A DNA stretch of 64,000 bases from Diadema setosum. Its lineage: Eukaryota; Echinodermata; Echinoidea; Diadematoida; Diadematidae. The notes below the pieces were generated by a model that searched no databases, had not been told where the DNA came from, and worked only from the letters and a program-made list of their open reading frames with translations. A program made the position numbers and the translations under genes. This document shows positions 1 to 64,000 of the stretch, one piece after another; position 1 is the first letter of the stretch; every line of letters begins with the position of its first letter. The DNA is taken from the NCBI RefSeq assembly GCF_964275005.1, contig NC_092704.1, positions 10,480,871-10,544,870 on the forward strand. The letters are read 5' to 3'.

Positions 1-9
1 GGGATGAAG

Positions 10-259
10 GTTCAGGTGTGAGTTTCTTCAATTTGCCTCCCTCTACAAACTAAATTTGTTTAAGATCGCAACTGCTGATCTGCAAATTAACAAACATATC
101 GGAGAAAAGGAACCAGTGGGACTCGAGCAGTTGATGACAGGTTCGAGTCCCACTGGTTCCCCCTTTTCCCACATGTTTGTTAATTTACAGATCAGCAGTT
201 GCGATCTTAACAAATTTAATTTGTAGAGGGAGGCAAATTGAAGAAACTCACATCTGAAC
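10..259. repeat. Long hairpin (foldback) element with tRNA B-box-like motif
   Basis: Two arms of about 118 bp (10-127 and 141-259) are near-perfect reverse complements around a loop of about 13 nt. The inner part of the right arm reads GGTTCGAGTCC, which fits the Pol III B-box consensus, so a tRNA-derived SINE or MITE that was duplicated in inverted orientation is likely. No A box is placed convincingly. The window begins next to the left arm, so more of the element may lie outside. Confidence 0.75.
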
Positions 260-1480
260 AGGTCAACAGGAACATTGTTGATAGGTCTACTGCATGTACG
301 ATGTTGATGAAGATCCTAAAATCTCGTGTGAAGGGAACCGCGGCACGACTCAAAGTTCACATGATAACTCTGGCAATAATGTACGCGCGATCTCACATCA
401 CACTAGGATTATCCTCACTGAACAGTGCATTATAGAGGAAAATAACACCGCACGGAGGGTGATCACGAACGTTTTGAATAGCGGAGACGCCATTTTTGTA
501 TTCTATTTCTGTTTGTTATTATTGCATTCAAAGTTGCGGATTGCACAGAGTATGGAATGAATATGAATTGCTATGAGCGTCGAACCTTTGGAATGCACGT
601 ACGCTTGCGTACCTGTTACTTCAGTAGCCAAAGAAAGTATGCCTGCAATATGTGTGCCGCTGATGACCCCATACTCCCTCCACAGAGCCCCCTTTATTCC
701 TACACGGAGTGCAGATTCCAACCGACTCACCTCGTTGACTGTACCCGCCGCGCCGAGTTGAAGTTCAGATCCTGCCTTCTGCTTACGACAGAGATGAGTC
801 CGCAGTAACTTTTTGTGCGGTATGATAATAATGGTCGCAGCTCCGTTCTGCAAAATCAATGAATCATTTTCATTCGGGGCAGAACGAACGGACTAAGCCA
901 CTAAACACAATGGAAATGAATACACTTGCAGGTGCATGTACAAAATACTGACGACTGGAAGTACAGCAGGGAGCTCGGAACAGACAATACAGCGATATTT
1001 GCCGTGGGAAGATCTTCTTTTCTCTTTTGTTCGTTGACCTTAAATCTGATCGTGCAAACGAACGATAAACGCCTCTCCCCCCAAAATAGGGGAATTACCG
1101 GCTCAATGGTAGGCCTATAGACTCGAATCACACCGGTGGGCGAGAGGGGATGCAGGGAAACGGTTCAACGTGTCTATCCTGTGGTAACGATGAAATTAAG
1201 TCAAATGCCGATGTTCAATGTCAGATCAAACTAACTACAATTTGAGTTATGACCTGTGCCAACGCGACTGCCAAAGAAACACTGATTTGTTTGTTTGTTT
1301 GACGATTTAATCAACCTGAACAATCAATGGAGTATAGCGTGTACGTTGGATTTGTTACCTCAATTTTCAACCGGATAGACGACAATACCACCTAAGAATT
1401 AATATGATTACCTCAAAGACGACGGCAAACAAAGTTTTCAAATTCAGCTCATCCCGGGAGGTAAAGCAAGGAGAAAATCA
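260..1480. other. No gene recognised
   Basis: Only short, overlapping open frames occur here. The longest, 503-859 on the minus strand (118 codons), has no motif I recognise and no clear splice context. No conserved exon and no clear repeat boundary were seen. Confidence 0.5.
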
Positions 1481-1481
1481 A

Positions 1482-1482
1482 T

Positions 1483-1537
<55 letters not shown>

Positions 1538-1546
1538 GCAACAACA
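1482..1546. repeat. (CAA)n microsatellite
   Basis: About 21 nearly perfect CAA units abut the 3' tail of the LINE remnant that follows. The array may have grown from that tail. Confidence 0.95.
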
Positions 1547-3290
1547 ATTCAATTCAATTCATTTATTTCATTCTCATTTTCCCCACAAAACATAACACAA
1601 GGTAAATCAGAAAATCCTTCATAAGCATATAATATACAGTACAGAGTGCGAAGGATAAACGATATACACAAACTAATAGAAAGAAATTATGTATACATAC
1701 GGGAAAATACAAAGTTTTGTTTTGAGGAGAAAAAAAAAAGGGAACTGAGAGATCCACTAAAAAGCAGTGCTTGTAGATTGTAGACCATTCACGAATTTCT
1801 TCCAAAAATATACTTACTACAATTACAAATACATTACACAAAAATTATTTAGACAAAATGGAACAAACAACAGAGACACAACAACATGACATGACTAAAC
1901 TGAGGGAGATACGATTGAAAGGAATGGGACAAAAATTAAAGGAAGAAAGGGAAAGGTAGAAAGAAAGAGAGAGAGAGAAATGAAAGAGAGAGAGAGAGAG
2001 AGGAGGAGAGAGAGGGAGAGAGCGAGAGAGAAAAGAGAAAAAATGCCTACACGCTGAACAAGAGAAACGGAAGAGAGAATTGAGGAGGTGCTTCGAACAG
2101 TGCTGCTGGTGACTGCACACATCTGTGTAAAAATTATGCAAATAAGATGCCGTATTTCACTGCGTATTGATGACTTCAGTAACTGATGATGACCTTCATG
2201 TTTGCTGTAACCTGCATAAGTAATGAAAATAAATATCTCCGCCAGAATTTAACAAGAAAGATTTCAAATTACGCCTAAAAATGTATAACGATGGAGAATT
2301 TTTTATTTCAGGACTTAATGAATTCCAAAATTTAGGGCCGGTGTATGTATATAAATGTGTTCTGAGCTAATAAGGTTCTCAAAAGGGGTAAATGAAACTC
2401 ATTTGACCGCCTAGTAGGATAATCATGAAAAGATTGTTTGCGTGGAAATATTGGGAAGAGCATTTGTGTTGTAATTGAACATGAACTGACCCAGTTGAAA
2501 AAGAAACAAATCTTTGATTTTTAAAATCTTATATTTAATGAACAATGAATCTGCATGAGAACGCGGCGAAACCCCACAAATAATACGAAGTACTTTCTTT
2601 TGTAATAATGATAATTTATCTAATAAAGTTTGATGGGCGCTACCCCATGCTAAAATTCCGTAATTAAGGTAATATTAAAGAAAAATACAACGTTAACACA
2701 GACGACGATGGAATACGGTGAAACTTAAGTCTGTTAATAATACCAATATTTCGTGAAATTATTTTACTTATGTTGATGATATGAGGCCTCCACGAAAGTT
2801 TATCATCCACTGTTATACCAAAGAATGTTATGTGGGATACACGTTCTAATTGAGTATCATCAAAAATAAAAGTGCTTAATGTTTCTGTGGATTAATTAAA
2901 AAGCATACTTATTTTTCTGAAGATTGAGTGATAACTTACTAGCTCTTATCCACAGAGTCACTTTTTTTTTTTTCAATTCAGAGTTGACGGTGTCAATTAA
3001 AGTAACTGGGTCTTGATGGGAAAAGAAAACATTTGAGTCATCAGCAAAAAGTATAAATGATAGTATGTCATATGATCTGCAAAATCATTGATATAAACAA
3101 CATAAAAAGTAAAGTACCTAACATACTACCCTGAGGGACGCCACATTTAATAGATTTGAAACTTGAGTTATTCTCGTTCAGAGATACATATTGTTTTCGG
3201 TTTTGCAGGTAACTCCTGAACCACTCCAAGGCCTTCCCCCTTATGCCATAAAAACAACAACAAAACAACGTCAAATTGACTTCTACGTAG
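1547..3290 (-). mobile_element. Degraded LINE, reverse-transcriptase 3' half
   Basis: Read on the minus strand, 3274-3068 encodes an RT palm segment with YGIRGKALEWFRSYL and CGVPQGS. Shortly downstream comes ILFADDSN, the RT catalytic box (about 3060-3025). Around 2700-2600 the frames give LTLYFSLILP and LNYGILAWGSAHQ, typical of the region after the RT in CR1/L2/Jockey-type LINEs. The frame is broken many times and a (GA)n expansion (about 1966-2034) sits near the 3' end. The element ends in a tail with AATAAA-like and repeated GAATT motifs, as LINEs of this kind often do. The 5' part (endonuclease) is missing. The clade assignment is inference from motifs only. Confidence 0.85.
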
Positions 3291-3448
3291 GTCTACTGTC
3301 GTTGAATGCTTCTCTCTTTTGCGAGACAAGCTTTACTGTAAAATAGAAACATGTATCGAATATGGTGTAGGACACATTACTGTTAGTACTAGAGTACGTG
3401 GCAGGATATCTGTGGTCACGGTTAACAATAATGGTTCATAGCTATAAA

Positions 3449-3621
3449 CAGAGGTGGATCCAGGAATTCCGTAAAGGGGAGGCGCCTTTGCACAATTAAA
3501 AGGGGGCGCACGCACCCCCTGCCCCATTTTTTCTTTTTATTTCTTTTGTTTAAAACAAAAATAAAGAGGGAGCGCCCGGTGCGCCCCCTCCCCCCCCCCC
3601 CCCCCTCTGGATCCGTCACTG
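3449..3621. mobile_element. hAT-like MITE, copy 1
   Basis: The ends are inverted: CAGAGGTGGATCCAG on the left and CTGGATCCGTCACTG on the right. The interior is partly palindromic (GGGGGCGCACGC against GTGCGCCCCC) and contains a run of about 18 C. Terminal CA(G)...CTG with a GGATCC core fits hAT-type MITEs. I could not find a clean 8-bp target duplication. Confidence 0.65.
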
Positions 3622-3622
3622 A

Positions 3623-4025
3623 TAAAGGGATGATATAGTTTTAGTTCAGATTGGGCTTTGGGTTTTTAATAGTCTTTGATGATTTATTTATTTTTTTATT
3701 TTTAGATAATGAGAAACCTCCAATGAAATTTGAGAAAGCATAATTCTGAGAGGAATTTTAAGTTTATTTGATGAAAATGGTTTTGAAACGGCTGAGATAT
3801 CCAAAACCAAGCAATCCTATACAAGTTGGAACCCATCTGTTACTATAGGATCGCTTTGTTTTACTTTGGATTTGGATATCTCAAGAGCCACTTCAAAACC
3901 TATTTTCATCAAATAAATTTTTAATTCCTCTTAGAATTGTATGCTCTTTAACATTTCATAAAGTGGTTTATAAATATCTCACAAAAAGTTAAGAGCTGAA
4001 TCCAAACACTATATCATTCCTTTAA
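3623..4025. mobile_element. TTAA-type foldback MITE, family 1, copy 1 (degraded)
   Basis: It shares with the copies at 4.6, 20.6 and 47.6 kb an AAAGGGAT start, a CCTTTAA end and an inner inverted repeat. One arm reads TTTGATGAAAAT followed by GAGATATCC; the other reads GGATATCTC followed by ATTTTCATCAAATAAA. This is the most diverged of the four copies, and its left flank no longer reads TTAA. Confidence 0.7.
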
Positions 4026-4623
4026 TCCTTTAATGTTTAAAAGATTCGTATGGTGACGTTAACCGCCCTTTAAAGCAAATATCAGCCCCTACATAGAGTT
4101 AGCCTTGCTAAAAGGAATTAGAATAAGATCAAGAATGAAAGATTCCAACACCCATAAAAGTTTATAGTTGAATTTCAAAATTTTAAAACTTTTATGTGTT
4201 TTTACCAAAAAGTGGTATCAGGTGCATTCATAGTAATGCAAATTTTATTCGGAGACAATGCATGGCATTGCCTGGCAACTCTTCCAATACTTTTCATACC
4301 TATAGATTATGTGAAATCTCTGTTAGAAAGATAAAAAAATTGCTATGATATAAACTATACCCCTTTAAAGATTACCATCATCAAATTAATATTGTTGTGT
4401 CAGACTCGTAAAAATGGAGATGCAGTCATCAGAAAATTGTGCTTTATTCAACAAACTTCCCATGGATGACTGCTCTTGAGCCGGGGTAAAACTAAACTCT
4501 CTCTCGGGTGAGAAACATTCAATCTTCCAACTTACATTTTTACTTTACATGGCATAATCACACATTATTCCAACCATCGGCCTGCCAGGCCCGGAAATAT
4601 AAGTCAAGCAAGATGATAAATTA
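4026..4623. other. No gene recognised between two MITE copies
   Basis: CCCTTTAAAG-like motifs at about 4066 and 4364 suggest a further, poorly preserved TTAA-flanked insertion. I could not align it to family 1. No coding potential was seen. Confidence 0.4.
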
Positions 4624-5012
4624 TTAAGGGAATGGTACAGTATTGGTGGAGATGAAAATTGAGCTTTTAATTTTTTAGCGAGATACAGAGAAAAAACTTA
4701 TGAAATAGTACAGAACATACCATTTTAAGAGGAATTCAAAGTTTATTTGATGAAAATCGGGTTTGGAATGACTGATACATCCAAAAACAAAGTCAAACAA
4801 AGCGATCGTAATAAAACGTGGGTCCCACACTTTATCAGAATCGCTCTGTTTTGGATATCTCAGCCATTTCAAAACCAATTTTTATCAAATAAATGTTGAA
4901 TTCCTCATGGAATTACATGCTCTTTCATATTTCATGAGGTTTTTCATTATCTCACCAAAAAATGTTGGGAACCTGAAATTAGGTCTCAACCAAAACTATA
5001 CGAGCCCTTTAA
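4624..5012. mobile_element. TTAA-type foldback MITE, family 1, copy 2
   Basis: TTAA lies at both ends (4624-4627 and 5009-5012), followed inwards by AGGGaatGGTACAG on the left and the matching GAGCCCT end on the right. The inner arms around TTGGATATCTCAGCCATTTC are inverted. A TTAA target and TIRs beginning AGGG suggest mobilisation by a TTAA-specific transposase (piggyBac or Kolobok); the choice between them is not settled by sequence. Confidence 0.85.
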
Positions 5013-5565
5013 GTTTGTGACATTATTTTATGAAGACTAAATCAAAACAACCTAACTCCACACTCCTATTGGCACGATTGGTCAACTCAGAAGTTACACT
5101 TAACCTATAGCGATGAGGGTCTGGGGGTAGTGTTCTGCCCAACTTTATGACATGAACTTTCATGAAGCCATGGACCTAACAATATCATAATAACCAAAAT
5201 AAACACCTTTTCTGTACAGACTCGAAGCGCTTCAACAATTTAAACAAAATACAAGAAAACAAAAGAGAGAATGACCAAAACAAACAATGTAAATATGAGG
5301 AATGATAGTGAAGATGTGTCAGCGAGCAAACAGGAGTATTGTCAGTTGATGACAGCGTCGCTTCTTTTGATTGTATAAAGTCAAATGTCGGATGTCAACT
5401 CTTCAAAGTGACCGTCTGATGAAACCTTTATATTTTTCAATTCTATATGACATGCTTTGATATACAAGGATCTTCATGAACCTGCCACTGTTCGTTTATT
5501 TTCTTTTATTTTCTGCTTTTGTTCATTTCCGTTCTCTTTCATTTTGACTCTTTGAATTATTCTTT
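5013..5565. other. No gene recognised
   Basis: Unique-looking AT-rich sequence without an open frame or motif I can support. Confidence 0.4.
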
Positions 5566-5676
5566 GCGTGTGTGTGTGTGTGTCTGTGTGCGTGTGTGCG
5601 TGTGTGCGTGTGCGTGTGTGTGTGTGTGTGTGCGTGTGTGTGTGTGTGCGTGTGTGCGTGTGCGTGTGTGTGTGTG
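5566..5676. repeat. (TG)n microsatellite
   Basis: About 110 bp of TG/CG dinucleotides. Open frames on both strands here encode only VCVC or HTHT repeats and are artefacts. Confidence 0.95.
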
Positions 5677-6527
5677 ATACCGTTCAGATTCAAACTGTAA
5701 CATATCAAAAAAAAAAACAACAACATAGCGTGGAGTTTCGTTTCAGTCTGGCGAGCTTTTCCAGTGAGTCATAGCTAAAAATAGACTGCTAGTACTATGT
5801 ACAACATTTGTACAGATGCATGCACGTCATACCTTGTCTACGAGGTACTGAGAAAAGAAAAAATTCTCACAAACAAAATGAAAGTGAAAAAGGCTGCAAA
5901 GGTGAATCTTTCCCCCTCATTTAATGTAGTTCAGTCAATCATTACAATGTCAATGAGGACATTTCAAACAGAAAAAAAGTAGATACGACTATTTGCCCCC
6001 TTCAATTAGTGAATTAAAAAAAATCGATGTGTGTTTTGGAAGTTAGTATTCATATTTCATTTGAATGTAAAGTATAAAGTATTACAAAGAGGCATAATAT
6101 GACATCATAGTACATTTTTGATAGAGTTGGGGTTTTTTTTTCCTTCTCATACCTATATTTTTTTACATCAAATTAAGAATGCTTTGAAAATGACAATTTT
6201 GTGATTTGTTTTATCAGTATAAAGTTATAAAAAGTCCATGTTATTTCCTAACTATATCTCACAATTATGCGAGAATAGTTCAAGATTTGCGACCTCTCTT
6301 TGACTATTTCAGGAAATAATATACCTTGTTGTATTTAAATACAAAATCAAGTAATCTATATTCACCAATTACACAATCATATTTGAATAAATATCACTTG
6401 AATCAAAACGCATCTGTAGATTACTTCCGCAATATATACTTGTGTCATCAACGAGAAGTATCATATCACAGATGGTGAGTAAACAAATGAAACCATTCAT
6501 AAAATCAAAACAAAGAAAATATGATTT
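5677..6527. other. No gene recognised
   Basis: AT-rich sequence with short frames only. Nothing could be assigned. Confidence 0.4.
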
Positions 6528-6668
6528 GTGAGAGTGAGAGTGAGTGTGTGTGATAGAGAGGGAGGGGCGGAGGGAGGGAGGGGCGGGGGTAGCGGGAGGG
6601 AGGAGGAGGGGCGGGGAAGGGAAGAGGGAGTGGGAGCGGAAGGGAAGAACACTGGGGAATCCCCGGAA
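6528..6668. repeat. G-rich purine tract, G-quadruplex prone
   Basis: A strand-asymmetric tract of GA and GGGAGG units with repeated GGGCGGGG-like motifs. Several clusters of four or more G-runs lie within 30 nt, so the plus strand could form G-quadruplexes and the tract could bind Sp1/KLF-type factors. The minus-strand frame through it (6369-7178) is proline- and serine-rich because of the tract and shows no recognised domain. Confidence 0.7.
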
Positions 6669-7190
6669 GTCTTGTTTTGTCTGGGTACTCTCCCGCTCAA
6701 GCACAAATAATTGAAACCACTCTGGTCGCCGCTGAGCAGTCCCGTTCGATACTGCTGTTCGATACGAGTCGCAGCAGGACTTGACACTTGATACTGACTC
6801 ATTATCATAATTTGGCGTCCACGTCGCTCCAAATGATCGCACACTGGGTGGAGCAGTGGGGAGAATGCGGGGAATTCCTGTTGCAACTTTTCTGGCAGCC
6901 AGCTCAGGTCGCGCATAACTACTCTTAAGGAGCTCCATGCTCTTGCATATCGCAGGGGACGCTTTGACTTGGCATCGGAGGTTTGATACTAATAAAACGT
7001 CACAGGGTTTATTTAGAGAGCAATGTAGAACTAGAAAGCATGAAAGTGGTAAGATGACGGTATAGTGGGTGTATAAATGCTTCATTTGCTTTCTCATACA
7101 ATCGGGATTTTTTTTTTCGCTTATTTTCACCATTTCATGTTGCAATATTCTGCACGTCATCCCTTTCATCTCCACCATGTATTCTTTCTC
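6669..7190. other. GC-elevated segment, unassigned
   Basis: Base composition is higher in GC than the surroundings between about 6670 and 6970. Two overlapping minus-strand frames pass through it, but neither gives a recognisable protein. It could be a first-exon or promoter region of an unseen minus-strand gene; that is only a possibility. Confidence 0.25.
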
Positions 7191-7241
7191 TCACACACAC
7201 ACACGCACACACACACACGCTCGCACACACACAAACACACA
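7191..7241. repeat. (CA)n microsatellite
   Basis: About 50 bp of CA repeats with a few CG interruptions. Confidence 0.9.
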
Positions 7242-8539
7242 GATTTTTTTGTTATCTTTCTCTTTTTTTTTTACCGCTCTATCAATGTATTATTCTTTCA
7301 CATTTTTAAATCTTTCTTTTAATTCATCTGTTGGTAAATCTATGAATATAGCGTATATAGGGCCTATCTAACAGATATCTCTTACCATTTGCCCGTATAA
7401 TAGGCCTATAAACATCAGGATGTTGATAACAACTTGTGGTTACGTAATAACAATAATAATGATCTATAGCGATAATAATGATGATGAAGTTGATTGTCTA
7501 TGCATACGCTGAATAAAGCTTTTTGTCATAATTCCAAGAAAACATATAGTACATACTAAGATTAACATTTTTGTTATTTGTACATTGTTTTCCCTTTTTT
7601 CGAGTAATCTGTGTTTCACATGTTTTACACAAAGCTTTGCTTCTCAGTAGATCATTCTTTTCCCATCGTTTTATCTATTCTTTGTTACCATTGAAAAGTG
7701 TGCATTGCTTTTCTGTTATATACGATTATCCGTATATTATGTAATTACATTTCACGACTTGTCCCCTTTTTATTGCTCAGCAAAATGTATATCTTATACT
7801 ATGTATTACTTTTTTTTTGGATTGAACTAAAGTTTAAACGAATTGAAAACAAAATATCAAATCCACTGTCAGCACAAACGAATGTGATACAACAGTTATC
7901 AACAACACACATCAATCTTACGTAAAATTTGTACAATCATATCTTTAGCATTCTCGTACATAATTTGTCTAAAAAAAAGTACATTGTATTTTCATACAAT
8001 AATATTTATGCTTCTGGCTTCGTTCCAGGTCACAGGCCTTGAGTTTTACTGTGCTCCAGTAATTTGCCATCATATTTCCGCATACTGACGTAATCGTTTT
8101 GAGATTCTAAACCTTCAAAATGCAAAACCTGCAAAATTGACTGCTATGATCATTGGGAAATGAATGTATTTCTGTACGAATGAAATCACTGAAGTGAGTA
8201 ACACCAAAAGCTGTAACTGTTCGGGGACAGGCTCCATCATGTCTAGATTCAGTTTAGCTAAACGTGAAGAGAAGAATGGAAAGTAACGGGACATGGGAAG
8301 CGATGTCATGTTCATTAGGAAAACCCCTATCATAATGAATCATTGGGGCTCACCTGGGGTTTGTTTACAATTGCGTGTGTGTGGTCATTAGTATTTCTGT
8401 CTGTCCTTCTTCCTGTCTTTCTTTCTTTTTTCTTTTATATGAGTAAGGTCTACCAGACAGTGTATCGAATCTGGCGTGTACAGAGAGAATGATTCAAAGT
8501 TCCTTTAAATATCATGTACTCATGTGAGCGTTATGTATG
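7242..8539. other. No gene recognised
   Basis: AT-rich sequence. Only short frames without motifs were seen. A pyrimidine-rich stretch (8397-8435) precedes the LINE tail. Confidence 0.4.
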
Positions 8540-8612
8540 TTACTTTGTATTACTAATTTTCTTTATGAGGAAATAAAATCATTTGAATTGAATTGAATGG
8601 AATGGAAAATAA
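8540..8612 (+). mobile_element. LINE 3' tail fragment
   Basis: A TTTATGAGGAAATAAAATCA segment followed by repeated GAATT units closely resembles, in the other orientation, the tail of the LINE at 1547-3290. Upstream coding sequence is not recognisable, so this is probably a heavily truncated copy. Confidence 0.5.
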
Positions 8613-8700
8613 CAGACAAAAGTAGAAAATTCCTGCAGGTATTAATTATTTATGCATGCAGACCTCGATTTTTTTTTTCTAAATACTTATGCCTTTGCGT

Positions 8701-8736
8701 GTCTGTGTGTGTGTGTGAGGGGGGGGGGGGGGGAGG
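8701..8736. repeat. (TG)n followed by a G-run
   Basis: A short TG array runs directly into about 16 G. Confidence 0.9.
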
Positions 8737-8948
8737 AGTTCTACGTGTAAAGGTTCTTGCATATGGGATTAAGTAACTTTAGCTCATAAGTACTGTATAC
8801 AAATAGATGAAATCAATGAAAGGTCAGGTGTTTGTCAGTGTACATAAAAAAATAACTAATCTAACTTCTGTTGTCTTGTTCAAGAGATGACGTAATCAAA
8901 TCAAAAGAGCATCACAACATGAGCTCTGTATGTTTGTTTGTATGTGCA

Positions 8949-8983
8949 TATGTGTGTGTGTGTGTGTGTTCGTGTGTGTGTGT
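8949..8983. repeat. (TG)n microsatellite
   Basis: About 34 bp of TG with one CG interruption. Confidence 0.9.
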
Positions 8984-9242
8984 ACAGTCCTGTCTGATGT
9001 CATATCGATATAGTATTACAATATAATGTGCGATGAAACGATATACTTTACTATAGGACATAAGTGTGAAGACACAAACAGGAGATCCCATCATGAGTTG
9101 GAGAAGCACCTCACGTAGGCCTATGGGAGATTGAATATGGATCTTAAGGTGATCTGTTCTTTCTGAAAGACGGATCTAGGATATCTGTATCCTTTTAAAT
9201 TCGGTGAAAGGTGACCAGTGAAAGGACAATCAGCGGAAGGCT

Positions 9243-9634
9243 TTAAAGGCATACTTTACAATCTGCATATGGTAACCTAGTCTATAGCTAACCAAAAACC
9301 TATCACTAGTGTTTCCTTCGTTTTAAAATGTGAATTAATGATAGAAACAACCACTGTAAAAATTTGAATCCGTATTATCGATGTTAAGTATTTTTACATA
9401 TACAGAATGTGAACAATACTTATAATAAAAATTTTTCCAGACTAAAACTGTCTACAGTTATGGTTTATTAAGAAAAATGCTGATATCTCATTATATTTTA
9501 GGCTTTATTGCGAAAATTTTATATGGTAGGATGTTTTGTGATAGGTATCCTACAACAGACCTACACATATGCGTCAAATGTGACATCTTGAAATTTTTTA
9601 AATCACTACTCCCAAAGGTAAACTGGACCTTTAA
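9243..9634. mobile_element. TTAA-type MITE, family 2, copy a
   Basis: TTAA flanks both ends. The terminal inverted repeats read TTAAAGGCATACTTTACa inwards from the left, and TTAAAGGTCCAGTTTACC on the reverse strand from the right. The body matches 15290-15661 and 43191-43559, including AATTTGAATCCGTATTATCG and TCTACAGTTATGGTTTATTA. Short open frames inside it are spurious. Confidence 0.85.
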
Positions 9635-12229
9635 CAACTGGCACAGTGCCACGGGAGTGAGAAAGAATGGGGAAAAAATGAACAACAAATAAAAGAGCAC
9701 CAGCATGCGTGCACGTGCATGCGATACGTTTTTCCTCCTGAGTCTTATATCTCGGACCAATTTTCTCACGAAAAGGAAACTGCGAAAAAAAAAAAGGAAA
9801 CATGTCATTCAAAATCCATTATTCGCCAATAAACAGACATATATCAACATTCAGACATGTTGGCACAATCTTAGGCTCATTCATAAATGTTGCAGTCACG
9901 TGGTTGTAATCTTGAATTATTATCACAAACCTTGAAGGGGCAGGATATCAAGAAGCAGTTTTGTCTCGATTCATGAGAAATCACCCAACACACAATAAAA
10001 TTAAAGAACGGCATGTTTTATAGAGTCTTTTTTCTACACCACTCCTCGGGAAACAAACTACAAAATTTCTAAAATTTGATGTAAACGTAGACGTGACGAA
10101 ATTGACGAAACGAATATAACATCCCCATCATTGTGATCGCCAAAAGAAGAAGAAGAAGAAGAAGAAGAAGTAGTAGTGAGCAGTGAGTGATTACTGACAG
10201 TAACCTGTAATTGCATGCCGTCGGGTTCTAGTTTTGCAATGGGGTACTTTGTCACAAACAAACAAACCAGCAAACAATTAAACAAACAAAACACACCACA
10301 AGAAATGACTGTTTCCGTCATAAATCATTATCCTTGCAAACAAGCTTATAAAACGAATTCTAAAACATTATTAAAATCTTCCTCACGCATGCATTTATTT
10401 TGTGGAACAGCTTTGTTGTAAAATAATGATGAACAGGAAATGCTGACTCTGAACATCATCACGAACGCCTAAAGGGAATACCCCAGACTAGAGTCTTTAC
10501 TATCATTAGAAATTATATACAATTATTGTATTTTACAGTAGACGCTTTGATCTATTTTGACCATTGGACAGGCCCTGAACTTTTCATTTTCACTATTTTT
10601 TGTTGTTGCTGTTGTTGCTGTTATGGTTCGGTCTGGCTAGAAAAGATGACACAGTTAGCTCATGATTACTAATGTATGTTGTTGCTGCTGTTTTTGCTAT
10701 AGAAAGTGATTTTGAATATCGGCATGCTTCTAAGACTTGGCACTTTAGATGAGTGGAATTTATGGTAAACCGTATATGAACTTAATAATTGTCACCAATC
10801 TTATTTGCTATGTGCTTTTCAGCACTGACGTGTTTCCGAAATTATACACTGCTGCAGTTAGATCCGAGAGATGTTTGACATGAATTATAAGAACGGTTCA
10901 AGCTCTATTATACTGTGCAGCCTGCCATGTGTAGGGAAAACCGTGCTGTATCAGTATTTGGAAATGCTGTCATGTTTGGACACTCAGTGCATGTGCATGA
11001 AAATAGGGACTGGATTTATGTTTAGAACCAAGTCTCGAGTTGGCTCAATAAAAAGCTATGATATGAAACTATTGACGGCTGTATAGGTTAATAACCGGTG
11101 GTACTTCAGGATCAGTTTTCAACCTGACTTCGTGAGGACGACGTAGTGTAGTCATGCTGTGAAAGAACTGTTGAATGTAGCACCACAGCAACAATAATCG
11201 ATCGGTTGTGTGTTCGTTTGTATTTCAACGATTGAATGGTGAGACTCAACATGAATGAATTATTATGCCATTTCTCACACGTTGCGTTTAGATTGTAATG
11301 CCCTGGACCTATTGATTGACAATGCCATGCACAGTAACGTGCGTCAGACAACAATTATCCACCTGCAAGAAGCTTGCAAGAGAAATTGGCTAAGTCAGAT
11401 CTTTTTGGGTTGGGAATGGTGTATTTCTCGCATCGTGAAATCTATATGCCACCGTTGAAAAGGATGTTTACGGAGGGAGTTTGACACGAGAGTATTCAAC
11501 CACGCTTCGCTCGCAAGAGCTGCGCTATACAATCACTGTGCAGTGCCATACCCTCACGCAACGGTCTGGAGTGCAGTTTCAACTCTCTCTCTCTCTCTTC
11601 ACGCACATACACTGTCTGGCGTACACACAACGATTAGCATCTCAATACGAAACTGAGGAGGCGAAATACAGGTGTCTGCGTGATAGCGCGAACACGCATT
11701 GAGTGCATTTACACTGGGTTATGATTGTGTGTGGTACTGTTTTAGCGCGTTAACAGAGTGGATATAATATCGAGAGGATGTAACAACGACGAATTTGGTG
11801 AGTACATGTATATATTCTACTTGATGCTATTGATAAGACTCAGAGGTATCAAGCTATCACGATGCCAAGCTTTATTTCCTCTGATATTAACCAAATTTGT
11901 AGAGCCAAGGTTGCTGATATTTTATGGATATTAACTTGAAGTTGTCCTTTCGAGCATCAAGTCAACGGTAAGGTGGAACGGGTACGTTTTTCGTCGCAAT
12001 TCTGCATTCGTGATCGTTGCAACTGATAGTATCATATCTTCTGATAGATTTGATTTAAATTGTTTTCAGACGTCTCATAAGATAATTATGTAATTTTGGT
12101 CGTTGCACCTTGTGGTATTAACTCGACTCAATCCATAAGCTGTGGGCTCTACCAAGAATGAATGAAACACTCTCCACATACGGGAGAAAGTTATTAAGGC
12201 GCCACTCAGGCAGAGGGGGAAACGAACTA
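9635..12229. other. No gene recognised; short (GAA)n at 10146-10174
   Basis: Frames up to about 105 codons occur, but none shows a domain, codon bias or splice context that I can support. A small GAA repeat lies at 10146-10174, and GTTGTTGCTGTT-type stretches lie near 10600 and 10680. Confidence 0.4.
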
Positions 12230-12320
12230 CAGTGAAGGATCCAGAGGGGGGCTCACGCGTGCGACCCCCCTTATTTTGTAAAGACGCCTCTCCTTTACGG
12301 AATTCCTGGATCCGCCCCTG
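12230..12320. mobile_element. hAT-like MITE, copy 2 (short)
   Basis: CAGTGAAGGATCCAG on the left and CTGGATCCGCCCCTG on the right are inverted. The interior GGGGGGCTCACGC and GCGACCCCCC resemble the copy at 3449-3621, and both carry GGAATTCCTGGATCC or its complement. It is about 90 bp, internally deleted relative to copy 1. Confidence 0.65.
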
Positions 12321-13300
12321 AACTCAGGGGAAACAAAATGAAAAAGTGGAGACGTCTAGTATAGTTCTACTGCTCGAGAGAGCGATGTTTTCTCAGGCAG
12401 GGACAGTATTTCAAAGATTCTTGGACCCCAAGCAAGGAGTTTACAATGGACTAGACTCCTCTGGTACCTCCTTGCCTAAAGGCCTGTGGTGACTTTACAC
12501 TAGTACCATGGAGCTAGCTCCATGCTAGTACCTTCCTCTCTGTCCTGTACACGTACTGTACTAGCGTAGTGCAGTAAATTATCGTCGTGAAGCAGGGAGG
12601 TTTCGTCTCACCAAGGAGTTTGTCTCACCCCCCATGTCGTGAAGGGACAACGGTACAGTCTGAAACCAGTGCATTGGGTAGCACGACCAACCGACCCAAG
12701 CTCTCCTCCCTGAGTCACTCTCTCCTTCTTGGCTCCGGCCCCCATGCAGGAGACGGCGGCGTAGATGCAAATTTAGGCCTTTATGTTGTATCGGGAGTGA
12801 CTGAACTTTGCTATTTCATTAAAAGTAATGGGGATTGAATTGTGACAAAGTGAATGGTGACTCGACTTGAAACAAGCAACAATCATCAGTGTATCAGATC
12901 AAAAATTCACAGGACAATGCTAGCTGACACGCACCCACGCGCTCACGTTACGTCGCCAGACACACCAGATAATGATTGAGAGCTTATCTATCAGGATACT
13001 CAGGGGCCCTGGAAATAGCTTAAATTACTGCAGAGGCAATGACAACGTATCCAGTCATTGAGATGGTAAACGATTGTACTAAATTGTATAATACACAAAA
13101 GCGAAATAATAATATATCACGTGGCTTAGCATGTCTATATTCTACAATGCACAACGTCATATACTCCGTAATATGCTTGCATAATGAGACATAATAATTC
13201 CATTATATTGGATGGGATGAAAGAACAATTGATTATCACAGTACTAGCAAAAATGATAGTCTTGAACTTCGAATGAATCATGGCATATTTATGTATAAAT
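12321..13300. other. No gene recognised
   Basis: Contains an 18-bp perfect palindrome (12507-12524) and a GC-richer block (12570-12770). Frames here are short and have no recognised protein motif. Confidence 0.4.
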
Positions 13301-13303
13301 TTA

Positions 13304-13360
13304 TATGTGTGTGTGTGTGTATGTGTGTGTGTGTATGTGTGTGTATGCTATGTGTGTATT
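13304..13360. repeat. (TG)n/(TATG)n microsatellite
   Basis: TG and TATG units, about 57 bp. Confidence 0.9.
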
Positions 13361-13364
13361 AGGC

Positions 13365-13470
13365 TCTACACTGACATTAATTTCGATTGCCCTTTCGGGC
13401 AACCAAAATCATCAAATTCCACTTTTTGATTGCCCGAAAATGACACATGACATTTGGTGGCCCGAAAGAA
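13365..13470. mobile_element. Fragment of a hAT-like element
   Basis: GGCTCTACACTGACATTAAT resembles the CAGGGCTCGACA terminus of the element at 39177-39653. GGCAACCAAAATC and GGTGGCCCGAAAG follow, and the 39-kb copy has related GGCCACC/CCACCAAAAG motifs. The far end was not located. Confidence 0.4.
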
Positions 13471-14046
13471 TAACTATTTAGAAACGCATAAGGTTATAGA
13501 GCATTTAATAAAAACAATGTAATATAAACCATGATAACTATGTGAAAATTAGCAGGCATGGTAAAGGGCTTCAATTACCACATACTGCTACGAAGTTAAT
13601 TCATTATTAGATTAAGGCATAAACATGATATCTTTCTTCATAACACATGTTCATGAAATATATGATGTATTACAAAAATATAAGCCTATATAAAACAACA
13701 ACTACAACTGATTGACCGTACTTAGGGTATACCTAGTTTTATTAATACTAGATAGATAAAATTTGGCGGAGTATTTTGACCGGGAGAAGAAAAATAGTAT
13801 GGCCTTGTTTTGGAATAAAACAAACTGAGTTTGGCCATGTAGATTAAATCTGGCAACCCTGATCGCGGCAGCTAACTGAAATGCGTACAGTAAGTTATCA
13901 AACACTGAGCCGCGAGTTTTTCTCCTCGAAAAACAATCTATGCCTATAATGTACACATCACGCACAAGCTATGGATGGCCCCGTCAAAACATTAAATTTC
14001 TTACAATATGGTGTCCAGATATCTATTTACGGTGGCCCGGGTAACA

Positions 14047-14234
14047 CGACAGTTGCTCCGGTCTTGCTACCTCCAAGGAATTATAGGGCTAGAGTTAGGG
14101 TTGTGATAGGGCTTTAGGGTTAGTTCGATTCAGTGTATTAGGATTAGGGTTAGGGTTTATGTGTGGTGGGTATAGAATTTACGTTTGGCTCTAAATAGCG
14201 TGCATATATACTTAATTCATGGGAGCAACTGTCG
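14047..14234. repeat. Small inverted-repeat element with TTAGGG-like interior
   Basis: CGACAGTTGCTCC (14047-14059) and its exact reverse complement (14222-14234) bound about 190 bp. The interior has several irregularly spaced GGGTTAGGGTT-like motifs. These are too few and irregular for an interstitial telomere array. Confidence 0.5.
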
Positions 14235-14336
14235 CAGGAGCAAATTGCCATGAAACCGACCCCGGGCCACTCGACCACTACTAATGTCGAACTGTACATT
14301 TGATTATAATAGGCATATAAACATATAGATATGGTT

Positions 14337-14410
14337 ATTATATTATATTATATTATACTATACTATACTTTATCATGTTATATTATATCAAATTATATTA
14401 TATAATGTAA
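14337..14410. repeat. (TATTA)n/(TACTA)n AT-rich repeat
   Basis: Imperfect TATTA, TATAC and TATCA pentamers. Confidence 0.8.
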
Positions 14411-15147
14411 TAAATTATAGGGTCCTTTATCTTATACACATGAGTTTTATCGCAAAACGATTAAACTCCATTCTTGTCAATATGAAATATTTGCAATTAA
14501 ACCTTCTAAGGTACAAAGAAAATGATCAGATAGTATGCAATATTTTTCACTATAACTTCAAGAATATTTCTTGTAATGTGTAACAGGCCATTCTGCTGTT
14601 TCCGATGGAGGACTTATACTTAAAAAATGTTTGAAATGGCTCCTAACCCGTTTTTTTTTCGATCAAACTCTTCATGTATAAGCATGAAAACAGTTCACAT
14701 ATCAGACGAGTGACATGTAGGAACACAAAACTGTGTTTTGCGGTAAAGATACATGACAATACATATGGGCTATAGGCTAAAGTTAAGGTGATATTGTTGT
14801 GTGGTGATATGTTAAGGTGATACTTGTGTAGTATTTTTCATTCTGTATAATTTATAGGAAAAGTCACTTATCCAACTTCTTTTCCCCTTCCTTCTCTCTA
14901 CCTCGCTCTTTCGCGATTCATGATTGCTGCATGTCCACCTTGCAAGATGTATTTGTGACGATGCATGCCTTCTTTACACGCCACATGCATTTAAACTATG
15001 GTCCATGCTTAAACAGAAAGGTAACAGTGCGCTGGAAAAGACGTTCCAACGGAAGACTTATAGTCCCGTGACCTTTGCGGCTATTTTAGTCTTCGATTAC
15101 GTATGAATATTGACTGAATGAAGCTGTACTTGTTGTGGGGTTTGCTA

Positions 15148-15186
<39 letters not shown>

Positions 15187-15289
15187 ACTCATTGTCTGGT
15201 TTCCCCTCTGATTGCAATGAGCTATAGTTCCCACCATCGATTCACTTCTTAGTCTATAGAAATTAGAATGTGCTCTTTGAAATAAGTTC
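14411..15289. other. No gene recognised; (GT)n at 15150-15182
   Basis: Unassigned sequence with a 32-bp GT array near its end. Confidence 0.4.
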
Positions 15290-15661
15290 TTAAAGGCATT
15301 ATTAACCATGCGTACGGATGAAACAAAAGCCCATGCTTTAGTGCTTCAAAATATTACTAAAATGGCAGTTAGATATAGAATCAACCAATATAAAAATGTT
15401 AATCAGGACTTATAACCACTACACGTATTGTTAAATATACAGAATGTGAACAATAGTTGTAACAAAATGTTTTTAGAATTCATCGTCTACAGTTATGGTT
15501 GATAGTGATATCTTCATATTATGTTATATACTGTAAAATTTATTATGGTAGGATGGTTTGTGATACAACTGACCTACTTATAAATGCATGAAATGTGATA
15601 ATTCGAACAATATATATATTTTTTAAAGATCACTGTTTCCAATGGTAAACAATACCTTTAA
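15290..15661. mobile_element. TTAA-type MITE, family 2, copy b
   Basis: TTAA lies at both ends, and the terminal repeats TTAAAGGCATTATTAACC and (reverse) TTAAAGGTATTGTTTACC match copies a and c. The interior is more diverged, and an AT expansion lies at about 15610-15625. Confidence 0.8.
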
Positions 15662-16054
15662 CCACTTACAAGGGATTCGTTATGAATACTGACAAGCATC
15701 ATGTTCTTGCAGCCAAACCACTTCGGTTGGATATCAAATACTATTGTGCTTATAATAGTAATCCATTCAAGAGTCTTATAAGTGGCTAATGGTATAATGG
15801 GACGGTTTCAGTATTGACTGCGTCTTTTAATTTCCTCGTACAATCCAACAAGTTCAAAATACGGGAAATTGATGTGTCTTACCCTGATCATGCTGTAACC
15901 TGCAAATCTTACGTGCATCTGTCTTTAGTTTTACATCTTGTTTTTTTTTTCTTCTTTTTTTCTTTTTAAGACAAGAGGCGCTGTTTCTGTGGCTCTATAT
16001 GTTTAACTATAATTATTTTTGTTCTTTTCAGTCCCGAAAAATATCGCATTGTGT

Positions 16055-16205
16055 GAATATTCAATGTTTTATCATTCATGAGACGGTTCGAATATTACAT
16101 TCGGTGCAAGTTCAAGGCTTCGCGTCGTTGAATAGAAAGATTAAACTTGAACGCTAATGTAATATTCGGAACCATCGCACTCATAAACGTTGAATATTTG
16201 TATAC
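16055..16205. repeat. Foldback element with CG-rich apex
   Basis: Arms around CGAATATTACATT...CAAGTTCAA and AACTTGAACGCTAATGTAATATTCG are inverted about an apex containing AAGGCTTCGCGTCG. The same plan (AT-rich arms and a GC hairpin at the tip) recurs at 45.6 and 52.0 kb. Confidence 0.65.
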
Positions 16206-16723
16206 TATTCTTTGTTGCTATCAGTTTGATTGATATTGTCGGAGCCATCATGTTCGTTGCTAGGATGGTGACGTTTCTGCTGTAATCATTGTGAGGGAAG
16301 ACTGTGATGATAACTATTTACATGTATTGCATGATTGTGCATTTGACAGTTACTTCCGCGCTTTAAATAGATCTGAGATATGTTTACAAAATGGTCAACT
16401 TCCGCATACATGGCCCCGGCTTGACGTAATGTACAGCGACCTGAATGTATAAGTGCAAGGCGTCACGTGATTATAATTATGTCCGAGAAGCTACATCGTG
16501 GGAGATTATAACTGCGGCAAAAGTGACGTGTGAGGCTAAGCCGCTGAAACACCTTGGGGTTTTGCATTGAGTTTCATTTATAACTATAATTATCCTACAC
16601 CCTCTGTAAAAGGAAAAGTCCAGACGGTATTCATAATTTCACATCATGTAGTAGACCTACAAAAATCGACAGCTCCATGTTTAGATTTGTGGAATTTATT
16701 TTTGTCCTTGAGCAGAAAAAACT

Positions 16724-17640
16724 ATTTATTTATTTATTCATTTATTTATTTATTAGTCCCCTCAGTTTCTCAACTGCTTTCCAGGGGAGCCCTGTGTATA
16801 TACACATGATAAAACACTGTATTACAATAAACTTCATAAAAATCACATACAAGTATAGCACATATACACAAAACAATACACGCTTAAAAAAATACTGGAT
16901 CATGGAGACTGACATAAAATGTATACTAAATTCAGTATAGACAAAGTGTATTATCAAAAAAAAAACCCCACAAAAAACTGTGTAATTACTGTTATGACAC
17001 ACCAGAAACAAGAACCGAGTTTAAAATGCCACAAAAGGGGTTAGTGGAACCAAAAAGAAAAGTACAGCATTGTAATTGAAAACAACATAAACAGTTAAAA
17101 AAAATGTTGAAACAATCAATAAATAACCATTGTATCATGATAAGTATATGTTTAAAACTCAACTGACGGCATAATTTTCTAAATCTTTCAAAAGAGGGGC
17201 AAGTTTATAAGAATACTGGTAAAGTGTTGAATATTGCACTTCCGTGGTAAGAAAAGGACGTTCGCATACATTCTGTCCGTGGTGCAGGCACAAAGAGGGG
17301 GCTGTTGACTGCGTATCTGGTATGGTAGTATACTGGTCTAATGGTAATGAGTAGTTTTAGATAAGCCGGCACTCTGTCATTTAAAATCTTTGTAAACTAT
17401 TATACATTTCTGGTATTATAATCTGAAAAACTCAAAGCAAATGACACTGAACATGGTTGATGAAACAAGAGGTTCACATATTTCAGAAATGTAGCTATTA
17501 TAATTCCATGACAGCACTGCTTGCTTAACAAGTTCACCTGTGTAGAATTTATACATGCTTTCTTCTTTAGTTCTGCTTCCTTGAGCCCCCCACTCAGCCA
17601 TGCATTCTTATGGTGAAGCTGCCATGTCAACACCCTTGTT
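16724..17640 (-). mobile_element. LINE remnant, C-terminal RT-linked region
   Basis: The minus-strand frame from about 17395 to 17200 reads ILNDRVPAYLKLL, then HTRYAVNSPLFVP, APRTECMRTSFSYHGS and FNTLPVFL. This is the conserved segment after the thumb in CR1/L2-type LINE ORF2 (usual pattern: L-P-YL, R-x-L-P-RT, SF-x-Y-x-G-x-x-x-WN-x-LP). The element ends at 16724-16755 in an (ATTT)n tail. The RT catalytic core is not present and the reading frame is interrupted. The assignment to the CR1/L2 group is inference. Confidence 0.8.
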
Positions 17641-17867
17641 CATTTTCATTTGTTATATGTTTTGAAAACATTCTTATTCTTCATCCCAATCACTATACTT
17701 GTAAATTCTGAAACTCTGTACCCAGTACATGTATAGCCAATTTATGGAAGTTGTTCAAATTTTCAAATGTCTGATAATCATCTGGAGTTCTCCTCATAAA
17801 CAATACCTCCAAACTCCAATGCATGAGCCTCCACGCATATTCACGTACACATGCCGATTTACTGCCA

Positions 17868-18196
17868 CTAATTGGTCTATTCCCACTTGGTCTAATGATC
17901 ACAAGTTGGGCTAATACAATCCGCGCTAAACCTATTTTGGTTTACTTCTCACTTGGTCTTCTTGCCACATGGTCTAACCAGTTGGTCTTATCCAAGGAGG
18001 GTCTTATGGCCACTTTGGTTATTCGTCACTTGGTCTAATTCCCATTCGTCTAATTGCCAGTTGGTCTAATATAAGTTGATCTATTACCAATTCGTCTTAA
18101 AATTCCCATTTGGTCAAGTAACCACTTAGGCTAATTCTCATTCGGTCTAATTTACTCTTCGTCTATTTCATCATTTCGTCACCATTTCATCTTTTC
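17868..18196. repeat. Degenerate minisatellite, consensus TTGGTCTAATTNCCA
   Basis: About 17 diverged copies of a unit of roughly 17-18 bp with the core (T)TGGTCTAAT or TTCGTCTAAT follow one another. Such subterminal minisatellites occur in some invertebrate DNA transposons. No transposase or terminus was found here. Confidence 0.8.
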
Positions 18197-19194
18197 ACCC
18201 TACCCTTATACGTGTACTATAGGACCTACCTCTCATGTTTCTTCACCTTCGACATAAACAGACATCGCATGACATGTCCAGCTCTTCTTCTTTTCCTTGA
18301 TTGGCCTGTCTACCGGACTGGTGATCTACAAAACCCGTCCAAGCATACAAAAAACCACATTATCTTAACCGGTGACTATCGCAGACATTGTTTTCTTGCT
18401 TGCCTGTACTGCACCTAAAATGTGTGGTGAAGATAATTCATACATGTCATGAATGATATTATCATTATAATTTAGATAGCATGTAAGTCCATGCAAAGCA
18501 GACTGACCATCAAAACTGACCACAAGTTAATCGCCAGCCGATCTACCCGGATCAACTTGTGTACTGCCCCAAGCCCTGTACAACACATTCACCTCATTTG
18601 ATAATTTACCTCTGATCTTGAATGTGACACTTTCAAATACCATTTGGATGGAATGTCTGTCGCACTGTTCGCTTAATTTTATACTCTACTCGACTTGGTT
18701 ATGGAGTGGCCATCAACGTCATAACAGGTTCTAAGACCTAAACTTTCACAGCATCTCAAGCCCAGTTAGGAGGCAAACCATGTTGGTGTGGGACTGCGGG
18801 TGTCCCTCGAAGTGAGGTCCTTCGCTGGATTGGACTGAAGACTCATCTTAGATTCCCCTGTCAGACGAGAAAAGCTTCTCTTCTTCATCATCACCCATCT
18901 TTTCCCTCTTCTTCTGCTGCCTCATTCGGCGGGGAGTAAAACTGTGTAGGCCTTAAGTCTCATGTTCACACTCTGCTATATCGCGCAAAACTGCCTCGTT
19001 TTACGGATCAGCACCATGCAGAGAGGCCCACAGAGGCACTCGCGTGTGTTTATAATTATACATGACACCATTGACAGGTGAACTCTTAGTGTATGTTTTT
19101 TCTTTCTTCTTTTTCTTTAAAGGAAGATATTACACAAAGCGCCGTTTTGCAGTAGGCCTACAGATATGTGGATAGAATACCAGCATTAGCAATA
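18197..19194. other. No gene recognised
   Basis: No domain-bearing frame or clear repeat was seen. A CTTCTTC-rich block lies at 18880-18920. Confidence 0.4.
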
Positions 19195-19339
19195 GTTTAG
19201 TAGTAGTACACCTGTAGTAGTAGTAATATTATTATAAGTAGTAATAGTAGTAGTAGTAGTAATAGCAGAATAGAAGTAGCAGTAGTAGAAACAATTAGTA
19301 TAGTAGTAGGCTATAACAATAGCATAATGTAGTAGTAGT

Positions 19340-19375
<36 letters not shown>

Positions 19376-19393
19376 TAAATAGTAGTAGTAATA
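19195..19393. repeat. (TAG)n trinucleotide repeat, imperfect
   Basis: About 200 bp of AGT/TAG units with interruptions, most regular at 19333-19373. The overlapping minus-strand frame (poly-T) is an artefact. Confidence 0.9.
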
Positions 19394-20580
19394 GTAAAAA
19401 GATATAAGTAAATAAAAAGATAAAGGGAGATATAACGTTCGTGAGTATGTAAAATATCATAGTGTTTTATTTTGGAGGATGTCCACATACTAGCCCAAGA
19501 TCTCGTCGCTATTTGCAAGCTAGCATTTCAGACAGAGTGCTGATTCGATTTCCTTTAAGACGATAAAAAATATTATATTATGAGTGACTCTTTTCGGTGT
19601 TCGTTTTTCCTCCTTTACATCGAAGACCGTTATTGATTGAGCCTGAATGTATAATCTGCTGAGATGACTTAATTTCGAAGCATCCGGTTAAATAAAATAC
19701 TGATTATTTTGCAACACAACTATATAATAGAGTACCATCAAACTTCTGTGACTACCAAAGTTGGTATCATACTGAAAACCCGAATAAAAACAACAAGAGT
19801 GAGTTCCTTAATTGAGTCCGTATATAGCAAAATGAAATAATTATTCAGTAACCATTTCTACATTTCAGATTGCTCTCTTCACGCTTGGCACATCTTTGTG
19901 CAAATCAAGAATCATACTTCAGCGATAGTTTCATTTTTTTTTTTCCAAATTGATATTGATACTGTATTCATATTGTGACAGTAATGATAAAAAACAAAAA
20001 TCAAGTACTGATTTAACCAGAAAAGTGCTAACATGGTCTGTCAGTGGACCCTGCACCACTTTGATTCTAGCATGGTCACGTACTGTATTCATGCATGCCG
20101 CTATTGGTATAAAGAGTATACCCGCGGGGTTTGCCAAAGGATCGAATATACAGGGCAGAACTCGAACCGAGGTCCTGCTGTTTTAAAGCCAGATCCTATT
20201 ATAACCCACCATACTTACACGGTGATCCCGTTGCCATATTTTGATCACGTGCAAAACGCAATGAGATTATTGTTTGCCAGTCCTAGGTTACCGTTTGACA
20301 AGATAACTGGATAGCGCACAAGCAATATTGCTTCCGTGGGATCCAGTTGTGAGTACAATGTAGGCCTACTTGGGGTGGACCGCTTCATTGGGTTTTGCAC
20401 CATGCTCTTTACACTTGATGAATGAAGTGGGATCTGTACATACCATGTCAAAAAGTACGCTTATTTGCTATTTTTGACCGTGGTGATATGGCGTACATTA
20501 CATAACGCCACCCAGATTGAAAACTTGGCACTTTTACTGCAAAATCACAACTATCCTTGTACCCACTGTTTTCTTCAATA
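19394..20580. other. No gene recognised
   Basis: A weak tRNA-like B-box (minus strand, about 20155) is the only hint of structure. See the rejected items. Confidence 0.35.
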
Positions 20581-20946
20581 TTAAAGGGATGGTACAGTAT
20601 TGGTGGAGATGAGAATTGGGCTTTTAACTTTTTGCGAGATACCAAGAAAACACGTATGATATAGTACAGAGCATACCATTTTAAGAGGTATTCAAAGTTT
20701 ATTTGAGGAAAATCAGGTTTGGAATGACTGAAACATCCAAAAACAAAATAAAACAAAGCGATCGTAATAAGTCGCTCTTTTTTTGGATATCTCAGCCATT
20801 TCAAAACCAATTTTCATCAAATAAATGTTGAATTCCTCATAGAATTACATGCTCTTTCATATTTCATAAGAGGTTTCTTATTTCACCAAAAAATGTTAGA
20901 AACCGCGGGATATTAGGTCTCAACCAAAACTTTACAATCCCTTTAA
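20581..20946. mobile_element. TTAA-type foldback MITE, family 1, copy 3
   Basis: TTAA at 20581-20584 and 20943-20946, with AGGGATGGTACAG inwards on the left and AATCCCT on the right. It aligns over its length with copy 2, including the AAAGCGATCGTAATAA centre and the inverted GGATATCTCAGCCATTTC arm. Confidence 0.85.
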
Positions 20947-21189
20947 AGGGTTGAAAGACCCGATAGCTTGCATTATGGGGATTCATTAGTTATCTGAACT
21001 CAGTTGCTAGCTGCTCACCGGGATACATTCGAAAACCGCGAATAGCACCGGTCAGCAACTGTGCATTGGTAACGACCATTCGAGATTCTTCGGCTGTGTG
21101 TATACTTACATGAGAGATCAACTGGTGCTAAAACTAAAGAAAATTCGTTAAACTCATGTCAGTATAATTATTTGTTTGTTTGTTTGTTT

Positions 21190-21500
21190 TTTTCTTTATG
21201 GCGTGGGGTTATATTTTGAATTTCAAGATGGTGGCCTTCAACAATTTGGAAAAAATAAAGTTGAACTGGAATGTTGGACACCTCAAGCATGTGTACTCTT
21301 GAAAATTTGAAGCTTCTACAATAAGTGCAAGCTACGATATTATAAGTAAAATACATTTAGCTTTGACGGCCATGTTGAATTTGAAGATGGCGGCCTATCA
21401 AAGCGATCTGAAGCTTTTAGAATGCTCCCATTGTGAGATATGGGTTTAAATGCAGTTTGATATGGCGGCCATTTTGAATTCAAAATGGCGGCTGAAGACG
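21190..21500. repeat. Repeat with clustered YY1-type AAGATGGCGGCC motifs
   Basis: AAGATGG(C/T)GGCC occurs at about 21229 and 21386. CGGCCATGTTGAATTTGAAG lies at about 21369, and a perfect 22-bp palindrome (GCCATTTTGAATTCAAAATGGC) at about 21469-21490 supplies two more sites on opposite strands. The spacing suggests a diverged tandem unit. Confidence 0.6.
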
Positions 21501-21629
21501 TAGTTGAAAAAAAGAACGGAACCAAAGTTCGTTTGTTTGTTTGTTTGTTTAAATTGAGCACCCCCAAAATTGACAAAGTTAGCCCCCCCCCCAAAAAAAA
21601 AACAAAAAACAAAACAACAAACAAAAAAA

Positions 21630-22683
21630 TTTGGATTGAAAATCTCACGGTATTACCTAGTAGCCTCTACTATTATTCCAGAATATAGACGAGCCATGTC
21701 TGGTTTCCCACTGCACAGTATCCCAACGCCATCGGGTCTTAAAGTAATGCCAAAAGAAGTGCGAAACGATCAAAACTAACGAGCTGATACCTCTATCACG
21801 TTATGCTATTCAGAACAGCTTGAATAATCAATGATGGTCTTTCTTTTCGCGCTGAATTCCCTTTGGTTTAGATCCTTTGTCGTACCGAGACCAAGAGTCT
21901 GCTCAATCATGGATATACAGAAAAGCCCAATATTATTCAAAGCCATAATTATAAGCATCATGCTAAATGCGATAATTAAGGCCTATGTGTTATGATAATT
22001 CGTACGATGACTTCTCTTCAGAGGGAGCGCCCGCCTATTAAAGGGAATTAATGTACTTCAAAATACACGTTCGTCTCGATACCGTGAATGCAGTAATTTG
22101 GCCAGAAAATGATAGAGAATTCCACTATTAAAATGTATTAGTTTGCTAAAAATGAGAAGTAACATTTAGTCGACTTGTTATCGACACAATGTTAAGGGAA
22201 ACGCAATTGCTACTTGCTTTCTGATTGAGGCAAGTCATGTGCTTTTTCATAAGTACCAGAAGAAACTTAAAGTTATACTGAATTCTCTTTGTATTTTCTT
22301 TATGGGCCTACCGGTGCCCTATACCAGGACATCACGAATCCCCTAGTCTCTATTCCAGCATTGACAGTACATGAGAAAAGTTAGGACTACGTTATTCATT
22401 ATTTTTAAACGGATTGTGTGATTTTTCACTGATTTGTATAAGACCCATAATAATATATCTGCTTTCACTAGAATACTAGAATTTGGGGGTAAATTTCCCT
22501 TTATGAAACTTCAAAGTAGGGAGATGTATACACCTTACCACCAGCTACAGGCAGCATCACGTCGGAAGTGTTTTGAACGCTGAACACAGAAATTCCGCAC
22601 AACGAGTTTTCAAATAGCGCTTGGCAATGTAGAGTGTTGTCAGATCTTCTGGAAGTTGAGAAAATGATGTTATAGCAAGTAGC
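21630..22683. other. No gene recognised
   Basis: Unassigned sequence. Frames are short and have no motifs. Confidence 0.4.
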
Positions 22684-22762
22684 TTGTTTGTTTTATGTTA
22701 TAAGTTGTTTGTGTTTATGTTATAAGTGCTGTTTTATGTTTGTTTTATGTTATAAGTGCTGT
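22684..22762. repeat. Short tandem repeat, GTTTTATGTTATAAGT units
   Basis: Three to four imperfect units of about 16-27 bp built on TTTATGTTATAAGTGCTG. Confidence 0.75.
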
Positions 22763-24724
22763 CTGGGGCAAATTATTTGTAGAGGGCCCCATTTCTCTCT
22801 CTCTCTCTTCTTTCGATCTTTAAAATAACAACAACAAGTAGCTTCAGAGTTAAAAGATGATGTTTGTGCAGTTTTATCCTCGTGTATATAATGACCGTAC
22901 ATTGACTGCACATATATGAAATGCAGACATGTGACGGGATATTATATTTGCACAAGAACACATACCAGAATGTGCTGCGAGTGAATAGATCGCAGACTTT
23001 CTACTACTTATATTTGAAGTGCTTTGTCATGCGAAACACACGCAATAGGAACCCCGTCTGGGCCCGCCAAGTGGGGGAGGCAATAGACTGTGTGAGAGTG
23101 TTTGTTCTCTTTGATAAATCTATACAGAACTCTGAGTTATTGTACACTGGGAAGCAGATGAGATTCAAAGTCATCAGTGCGTGAAGATATGAACATACTG
23201 CGGTCATGTGCACCTCTTCCTCAGTGTAGAAAGGCAGTCATTCGTATGCTGTTAATGTACACAAAGGAAGCCATTCGTCACTATACACAAATATGGTCTG
23301 AGGCAGAAAAGAGGGGTTGGTTACACTTAAAAGAATAGAGTACAGGAGAGGGACTCAAAGGGCGGGCTGCATTAGATTATTGGACCAGAAGAAATCATTA
23401 CGTGTGATGAGTCTGTGCTTTATGTTGTGATTTGTTTTCGTGATTATTGGGATGGTATTTATAACTATTTGAGTGACTTAGCCACAATAATGCGCATAAA
23501 AGAAAGAAAGAAAGAAAAAAAAAAACTAAACAAAATGTAACAGCAACAGAGCGCATTTCAACGCGCTTGTTTTCATTATGACCTTGAAAACCTCCATACG
23601 AGCAAAATGAAACACCCTGGATTGTGAGCATTTATAAACATTCATGTGTGTTTAAATTCTCGAAAGCTCTATCATTCCTTATTCAGTGTATAGTATAGCA
23701 GTGTGTGGCTGTTGTAGTGAAATGCGTGGAGTATTATATACCAATTCGGTTTGGGTACTGTGTTTATGGTACTTTGAACTTATCTAACTGGGGAGCTTCA
23801 AGTAGGCCTAACAAAAGATAACAAAGTCATTGCATAACCCATTGAGAGTGCTTCTGATCTTCTTTGGAGGTCCCCCAGTGTATGGCAGCCATAAGTCGGA
23901 TTATCTATACGAGAATTGACTCTTTAAATGAGTGCAATCATGGTCCAGTTATCATGGGATGTTAGGAGTCTCCTGAAGAAAGGAGAACAGTGTGTGGGAC
24001 CTACACAAGATTGATCTACGGGAATGTGCTGTGCGTGCAGGAGCATGGTAACACGTGATGGAAGCTGTGGCTCCATGGTAATAGATGGTAATAACTTCCG
24101 ACAAAGTGGTTACTGTACGTGTTTGTCGGCGTTTCTTGTACGCTCTTCTGTTTATAGCAGTCGATACACAGACGGATTTGATGAACTTTTCATGATATAT
24201 GCCCTTCACTGTGAAAGGAATGCGTGATCGATTTAATTCATTTTGGTATTCCGGATCATCATCCAGAACTATAGTATTGGTATGCGTGCATAGTTCCTTG
24301 ATCCTTGATGCAGTGATCCCTATATAGTAGAAGCTCTTATACGAAGCTATACTGGGATGAAATCGAGCTGTGTGTCATGAGGGGGTACCATTCAGTGTAT
24401 GTACAACAGTCACACTATCATTGAAAAGAATGTGAGCATGAGTGCTCAGCGCGAGTAAAAACAGAGTGGATCCTCCTACATGGTAGCAGATCAAACAGGA
24501 GGCTGCATTGTTCTGAGAATGGGTAGAGCAGCTCCTTGGAATAATGGGTCAGCAGTGGTTACTACCGGTCCCGGCAGGCGATTCCATAATCTTATGTCTC
24601 TTGGGTAAAATGAATACTTATGAGAGTCAAGGGTGGACCCAGGAACTGTGTACTTGAGTTGATGATCATGCCGTCATATGTCGTTATATGGCGTAATGGG
24701 CCTATCTCACTGGAGGTGACGACG
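22763..24724. other. No gene recognised
   Basis: Small (CT)n at about 22795 and (GAAA)n at about 23505. No coding feature was supported. Confidence 0.4.
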
Positions 24725-24838
24725 CAGCGCCGCGACTGCCGCGACTGCCGCGATTGATCAGTCGCGGAGATGTCTCTGCAACCAGGGCGACTCGGGTCGC
24801 CACCGGGTCGCCATCGGGTCGCCACCAAGTCGCCACCT
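24725..24838. repeat. GC-rich minisatellites (CCGCGACTG and GGGTCGCCACC units)
   Basis: CCGCGACTG units (about 24729-24755) are followed by four units of an 11-bp repeat (CGGGTCGCCAC type, about 24790-24836). This is a sharp GC peak in AT-rich surroundings. A minus-strand frame through it encodes arginine- and glycine-rich repeats and is not supported as a gene. Confidence 0.75.
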
Positions 24839-24939
24839 ACTCTCCAAGCCAATGAAATGCCCACTTAATGAACCTGTGGCCCCGGGGAGGATTTTTGTTC
24901 TCCGATTGTTTCTTGCAAAGCTTACAAATTATATAGAAG

Positions 24940-24990
24940 CAAAAAAAAAAAAAAAAAAAAAAAAAAACAACAACAACAGCAACAACAAAA
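24940..24990. repeat. Poly-A run with (CAA)n tail
   Basis: About 28 A followed by CAACAACAACAGCAAC. It could be the 3' end of a plus-strand retroposed sequence, but no body was recognised upstream. Confidence 0.7.
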
Positions 24991-25029
24991 AACAACATTT
25001 ATTCAAGGAGAGTATAGCCCTGAAGTGTA

Positions 25030-25356
25030 AAGCCCGCCGCACACTACACGATTTTGCCCCGATTCACCGGTCTTAAGACCTTAAGACTAGAAGTGTGACG
25101 TCACAGTCTTGCCATTTTCTAGTCGTACGACTGGGTCTTAGCGCCAGTCGTAGAGATTTGACATGTTGAATTTCTTTCAGCCATTCACAATGCGGTAAAA
25201 TGCAAGCGCACGCAGTGCGCACTGAGCGCACTTTACAGTCGTAAGCCTACTCGTAAGGTTCGGTCGCATAGTGTGCGGTGTCGTACGACTGGTCTTAAGA
25301 CCCAGCTCGGCTTAAGACTTTAAGACTAGTCTGATCGTGTAGTGTGCGGTGGCCTT
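25030..25356. mobile_element. MITE with CCGCACACTACACGAT terminal inverted repeats
   Basis: The left end GCCGCACACTACACGATTT and the right end ATCGTGTAGTGTGCGGTGG are inverted. The interior holds paired TCTTAAGAC / AAGACTAG motifs and GTCGTACGACTG palindromes. Length is about 330 bp, and no transposase is encoded. The superfamily is not assigned. Confidence 0.8.
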
Positions 25357-25734
25357 AAGATGAGGCAAGGGAGACCAGTGCCAATTGGTTTACTGCACAG
25401 TAGAATCAGCATCTCAGTGCTGGAATCAATTCAAGGGGGCTCTCCAAGCTGCAAATATACTTCACATGTTTCGCACAAAACTACCAAGTGTAAACCCGGT
25501 GGAATCAATATCTGCAGAGGATATCTCGACAGAGGAAAAGTGCTAGACTTTTACAAGCAAAATTCACTAGTAGTGAGACAGAGTGAAGTAGGTGCAAATT
25601 TCCCTAATCTCACTGTAGATTAATGAACAGAGGTCTGGAAAATTGAAATTTTTACACCTGTAGAGGGGGAAAGGTTCAGCAAGAAGGCCTTTTCACACTT
25701 CAAGAGCAGGAGAAAGTAGACAGTCGGTATTCTG

Positions 25735-26700
25735 TACTCTGCTCCAAGAAGCATCGTTATCCTATGGCAAGGCCCAGATCTTGCATGACCAGTTCTGCCG
25801 TGCCTTCACTATTGAAGATCTTCTGCCAAGTACGAGTCTGACTGTACTTACCAAGACTTCCTGGTACTCGGATACTCGGATCCACGGAAGTGAAGAAAGC
25901 ACTATGGACCTGACGAGATTCCGAACATCATTCTCAAGGAAGCCGAAAATGAGATAGCTCCAACACTGACCGTTATCTTCCAGAAATCCGTCAATGAAGG
26001 AGATGTCCCGACTGGAGGTCAGCCAATGTGCTTCCTATTTACAATGAAGGGGTTAGCCATTAGAATTTACCTGAAAGCTATCGACCAGTATCACTACCTA
26101 CCAACATCTGATCGTTGCTTCTTTGTTGAAAATCATCACGGAAACATCTTACCTCTGAGAGTCAACTCGATCATTCTTACATTAGAAGACTTGCCTGCGG
26201 ATCCACTCGACATGAGTCGAAGGCAAGCTATTCTGATTCTGGATGTCAGTAAAGCGTTTCAAAAAGTACCTCAACGGAGAATTCACTTTCAAATCCCAGA
26301 TGTGGTATTCAGTGTCCACTGTTGAGATGGATTGACATTTGGCTGACCTCACGATTGCAGAGAGTCATTGATGACAAGTGCATGACCTTTTACAATACTC
26401 AAGTTCAGTTCGGAGCACCGCAAGGGTCTGTACTCGGCCCACTTCTTTAGCTCGTTCAGATCAATACCATAAATACAGACATCACAACCAGTTTGAGGCT
26501 ATCTGTATGTGTGTGCATGCTTTATCGAGTAATCAAGAAACCCGATGGCCCAAAATATCTCACAACAGATCTAAGCAAGCTGACTTCATGGGCAGATAAA
26601 CAGCAACTGATATTCAACGCTTTCTAATGCTATCTTCTCTAGGACAATACGCAACATTTTGAACAGCACATACTCACTAGACAGAACGGGCATTTGATTC
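25735..26700 (+). mobile_element. Degraded LINE, reverse-transcriptase core
   Basis: Plus-strand frames give GPDEIPNIILKEA, then a WRSANVLPIY-like segment, AILILDVSKAFQKVP (RT domain 3, with the catalytic Asp of motif A) and VQFGAPQGSVLGPLL (RT domain 4). LTSWADKQQLIFN follows, typical of the segment after the catalytic box. The reading frame is interrupted repeatedly, and no clear endonuclease or 3' tail was found. Motifs fit CR1/L2/RTE-like elements; the clade is inferred. It is not the same copy or strand as the other two LINE remnants. Confidence 0.85.
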
Positions 26701-28581
26701 GACAAATCCACCCCCCCCCCCCAATTTACCTTTGGCATACACTTTGTAATCAATATATTCCAGCCTCTCACATTACACATAGCAATTTGACAAGGCCCCA
26801 CACTTGCGGCTTGGCTAAAACACTTTAACCCTAATTATAGATAGGAGGAGCAAGGAGGTACTAGGCTCTCCTACATGTTGAAAAAAAAAAGAACAGTCTG
26901 GGGTTCCACTTTACGCTTGAGCAGACAAAGGTCATTTGTACCAACAGAGTATGTTGGTTTTAAAATTTGCTGAGATAAGTACCTATGGCGTTTTGCTTAT
27001 TCAAGTGATTTTCATAAGTGGAATTTGCCAGCACGACCGCCTTCAGCAAAAGTGGCATTTGGCAATATCAATAGAAAAAAGATTGTTGATACATTCTTTA
27101 ACCTACTAGTACTACACTTGGACATTCATCGTTCATTGATATGCGCCTGTTTCTGTCAAAAGTGTAATAGCAACATTTTAAACATGCTTTTCTGCTCAGA
27201 TGTAATCAAACTCGACAGCATGCCTGTATAAAAACAAGACGACGCTTTGAGAAATCCAAAACCTACATGTGCAGAAGATAACCCAAGAATCAAGAAAAAT
27301 GCATGTGCAGTCGTAGCGAATATTGACAAATGATCGCTCAAGCAATTCGTTTGTGAAATGCACGTGCTTTACAAGAGAAAGAAAATATTTTAGCAGGTCG
27401 ATTGTAATTTGTAGTCTAATTTCCCCCATGTTTTGCGCATTGTTTCAGAGTAAACATGGACACGACACTTAATTACAGTAGGCCTAAAGCTAGAGATGTG
27501 TGTGTCTTACCTTTAAGCAACGGTACGTGGGTGTCCTCTTTAGTAATTACCAATTTTGAGGTACAGAATTCGTCGTGTCATGTTTTGAGATTTGCTGCTC
27601 CCCATCACTGGTTATTCAAAGCAGTCGAGTCTGAAAAGGCACCTAAGCCAAGTAAGACCATAATGAAGGAACGGATCTTTTGTCAGTGACGATGCCCGAT
27701 TACACAATCACCATTGTCCAGACAGCTGGATCCATGTGCGCAATAATAATATGCACCTAATCAGATGGCGGTGGTGATGAGATCAAAGAAAGACCTCCGT
27801 CGGTTGATAGTCCATGTGTGTGGGTCCATGTTACATTCAATGGAAAATACTAGTAATGAAATCAATGCTTTCCTAAGTGTTAATTGATGGACCATTCTGC
27901 TTACCTGGTTTACGCAAGTTGAACATCCTTACTTATTTGAATATGACTGATGAATTCCATCAATTATTACGTCGGCCGAGCATATGCATTTTGTCGCTTT
28001 CAAAACGAGTGAAGTGCCTAACTAACTGAGAAAACAGAAATGTCATTTGTACCCATGTGCACATGAGCTAACTCCAAATTGGCTTATTTCGAAATTGAAT
28101 TACAGTTACATAATTGGCCATCATTTACGATCAGCAACGGTAAACATTCGAGAGAGTGGCTTTAGTAACGGCGCGGATTGTTCTTTATCCGGAGCTATGA
28201 TTACTTTTACTCCCACCAATACTACGACTCACGCCACCCTTTGTACTAGTACACCTGCAGTCAAGACCTTTATTACTTCCCCACATCTTCTTTTTAGATA
28301 CTGCTATACGTTTTATCTACTTCCAATGTTCTTACACCCAACGGCTGTTACCAAGCACTCTTAATTGTTAAAACAATGATCGTAATCAAGTATTATGAGT
28401 ATACTCATGTCACTATAAAGTACATTATATTAATAATGGCATTCTTTCCCACATTTTCTTTCAGATTCTCCCGTGATACGCTGTGCATGGAATGCATCCT
28501 GTCTGCCAGGTTATTATGAGCCCCATCTCCTTGTTTTTCTTGCAATGGATTATGGAGTGACGATCTACAGCCAACCAGAGC
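26701..28581. other. Region upstream of the TPR-TIR gene, no other gene recognised
   Basis: A C-run lies at 26710. Several frames of 60-105 codons (for example 27456-27689 and 28047-28364) have no recognisable motif. A pyrimidine-rich tract ending in CAG at about 28465 and CTACAG at 28570 could be acceptors for an upstream non-coding exon of the TPR-TIR gene. Confidence 0.35.
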
Positions 28582-30636
28582 ATGTATTTTCTTCGTCACC
28601 AAATACCCGACACATCCGATTGCCGTCAGAGACGCGTCATGGCGGCTGGCGGGATCGAAGACGGCGCGGAGAGAGACGTAGGCCTATCCGATGTGTTCTT
28701 CCCCGAGGAGGCAGATAACATCACCCTCCAGATAAAGGATTTCGGTTGCCACCTGAAGTGGAGAGAACTAAAGGGGCTTGACAGGCTGGTACTTTCCAAG
28801 TTTAAGGAAGTACTCGCCGGTGAAACTTGGGACTACAATGACAGGCCCACATATTTCACTGCCGTCCGCAACTTACAGGGTTTCATTGAGTACGAGCTCG
28901 GAAACGAAGTACAGGCTGAAGAGTACTTTTTAGAAGTGCTTGGATATGACCATGAGAACATATGTGCCCTTGGTAACATGGTTCACCTGCTCCAAGAACA
29001 GAACAGCACGAAGGAAGCACACACATACACGGAGAGATTACGTGCAATTTTCGCGAGGTCGGGACAGCGTGATGGCCATTACGAAACCTACCCACATCGC
29101 GCTCTTGCGTACGCGGACAAGGCTCACGCAATTCGATACTTCGAGCAGGATAAGAGATGCTTTCGCTACATGACATATGTGGAGCGTGCGGCCACCATAG
29201 GCCGCTACTGTTTGAACAGTCCTCAGCGAGCTGAGTGGTTCTTTGATCATGCTTTGGCACTGTATCGACGGGACGTGCAGATGGTCTATCTCAGGAAAAT
29301 ATCGGACACCGTGTCGGATGTACTTCAAACGAAGATTCAGTCTGGATACATGAAAGCAATCAAGCTGTTCTATGATGTCATTCAAATTAGTTCCAGCCCT
29401 GCTTACCTGTCTCTGTCCTGGGTATTCATTGGGATGTTGCTCAATCATGACCCCGATAATCGAAGTCTAGAGCGAATATTTCCAGATTCACCGGAACTGA
29501 CCGCTATGAATGCCGACGATTGCTACATTAAAGGGTTGTCGATTGATGATCAGCATGAAATCACAACTCGAAGAGTAGGAGCTGAATATGTGAAACTGAG
29601 GAGGTATAGGGAAGCGAAGACGCTCCTAGACAGATCCATCTCTAGACTGAAGTCTTGGTTTGCTCATCGATATCGCGGAGTTCTCTATCTGTCCTTGTAC
29701 GAGGACAATGCGCAGACAGACGAAGAAATTCACTCGCAGTTCGATGTCACCCCGAGGACGGAACTGCTCAAAATGGCCAAGGAAGAGTTTGAAAAAGCTC
29801 AAAGAGAAAGGATCGTTCACGCCGATTACTCTGACCTCGGTCAAGTCCACTATCTACTCAAGAATATCCGGCAGGCCAAGGCCAAATTCAAGAAGGCACT
29901 TGACAGTGAGCAAGACGACTATTTCGACTTGCTCGAGACCTACCGACGGTGGATTCGATGCGTGAGTGAGGAAAGTCCGGAGGACGTTGCCATACTGCAG
30001 AGGAAGGCAGAAGAGCACCGTTTGAGGTTGGTGGCGACACCTCTGGACACTCATGGAGACAGCTTCAGCGACGACTTTGACCATTACAACAGAGAGGCCA
30101 TTCCAGGCTACGTGCGCCTCCTGAAGGAAGACGACTTTTGGTTAGCTTCGACGACCGGATGTTCTCAACATATAAATTCAAGACTGCCGCGAATTGAGCC
30201 AATCCCTAGGGGTCAGTACAAGTACGACTTCTTTCTATCTTTCCACGAAAGAGATCAGATCTGGAGTCTGGCGCTTTTAAACAAGCTCGAGGCTGAGTGT
30301 AACTTGCGCGGTTGTATCGAGCAGCGGGACTTCGACGTAGGCGAAGACACTATGGTCACCATTAAAAGGTGCCTCCGGGAGAGTTACCGCTTCATTGTGG
30401 TTCTATCACCGCATTACGTCAACGGCAGAGACGCCCGTAGCATTATGCGCGAGGCAACACGGGTGGCGTTCCGCAGGGATGGTCGTTATATCCTGCCCAT
30501 TGAGTTGTCTTTGTGCGAGCACGAGAAACTGGATATGGACGAGATAAACCGAATCGAGTGTAGATATGGACAGATACCTGAGATTCACTGGCAGAATCTT
30601 GTTGACTCAGTACGACAGCCTGACCATGGCCAATGA
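28582..30636 (+). CDS. TPR (IFIT-like) - TIR domain protein, single exon
   Basis: Uninterrupted frame of 684 codons, closed upstream by a stop at 28558. The N-terminal half (about residues 40-500) is a helical array with TPR-like pairs, for example LQGFIEYELGNEVQAEEYF and VKLRRYREAKTLLDRSI. The CHLKWREL segment near residue 55 recalls the start of IFIT proteins. A TIR domain follows (about 546-650): box 1 is YDFFLSFHERD (548-558), the BB loop QRDFDVGE (581-588), then VVLSPHYV and an MREATRVAF helix. Glu624 in that helix sits where SARM1-type TIR NADases have their catalytic Glu. TIR domains either recruit signalling partners (MyD88) or cleave NAD+ (SARM1); which applies here is unknown. No signal peptide or membrane segment was seen. 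ATG at 28639 (GTCATGG, stronger Kozak, 665 residues) may be the true start. No clear poly(A) signal was found. The absence of introns contrasts with MOB4 and WASF. Confidence 0.9.
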   Translation: MYFLRHQIPDTSDCRQRRVMAAGGIEDGAERDVGLSDVFFPEEADNITLQIKDFGCHLKWRELKGLDRLVLSKFKEVLAGETWDYNDRPTYFTAVRNLQGFIEYELGNEVQAEEYFLEVLGYDHENICALGNMVHLLQEQNSTKEAHTYTERLRAIFARSGQRDGHYETYPHRALAYADKAHAIRYFEQDKRCFRYMTYVERAATIGRYCLNSPQRAEWFFDHALALYRRDVQMVYLRKISDTVSDVLQTKIQSGYMKAIKLFYDVIQISSSPAYLSLSWVFIGMLLNHDPDNRSLERIFPDSPELTAMNADDCYIKGLSIDDQHEITTRRVGAEYVKLRRYREAKTLLDRSISRLKSWFAHRYRGVLYLSLYEDNAQTDEEIHSQFDVTPRTELLKMAKEEFEKAQRERIVHADYSDLGQVHYLLKNIRQAKAKFKKALDSEQDDYFDLLETYRRWIRCVSEESPEDVAILQRKAEEHRLRLVATPLDTHGDSFSDDFDHYNREAIPGYVRLLKEDDFWLASTTGCSQHINSRLPRIEPIPRGQYKYDFFLSFHERDQIWSLALLNKLEAECNLRGCIEQRDFDVGEDTMVTIKRCLRESYRFIVVLSPHYVNGRDARSIMREATRVAFRRDGRYILPIELSLCEHEKLDMDEINRIECRYGQIPEIHWQNLVDSVRQPDHGQ

Positions 30637-32434
30637 GACTCTCTGTTTGATTAATATTACGTTCACTTTGTTTTTTTCCTCTCTCTCTCTGTGAAAGCAA
30701 CTGTTTATTTCATGGTCAAAGAATTAGAAGTAGAAAGGCATAATGGAACACGATCAGTGGAAAATTGTGAGGTGATTCATCAGCTCACTCATTTACGTAT
30801 TCATGTCAATTGTTCAAGAACTGTTGCCCAATTATTAGTGGATCTTTTAAATTTCGTAACTTCCTTACTTTTAATCCGATTTTGATCAAATGTTCACTGT
30901 TTCGCTTGTCATATATTTGACTCTTTCTTGTCAGACTAACTTTCAATTGTTCTGGATTTCCCTTTCCAATTACATTCGTGTCGATAAAGTGAAGATCAGT
31001 TGTTGAGGATGACACTCCAGCATGATTCCTCTGTTATAGCGAAATTCCAAATTACAAACAATACCTATGTGCATATCTTTTCAATATACCTCCGATATCA
31101 CGATGACTGTAGTCAAGTATTTTGTCAAATGTTCTACATCTCGACGCTAAAAAGGAAAAACTGTTCTTTTTACACACTTTCGTACATCAGTTCCTTTATG
31201 AACGTTGACGAAGACTTGAACATTACATGCTCATTACCCGCTCGTTTGTGGTGAGTACTCATGCAAAGAAATGAGATAAAATGTTATTTGCAGTTATCTG
31301 TATTATGGTATTGGTACATGGTCCTCCCGTATAGTATGTGGAAAAAATGTTCAAGCTAACGTATGGATGTACGAGTATACGTACGCTTGTACAGTATCTT
31401 TGTTTTTCATGCATATTTCTCACAACTCTCGTCAAACTTGTTTTGTGATTTCTTTTCTTATTTTCAAATCAAGTGTAACTACTCGTTTCTAAAGATTAAC
31501 ATCAAGGGCTCATGAAAGGAGCTACACTTGACCTTCCTCGCATTTTATGTAAATGTATTTTCATTGTCTGTTACCAGACGAAATTGATGACTGTGTCTGC
31601 CAATCTCGCTTATCATACTCTCTAAATTCTTTACTATGCTTTAGATTGAGATGAGGGGCCAGTTCATTCAAAATTAGATTGAAAATCCCAATCTAATAGA
31701 TTAAGAAGTCAATCTTTTTCTCAGTTTGATTCTGGAGGTCCCTCAGCACAATCTTATACATTGATATCCAGTCTAAGGAATTCGGAGAGTACTTATTATA
31801 CACATTGTACGTCATTAATGAGAGATCCATCCAACTAATATTTCATTTGTAGTGAGTGAATGAGATATTTACGAATTTGAATTCAATTCGGGAGCGACGT
31901 TTTATCAGAAATGGGTCAAATCTGTTTTGACCATGTATAATAATGCATCGTTTTGATCGAGCTGTTTCCTCGACACCGAACTTGGCACAAAGATAAGAAT
32001 TATAACCTTCCATTCATACTGAGATCTTTCACCTTAATTCTAAAAGCTGTTTTTTAACCTACTCATTCACGAAATTATGCATGTATATATATATGTATGT
32101 CGTCAGACAAAATTGTATTTAAATTACAATGTATTGTGTATTGTTTCCCACTGAAGGAAACAAATCCCGGACACAAATCGCGTGATAAACCTGGAGAGTT
32201 AACCCAACCCAACTCCAAGGTTACACAGTAATGTACGATGGAAAATGAATTTGTGGTACACATGCTCCTCAGAGTGTTAACATGACATTTCACAACAAGT
32301 GCATGGCTATTACATTGCTGTACATATTTGCACACCCTCTTTTTCTTTATCTATCGTATACTTCTTCTAAGAGTCTCAACGCTTATTGCCACATAATTCA
32401 CTTGCAAACTTCAATGCATATGTGGCAAGCTGGT
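30637..32434. other. 3' flank of the TPR-TIR gene, no further gene recognised
   Basis: Probably includes the 3' UTR. No canonical AATAAA was located soon after the stop. Only short AT-rich frames occur. Confidence 0.4.
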
Positions 32435-32524
32435 TTCCTCCTCCTCTTCCTCCTCCTCCTCTTCTTCTTCTTCTTCTTTCTTCTTTTTGTTTTTCTTCTA
32501 CTTCATCTTCATCTTCTTCTTCTT

Positions 32525-32555
<31 letters not shown>
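32435..32555. repeat. (CTT)n/(CTC)n pyrimidine microsatellite
   Basis: About 120 bp of almost pure pyrimidines (TTC/TCC units). It is potentially triplex-forming. The frame through it (poly-L) is an artefact. Confidence 0.95.
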
Positions 32556-32955
32556 GCCCTCTTCTTCATGTTCTTTACTCCTGGAGATTCATAGCATCTA
32601 GGCTGCTGCCGAAGCCAGAAGTCCAGTAAAATCAGCTGAGCAATGTTGTGTGTTGAAGTTCAAATGTCATAATCAATACTTGTATTTGTTTTAATTCGAA
32701 TATTGCATAAACTGCAATTTTTCAGTCAGCACAGTGTAAAGTATGATCTAGAAAAATGATACATGTCAATTTCACAAAATAAACATGTGATTTTCCAAAC
32801 GGGGACATACAATGTGTCCGAAACGCGATGAAGCGTGTTTCATGTAAACACTACCCGCACTGCGAAGCGTGCGATAGTATCCTTCTCTTCGAGTGAAGAA
32901 TTATTGTTTAACTTTCTGTTACTTTTGAGTAGAGGCTGATTTTATCATAGCAATA

Positions 32956-33121
32956 GGGGCACTGTGGCTTAGTGGATAAGACTCTTGACTTTTGTTCGGA
33001 GGTCTCGAGTTCGAATCCCTACCCGTGCCTTTACGTCATAGACGAGATGTATAATATTTATGAGTACCGGGAAACGCTAAGGTAAAAAAAGGGCAGGGCC
33101 CTCTGTCAGAGCAGTAAATAA
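32956..33121 (+). mobile_element. tRNA-derived SINE, copy 1
   Basis: It starts GGGGCACTGTGGCTTAGTGG, with an A box (TGGCTTAGTGG) and a B box (GAGTTCGAATCC at about 33007). The body contains GGGCAGGGCCCTCTGTCAGAGC, which matches the inverted copies at 39.3 and 59.4 kb. Acceptor pairing is incomplete, so it is a SINE head rather than a functional tRNA gene. The 3' end (AAATAAAGAAAG) is shorter than in the other copies. Confidence 0.8.
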
Positions 33122-34966
<1,845 letters not shown>

Positions 34967-35546
34967 GAAACAATGTTCAGTTCAGTTTGGTTTTATTTCT
35001 GCATTTTTTTCAATGAGATTATATACAAAGTGTCAACACGTGTATCTGACAAGATAATAGGAAAAAACAGTTTTACACTCATGGTGTGATAATCATAACT
35101 ATATATTTAAAGTTTAAACATAACGACAATGCAGGAATCGATGATACGCATTGTTTCCAGGCAACGAGGCGGAAAACAATGCAGGAGCCTGCCATCTTAA
35201 GCAAGCGCTTGATGGTGATGACAACCTCAGTAAGTGAATAATGAACATGATGATACATCAACATACAAAATGGCAATTACCTATTGAAGTGTCTTACCAG
35301 TGCTATATCTTTTTGGCTGCCACAAGGGGAAGCTATAGTGGGCGAAAAGTGTGCAGAGCAGTGCATTACGTGTAATGAAGTGTACTTTTATTATTACTAG
35401 AATTCAATTTGACTTATTGTAGGCCTTTTATCAATGTGAGAGATCGTATGATGAATACTTATACCTCATGTCATATGGATTACGTGGTTATGAGCGTTGA
35501 ATGTGTTACTATGTTGATGTAAAGTGTGTATGCATGTTGTGTGTTT

Positions 35547-35580
<34 letters not shown>

Positions 35581-36600
35581 TGTGTGTGAATGAAGCCGAT
35601 TATGTAGGTCCTACATATTGCATAATACATAATTTTTTACATACATAATTGCATAATTTTTTTTTTTCTGGAGGCGCACACAGTTATCAATTATTGTACC
35701 ATTGCATCAAATGTATTTTTCTTTTCTTTTCTTTCTTCTTCTTTTGTTACTGTTAACGCTGATTTTGTTAATGCTATTGTGTTTTCTAGTCTATTTGTAT
35801 GAGTAGCAAAGTGCGCTTAGAAACGTCAGTATGAAGCGCCACTTAAATGCAATTATTATTATTATTACTATCATTATTATTATACCCAATTGACGGGAGA
35901 TGATCCTCTACAGAAGGTTGACATGACAATGTTTGTAAAGAACCAGAATTCTGTAGGCCCTATATTTTTATGCAATATTTGTACATTGAGAGGTGGAAAA
36001 GAGGGAGAGAGAGAGAGGGAGAGAGAGGGAGGGTGGCATTTATGAAAAAACTACCAATAATAATGATTATTGTCAATGTAATAACATAGTGGAACCTAAT
36101 TAATGTGGACGCAAAAACAATAACAAGCAAAATATTGAAAGAAAACTCCTCCCTTTTTTTTTTTTTTTTTTTTTTTTTTACTTAACTATCATTCAAAGTG
36201 AGTCAACTGAATGAGGAGAGCGGAAGAGAATTCACTTATATTTGGCAAAGAAAGATATTTTTGGAACTTGAATGCTTCATAATATTGGCGGAGCAGTGAC
36301 CGCATTGGCAATGCAAATTATGACGTAATACCATGTCGCTACCTCATATTTAGCATAGTATTAATTAATAACTATTGCCCTTTCCTTTGTTTTACTTGCA
36401 TTTCATATCGAAAATATTAGAGATTCCGAGAAAAAAAAAAAACTCACACACCACCCAACAAACAACAACAAATACTTCAATGTTATGCGTACAAGACATT
36501 GACAGAATAATTTTCCGCACTAATAAACTTATATTACACTACTAATTTGGACACAAACAAATATTATTATTAGTAATAGTAGTAGTATTTTTATTTTTTA
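34967..36600. other. Simple repeats, no gene recognised
   Basis: (TG)n at 35549-35588, (GA)n at about 36003-36032 and a T-run at 36157-36179. Nothing else could be assigned. Confidence 0.5.
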
Positions 36601-36639
36601 TTTATTATCTATTTTTCCCGGCGGTGCAACACAAACGTA

Positions 36640-36775
36640 ACCGACAGGACTCTGTTTATAACGCCACCACCGTGCACAGACCTGGCACAGACCAGAGCGG
36701 GTTGCTCGCTCTGGCACAGACAGACAGACGCCATCTATTGGTCACAACTTATAACAATTTACTGTCACAACAATC
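36640..36775 (+). promoter_or_regulatory. Probable 5' UTR/proximal promoter of MOB4
   Basis: The GC-richer stretch just before the MOB4 start codon contains an inverted CCAAT box (ATTGG at 36737-36741) and CTGGCACAGAC direct repeats. No TATA box was seen. The transcription start cannot be placed. Confidence 0.35.
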
Positions 36776-39700
36776 ATGGCGGAAAGTGAGATTGGAATTC
36801 TGCGGCGTATCCGCTCGGGAACCCGATCCGAGGTAAGGATTGCTCTCTAACATTTGCAGTACTTTTACTTAAAGCCTGTGTTTAATTGAAATGTAATTTT
36901 GGACAAGTATAGTTCGTAGACATGGAAAATCCGTTCATATTTTGTCCCGAAAGATCGATGTAGGGTTGATTGGACCCCATAATAGTCCCGTGTATCGAAA
37001 TTCAGGTGTGTGAAGTCTCTGCTACGTAAATCAGTTGGGGCGTGTCTTCAATGTTTCTTTCCTAAATTTACTTCTTCTTCCATGATAGCGACCACAATCA
37101 AATTGCTGATTATCCTGTCACTTTTGGAATGGTCTATGTTGCACTGTACTCTTAAAATTCATTGGGAGGGATATAGGGTAGAAAACAATTGAGTTTACTA
37201 CCACTAACGACATAGTCTACAGCAGGCGGGCCATTGTTTGATCCTTGAGGTTCTGAATTCTGTGACTGTGTTTAAATTAAAAATCATGTGCCTTCGCTCA
37301 CTTCAGTACTACTATTTTCTTCGGGGCTGCGCCCCTGAGAAAATAGTATTAGGCCTAGTACTGAAGTCACCTCATCATGCACATACACTGTAATAACTGT
37401 AGATCTACAATTAACTATACACAGCCCAGTCGCCGCTGTACATACGTAGCGCGACAGGGCTGTACCAACGAAGCTCCAAACACGAAGAGGGTCCAACGAT
37501 AGCATGCGATCGGATTGAATTTTGATACTTTAGATCATTTTTTTGTCACTTCAAACTCATCTGACGAACAAAATGATAATGAGACTTCATATCTATGCTA
37601 TGAATATTGAAATTTAGATTTGATAACTTACCTAAAATGATGGTTATATGCAGCATGTGTAACGGTTCACGAACGGTACATCGTCTTTCACGCCAGGCCA
37701 TTTCCAATATCCGGGAGGTCACATGATCTGAATGCCCTTTCAAAAGGTCGCGCTGTCGACCGTGCTGCTACACCAACACTCAAGCAGCGCATCGCACGCA
37801 CGCAAAAGATTTCCGCAGAGATCAAGGCGCCATTTTGAATTCTGCAACGATGAACCCTGACGGTGTTAGGGAATCCGCCAGAAAGTATCATTTTTTGGTT
37901 CCACGGACTTATCACGAGGGCTCTCAATGGACTTACGAACCTTCTGTAATACAAGCATGCACTTAAGGTGAGTAACGTTTGGTAACGTGTACATTGTTTA
38001 TAAAGAACGTATAAATTTTCATAAGTTTTGTAGTTGTGTTGTGGTTCCCCACTTTGTAGGTGCCCGCTCGTTGGTCAGACGCTGTATTCGCGTAGCGTAT
38101 TAACAGCGTCTGGTCGGGCTAATCTACAATATGTAGCCCCGGAGACCGCGCCGCAAGGCGCGGTCCTGGCGGCTACCCCGCAGTTTAGCTGAAGTTAAAA
38201 ATCACGAATAACTCCCTATTGCCACATACGGCGACTTCACAAATAAAGCATGGCTAAATTTCTATCATAAACACAATGACAATAAAAAATGAAATATGCA
38301 TTACCCCATTGCCTTAGTTCTTCTTACCAATATATCTGGAAACTGCAAAATTTCCCACATTTTTTAGGAGTAAGCGGCCTGCCCTACTGGAGAGCTTTGC
38401 TGCTATTTTGAACGTGTATATCCATTAGTACGCATCTACGCATGCGTGAACAATGACGTCAACGTTGCGGATGCTCAAGGATATGAATAATGCATCATCG
38501 CACGGTGCATATAAGGTGAAATGAATATGCATCATGTAGAGAGCAATACAGCTGTCAATGCACGCGCACTGCATGAATGCATGCTGTGCGCATGTGCAAA
38601 TGATTGTGAGTTTTAGTGAGCATCGGTGAGCTGAAGATATTTGCTTTATAAGACAACATTTTCTGCATCATAAGCAATGAAATGCATCAAACAGCCGCCG
38701 ATGTGAATCATTTAGGTTTAATCGACCCATGTAAGTATTCCTAGTAGTTTTTGTTGAAAAATGAAGGAAATATAGTGCCGCAACGGTACCCGTTTTGTAC
38801 AACGTTAAGATCTGAATGCGAAAACGGCGCAGCCCCAACGCTGCACGTTGGGGCTGGTCGCAGTTATAGATCTATGTAGGTTCAACCAGAACCTCTCAGG
38901 CCTGGTATTGTAATTTATATTTCATACGCAATCATACATTGACAATTGGTCTTCATACTCCACCAAATCTTTTGGGCACTAGCCAAGAGAACACCATTTG
39001 TATACCGGCTATAGATGTCAGGCTATGTAAAGCTAAACTTCCCGTTGGAGTGGTTAAAGACACTCTAAAGTTTGTCCTTTTCTTGCTCAAAGAATTGATT
39101 GTCAGGTAATGTCAGGGCTCGACATAGGCACCTAAGTGGTGAACTGGTGCTCAAAGAATTGATTGTCAGGTAATGTCAGGGCTCGACATAGGCACCTAAG
39201 TGGTGAACTGGTGTAACCCAGTGGTCCGGGGCGGGGCCACTATGTTGGGCCGCCAAATTTCCTAAAAGGTTATCTTATAATAAGGTCTTATTTACCCAGG
39301 GTATCCTCTTCAGTGTCGCCACTGCTCTACCAGAGGGCCCTGCTATTATTATTACCCTAGCGTTGCCAGGTACCCATCTCTACACCTGGGTTGAGAGGGA
39401 CATAATGTACAATAGTGGGTAAAAACATCTTGTCCAAGGATGTAAGCACTGGGCGGGATTCAAACTCGGGTCCTCTGATCGGGAGTTGGGAGTCTTATCC
39501 ACTATGCCACAGTGCCCAATTGGGCATCTACAATGTAAATTCAACATGAAATTTTGTATCTTTATTTTGGGCCACAGCATTTCTTTTTCATGCCACCAAA
39601 AGATTTCAGTAGCCTAAAAGGGCCACCAGAGAAAATGTTAGTGTTGAGCCCTGATTGTATGACTGTACATCTCCTGAAATTGAACAGTCAGACAAAATGA

Positions 39701-39910
39701 AGCATACATATTTTCAGGGCATATTGTCAATGAAAATTATCCCGAAGGTATTGCCCCTACAAGGGTGTGGATTGAGCTCCTCAATTCAACATTATTGACA
39801 AAATATACGTAGGTATAATTGTCCATGCATTTATACCCAGAGCATTTTTGTATATGTTTATTACTTAGTAGGGCTTATTATTATCATTATTGTTGTTGTT
39901 GTTCTTATTA

Positions 39911-39959
<49 letters not shown>

Positions 39960-42900
39960 TGTCTCTATTGTCACAAGATATCTCTTGGAGATCAAATTCA
40001 CGTCAAGTTCCATCCTGGAACGTTAGACTTCTAGTACTTTTCTGAGGATTCGCGCCGTCCCCAGCAATGCTGCTTTTTGAAGCATTTACACTCGATCGGG
40101 CGCACCCACAATGATAATAATAATGATAATAATAATAATTATCATTATTATCATTATTATCATTATTATCATTATTAGTAATTATTATTATTATTGTCAT
40201 TATTGTCATTAATACAGTAGTTTTATCATTTGTGTTGAATAAATTACAACTAAAGTTTACACTTATATATTTCTGTGATGTGTGACCATGATTTTATACA
40301 TTATCCTGTTAGTAGTAGACATTCTATTAGCCAACGTAGTGTACATACATTGTACATGCTGCACATGTGCTTGTACACTATTTTACCATACACATTTCTA
40401 CATTGGTTTTCATTCATTTTGCATTATGGCAGGACTTTTTCTCATGGGAGGAGCAATCCTTTGATGAAATGGACAGTACCCTGGCTGTACAACAGGTTAG
40501 TGCCTTACCCTAGATGTTCACTATGAACACAATTCATTTTTGCCATTACCTCCTTGCGAATATCTACTTGGCACTATTTTGATGGATGTGTACAAGTAGC
40601 TTTTACTTTATTTATTGTTGCATCTGTTAAGGAGTAGACCTTAATTTAAGAAGTGCCTATCAGCATGAAATCCACAAAAAGTGTATTTGTTTGAAATGAC
40701 CAGCAATAAACCAATTGGAAGAAAAAACATGGTAACAGCATGGTAACATTTGCATGAAAGCTAGAATCTCTTTATTGCAAGATTATACTGTAGCAAGAGC
40801 ATCTGAAAGATTTTGAATCGAAAAGCAATAGACCATATCAAAAAAATAAGTGATAACATGGGAGTAACATGTAAATGAAAGCTAGAATTTCGATGCCAAG
40901 AACATCTGAAAAATGACTAAAATATCATGAACAGAATGTAGATGGAAAGGGAATGGTGAGTCTTCTCTTCCTCTTGCCAATTTGAGGAGTTGATGAGTCC
41001 CTTGAGATGTAATTTTCCATCAAAGATTTGTTCACTGTACAGTGTAGCTTGCAATGCATGTACCAAAATATAACAACACAACACAACACAACACAACACA
41101 ACACAACACAACACAACACAACACAACACAACACAACACAACACAAAACAAAACAGAAACAAACATTGCTTTCAAAAAAAAAAATATAGCTGAGTTCATA
41201 AACAGTTCATCTGGCTCCTTGCCGCAGTGTTTGTTTGTGGTCTGATCAACAGCTTTTCTTTCAAAAAGTGGGCAGCTGGATGTGTACAGACGAACTTGTC
41301 CTCATGTATATGTACATAAGCATGTTAAAGTATTAGATATCATCATCTGAAAAAGCATTAATATGTTTGTCAGTCAACGTTTGATGTTGTGAGATTGTAG
41401 GTAGACATATTGTATTGCAACTGTGCATATATTTGTTTCAATTTGTTGCAAAATTGTGCAACATATTTGATATCCTGTGAATACCTGCACCACCAGTACA
41501 TTCAACAGAGCATCCGTAAGGACATCAGCAACATTGATGGTATACTCCACCCACCGGAGGGGCAGGATGAAGGGGTGTGGAAGTACGAGCACCTGCGCCA
41601 GTTCTGCCTTGAGCTCAATGGGCTTGCTGTGAAGCTCCAAGTAAGTCAACACATGTATCAGGTTTCAACTCTTCATTTATGACGAGTACTATGATTGACG
41701 TTTATTTCTAATTTTTTTTTTTTTCATTTTACTTTCATATATTGGTTGCATAGCCACGACATGTGACCGACAGTCATATGACTTGTTGGACTTTGAAATT
41801 CTTGATTTTCTTGCGGGTATGTATACCCGGTACTGTATTGTATTTGAGGAAACTGGAGTAGGTACTGTCCTGTTTGACACCTCAGATATGATGTGATTGA
41901 CTTTGATACATTTTACAAACACCCCAAAACCTTTTTCTTTGCTTAATACAATTTGGGACGAAACAAACTGTCTGTCAGTTGTGACTAACTAAGTTGATTA
42001 CATGCTTGAAGTGATCTTAAAACTATTCATTTATTAAACTCAAACATAAAGGAATGAGTGTCTGTACCTCTGTTTATGTAGGTGCTGGGTACAGGGTTAA
42101 CCCTAATTGATTATAACCAATGAAAGCAAAAAATGATCACTCTTTTATGGAATTTGACTGAAAGCAACATTTGCATTGAAATTGAATGAGAATTTATGTT
42201 TTTGAGCAATTTTCGGTCCGACGTGCATGTACCTTCAGTGTATTTATGCATAACTTTGAAACTGCATGCCTGAGCATTGCAAATTTGGTGTCAAAAGATG
42301 CGGGAGTCTCAAAAGAAAAAAGAAATGAAGCATTGCAGCAACATATTGTGCAGAATGTCGTGGGGGGGGGGGGGAGGCCTCCCATGCCCTGCGACCTAGT
42401 TTGAGTTAAGGGCTTCAGGCCATCTATCACTCTTATCACTGCTTTTATCCATTGTACGTGTACTCTCATAACAGAAAGAATGCAATCCAGACACTTGCAC
42501 CCAGATGACGGCTACAGAGCAGTGGATCTTCCTGTGTGCCGCTCACAAGACTCCAAAGGAGGTATAAACATTCATACTGCAGTTTCAGATACAACATTTC
42601 CAATTTTCTTCCGTATATACAGGTACAGTACTTTCTTTCACAATCCTCTGGCAATTTCAGCATCGTACAGTGTATGCGGTGTTTGACTCTTTGCACGCCA
42701 CAATGTAAACCCCCTGTGTGCCACATTATTCTGAGATTGCAACATGTCAGTACTCCGTTTATGCTAGAAATGCAGTACGGCAAAGTTGTAGAGAAAATTG
42801 CAAGCTTTGCTGTTATATACATGTAGACTTTTTTTAGCAGAGCAGGGGCTAGATTTCTTGCAAATAGCAAGTATTCAAAACATGACCCCAAAGCAGAATT

Positions 42901-45900
42901 CAAAATTGTATTCTTAGTCCTGATTACACTTTGTAGCTGTGCCGTCAAGTAAAGTAGGTCTGGGAGGCATGAATTGTTGAAGGCACAAGCTCGAGAAAAA
43001 TATGAAAATCCGCTTGGAAAATCCCTACGGATCACCGCACACTACAAGCTATATGTGTCAGGAGTGGAATCACGCGTGACGCTTTCAATGGACTGTGGCA
43101 TATTGTGTTTGATTTGTCCATCAGTTTGTGAGCATTTGCATGTTTGTGCAATATATGCAAAGTTGCCATGCAAGCGTGGCACACGGAGAGTTAAAGGCAT
43201 AATTTACCATTAATTTGCAGATGAAGCAAAACCCAGTGTTAGTGCCTTAAAATAGTTCTAAAATGTGAGTTAGGGACAGAAACAATCACTGTAAAAATTT
43301 GAATCCGTATTATCGATGGTAAGTATTGTTAAACACATAAAATGTGCACAATAATCATAATAGAAATATTTCCAGACTGAACCGTCTACAGTTATGGTTT
43401 ATTAAGAAAGATACTGATATCTCCTTATATTTTAGGCTTTTCTGCGAAATTTTATATGGTAGGATGTTTTGTGATTCAACAGACCTACACATATGCATCA
43501 AATGTGATATCTTCAAAATTTTTAAAATCACTGCTCCCAAAGGTAAACTGCACCTTTAGTAGGCTCAGTATGGATGTATTGAAAGGGAGGATATACAATG
43601 TACATGTATGAGGCAATGGGCCTTGTAAAGGATTACAGATGCCACAGTGGGGAATTTGTAAAGGCTTGAGATTAAGTCACGAGACTTGTCTTCTTTTCAA
43701 ATGTGTCCAGCATTCCAGACAGTCTGTCCTTTGCTATTCCTGATGGCAAATTCTATAATTGTCATTTTATGCACCAATGTGTCTATATAAACAAAAACAA
43801 AACAAAACACAGCAAAGACCCTCTCACCTTGCTGTTTTATCTGGGTCTTGTAAACAGTGATAGACTGTGACTTACTGTACTCCATTTACTTATAGTGTGT
43901 TGGTTTACATAGTGCATGTTTATTATCAACTGGTGCAATTAAGATCATTGTTATAAATTTACTCTCAACTTTCCGTTTACTCTATTTTACTTTTTTTTTA
44001 TTCACCCTTTTTGAAATATTGAATATAAGTTTTACAGGCATTCTTACATAATGTACATCATAATGAAATTATATTTTTGTGGTCTGGCACATCTTACAGG
44101 TGAATGCAGTGAAAGTATAAAAAAAGAAAGTACTATTTTTCTCAGCATCGAGGAACAGCGTTGCTTTTATATCATCAATGATAAAATCATGTGATGTGGC
44201 GTGACCAAATGCCAAGCAACAGAAATGAACCCTTTGGTTGCTATCTGTACATTGTACATTTGTCCTGCAGTGCCCTGCGATTGACTACACCAGACACACT
44301 CTGGATGGAGCGGCCTGTCTCTTAAACAGCAACAAGTACTTCCCGAGTCGGTAAGCAATAAGCTGTACATGTATGTTATAATGGCAATTTGCTTGTTGCC
44401 TCCCAACAGCCTCTAATGTTTATGGAGTCGACAAGCAATTCTTGATTGCTGACTTCACTACGGCATCTACATCAGTGTAGGGACTAGCCATTGGCTCTTC
44501 TGGTGTACACTGTAGCAAAGTGAAATTAGATTTGAAAGATTGAAGCCTTTCTGGACAGCTGTTGCTATGATGCCATGATTTGGCCTGTGACAATGTCACA
44601 TTTGGCTATTTCAGGGTGAAAGGACAAGTTCACCCAAATATTCATGTGGAGTGAGTGAATGCAGTAATGCTAGTATAACACATCATTGAAAGCTTGTGGT
44701 GAATACTGGATTTAGGTACAGAAGTAGAATTAATGTAGGTGTGTTTCATACATAAAACATTTTAACAATTTTAAACATGGAAATGATTATAGTTCCATCA
44801 TTTTTACAATTTAGGAAGCTATCTCCTAGATCCATAATGCTCTTCCACTTGCAAGTTGAGGATAAGCTCTCAGTATTAAAGTACAAGTACGAATATGACT
44901 AAATAAGCAAAGGTGAATTACGAACATAGTTAACCTTTTGTGTGCTTTGAGAGCAAATTGGCACAGAAGACACCATAGCATGGTATACAAATTGTGAATA
45001 GTCACCTGTGTGATGGTTCAAGATTTCGCATTAGCTGAAAGGTAGAGGCACTCTATAATGAGGCGAAGCCTATTCGAATAAATATGCATCATCTTTTTAT
45101 GCAACACCTCGAACGTCAGTAGATATGGTCCACACAGATCCTTGAATTTAGCACAGAAATGGCAACCATTTTTCCTTGAAAGGCGACTCAGTAGCACAGT
45201 CACAGTCAGCCGTGTACACATATGTGCGTTTGTGAAACCAATTGGTGGAAGTTGTTTACAAAACTGAGTGGCAAAATGTACGCTTGTAATTGTTGAGTGT
45301 GCACAAGAAATGTTTGTTTATTGTGACATCAGAGCCATGCAATGGCGCAAAAACTCAATGGTGAGTTTAGCACTGGAGTCAACAGAAATTGGTGACATTA
45401 GCCCTGCGATATCCATTTTCGCTCTCACAAAATTGCACAGCCGACAGAGACAGTGTGCGATGGAACTTTTAACCACATGTCATGTGATGGGGCAGTCAAC
45501 CAATCAGATAGCTACATTCTTTCCAGGTGTTGTATAATATACAAATAATGAATGTTTATGAGTGCAATGGACAGAATATTTCATGAGCTGAAAGATGAAA
45601 TGATCCATTCAACGAGGCGCAGCCGAGTTGAATTGATCAAACATTTCTTCTTTCACCATATGAAATATTCTGTCCATTGCACGAATGAAAAATATTTATT
45701 ATTTGTTTTATATAACGCCTAAAATAGTTCCTTGTCATTTGATATTTCAGAATCTGAAATCAAGAGAGTGCTCAATGAGCGCTTCACGATAGCGTGCTGT
45801 CGCATACACACACTGCAAACGCAAGCGTTTTACACGCATAGTGTGCCGGGCTCTCGGCGAGCGTGGAATGGAGCAAATCGTATGGATCTAAAATTGCACG

Positions 45901-46662
45901 GTAAATGGATCCAAAATTGCACGGATGATGACGTCATAGTGAAATGGGCAGAATGATCACTGTCAAACAACCAATCAGATGATAAGGATCTCTTCAGGCA
46001 TTATATAATACACACTGTCCAAAGTGCCCAGTACTGAAAGGGTTAATGCCTGTAGACTAATGCATGAATCTCTATTTTGGCAGGGTGAGCATCAAGGAGT
46101 CATCGGTAGCCAAGCTGGGCTCGGTGTGTAGACGCATCTACAGGATATTCTCCCATGCCTACTTCCACCATAGAACCCTCTTTGACGAGTATGAGGTAAG
46201 TCTGTGTAGAGGAGAGATGTAGCAAAGATGTTTTTGTACACTCTTATTGGTTCTATAATATTTTTTTGGGTACAGTCTGCACCAGTCTAGTGGAGAATGT
46301 AATAAAACTGAGAAACAAAGCTAACGAAACACCACCTTTTCAGTCAACACCTACAACAACACCTCCTATATACGACACATTTCCCATAGACACTTCCCCG
46401 AGTATACTCGGGACTCGTCCTCCACGGGTTAAGGTAGAAAGTGACCGCACTTTGTCTTTGTTGTTGTGATCTAGCTTACATGCAAGCATCATTATTCTCT
46501 TCTTCCCTCCTCCCCTCCCCTTGCCACCCCCATATTTAGAATGAGACTTTCCTCTGCCGCCGCTTCACAACGTTCGTCACCAAGTACAACCTGATGCCCA
46601 AGGACAACCTCATCGTTCCCATCCTGGAGGAGAGTCAGTCGACCACCGAGAGCGAAGCGTGA
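36776..46662 (+). CDS. MOB4: MOB kinase activator-like 4 (phocein), seven coding exons
   Basis: Coding exons: 36776-36832, 40433-40495, 41497-41640, 42475-42561, 44271-44350, 46084-46195 and 46540-46662. All introns are GT-AG. The product has 221 residues (vertebrate MOB4 has 225) and is near-identical in the core, for example [20 protein letters not shown] and [20 protein letters not shown]. The Mob/phocein zinc site is intact: Cys91 and Cys96 (CNPDTC), His168 and His173 (HAYFHH). MOB4 is a cytoplasmic subunit of the STRIPAK complex, with striatin, PP2A and GCKIII kinases; it opposes Hippo signalling and acts in vesicle traffic and neuronal transport. The start ATCATGG gives [15 protein letters not shown], which aligns with human MAEGTAVLRRNRPG. 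Only the exon-5/6 junction splits a codon (Arg144). The 3' UTR end was not found. Confidence 0.97.
38076..38165. repeat. Two GC-rich perfect hairpins in MOB4 intron 1
   Basis: CAGACGCTGT/ACAGCGTCTG (38076-38085 with 38103-38112) is a 10-bp stem. GACCGCGCC/GGCGCGGTC (38144-38165) is a 9-bp stem closed by a GCAA tetraloop. They lie within 100 bp in a locally GC-rich part of the intron. No function is known to me. Confidence 0.7.
38830..38856. repeat. GC-rich perfect hairpin in MOB4 intron 1
   Basis: CAGCCCCAACG and CGTTGGGGCTG form an 11-bp perfect stem with a CTGCA loop. It resembles the CG-rich apices of the foldback elements elsewhere in the window. Confidence 0.7.
39085..39212. repeat. Perfect 64-bp tandem duplication
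   Basis: The 64-bp unit beginning GCTCAAAGAATTGATTG (39085-39148) is repeated exactly at 39149-39212, so the duplication is recent. It contains the CAGGGCTCGACA terminus of the hAT-like element that follows, so the terminus is present twice. Confidence 0.95.
39177..39653. mobile_element. hAT-like MITE interrupted by a SINE
   Basis: Left end CAGGGCTCGACATAGG; right end TTAGTGTTGAGCCCTG. These inverted termini (CAGGGCTC) are typical of a widespread hAT MITE type. Element sequence resumes after the SINE with GGGCCAC and CCACCAAAAG. No intact 8-bp target duplication was seen, perhaps because of the tandem duplication at the left end. Confidence 0.65.
39268..39519 (-). mobile_element. tRNA-derived SINE, copy 2
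   Basis: Read on the minus strand it begins GGGCACTGTGGCATAGTGG (A box) and has a GAGTTTGAATCCC B box. The body contains GCAGGGCCCTCTGGTAGAGC and the tail TAAATAAGACCTTATTATAA. This is the fullest of the three copies, and it sits inside the hAT-like MITE in MOB4 intron 1. Confidence 0.85.
39883..39958. repeat. (TTA)n microsatellite
   Basis: About 75 bp of TTA/TTG units in MOB4 intron 1. Confidence 0.95.
40112..40215. repeat. (ATTATC)n/(AATAATG)n repeat
   Basis: Imperfect ATTATC units with a strand-symmetric start (ATAATGATAATAATAA then TTATCATTATTATC), giving a weak hairpin. MOB4 intron 1. Confidence 0.85.
41071..41148. repeat. (ACACA)n pentanucleotide repeat
   Basis: About 15 near-perfect CAACA units in MOB4 intron 2. 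Frames on both strands are artefacts. Confidence 0.95.
43191..43559. mobile_element. TTAA-type MITE, family 2, copy c
   Basis: It lies in MOB4 intron 4. TTAAAGGCATAATTTACC at the left and the inverted AGGTGCAGTTTACC end match copies a and b. The right flank reads TTAG rather than TTAA. Confidence 0.85.
44982..45540. mobile_element. Repeat family with TATACAAAT head and TGTATAATA tail, copy A
   Basis: About 560 bp in MOB4 intron 5, matching 49055-49512 over its length (GACATCAGAGCC, TGCGATATCCATTTT, ACCAATCAGATAGCTACATT). Head TATACAAATTGTGAATAGTC; tail CAGGTGTTGTATAATA. It includes an AGGCGAAGCCT hairpin. It is non-coding and looks like a non-autonomous DNA transposon. The superfamily is not assigned. 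Confidence 0.75.
45533..46013. mobile_element. Same repeat family, copy B, with foldback interior
   Basis: It abuts copy A. The head TATACAAATAATGAATG is followed by a long foldback: ATGGACAGAATATTTCAT and its inverse ATGAAATATTCTGTCCAT flank the apex TTCAACGAGGCGCAGCCGAG. The 3' part ends with ACCAATCAGATGATAAGG and CAGGCATTATATAATA, like copy A. It lies in MOB4 intron 5, just upstream of exon 6. Confidence 0.7.
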
Positions 46663-46802
46663 TGACCGCTCCAGTCCGGCCCCGCCTCCCCTCTGTCATA
46701 CCCCCCTCTGGACAGAGGGTCTCCTTTTGGTCATCTCAGCACTTATACATGTTTTGTTTGGTTGCTAAATAATTCTTTGTGTGCCAAGATGTAAAACCCC
46801 TG

Positions 46803-46959
46803 GGCCCCGTTTCATAAAAGATGTTAGGATGTCAACTCTTGCTGGAATGACAACTTCCCATAGCAACAGCCAATCACGAAGCTGGATTTTTGTCATTACC
46901 ATGGCAATTGACATTCCAGCAAGAGTTGTTATCATATCAACTTTTTATGAAACGGGGCC
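46803..46959. mobile_element. Palindromic MITE with GGCCCCGTTTCATAAAA termini
   Basis: The ends GGCCCCGTTTCATAAAA and TTTTTATGAAACGGGGCC are inverted. The arms continue with CAACTCTTGCTGGAATG and CATTCCAGCAAGAGTTG. It is about 157 bp and non-coding, just downstream of the MOB4 stop codon, so it may be transcribed in the 3' UTR. Confidence 0.85.
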
Positions 46960-47596
46960 GTGTATTGTGAGACGGCAATCCACGACTGCTTTTGGGTTTT
47001 TCAAAGCCATGTAACTTTTTATAGAAGCATTTATGCTTGAAATGCAGTACGACAAAGTTGTAGAGAAAACTGCAGGCTTTACCATGGTGTGACTTTTATG
47101 ACAAGAGTATGGCTATGAAGCTCATTATATGTATTGTGGCATGCAGGGATCTATTGTTCGGTTTGTGCACAGTTGTTTGTTTGAGCAAGAAATGCATAGT
47201 TGGGAAGCCGTTGAATGAGTCGAGCATGCAGACAGGACACGCAAAGTGTTGAGGATTTATGTGCAGTAACTGAGGAAGAACAAATATGGCCCTCCTAGCC
47301 AAATTGTAACATTGGCTACCCTACAGAAAACAACTTCACAGTTTCATCAAGGATACCCGTGCAGATGGATATTTTGTCGATGGCCGGGACCAAACAGAAT
47401 AGTCTCGATTCAAAGCCAAATTTGGGGTTTTTATGCTGACGATGCTGACCACAAGGAAGCCATGAAGATGCTTTCTAAATATTTTGTTCTACCACTTGTA
47501 TATGTGACAAAATCTGTAAGCCCTGGTTGAGAAAGTAGCGTGTAAGATACAGGATACATATCATCACCTATTTCCAGTGAATATTGTAATGGAACT

Positions 47597-47987
47597 TTAA
47601 AGGGTGTGTACAGTTCTGGTCGAGGTGAAAATTTAGCCTTTAACATTTTGCGAGATATTCAGAAACCACTCTATGGGATGTCAAAGAGCATGCAATTCTA
47701 AGGGGTATCAGAAGTTTATTTGATGAAAATCGGCTTTGAAATAGCTGAGATATCCAAAAACAGTGTGAAACAAAGAGATCCTAATAAAAGCGTGGCCTGT
47801 CGCCTTTTATTATTATCACTTTTTTGGATATCTCAGCCATTTGAAAACCAATTTTCATCAAATAAACGTTGAATCCTTCTTAAAATTACATGCTCTTTCA
47901 TATTTCATACGAGGTTTCTCATTATCTCACTTAGGAATGTTCAAAACATGAATCCCCACCTCAACCAGTACTGTACAGTCCTTTTAA
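47597..47987. mobile_element. TTAA-type foldback MITE, family 1, copy 4
   Basis: TTAA at 47597-47600 and 47984-47987. The TIRs read AGGGTGTGTACAGTTCTGG and (reverse) AAGGACTGTACAGTACTGG. The inverted GAGATATCC / GGATATCTC arms are as in the other copies. These termini are the best-matched pair of the four. Confidence 0.88.
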
Positions 47988-48287
47988 GTCATGACTACCA
48001 TCATATCAATTATATACTTTTATTTGAAGTTTTGAAATTCCTTTTAAAAGCAGTTATGTATTCATTTCATTTTTTTTGTTTGTTTTGGAAGTACACCTTT
48101 GAACAAGAGTGATATACCTCCACTGAAGGAATTGATGCAGACAGTGATTCTTGCACATCACTAATTTGTAATATGGACTTGTAAAACCTTTCCAGCTAAG
48201 GGCCTGTCCATGAGAGCAATGCAAAGCACTGAAATCATGCCATTGTTGCCTCTGCCAAGGTGGTAGTGTTTTTTGGCATAGTTGGTT

Positions 48288-48482
48288 TTTTAGTAGTAGC
48301 CATGATAAAAAGATCATGGGTGTACATACTCGAGCAGGATTCGAACCTACGACCTCCTGATCACCGGACAGGCATCATCTCGACTAGACCACCGAGCTGT
48401 CCGGTGATCAGGAGGTCGTAGGTTCGAATCCTGCTCGAGTATGTATGACCATGATTTTTTTTTATCATGGCTACTACTAAAA
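48288..48482. repeat. Foldback tRNA-like SINE hairpin
   Basis: Arms of about 84 bp (48288-48371 and 48397-48482) are nearly perfect inverse copies with a 25-nt loop. Each contains a B box (GGTTCGAATCC on the minus strand at about 48352, and on the plus strand at 48421). An A-box-like TGGTCTAGTCG lies in the loop on the minus strand, so that strand holds a complete tRNA-like promoter. The other arm duplicates its 3' half and tail in inverted orientation. Confidence 0.8.
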
Positions 48483-49054
48483 CACTGGTCAACGTCGATG
48501 TAGGGCAATTTGTCAATCAGTTGCAATGAAAACATCTCAATGGAAGAATTTCATGAATTTGAATAGTTGGTCTGTCTGTCTGTCTGTTGGCAAAATAACT
48601 CAAAAAGTTTTGTACGGATTTGCAGGAAAAGTTGACGGCAAAAGGAACAGATGATTAAATGTTGGTATTGGTCTGGATAACCCTCTGGATCTAGGATACT
48701 TTTTTTAATGCTCTTGAAGGATTCTGATTTGCAAATGGAAGGCAACAAACGAAGGAGGTCAACCTGCGTGTATTTGAAGTGTGCATATGTGCTCGAGGCA
48801 GAGCATGCAGTAAGCTGCTGATGAGGTAGACTCTGCAAATGAGACTCAATAGAGAGGCTTCCTCATTCGTGGGAAAGAAGGGCGATTTTTAGTGTGCATG
48901 TATGAGTGAAAATGGCGGAAGTCTGCGATCTCAGATTCAGATTGAATGATGATAGTGGGATGGTGGTGGGGGAGGGGGTTGGAGATTGGAGATTGGACAA
49001 GGGAGGAGGGGTAATGGAAAAGGAAGACATCTTCTAGTTTTCAAATCATGTTCA
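48483..49054. other. No gene recognised
   Basis: Short frames only. A GGGGGAGGGGG stretch lies at about 48965-48980. Confidence 0.4.
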
Positions 49055-49512
49055 ATAATATACAAATAGTGAATGGTCATGAGTGTGATTGTACAAGATT
49101 TTGCACAAGGTGAAAGATAGTCAGAAGATGTGGTTCTCACAGATTCTTAGATTTGGTACAGAAACGGCGACCATTTTTTTTTTGTGAAAGGTGAATGAGT
49201 AGCCCAGTCCCACTCAGTTGTAGGTGAAACCGATTGGTTGAAGTGGTTAATGTGCTCTTGTAACTGTTTAGTGCAAGTGGCAAAGGGTTGTTTATTGTGA
49301 CATCAGAGCCGTGCAATTTAACAAAAAATATGAGACGATCAAGAGTTTAACATGGGAGTCAGTGGATATTGGTAACGTCAGCTTTGCGATATCCATTTTT
49401 GCTCATACAAATTGCACAGCGGACAGCGGCAGCCTGCAATGTTATTTTTAACTGCATGTCACGTGATGGGCAATTGACCAATCAGACAGCTACATTCTTT
49501 AAAGGTGTTGTA
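49055..49512. mobile_element. TATACAAAT/TGTATAATA repeat family, copy C
   Basis: Aligns with copy A at 44982: TATACAAATAGTGAATGGTC head, GACATCAGAGCC and GCGATATCCATTTTTGCTC inside, ACCAATCAGACAGCTACATT near the end. Its terminal TGTATAATA is eroded. Confidence 0.7.
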
Positions 49513-51934
49513 GTTTTAAAAACATGCCTGTCAAAAGGTTGCAATGTTAGCAAGAGAGTGTCACTCTGATGAACCTGTGATATGCCAGCATGTTCTAGTA
49601 GTCAACATCACAGAGAGATGACTTTGGGGAGTCAGATCCCTATAAACAATGTATTTTCCCTACATACAATGTATTTCCTGAATGTGCCATGTTTGTGTAC
49701 AGATAGACATGCACAGTGAACATCTTCATGTTCTAGTGTGTTACTTGTGCGCTACAATGCTGAATACTGTAAAAGTAGAAACTTTTGTATGATAAATTAT
49801 TTATGCTGGGCCAATTTCAGTGAAATTTGCCTGTCCAGAATTTTGTGGATGAGAGTAATTTGTACATATTTCAATACCTCCCAAAATATTCATGTGTTCT
49901 TATTTCTACCTAGTGTAGCAGAGTGCAAAATATGCAACAATGTTCATACTTTGAAATATAACATTTTCAGCACATAACCACCATCATTCATTACTATGTT
50001 TCATTACCAGTCATGTTGTGTGGATGAATGACATAAGGCCTTGTAAAGGATGCTCTTTATCAGGTCGTGACTTACAAGTGTAACTTTAATGGAATCAATG
50101 AAGTTTTTATAGATTTGTGTGAAGAAATAAGGAAGTTACTTCTTTTCCGAATCTAGCAATCAGTCGTTGGCCATAGTCCAACTTTATGACAAGGCATGAA
50201 CAACTTTTCCCATCTGAAATTTCGTGTTCTTCTACTGTCTTTGTGAAATGAAATTAATAATCTCTTCCGGTGTTCATGACTGTGTGTCAATGACTGCATG
50301 TCATGCAGAAATGTATTCTTTTTGACATAATGTCAAGAGGTTGGACTGTAAGAATGTGTAAATCTGATAAAAGAAGTCAAATTCTACCAAATTTTGCTGA
50401 CTACAGTGTATATGAATAGAGAGTTGGCGGCAACTTGTCCCCAGTTTGATTGTTGACCCATGGTGATTGCTATTCTGTTAGTTTTTTTTTTTTTTTTTGG
50501 CAAGGCAGTTACTTCCTTATTGCTTGTCCATTTTTTTTTTTTTTATTTCCATTGATTAATGACAATGTGAACTTTTACAACTCTGCCAGCTAAGGTGACT
50601 CAAAATGAGAGGCATGATTTCCTGTGAAGCAGCTTTCATTTATTTCCGAATTGACCTTTTTCTTCAGTTTACTCATCATGGCACCGGCTCATCAACCTTC
50701 CATTAAACCTCATAAATCTTGCGTCTTATACTTAAAGATCCCTACTATCAGATGCATTTGCCCCATATGGAGCATCGTATGCAACGGCAGAAATCACACA
50801 CACACACACACACTGTAAATTTGTTAGCTGTGAACAAACCAGTATGCTCACATTTGATGGCCTGACGTTTATTTCCGCGATCGGATAGGAATGCAAAGTT
50901 TAGTTGTTACAGTTAGATTGTTTTCCTGTCATGTGAAGGAAGCTGTAAGTTATGAGCCGGAGAGTGGGTCATTGTTTATCATGTACATGTATATTTGTAT
51001 TTATTAATAAATCTAGGGTAACTGTCTTTTTATGGCCCTCTCACGTTTCATGATGTATGTAGTTTCGCTGAGGTTCTGTGTTAGTAAATGTTGGCGTTTG
51101 TGTGAGAACAGATAGGGTGATAATTATGAAAAGAGAATGCAAGTGGAGGGGGTGTATATTATTACATGCGGTTGTGTTCAAGTTTAGCTTTAGTATAGAA
51201 ATAACAATACATTGTTATTTCTTTATGTCTTGCCCTCGTTTAGAATTGTGTCAATATGGCATGAGAGAAAGAGCAAGAAAGAGAAATAGGGAGATGGGGG
51301 GGGGGGGGGTCTAAAATTTACATTGATTGAAAAATTGGTTTACCTGGATCATGTAGTGACAGAATTTTGGTTGTACATAATTGCGAGAACTTGCTTATAA
51401 ACAACACTAGCAATGTATCAACTGTAAGGATGCATTTCGTGTTATTTTCAATGGAACCCGTTGCAGTCCGGGTTACAGTCACAGGCTTTCGTCAGCTCGT
51501 GGTTCCCAATAGAACCCACAGGTATCTAAAGAGGAAGAACAATAACAGTAAAATGTAGGTAGGGCCTACAGGGAAATACGTGGAGGGATAAAAAATTAAT
51601 GAGGAGTAGAATTCACAATACGCAATGCGCAATAAACAATACACAGCTTGACAATGAGGGTATTCTGTTGTGGGAAGTATGACAAGATATTCTAAGAGGT
51701 GAAATTCAAGGCGCACAGACATGAATTGCTGATCACCCTCCGCCCCCCCCCCCCTGTACTTTTTTTGTTTTCGGTATGGGGAAAGCAAGAGAATAAAACG
51801 GCATCCAATTGTTATGAATACCTTATGATACAACTCGTTCATTGTTCGATATCTCAAGCGTTACCGATACTTAAATCAAGTGGTAGGAAGCGGAGTTTCT
51901 TGTAATGCATTCCAGTGTATCAAGTGCCCCGCTT
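49513..51934. other. No gene recognised between MOB4 and WASF
   Basis: T-runs at about 50483 and 50530, a G-run at 51296-51309 and an AATAAA at 51005-51010 that is not tied to any transcript. The minus-strand frame 51492-51857 (121 codons) has no recognised motif. Confidence 0.4.
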
Positions 51935-52072
51935 CATCTTGACTAGCCTTTTGCGAAGGCATCAGCTCGCAATGATTTCTGGACTCGCACACAGCGGTCG
52001 GAGCTCGCTGCGCTCGATGTGGCTGTGCACATCCACAAATTATTGCGAGCTGCCTTTGCAAACGGCTACATC
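51935..52072. repeat. Foldback element with CG-rich apex
   Basis: Imperfect arms (AGCTCGCAATGATTT against AAATTATTGCGAGCT, and TTTGCGAAGGC against GCCTTTGCAAA) surround GGAGCTCGCTGCGCTCG. Same plan as the elements at 16.1 and 45.6 kb. Confidence 0.65.
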
Positions 52073-53067
52073 TTGACTGCAGTGTATACTACTAGGCCAC
52101 AGAATGTGTTCATACTCGCGGAGTGTTCAAAGTCCACTAAACATGCTAAACCTGAGACTTCCTCTTCTCTCAGATTGAGCTACCAAACTGTTTTCGAGCC
52201 ATATATTTTATGTCAACATGCCAAACAAGAGTGGGGGTGGGGGGGGGGGGGGTAGGGGAAGGAGTGGAATGAATATATGGCTTTAGAAAATATATATGTG
52301 GGAATTAAATGAAAAGTGCAGATTGAAATCGATTAGTTCGGGCAAACATTAAAGTCATGTACCACGTCTGTTCGATATTAGCTTAACTAAAGTACTTTCC
52401 AACATTGATAACCACACTTCTTTTCACATCATTCTTCGGAACTATTCATTTTGCTCTCCGTCCACGATCTTTGGTGCAAATTGTACATTCCATCACATGT
52501 ATTTATGGCAAATTATGCCGGGCTTAGGTGTATTGTCCTCAAATCATAATATCTCGGACAGCCATGTCATTGACGGCAAGGTAAACGTGACATCGCCGTA
52601 ACGTAACGAAGGACGGCGCCTTTGATGGGTTACTTCACGTATAAAGATTCTGACCAGGTTCCTGTTTCCCAAACTTCTCGTAAATGTTGGTCCTAATTAT
52701 TCAGTTTTACTGTTTTGTTTTGATCTTGTATGTTCGTTTTTTTTTAATGTAATTTGTTGTATGCTTTCAGCATGACAAAACTACTTTCGCTTGTTGCAGA
52801 CAACTCAACTATCACGGGTTCCAGAAGATAGTGTCAGAGAGAAGTCTACTTTCGATTTGCCGTACATTGTAACTCCCATCCCCTTTGGGTTTGTGCCAGT
52901 CCGATGCTCATAACGAGTGGACACTTCTGATATCAATATTGATATAGGCCTATAAATCGCCATATCAGGTGGGGCTTTATTACTTGGTAGTGTGTGTAGA
53001 GAATCAAAACCCCCTTGCTGTCAAAACTGCAATGACGGAAATGAAGCGGGGACCGCGGAACGTTGGT
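52073..53067. other. No gene recognised; G-run at about 52234-52252
   Basis: Unassigned sequence with a homopolymeric G stretch. Confidence 0.4.
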
Positions 53068-53124
53068 GAGTGTGTGTGTGTGTGTGTGGGGGGGGGGGCT
53101 GCTTTGGGCGGGGGGGGGGGGGAG
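53068..53124. repeat. (GT)n-(G)n simple repeat
   Basis: GT array followed by G-runs. A similar GT-then-G tract lies at 53346-53379. Frames through them are artefacts. Confidence 0.9.
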
Positions 53125-53859
53125 GGAGGGTCGGTGGTTTGCCCATCCCGTCAGATCCAGAGGGGTAATTTTGCTGATTTTTGTGAAAAATCGAATCAAC
53201 ACCCTTCTTGCGGTCAAAAATGACAGTCATGGGTCAATGGTTACCCACAGCTTCGACGGGGCAGAATCTCTTAACAGAATCCTCGGAAAGTCAAAATTGT
53301 TTCCAGATTTTTCTTTCTATTTTTTTTTAATTGATAGCCAAAAGTGTGTTTGTGTGTGTGTGTTTGGGGGGGGGGGGGGCGAGCTGCAGCCACTCGATTC
53401 CGCGGCCCCTGTAAAGTGCATGTGAAGTTCAATGCATACCTAAATACTAATAGTTATTATTGGAAGAATTTCTACAATAGGGAAGTATGCCGCGTGTAGG
53501 TGGATTCACAACAGAATAGGAAGTCAACCGCGCTAAATAAATCGTCTTTAGCGAGGATCAGAGGACACACACACACAGCATAGAGGATACTGTGGTGGTA
53601 CACTCACTCGCTGGCATCGGTTTGCAGGTATTATAAGAATATAATGCACTCACAGTGAGTAAATATCTTTTTACTGGTTTTGGGTACTGTCCTTCTTTGG
53701 CAACTCGTGAACTCTTTAATAGGCGAGCTCATCCTTGTTGACGTTCATTTCCACTATCCTGTTATTCTGAGGAAGTGCAGGTTCACGGCAGCCTTCGCTT
53801 ATATACCGCAGCAAAGGAGCACAACACGATCAACAGACAGTGCTTTGGGAAGTACGCCC

Positions 53860-54888
53860 AGTCTTGGTAAATGAAGGTGAGTATAGTGATAATGTGAATG
53901 AATGCTGAAGTAGGATCATTTTGTATCACAACATCGCAAACTACGCCTTCCTTTTGCTATGCTTACATTGGTAACGCATATATACTATAGCGTATATACG
54001 TGTGTCTTTGCGCTTCAAGGTTCAGTGGACAGAGCAGCTGTTTTTGGGGAATATGATAGAAGCAATGTAGCATTATATCCAACACTCATCTTGTATGAAA
54101 ATTTAACTCTTCATGATATTACTACCTTGACCGTCAAACGTAATAGCTCTATTACAAAGGAATCCAGAGGGGAAAAGATAAACAAACAAACCCGAAAACC
54201 ATTTCTGTGTGAACAACTGAGCAAGGGGCATAAGAGTTTATCAAACCTTTTCCTGCTATATGTCTTGGCTCCTCTATCTCTCCTTTTTTTTTTCTTCTCA
54301 CCAAGCCTGACCCTGTATCTGGTAGGTGTGCAAGTTTGTATGAAATGTTAGTGCCTGTCGTTACAATGATACAATAGTCTTCTTCGTAATGAGCAGTGGT
54401 ATGAATAATATCAAAGGAAACTTCGCATGTCTGCTGAGCTTTTGTCCCGTTATACTGTTGCTGCTTGTATCCAAGTGTATATGAATGCAATGTCTTCCGT
54501 AAGTCCACCATCGAAAGCGATACTTCTCCCCATGTCAGAGGTAATGATTCCTTTGAGAGTTAATTATCATACTCCAAGTTAATGGCATCTCCGTCTCTCT
54601 CTCTCCATCTGTGACTAAAGACTGCAGGTTTGACAAGATGGTCAAAACATGAAGTGAAAGAGTGCTTTGATTTTTTATCCATAAGGCTATAAAGTATAAT
54701 GTTGCACTCCTCACTCAGTTTCCTTTGGTTACGCTTATGGGCTGCTGATAGTGGTTACTTTCGATACTTCTTACTTATATACAGAGAGGACGCAGAATCT
54801 CTACGATTTCACCGAGATAGCTGCTTGACTATCGTTTATTGGGATCCGGGACTGGGATAAGTCAGAGATAGATAACTAGGGAGTCAAG
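53860..54888 (+). promoter_or_regulatory. Possible 5' UTR exon and intron of WASF
   Basis: GAAG|gtgagt at 53876/53877 is a good splice donor, and a pyrimidine-containing tract ending ATACAG at 54784 is a plausible acceptor. The 104 bp between that acceptor and the WASF ATG would be 5' UTR, with an in-frame TAG 12 nt before the ATG. No coding potential or family signature supports the upstream exon. Confidence 0.3.
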
Positions 54889-55156
54889 ATGCCGCTGATA
54901 AAGAGAGAGGTCGAGCCTGTCTTCGTAAGTCAGGTCGACATCGGAAAGGACATCGCCAACGAGCTCGAATGCGTCAGCAACTACACCCTGGCCAGCATCA
55001 TCCGCCAGCTGGGCAACCTGAGCAAGCACGCCGAGGACATCTTCGGCGACTTGTTCCAAGAGTCGATGGCCATCTTGACCCGAGCCGACAACATTCAGAA
55101 CCGCATGGACGCCATCAGCCGGGCCGTGAGCCAGATGGATCCACTCAAGGACACGG
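54889..55156 (+). CDS. WASF: WASF (WAVE/SCAR) protein, coding exon 1
   Basis: This exon encodes residues 1-89, MPLIKREVEPVFVSQ onwards, with NELECVSN, ASIIRQLGNLSKHAEDIFG and RMDAISRAVSQMDP. It is the N-terminal part of the Scar homology domain, which assembles with ABI, BRK1, CYFIP and NAP1 in the WAVE regulatory complex. Downstream of Rac, that complex activates Arp2/3 to build branched actin at the cell edge. Start: AAGATGC with A at -3 and an in-frame TAG 12 nt upstream. The exon ends after the first base of a codon at G|gtcagt. The proline-rich and VCA regions lie beyond the window. Vertebrates have three or four paralogues and most invertebrates one; which this is cannot be told. Confidence 0.95.
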
Positions 55157-55381
55157 GTCAGTATACAATACTTTAAAAAGTAAATCCTGTCATGTGTTAC
55201 TTTGTATTCATACTTTTCTTGGTCTATGTAGGTATTGACATACCACCATAACACGCACTACAGTTGTATAAACACAACGCCCGCACAGACACACACACAC
55301 AGACACATGCACACACATATGCACACAATTACACGTCTTTCCATTTAGGCATTAAAATTCAAACCATATGAAACTATACAT

Positions 55382-55385
<4 letters not shown>

Positions 55386-55440
<55 letters not shown>
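55386..55440. repeat. (AT)n microsatellite
   Basis: About 27 AT units. Confidence 0.95.
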
Positions 55441-55444
<4 letters not shown>

Positions 55445-56344
55445 GAGAAGAAAATGATAATATATTATTATGTATGTATACGCATATGTTATATTTTGTA
55501 TTTATGTAACATAATCCTGTCTACCTCTACACAATTTTCTCAATTATCTAGTTATTCATATCGCAGAGGATTTCTTTGTGACCTCGATGAATCTATCCAC
55601 GTTCTTAGATTCCGTCAATAAGCTACGCATAATTGCTTTGATGCTGGTTCATCCAATCGGACATTGTTATACTCCATTATTATCAATAAAATTACGTTCG
55701 AGCCTATGCTTTCGTTACGTTTTCGTATATCCAGCTACTTGACATTATCTGCATTTCCGTTAGAGAAGCCCCTACTTCCCGACTTCTTTCAATTAGTATA
55801 GGAATAATGTCTGTATCCCGGAGAGACGAATCAATAATAAAATCCTCTTTATAGCCATTTTCTTCTCGTTACCATAATTCCGAGTCCATCATGGCAGTGT
55901 CGGCTCATTATGCGATATCAGCGACAATCTTCATGGACATGATCTTGATTCTGAGGAGCATACTTTGCCGTTGGATATAGAAACACAAATTCCACGTTTG
56001 CGGTCACACGCAATAAAATGCTAACGAGCAATTTTTTAATTGGTAATTTTTTCGAACTGTTTGATTTTAAGCTTTATTTGCTCTCTCTAAGTTCCTCGAT
56101 TGCCTTTCAACTTCTTTCCCCCAAAGAAATTGCAGACTGAAAAAAGCTTTGGGGAAACAGTAAACGATAAAGGCAAAGCATTTTTGTCTTGATTTTCCTG
56201 ATCCACCAGTAGGAGAAAGTTTCATGACATAAAAGAAAAGATCATCCATCATTGGTAATCAAATCGTCCATCACACACTTTATGATACAGAACCCAAACA
56301 ACCGGCAAATGAAAAGTGTACCAGGGATGTGGCACCACAATATA

Positions 56345-56425
56345 AAACCAACATGTGATCAACCAACCAACCAAACAACCAATCAAGCAACCATTCAACC
56401 AATCAACCAACCAGCACACAAACAA
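56345..56425. repeat. (CAAC)n imperfect tetranucleotide repeat
   Basis: AACC/AATC/AAGC tetramers. Confidence 0.8.
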
Positions 56426-56449
56426 GCAAGCAATCCAGTAGTGTCGGCA

Positions 56450-56610
56450 CGGTAAGACTGGCAAAAGATCGAAAGAAATTTAAGATTGCGATCTTTAAGA
56501 TCTCAAAGTTTGCCAGTGTGACTTCCAGAGAAACTTCCCACTCAAAATTAGGGATATTTCCCCCCTATGCCACCCCCGCCAAACTTCTCAATCTTTTGCC
56601 AGTCTGACCT
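56450..56610. mobile_element. Short MITE with AGACTGGCAAAAGAT termini
   Basis: Left GGTAAGACTGGCAAAAGATC; right AATCTTTTGCCAGTCTGACC, inverted. The interior repeats GATCTTTAAGATC and a second GTTTGCCAGTGTGAC end-like motif at about 56508, which suggests nesting or internal duplication. Confidence 0.75.
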
Positions 56611-56889
56611 AATGTACGCATCCGCCTGAGTGGTTATCCATGGAAGTTACTGAATTCCCCTATATCCTTCGATATCTATCATTCTATTTGTCGATCTCTC
56701 CCTTTAAATTTCTATATATCACTGCCATTCTTTCTAAATCTATCATTCTGCAGGTCTATTTTACTTGCTTGCCTCCCTTCCTTCCTTGTTCCCTATTTTT
56801 TTTTTTTTGTTTATCGTCAAATTCCTTTGCTCATTGGCAAAGTCTCAAAACTTTTAACTGCTTGGAATAGTCATCGTTGAGCTTGCCTC

Positions 56890-56931
56890 TGTGTGTGTGT
56901 GTGTGTGTGCGCGACGTGTGTGTGTGTGTGT
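56890..56931. repeat. (GT)n microsatellite
   Basis: Two short GT arrays separated by GCGCGAC. Confidence 0.9.
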
Positions 56932-59148
56932 GTTGGGGGTATTTTATTACGTGTCAAGCACTTTAGACTATTTAGCAGGAGAGGATCAATGTAGAGTAGA
57001 GGCATGTTTCACAAGTCGTAATTATGTCAAAATTGATATGCTCTTCAATTTTGATACAGCAGAAATATTAATTTACTGCCCATGAGGGATACCATAAATA
57101 TGTAGGACAACGCGCGAAAGCTTCGACATGCCGTGAGAAGGCGACTTGTTATAACTTGGCTATTGGTGCCTTCTTTAGGACAAGAAGGCGACTAGAACCC
57201 TATTCAAGCTTGCTTTCTCATACAAGAGTTCTTCCTCAACAAAGCGCCAATCATACGATAAACGCGAGTTATAACACGTCACCTTCTTGCCCTGGGCAAT
57301 GCTAATCGACGAGTTGGAGCAAATCGCTCTCTCACCAACACGCCCTGACCAAATCATCTTTGTGAATTACAACAAACTGCCTTCTGGCGTTCTCATTTTA
57401 GATTGGTCTCTTCTAGAAAAAAAAATGTGCCTAACAGACAAGTTTCAAAAAATTATGCTCTTGTTGTTAGTCCTATAAGAACTATCAGTGTATAGAGTAA
57501 GCAGTCGCAAACACGACGCAGTGTGTGACGGTATGGCACAAATAATCATGTTTATCAAGAAACGAGTTATAGCTGCAAATGCCAACCACAGGTAAAATGA
57601 TTGCATTATAAATCACTGAAAAAAAATAGAGAAAGAGCTCTTCAGGAGCAGTATAATACAGAGATAATGTAATCACTTGATACTTCGACGCTGGTTTTTT
57701 TTTTCTGTTTTACTCCACTCGTTGAATGTTTCACGTATCACCACAAATCGTCGAAGCAGTCGCTTAGCACCTCCTTGGTTGAGGTACTATGTGAATACGG
57801 GTGATGTGTAAGTTGATATCGTAAAGTAACCATGGCTACTGCTTTATGCAAATCCGCATTTCTAAAATGCCATATAAATGCACGAACGCTACACGCAGAT
57901 CAAGCGGAGGTGGACGAAATCGGCGGTCATTATTTTTATCAAGTAGACATGGTAGAATAGGAAGATGTTGCGTGTACATCATCCGATGACCTACCTTATT
58001 TCAACCCTCCAAAATTCTGTCCACTCTATATCACCCCTTATACTCTCTCGATTAAGAAAATAAGGAAAACGCGTCCATTTTTTTGTTAAAGTACAGGTGG
58101 GGCAATTAGTCTCGTCAGATAGAACCACGTGTAATAACGTCGCATTTTAAAGCGATGCGCAAACTTTGAAGGCAACCACCTAAAGTCACATTTTTCCTCA
58201 AATTAGATTTTCAAATTTCTGTTTCACGATTTACACGTACGGTTCCATTGATTTTATGTCGAAAAGAAGAACACTACCCACACCCATTGTTACTTCATGT
58301 CTTGAAGAGAACGATTTGTTTTACATCTCATTCGCATTGAGAAGATTGTGCTGCTTAATACTGACGATCATTTCTTATCTCTATCCGATAAATTCTGTGA
58401 GTACTTTGCAGTCAAACAATATCCGGGCGGTTTTCATAATGATACGAATTTATGGAACTTTAAGGGCTTCACATTATTGATATTGGTTACACGCGAATTT
58501 TAAAATAAGGCCTACTAGTACAATGTAGTATATTAGGTAATTATGATTTCACCTCAAACAAGTTTCCCACAAACTTGCTCAGTAATCATTACTAAAGATA
58601 CTTCTTTGTCAAAATGAAATACAAAGATTGCTAATTGAGTTATTGAACTATCTTTGACAGCAAGTTACTACAGACTGGGTTACGTGACAAGGCTGACTTT
58701 AAAGGGATATGGTTCAAAGTTTCTAAATTTTTGACAAAAATTATTGCATGTTTTATCTATTCCTGTCTTATATTAACAATAAATGATATATTAATATATA
58801 TTATATATATAATGAACTTATCTATTCATTACTATAGTTATTCATAATTGATATTTTCAATCAGTGATTTATATCAAAATTATTTATTCATTTATATCAG
58901 TTAAATTCAATGTCCTAGTTTCGATACTATACACCTCCTAAAACAATGTGGTTACGACCCTGTGGTACATAATTAATTTCACTTTAGCATTAAAAAAAAA
59001 CCACTCTGGACATTTTACTTTGTTACTCATCATGGGCCATTCCATTATCAAATTACGTGATTATTCCTCTCGCTTCATTTTGCCAGTGCTCACAGGGAAA
59101 ACAAATGTTCTGCGGTTAATAGAGCAGAGCGCTCGAAATTTAACATCG

Positions 59149-59180
59149 CGGCGACGGACAGCACACCTGTCCGTCTGCCG
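59149..59180. repeat. GC-rich hairpin
   Basis: CGGCGACGGACAG and CTGTCCGTCTGCCG pair with one asymmetric base around a CACAC loop. Confidence 0.65.
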
Positions 59181-59342
59181 CCGTTGATGAGTTGAATCAA
59201 AATGTGATAATGTTGTCTGCAATAAAAGTCTAGACAATTTGCTCGGAATCCCATACAGACGTCATTGTCTTGATTAGAATGTGTCAGAATCTAATCGCTT
59301 GTCACTTTTCGCATGTCCGGAACGAGCCTTGAAGATAAAAAT

Positions 59343-59592
59343 AATAAGGTCTTGCTTATCCAGGGTAGCCTTTTCAGAGTTGCCACTGTCAGACTGTTCG
59401 ACCATAGGGCCCTGCCATTATTATTACCCTAGCGTTGCAAGGTACCCATTTATCGAGAGGGAGGTATCCATTTATCGAGAGGGACATGGTGGGTAAAAAC
59501 ATCTTGTCCTAGGACGATAAGCACTGGGTGGGAATCGATCCCGGATCCTCAGATTGGGAGTCGGGAGTCGTATCCACTATGCCACAGCCCCC
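59343..59592 (-). mobile_element. tRNA-derived SINE, copy 3
   Basis: Minus-strand copy of the 39.3-kb SINE: head GGCTGTGGCATAGTGGATAC and the shared GCAGGGCCCTATGG body. The B box is altered to GGGATCGATTCCC. It carries a private tandem duplication of ATCCATTTATCGAGAGGGA-type sequence (about 59447-59486). Confidence 0.85.
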
Positions 59593-60215
59593 CACAAGCG
59601 TCCCAAAGATACAAACAACAAGTAAACAACAACGGAATAAAATAAAACCCGACATATGACGGTAAATCTTCATACAATATAACTTTCAGACTAACAGTCT
59701 GCAGGAGAACCAAGTGTCCATGACATATACCACTACAGTTGTACGTGATAACTGTACCACCTCTCTACCAAAATGTGCCCGCTATTATATATACATGTAA
59801 AGGACGTTGAAGCACAACACACTTTGTTTTTATGCAGCATGACCCACATAATGATAATTGCGCATCTAAATTGAAGAGGGAGAGCAATTCACAATTGAGC
59901 AATTAAAAAACTCCCATGGGAAAGCGTGTCTTCGGGATCGTTCGAAGATACCGTACTTGTCTTTGAAGTATATGGTAGGTGTACTAAAAGGAATACGCTG
60001 CACAGGCTCGCGCGTTATTGACATGGACGAGGTCGGGGAAATTCCCCAAATCTCCCTTCGAGAATAAAATCAGATTATTAGGCCATGTATAGTATGGAGA
60101 GAAATGAAGTTCCGCAAAATGTTTTGGTGGTTGTACTTGTATGCAAAACAATATGAAGTTCACGAAGTGTTGAGGAAATTCAAGTTGACCTGATGAGAAT
60201 TGCTGTACCCTGTTT

Positions 60216-60217
<2 letters not shown>

Positions 60218-60290
<73 letters not shown>

Positions 60291-60303
60291 TATATATATA
60301 TAT

Positions 60304-60342
<39 letters not shown>
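60218..60342. repeat. (TA)n microsatellite at the left edge of the Penelope-like element
   Basis: About 125 bp of TA with two small interruptions, running directly into the element's terminal TATACGTAAG. Confidence 0.97.
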
Positions 60343-60343
<1 letters not shown>

Positions 60344-60486
60344 CGTAAGTAGAGTGTGAACTGCAATATGGCTGACAGTGCTCAACTATATAGGAGCCCA
60401 TGTAGTACAATATATAGTAGGATGGAAGGCGTTGCTTTATTAGTGACTTAGCTGGGCAGTCTGTTTCGGCCGAAGCCTCGTCAGCA
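60340..60486 (-). repeat. 3' pseudo-LTR of the Penelope-like element
   Basis: This 147-bp segment (plus-strand ATACGTAAGTAGAGTGTGAA to GCCTCGTCAGCAA) is repeated in the same orientation at 62845-62991 with only a few substitutions. In the element's own minus-strand sense this is its 3' terminal copy. Confidence 0.9.
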
Positions 60487-60494
60487 ACTAAATC
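60445..60494 (-). ncRNA. Hammerhead ribozyme motif, copy 1 (GCC triplet)
   Basis: Minus strand: stem I GAUUUAGUUG with CAGCUAAGUC (10 bp, two G-U pairs), core CUGACGA, stem II GGC-UUCG-GCC, core GAAA, a minimal stem III CA/UG with a 3-nt loop, then the cleavage triplet. The triplet is GCC, not the NUH needed for efficient self-cleavage, so this copy is probably weak or inactive. Confidence 0.8.
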
Positions 60495-61671
60495 AGTTTC
60501 TTGTTAAAGTACAGTGTAAGACATACGGCTCTGGTGCACTCAAGCAAGCAAACAAAAGATACAAAAGATACATGCACGTGGCTACTTAACAGCACAATAA
60601 AGTTGATAATGGCACTGGTACTGGGCTTAACGTAAGGCAGGGGTATTATGGTTACATGTCGATGCCGGGGGGGGGGGGGGGGGGGACGACAAACCAAGCT
60701 CTGCGAGGGAAAACTTTTTCTTAATATGTTTACATGTTGAAATGAGTTCTGTTCTTGAGTTAAGGATGGCTGGTTTCTTGGTCGTGATAATGTGGTATTT
60801 CTCCCATAGACACAGGTTGCAACGGTTTGTTTTGGGCGAGTATGGTTGGGCGTGCCTGACGATCCTCCATGTGAGTGAGTGGGGAGTGCCTTCATCCTTC
60901 AGTCCCCAAATGTATTTACTCAGTTCTGTCTGGTGTCTCTTTTCCCTGTTTGCGAAGCTTGCCTTGTGTGTAGCATATCTGGATTTGAAGGAGGTTGAGG
61001 TAAGGCCGATGTATACTTTCTCATCGTTTGGGGTCGCTACCTTCGCCTCGTATATGATGTTCCTGGCTGTGCATTTCCCAGGGATCGGGCAATCCTCCTT
61101 CTTTCTGAGTTCAGGAGTCCCTGGCTTGCTCTTGACTGTTGTTGGTTATTTTTTTGTTGTGTGCCTTTGTTATAGTGTGCATATTGTCCATGCAGCTGTA
61201 GCTTACTTTCAGAGTGTTCCTGTTGCATATCTTGCTGAGCTGATGTTCTTTAGGGAAGGGGTGCTCGACGAGGGCTAGGAACTTCCTCCCGATGTTTGTT
61301 TTAACATGTCTGCTGAACGGGGGGTTGAACCACGTTATGTTTCGTTTCCTTTGGTGTTGTTTTTCTTTTCTGCAGCTGTTGGTCTCTTTGGGAGTGTACG
61401 TCAATGTTGTTTGGTGTCCGGCCTCGTGGAGTGCGTTCTCGTAGTCTGGTTTGGTGCTGTTGAAGATTTCCTCGTTGCTGGAGATGTTGGATAGGCGCGT
61501 CTGGATGGACTGTGGTATTCTCTTGGTGACGGTGGGTGGATGGTTGGATTCTGTATGCACGTATAGGTGTGAGTCCCCTGGCTTCGAGTACGGTTTGAAT
61601 TCCTTCTTGGTGAGGTCGAATGTGACATCGAGGAAGTCGACGATGGTGTTATTTGCACTGGCCGTTATCTG

Positions 61672-62472
61672 TTACCCAAACTCTTTGAATTTTTCGCAGA
61701 GCATCTTTTTGGTGTTCTCGGCTGCTCTGCGGGGTTTGTGGATAATGGCAAGACCATCATCTCGGTAGAGCCCGATGTTTTCTTTGGGGATTGTGGAGCC
61801 GATTTCTCCTAGTATGTATGCACCCACAAGTTCGCATGTTTCAGCTCCATCGTATGAGCCCATCGTGACATCGAAGAGGTCATCCGCGTTTGCTTTTTGC
61901 CAAGGCTCGTTGTCATGGAAAAGGAGGGTGTTCTTGGCGTGGAAGATGATCTCTTCTTCCGCTGGCGTAATCGTGGTGAATGTTTTTGCGTATTTGATGG
62001 CTTTGTTGAGCAGTTTCCTGTCAATGGATGGGTAGAAATTGACTACGTCGAACGAAAGGAATGTGGAGTTTTGCCTTGTCGGGGTACCCTTGAACCAGTT
62101 GATGACTGCGGTGGTGTTTTTCCATTGGTTGACCTTCGTCGCTTCCAGGACCTTGTCATTGATTCTCTCCAGCACTGTCTTCGATATGATGCCGATTTCA
62201 CTCTTGCTTGGGTTGATGAGCCTGCATGTAGGGTGATTCCGGAAATTGTCGTTGTGGTCTTTCAGTGTGATGTATGCTTGCTTCGGGGCTAGTACCTGGA
62301 TCCTGTCGGAAAGCTCTAGATTTTCGGCGATCCTTTTGGCCTCTACATTCGTGCTGTGCTCTGTTTGGTGGTTTGACCTCCTGTATGTAGTTGTGACATT
62401 ATCTCTCATCAACTTGTTGTATTCTCTGGGAGTGACTGAGTAGTAGTTGTTTGTTTTGTCGGCAGGCACCAA
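61672..62472 (-). pseudogene. Penelope-like reverse transcriptase fragment
   Basis: An open stretch of 266 codons covers the RT fingers and palm: VPADKTNNYYSV at the start, RLINPSKSEIG, FDVVNFYPSI (catalytic Asp), MGSYDGAETCELVGAY and YRDDGLAI (catalytic Asp pair). It is one piece of the element's single long ORF, whose parts continue in other frames on either side. The ATG at its start is not the original start. Such RTs are related to telomerase in phylogenies; that is family knowledge. Confidence 0.9.
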
Positions 62473-62844
62473 GATGTTTTTTCTCGCTGCGTATCCTTCT
62501 CAGGTCCTCCTTTAGTTTGTTCTGGAATGGTGAGTTGACGTTGCGGAATTTGACATCTTCGATCAGTTTGAGCAAGTTATCTTCGAAGGGTTTCAGCTAA
62601 GGGACAGATGGAGGGGACTTTTGGCTTCTGAATCCGTAAGTTTCTCTGCGGTCGGTCTTTGAGTCTTGGTTTAAGAAGAAGAATGCTCGCCATCGTAGTT
62701 GTTTTATGAAGTCCTCGACTTTCTGTATCAGTCTCTTAATGTATTCGCTATTAGGCGGCACTGGTATGTTCTTCGTGCTGTACTTGAAGCAAAACTTTTC
62801 CATCCTCAGGTTGCAGATTAGAGTGCTCGACGGAGGGAGCGGTT

Positions 62845-62991
62845 ATACGTAAGTAGAGTGTGAACTGCAATATGGCTGACAGTGCTCAACTATATAGGAG
62901 CCCATGTAGTACAATATATAGTAGGATGGAAGGCGTTGCTCTATTAGTGACTTAGCTGGACAGTCTGTTTCGGCCGAAGCCTCGTCAGCAA
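62845..62991 (-). repeat. 5' pseudo-LTR of the Penelope-like element
   Basis: Direct copy of 60340-60486. It is followed, in the minus-strand sense, by the start of the element's coding region, and preceded by the inverted truncated copy. The junction lies at about 62991, where GTCAGCAA meets GCTCAGCAAG, with short shared sequence (CAGCAA). Confidence 0.88.
62949..62991 (-). ncRNA. Hammerhead ribozyme core, copy 2 (GUC triplet, stem I cut)
   Basis: CUGACGA, stem II GGC-UUCG-GCC, GAAA and the minimal stem III are identical to copy 1, but the cleavage triplet is the canonical GUC. The 5' strand of stem I is replaced by sequence of the joined inverted copy, so this copy can no longer form a full stem I by itself. 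Confidence 0.7.
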
Positions 62992-63003
62992 GCTCAGCAA
63001 GAT

Positions 63004-63570
63004 ATGCAACAGGAACACTCTGAAAGTAAGCTACAGCTGCATGGACAATATGCACACTATAACAAAGGCACACAACAAAAAATAACCAACAACAGTCAAG
63101 AGCAAGCCAGGGACTCCTGCAACTGCAGAAAGAAGGAGGATTGCCCGATCCCTGGGAAATGCACAGCCAGGAACATCATATACGAGGCGAAGGTAGCGAC
63201 CCCAAACGATGAGAAAGTATACATCGGCCTTACCTCAACCTCCTTCAAATCCAGATATGCTACACACAAGGCAAGCTTCGCAAACAGGGAAAAGAGACAC
63301 CAGACGGAACTGAGTAAATACATTTGGGGACTGAAGGATGAAGGCACTCCCTACTCACTCACATGGAGGATCGTCAGGCACGCCCAACCATACTCGCCCA
63401 AAACAAACCGTTGCAACCTGTGTCTATGGGAGAAATACCACATCATCACGACCAAGAAACCAGCCATCCTTAACTCAAGAACAGAACTCATTTCAACATG
63501 TAAACATAAGAAAAAGTTTTCCCTCGCAGAGCTTGGTTTGTCCCCCCCCCCCCCCGGCATCCACATGTAA
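63004..63570 (+). CDS. GIY-YIG endonuclease domain ORF of the truncated Penelope-like copy
   Basis: An intact frame of 188 codons. A Cys cluster (Cys39, Cys41, Cys47, Cys53) precedes the nuclease. NIIYEAK and KVYIGLTSTSFKSRY supply the two GIY-YIG strands (IIY around residue 60, YIG at 73-75) and the catalytic Arg84; His88 follows. CNLCLWEKYHII gives the metal-binding Glu143, and LNSRTELISTC follows. This set is characteristic of Penelope-like element nucleases, which nick the target for priming. The first 25 or so codons are partly out of the ancestral frame, and a C-run adds a Pro stretch at the end. The frame belongs to a truncated element without its RT, so it is unlikely to act as a gene. 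Confidence 0.8.
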   Translation: MQQEHSESKLQLHGQYAHYNKGTQQKITNNSQEQARDSCNCRKKEDCPIPGKCTARNIIYEAKVATPNDEKVYIGLTSTSFKSRYATHKASFANREKRHQTELSKYIWGLKDEGTPYSLTWRIVRHAQPYSPKTNRCNLCLWEKYHIITTKKPAILNSRTELISTCKHKKKFSLAELGLSPPPPGIHM

Positions 63571-63727
63571 CCATATTACCCCTGCCTTACGTTAAGCCCA
63601 GTACCAGTGTCATTATCAACTTTATTGTGTTGTTAAGTAGCCACTTGCATGTATCTTTTGTATCTTTTGTTTGCTTGCTTGAGTGCACCAGAGCCGTATG
63701 TCTTACACTGTACTTTAACAAGAAACT

Positions 63728-63777
63728 GATTTAGTTGCTGACGAGGCTTCGGCCGAAACAGACTGCCCAGCTAAGTC
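63728..63777 (+). ncRNA. Hammerhead ribozyme motif, copy 3 (GCC triplet)
   Basis: Identical core and stems to copy 1, on the plus strand: stem I 63728-63737 with 63768-63777, CTGACGA 63738-63744, stem II 63745-63754, GAAA 63755-63758. The cleavage triplet is GCC. Confidence 0.8.
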
Positions 63778-63816
63778 ACTAATAAAGCAACGCCTTCCAT
63801 CCTACTATATATTGTA

Positions 63817-63819
<3 letters not shown>

Positions 63820-63860
<41 letters not shown>
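63820..63860. repeat. (TA)n microsatellite at the right edge of the Penelope-like element
   Basis: About 40 bp of TA, starting inside the GTACTGTATATA end of the truncated copy. Confidence 0.95.
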
Positions 63861-63862
<2 letters not shown>

Positions 63863-63942
63863 CATTAATATCTTTGGTACATATAAGTTAGCAGTATTTT
63901 TTTTTCAACACCATATTTTCCTCTGTCTTTTTTCATTTGCAG

Positions 63943-64000
63943 TATCAATGCGAGACATCAACACCCGGATAAACTTCAAGAGTGGTCTCATCATGGATAC
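63943..64000 (+). CDS. WASF: WASF coding exon 2 (partial, runs off the window)
   Basis: The acceptor tttcatttgcag precedes an exon whose first two bases complete the codon left by exon 1. The frame reads VSMRDINTRINFKSGLIMD. This lines up with the residues after the first exon in other WAVE/SCAR proteins (fly VPLTDITRKKAFKSAKVFD; human ITMRKAFRSS). The match in phase and sequence shows that the gene continues across the 8.8-kb intron. The exon's end is outside the window. Confidence 0.85.

Follow-up and report, generated by a model that had tools for sequence, protein, structure and literature searches.

Penelope-like elements (PLEs) carry hammerhead ribozymes (HHRs) that, in the passages of the reviews drawn on here, are described as minimal type I variants which are arranged in tandem, possibly act as dimers and have an unknown role. 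In the Poseidon element PAc of Anolis carolinensis, according to the portions of its description used here, the HHR cut is located 26 bp from the start codon and a tail of 30-40 bp lies between two start sites of reverse transcription (PMC11167929). HHR mutants of PAc left insertion in vitro unchanged, and RNA-seq reads neither started nor stopped at the cut site (PMC11167929). HHR cleavage may thus contribute nothing to mobility. The Penelope families of Adineta vaga harbour two direct pseudo-LTRs (pLTRs) and an inverted pLTR, are found in AT-rich targets, have an optional tail of 31 bp and most commonly show a head-to-head organization where a copy is inverted; the word hammerhead has 0 occurrences in that paper (PMC3846280).

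Here, we describe what is very probably a disabled endonuclease-bearing PLE, recognized from its sequence organization, that is present as a head-to-head double copy in (TA)n together with its three minimal type I HHRs (Table 1). It is located in a 64-kb stretch of Diadema setosum DNA, hereafter the window. The two direct repeats of 148 bp were identical in 146 of 148 positions, and the two differences were found in the cleavage triplet and at 60437/62941. On the minus strand the order is the repeat, a broken frame extending to about 60627, the 3' UTR and the repeat again, and this arrangement of direct pLTRs around one ORF, accompanied by an inverted partial copy, is the anatomy of a PLE. The presence of two alternative 3' ends (63818, which is equivalent to 60404, and about 60340), an optional tail and an AT-rich target is likewise characteristic of PLEs. 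The 5' ends of the two copies meet at 62991 and both 3' ends point outward into (TA)n, and the inverted copy differs from the main copy by 11 mismatches and 14 gap columns in 840. No further copy of the element was found in the window, every match being within 60340-63818. The locus shares with the A. vaga elements, as far as the passages on their structure go, the two direct pLTRs, the head-to-head inverted partial copy, the optional tail and the AT-rich targets, and differs from them in that the inverted part comprises 828 bp and extends into the ORF and in that the junction lacks a palindrome (PMC3846280).

Table 1. Features of the Penelope-like element and its putative hammerhead ribozymes, in positions of the window.
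Feature	Position	Strand	Description
HHR copy 1	60444-60495	-	11-bp stem I, CUGACGA, GGC-UUCG-GCC, GAAA, CA/UG stem III, GCC triplet (60455-60457)
HHR copy 2	62948-62991	-	Core as copy 1; GUC triplet (62959-62961); 3-bp stem I
HHR copy 3	63727-63778	+	Same as copy 1; 11-bp stem I; GCC triplet (63765-63767)
Downstream (3') pseudo-LTR of main element	60340-60487	-	Direct repeat D2; 64-bp tail 60340-60403; leads into (TA)n
Upstream (5') pseudo-LTR	62844-62991	-	Starts at head-to-head junction, 3 nt before CUGACGA
Inverted 5'-truncated second copy	62991-63818	+	Counterpart of 60404-61241; reaches (TA)n without tail
Broken PLE reading frame	60627-62842	-	Interrupted by stops and frame changes
N-terminal piece of broken frame	62597-62842	-	Frame reading
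RT piece of broken frame	61672-62499	-	YRDDGLA, FDVVNFYPSID by eye
Middle piece of broken frame	61111-61671	-	Frame reading
GIY-YIG piece of broken frame	60627-61145	-	Weak Pfam match; KVYIGLTS readable
Open GIY-YIG frame of inverted copy	62956-63570	+	Frame reading

The coding remains gave weak matches to protein profiles. The RT piece matched a retron-RT profile with E 0.003 and 16.9 bits (cut-off 235), and GIY-YIG (Pfam PF01541) was matched with E 0.015-0.016 at 15.9 and 16.1 bits (cut-off 22.6). No Pfam family was found on the RT piece up to E 10, and a sequence search of the PDB with this piece yielded no relative, the lone match having E 0.3 and an unrelated name. A single-sequence AlphaFold model of the RT piece had a mean pLDDT of 34 and was useless. 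The motifs readable by eye in the broken frame (Table 1) are ones that we take to be typical of PLEs. Since the support from protein profiles is weak, the assignment to the PLEs rests mainly on anatomy. Outside the window, the RT piece had no tblastn match in phages, and 16 pattern matches to it in viral contigs were discarded, none being a relative of the element; a single viral locus matching the RT motif pattern was also rejected, since tblastn did not recover it at E up to 10. The HHR core pattern had no match in viral contigs.

The core CUGACGA-GGC-UUCG-GCC-GAAA-CA-GAC-UG is common to all three HHR copies without a difference, and the long stem I of copies 1 and 3 includes two G-U pairs. 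At position 16.1 of the triplet, C is found at 60456 and 63766 and U at 62960. Copies 1 and 3 follow the type I hammerhead order of boxes, stems and triplet provided that an NHH triplet such as GCC is counted, and copy 2 has the GUC triplet and a stem I of 3 bp. Judged by these features, the three sites are minimal type I hammerhead cores, each with a predicted cleavage site. All three had been proposed, on the strands given here, in a first-pass annotation of the window, and were recovered both with a motif descriptor and by reading the sequence; the long stem I proposed for copies 1 and 3 was confirmed, with its length corrected from 10 to 11 bp. The triplets and stems read at all three sites also bear out that GCC goes with a complete stem I and GUC with a short one, and it is correct that none of the copies combines a complete stem I with the canonical triplet, GCC being found in copies 1 and 3 and the 3-bp stem I in copy 2. 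That hammerhead motifs lie in the pLTRs of a PLE and may act as dimers draws support from the sequence, the anatomy of the element and the available passages of the reviews.

The same annotation held that copy 2 had lost half of its stem I. Such decay is not required: the direct repeat starts 3 nt before CUGACGA, and the 5' strand of stem I is therefore located outside the repeat, within the 3' UTR. At this locus that strand is present only where the 3' UTR precedes a pLTR, and the short stem I of copy 2 looks like the start point of the 5' pLTR rather than decay. At both sites that differ between the pLTRs, copies 1 and 3 agree and copy 2 deviates; the difference in the triplet may mean that copy 2 has mutated or that the source RNA had unlike pLTRs. 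By the NHH rule, slow cutting is possible at triplets other than GUC. The three HHRs resemble the minimal type I HHRs of PLEs, as portrayed in the accessible parts of the literature (Cervera and De la Pena 2014; Lunse, Weinberg and Breaker 2017), in their type I order, very short stem III, tandem pLTR position and a self-complementary stem III segment that would permit dimers, and they differ from these in having GCC rather than GUC in two of three copies and a 3-bp stem I in the upstream copy.

The ends of the inserted copies can be related to the cut position of the HHR, which is 27 nt from the A of GACGA. Of the two 3' ends, the short one lies 51 nt past the cut and the long one about 111-115 nt past it (ambiguous over TATA); the 5' pLTR starts 33 nt before it. 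Because both inserts span the cut position, with the 5' end 33 nt ahead of it, the RNA that was copied had not been cut at the HHR. Reverse transcription from unprocessed RNA, starting inside the ORF start, would fit these ends. The 5' end of copy 2 was also considered as a product of HHR cleavage, which was rejected as this end is 33 nt before the cut position. PAc, in the portions of its description used here, is similar in having what is probably also the make-up of the window copy, an ORF with RT and GIY-YIG, and in its pLTRs and AT-rich target, an HHR at the pLTR/ORF start whose cut distance is almost equal (27 nt here, 26 bp in PAc) and two 3' ends set apart by a tail (PMC11167929). The window copy differs from PAc in being broken and in its tail of 64 bp as compared to 30-40, and the CUGACGA at what is probably the counterpart of the PAc start codon contains no AUG (PMC11167929).

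No Rfam hammerhead reached its gathering score in the whole 64 kb, and a scan of 60300-63900 as a single piece found none up to E 10. Matches arose only on pieces of 76 nt and were all below the cut-offs. Copy 2 matched RF00163 (Hammerhead_1) with 18.8 bits and E 0.014 (cut-off 34) and RF03152 with 12.6 bits (cut-off 56.3), and copies 1 and 3 each matched RF03152 (RAGATH-1-hammerhead) with 15.4 bits and E 1.2 (cut-off 56.3). The alignments of all three copies had the hammerhead boxes in the correct register. RAGATH-1-hammerhead was thus the best or second-best Rfam hammerhead match in the right register, and at 15.4, 12.6 and 15.4 bits versus a cut-off of 56.3 the window copies are also unlike it. 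By the rule of Rfam, matches below the cut-off are hints and not family membership; the covariance-model check suggested in the first-pass annotation hence gave nothing at the cut-offs and weak matches in correct register on short pieces.

PLE transcripts would carry these HHRs, and HHRs with a stem III too short for good monomers may act as dimers or together with the protein of the element. In a dimer joined through stem III, the catalytic half of one HHR would meet the triplet and the 3' stem I strand of the other. Joined through a CAG-A-CUG stem III, the downstream HHR (copy 1) would provide the catalytic half, and the GUC substrate would come from the upstream HHR (copy 2), with a predicted cut in copy 2 that is 5' of CAGCUAAG. 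This pairing would be asymmetric because the 5' pLTR of this copy starts inside stem I. From the sequences we infer that one complete canonical site, with an 11-bp stem I and GUC, would form if copy 1 acted as catalyst on copy 2, while the reverse site, with copy 2 as catalyst and copy 1 as substrate, has a 3-bp stem I and GCC. A tandem dimer within one transcript, as proposed earlier, could be formed only by copies 1 and 2, copy 3 being on the opposite strand in the inverted 5'-truncated copy. Self-pairing involves 6 of 7 positions in the CAGACUG segment of stem III and 8 of 9 in ACAGACUGU, the mixed pair reaching 7 of 9, and this is weak support since 37.5% of 7-mers with the outer two pairs have the third by chance.

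Energy folding favoured other structures in every case. Lowest energies of monomers were -17.7 kcal/mol for copy 1 and -16.2 kcal/mol for copy 2, versus -12.0 and 0.0 kcal/mol in the HHR fold. The dimer of copies 1 and 2 had a lowest energy of -42.7 versus -23.1 kcal/mol in the HHR fold, and the self-dimer of copy 1 had -43.7 versus -35.1 kcal/mol. The lowest-energy folds of monomers and dimers were all non-hammerhead, in an energy model that leaves out tertiary contacts and protein. An extension of the asymmetric dimer to the full-length PLE, which we regard as speculative and rather unlikely, is a split ribozyme that works one way: the upstream HHR would be a substrate only and the downstream HHR the only full catalyst, such that the 5' end of the transcript is trimmed at the GUC of copy 2 and the downstream site is spared. 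For insertion, the downstream site would have to stay joined to the region where reverse transcription starts. A downstream GCC would spare that site further, and insertion itself would then select for slow downstream sites.

Alternatively, the HHRs may be inactive relics in a dead element, with GCC and the absent stem I strand as products of ordinary decay and no cleavage at this locus, and we consider the chances of this to be evenly balanced. Several stops and changes of frame interrupt the ORF, the main and inverted copies have diverged to the extent given above, and the monomer and dimer folds favour other structures. Against decay, stem I is truncated where the direct repeat ends and not inside the repeat, and GCC is possibly still cut slowly by the NHH rule. 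All three copies also share one and the same core, and copies 1 and 3 the same stem I, which is mostly explained by the near-identity of the whole copies.

The origin of the head-to-head layout is a separate matter. The PLE enzyme could have nicked and extended both strands of (TA)n, with the 5' ends of the two cDNAs joined afterwards, and we hold this only tentatively, as somewhat less probable than not. It agrees with the orientation of the two copies, whose 3' ends each face (TA)n and whose 5' ends join at 62991. The purified protein of PAc, according to the portions of the study used here, is able to cut both strands and to extend them, and favours AT-rich DNA (PMC11167929). The two 3' ends are however unequal, one with and one without a tail, and a target-site duplication is not readable in (TA)n. 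Two successive insertions are possible as well, and the part of the A. vaga study considered here puts forward self-priming on an antisense template for head-to-head copies of this kind (PMC3846280).

Two controls address how often such a core arises by chance. The descriptor (CUGANGA, a stem II of at least 3 bp, GAA-A, a stem III of at least 2 bp and an NHH triplet) was composed after the copies had been seen; it matched in exactly three places in the 64 kb, these being copies 1-3, which are near-identical to each other and therefore count as one observation. In 300 dinucleotide shuffles of the window the mean was 0.033 descriptor places with a maximum of 1 per shuffle, and no place had a stem I of at least 5 bp. 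A looser core pattern, CTGANGAGNCNNNNGNCGAAAC, had at least 118 matches in prokaryotic contigs, to which the same stem III and triplet rules were applied. Among the 118 matches listed, 71 failed the stem III or the triplet rule, and stem I was at least 8 bp in 1, at least 7 bp in 2 and at least 5 bp in 3 of the 118. The prokaryotic match with the long stem I was below every Rfam hammerhead cut-off. That the window cores are chance resemblances, that is CUGACGA-hairpin-GAAA matches without ribozyme function, is highly improbable: although one of the 118 listed prokaryotic core matches likewise had a long stem I and the Rfam cut-offs were reached neither by that match nor by the window copies, a stem I of at least 5 bp arose in none of the 300 shuffles, and the cores are located in PLE pLTRs, where HHRs are expected.

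The hammerheads in this locus are real, rightly placed and largely ordinary. The anatomy of the element and minimal PLE HHRs that possibly act as dimers are already known from the passages of the literature referred to above, and with this find a class that is widespread and already described gains one broken copy. The asymmetric dimer is the sole part that could surprise the specialist, with one locus as its evidence. If a pLTR start inside stem I and the weakening of the downstream site turned out to be general, there would be a simple reason for PLEs to have two unequal HHRs, and this would amount to 5' processing with 3' protection.

The motif CTGANGA, the DNA form of a hammerhead core box, occurred 48 times on the two strands of the window against 30.4 expected, a count matched in none of 100 shuffles of the window, and 6 of these occurrences fell within the span of the Penelope-like element (60340-63818). 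The open frame across the GIY-YIG region of this element is kept in the inverted copy but broken in the main copy. Shortly past the GIY-YIG frame, both copies carry a poly-G/poly-C run, which is of unequal length in the main and inverted copies (about 60664-60688 and 63542-63556, respectively).

Features located in the window and in control contig L027
Feature	Position	Strand	Remark
Open frame, 691 codons	28561-30636	+	TIR domain PF01582, weak TPR repeats
tRNA-like match	48326-48398	-	Rfam, 37.5 bits
Open frame across GIY-YIG region, 204 codons	62956-63570	+	Inverted copy
CTGACGA-hairpin-GAAA core	L027:5182-5264	-	Contig binned as Akkermansia

Among the prokaryotic-contig matches to a loose hammerhead core, which served as a chance control, the L027 core is flanked by an 18-bp helix, has tRNA-Pro and tRNA-His genes on either side and reached only 14.5 of 48.5 bits with Rfam Hammerhead_3. 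It may be a hammerhead of bacterial origin or else a hairpin that resembles a terminator. ARAGORN called no tRNA at the tRNA-like match, which is perhaps a tRNA-derived SINE or a pseudogene. In the 691-codon frame the weak TPR repeats precede the TIR domain (E 3e-12), and the frame has the appearance of an intronless TPR-TIR gene of innate-immunity type.
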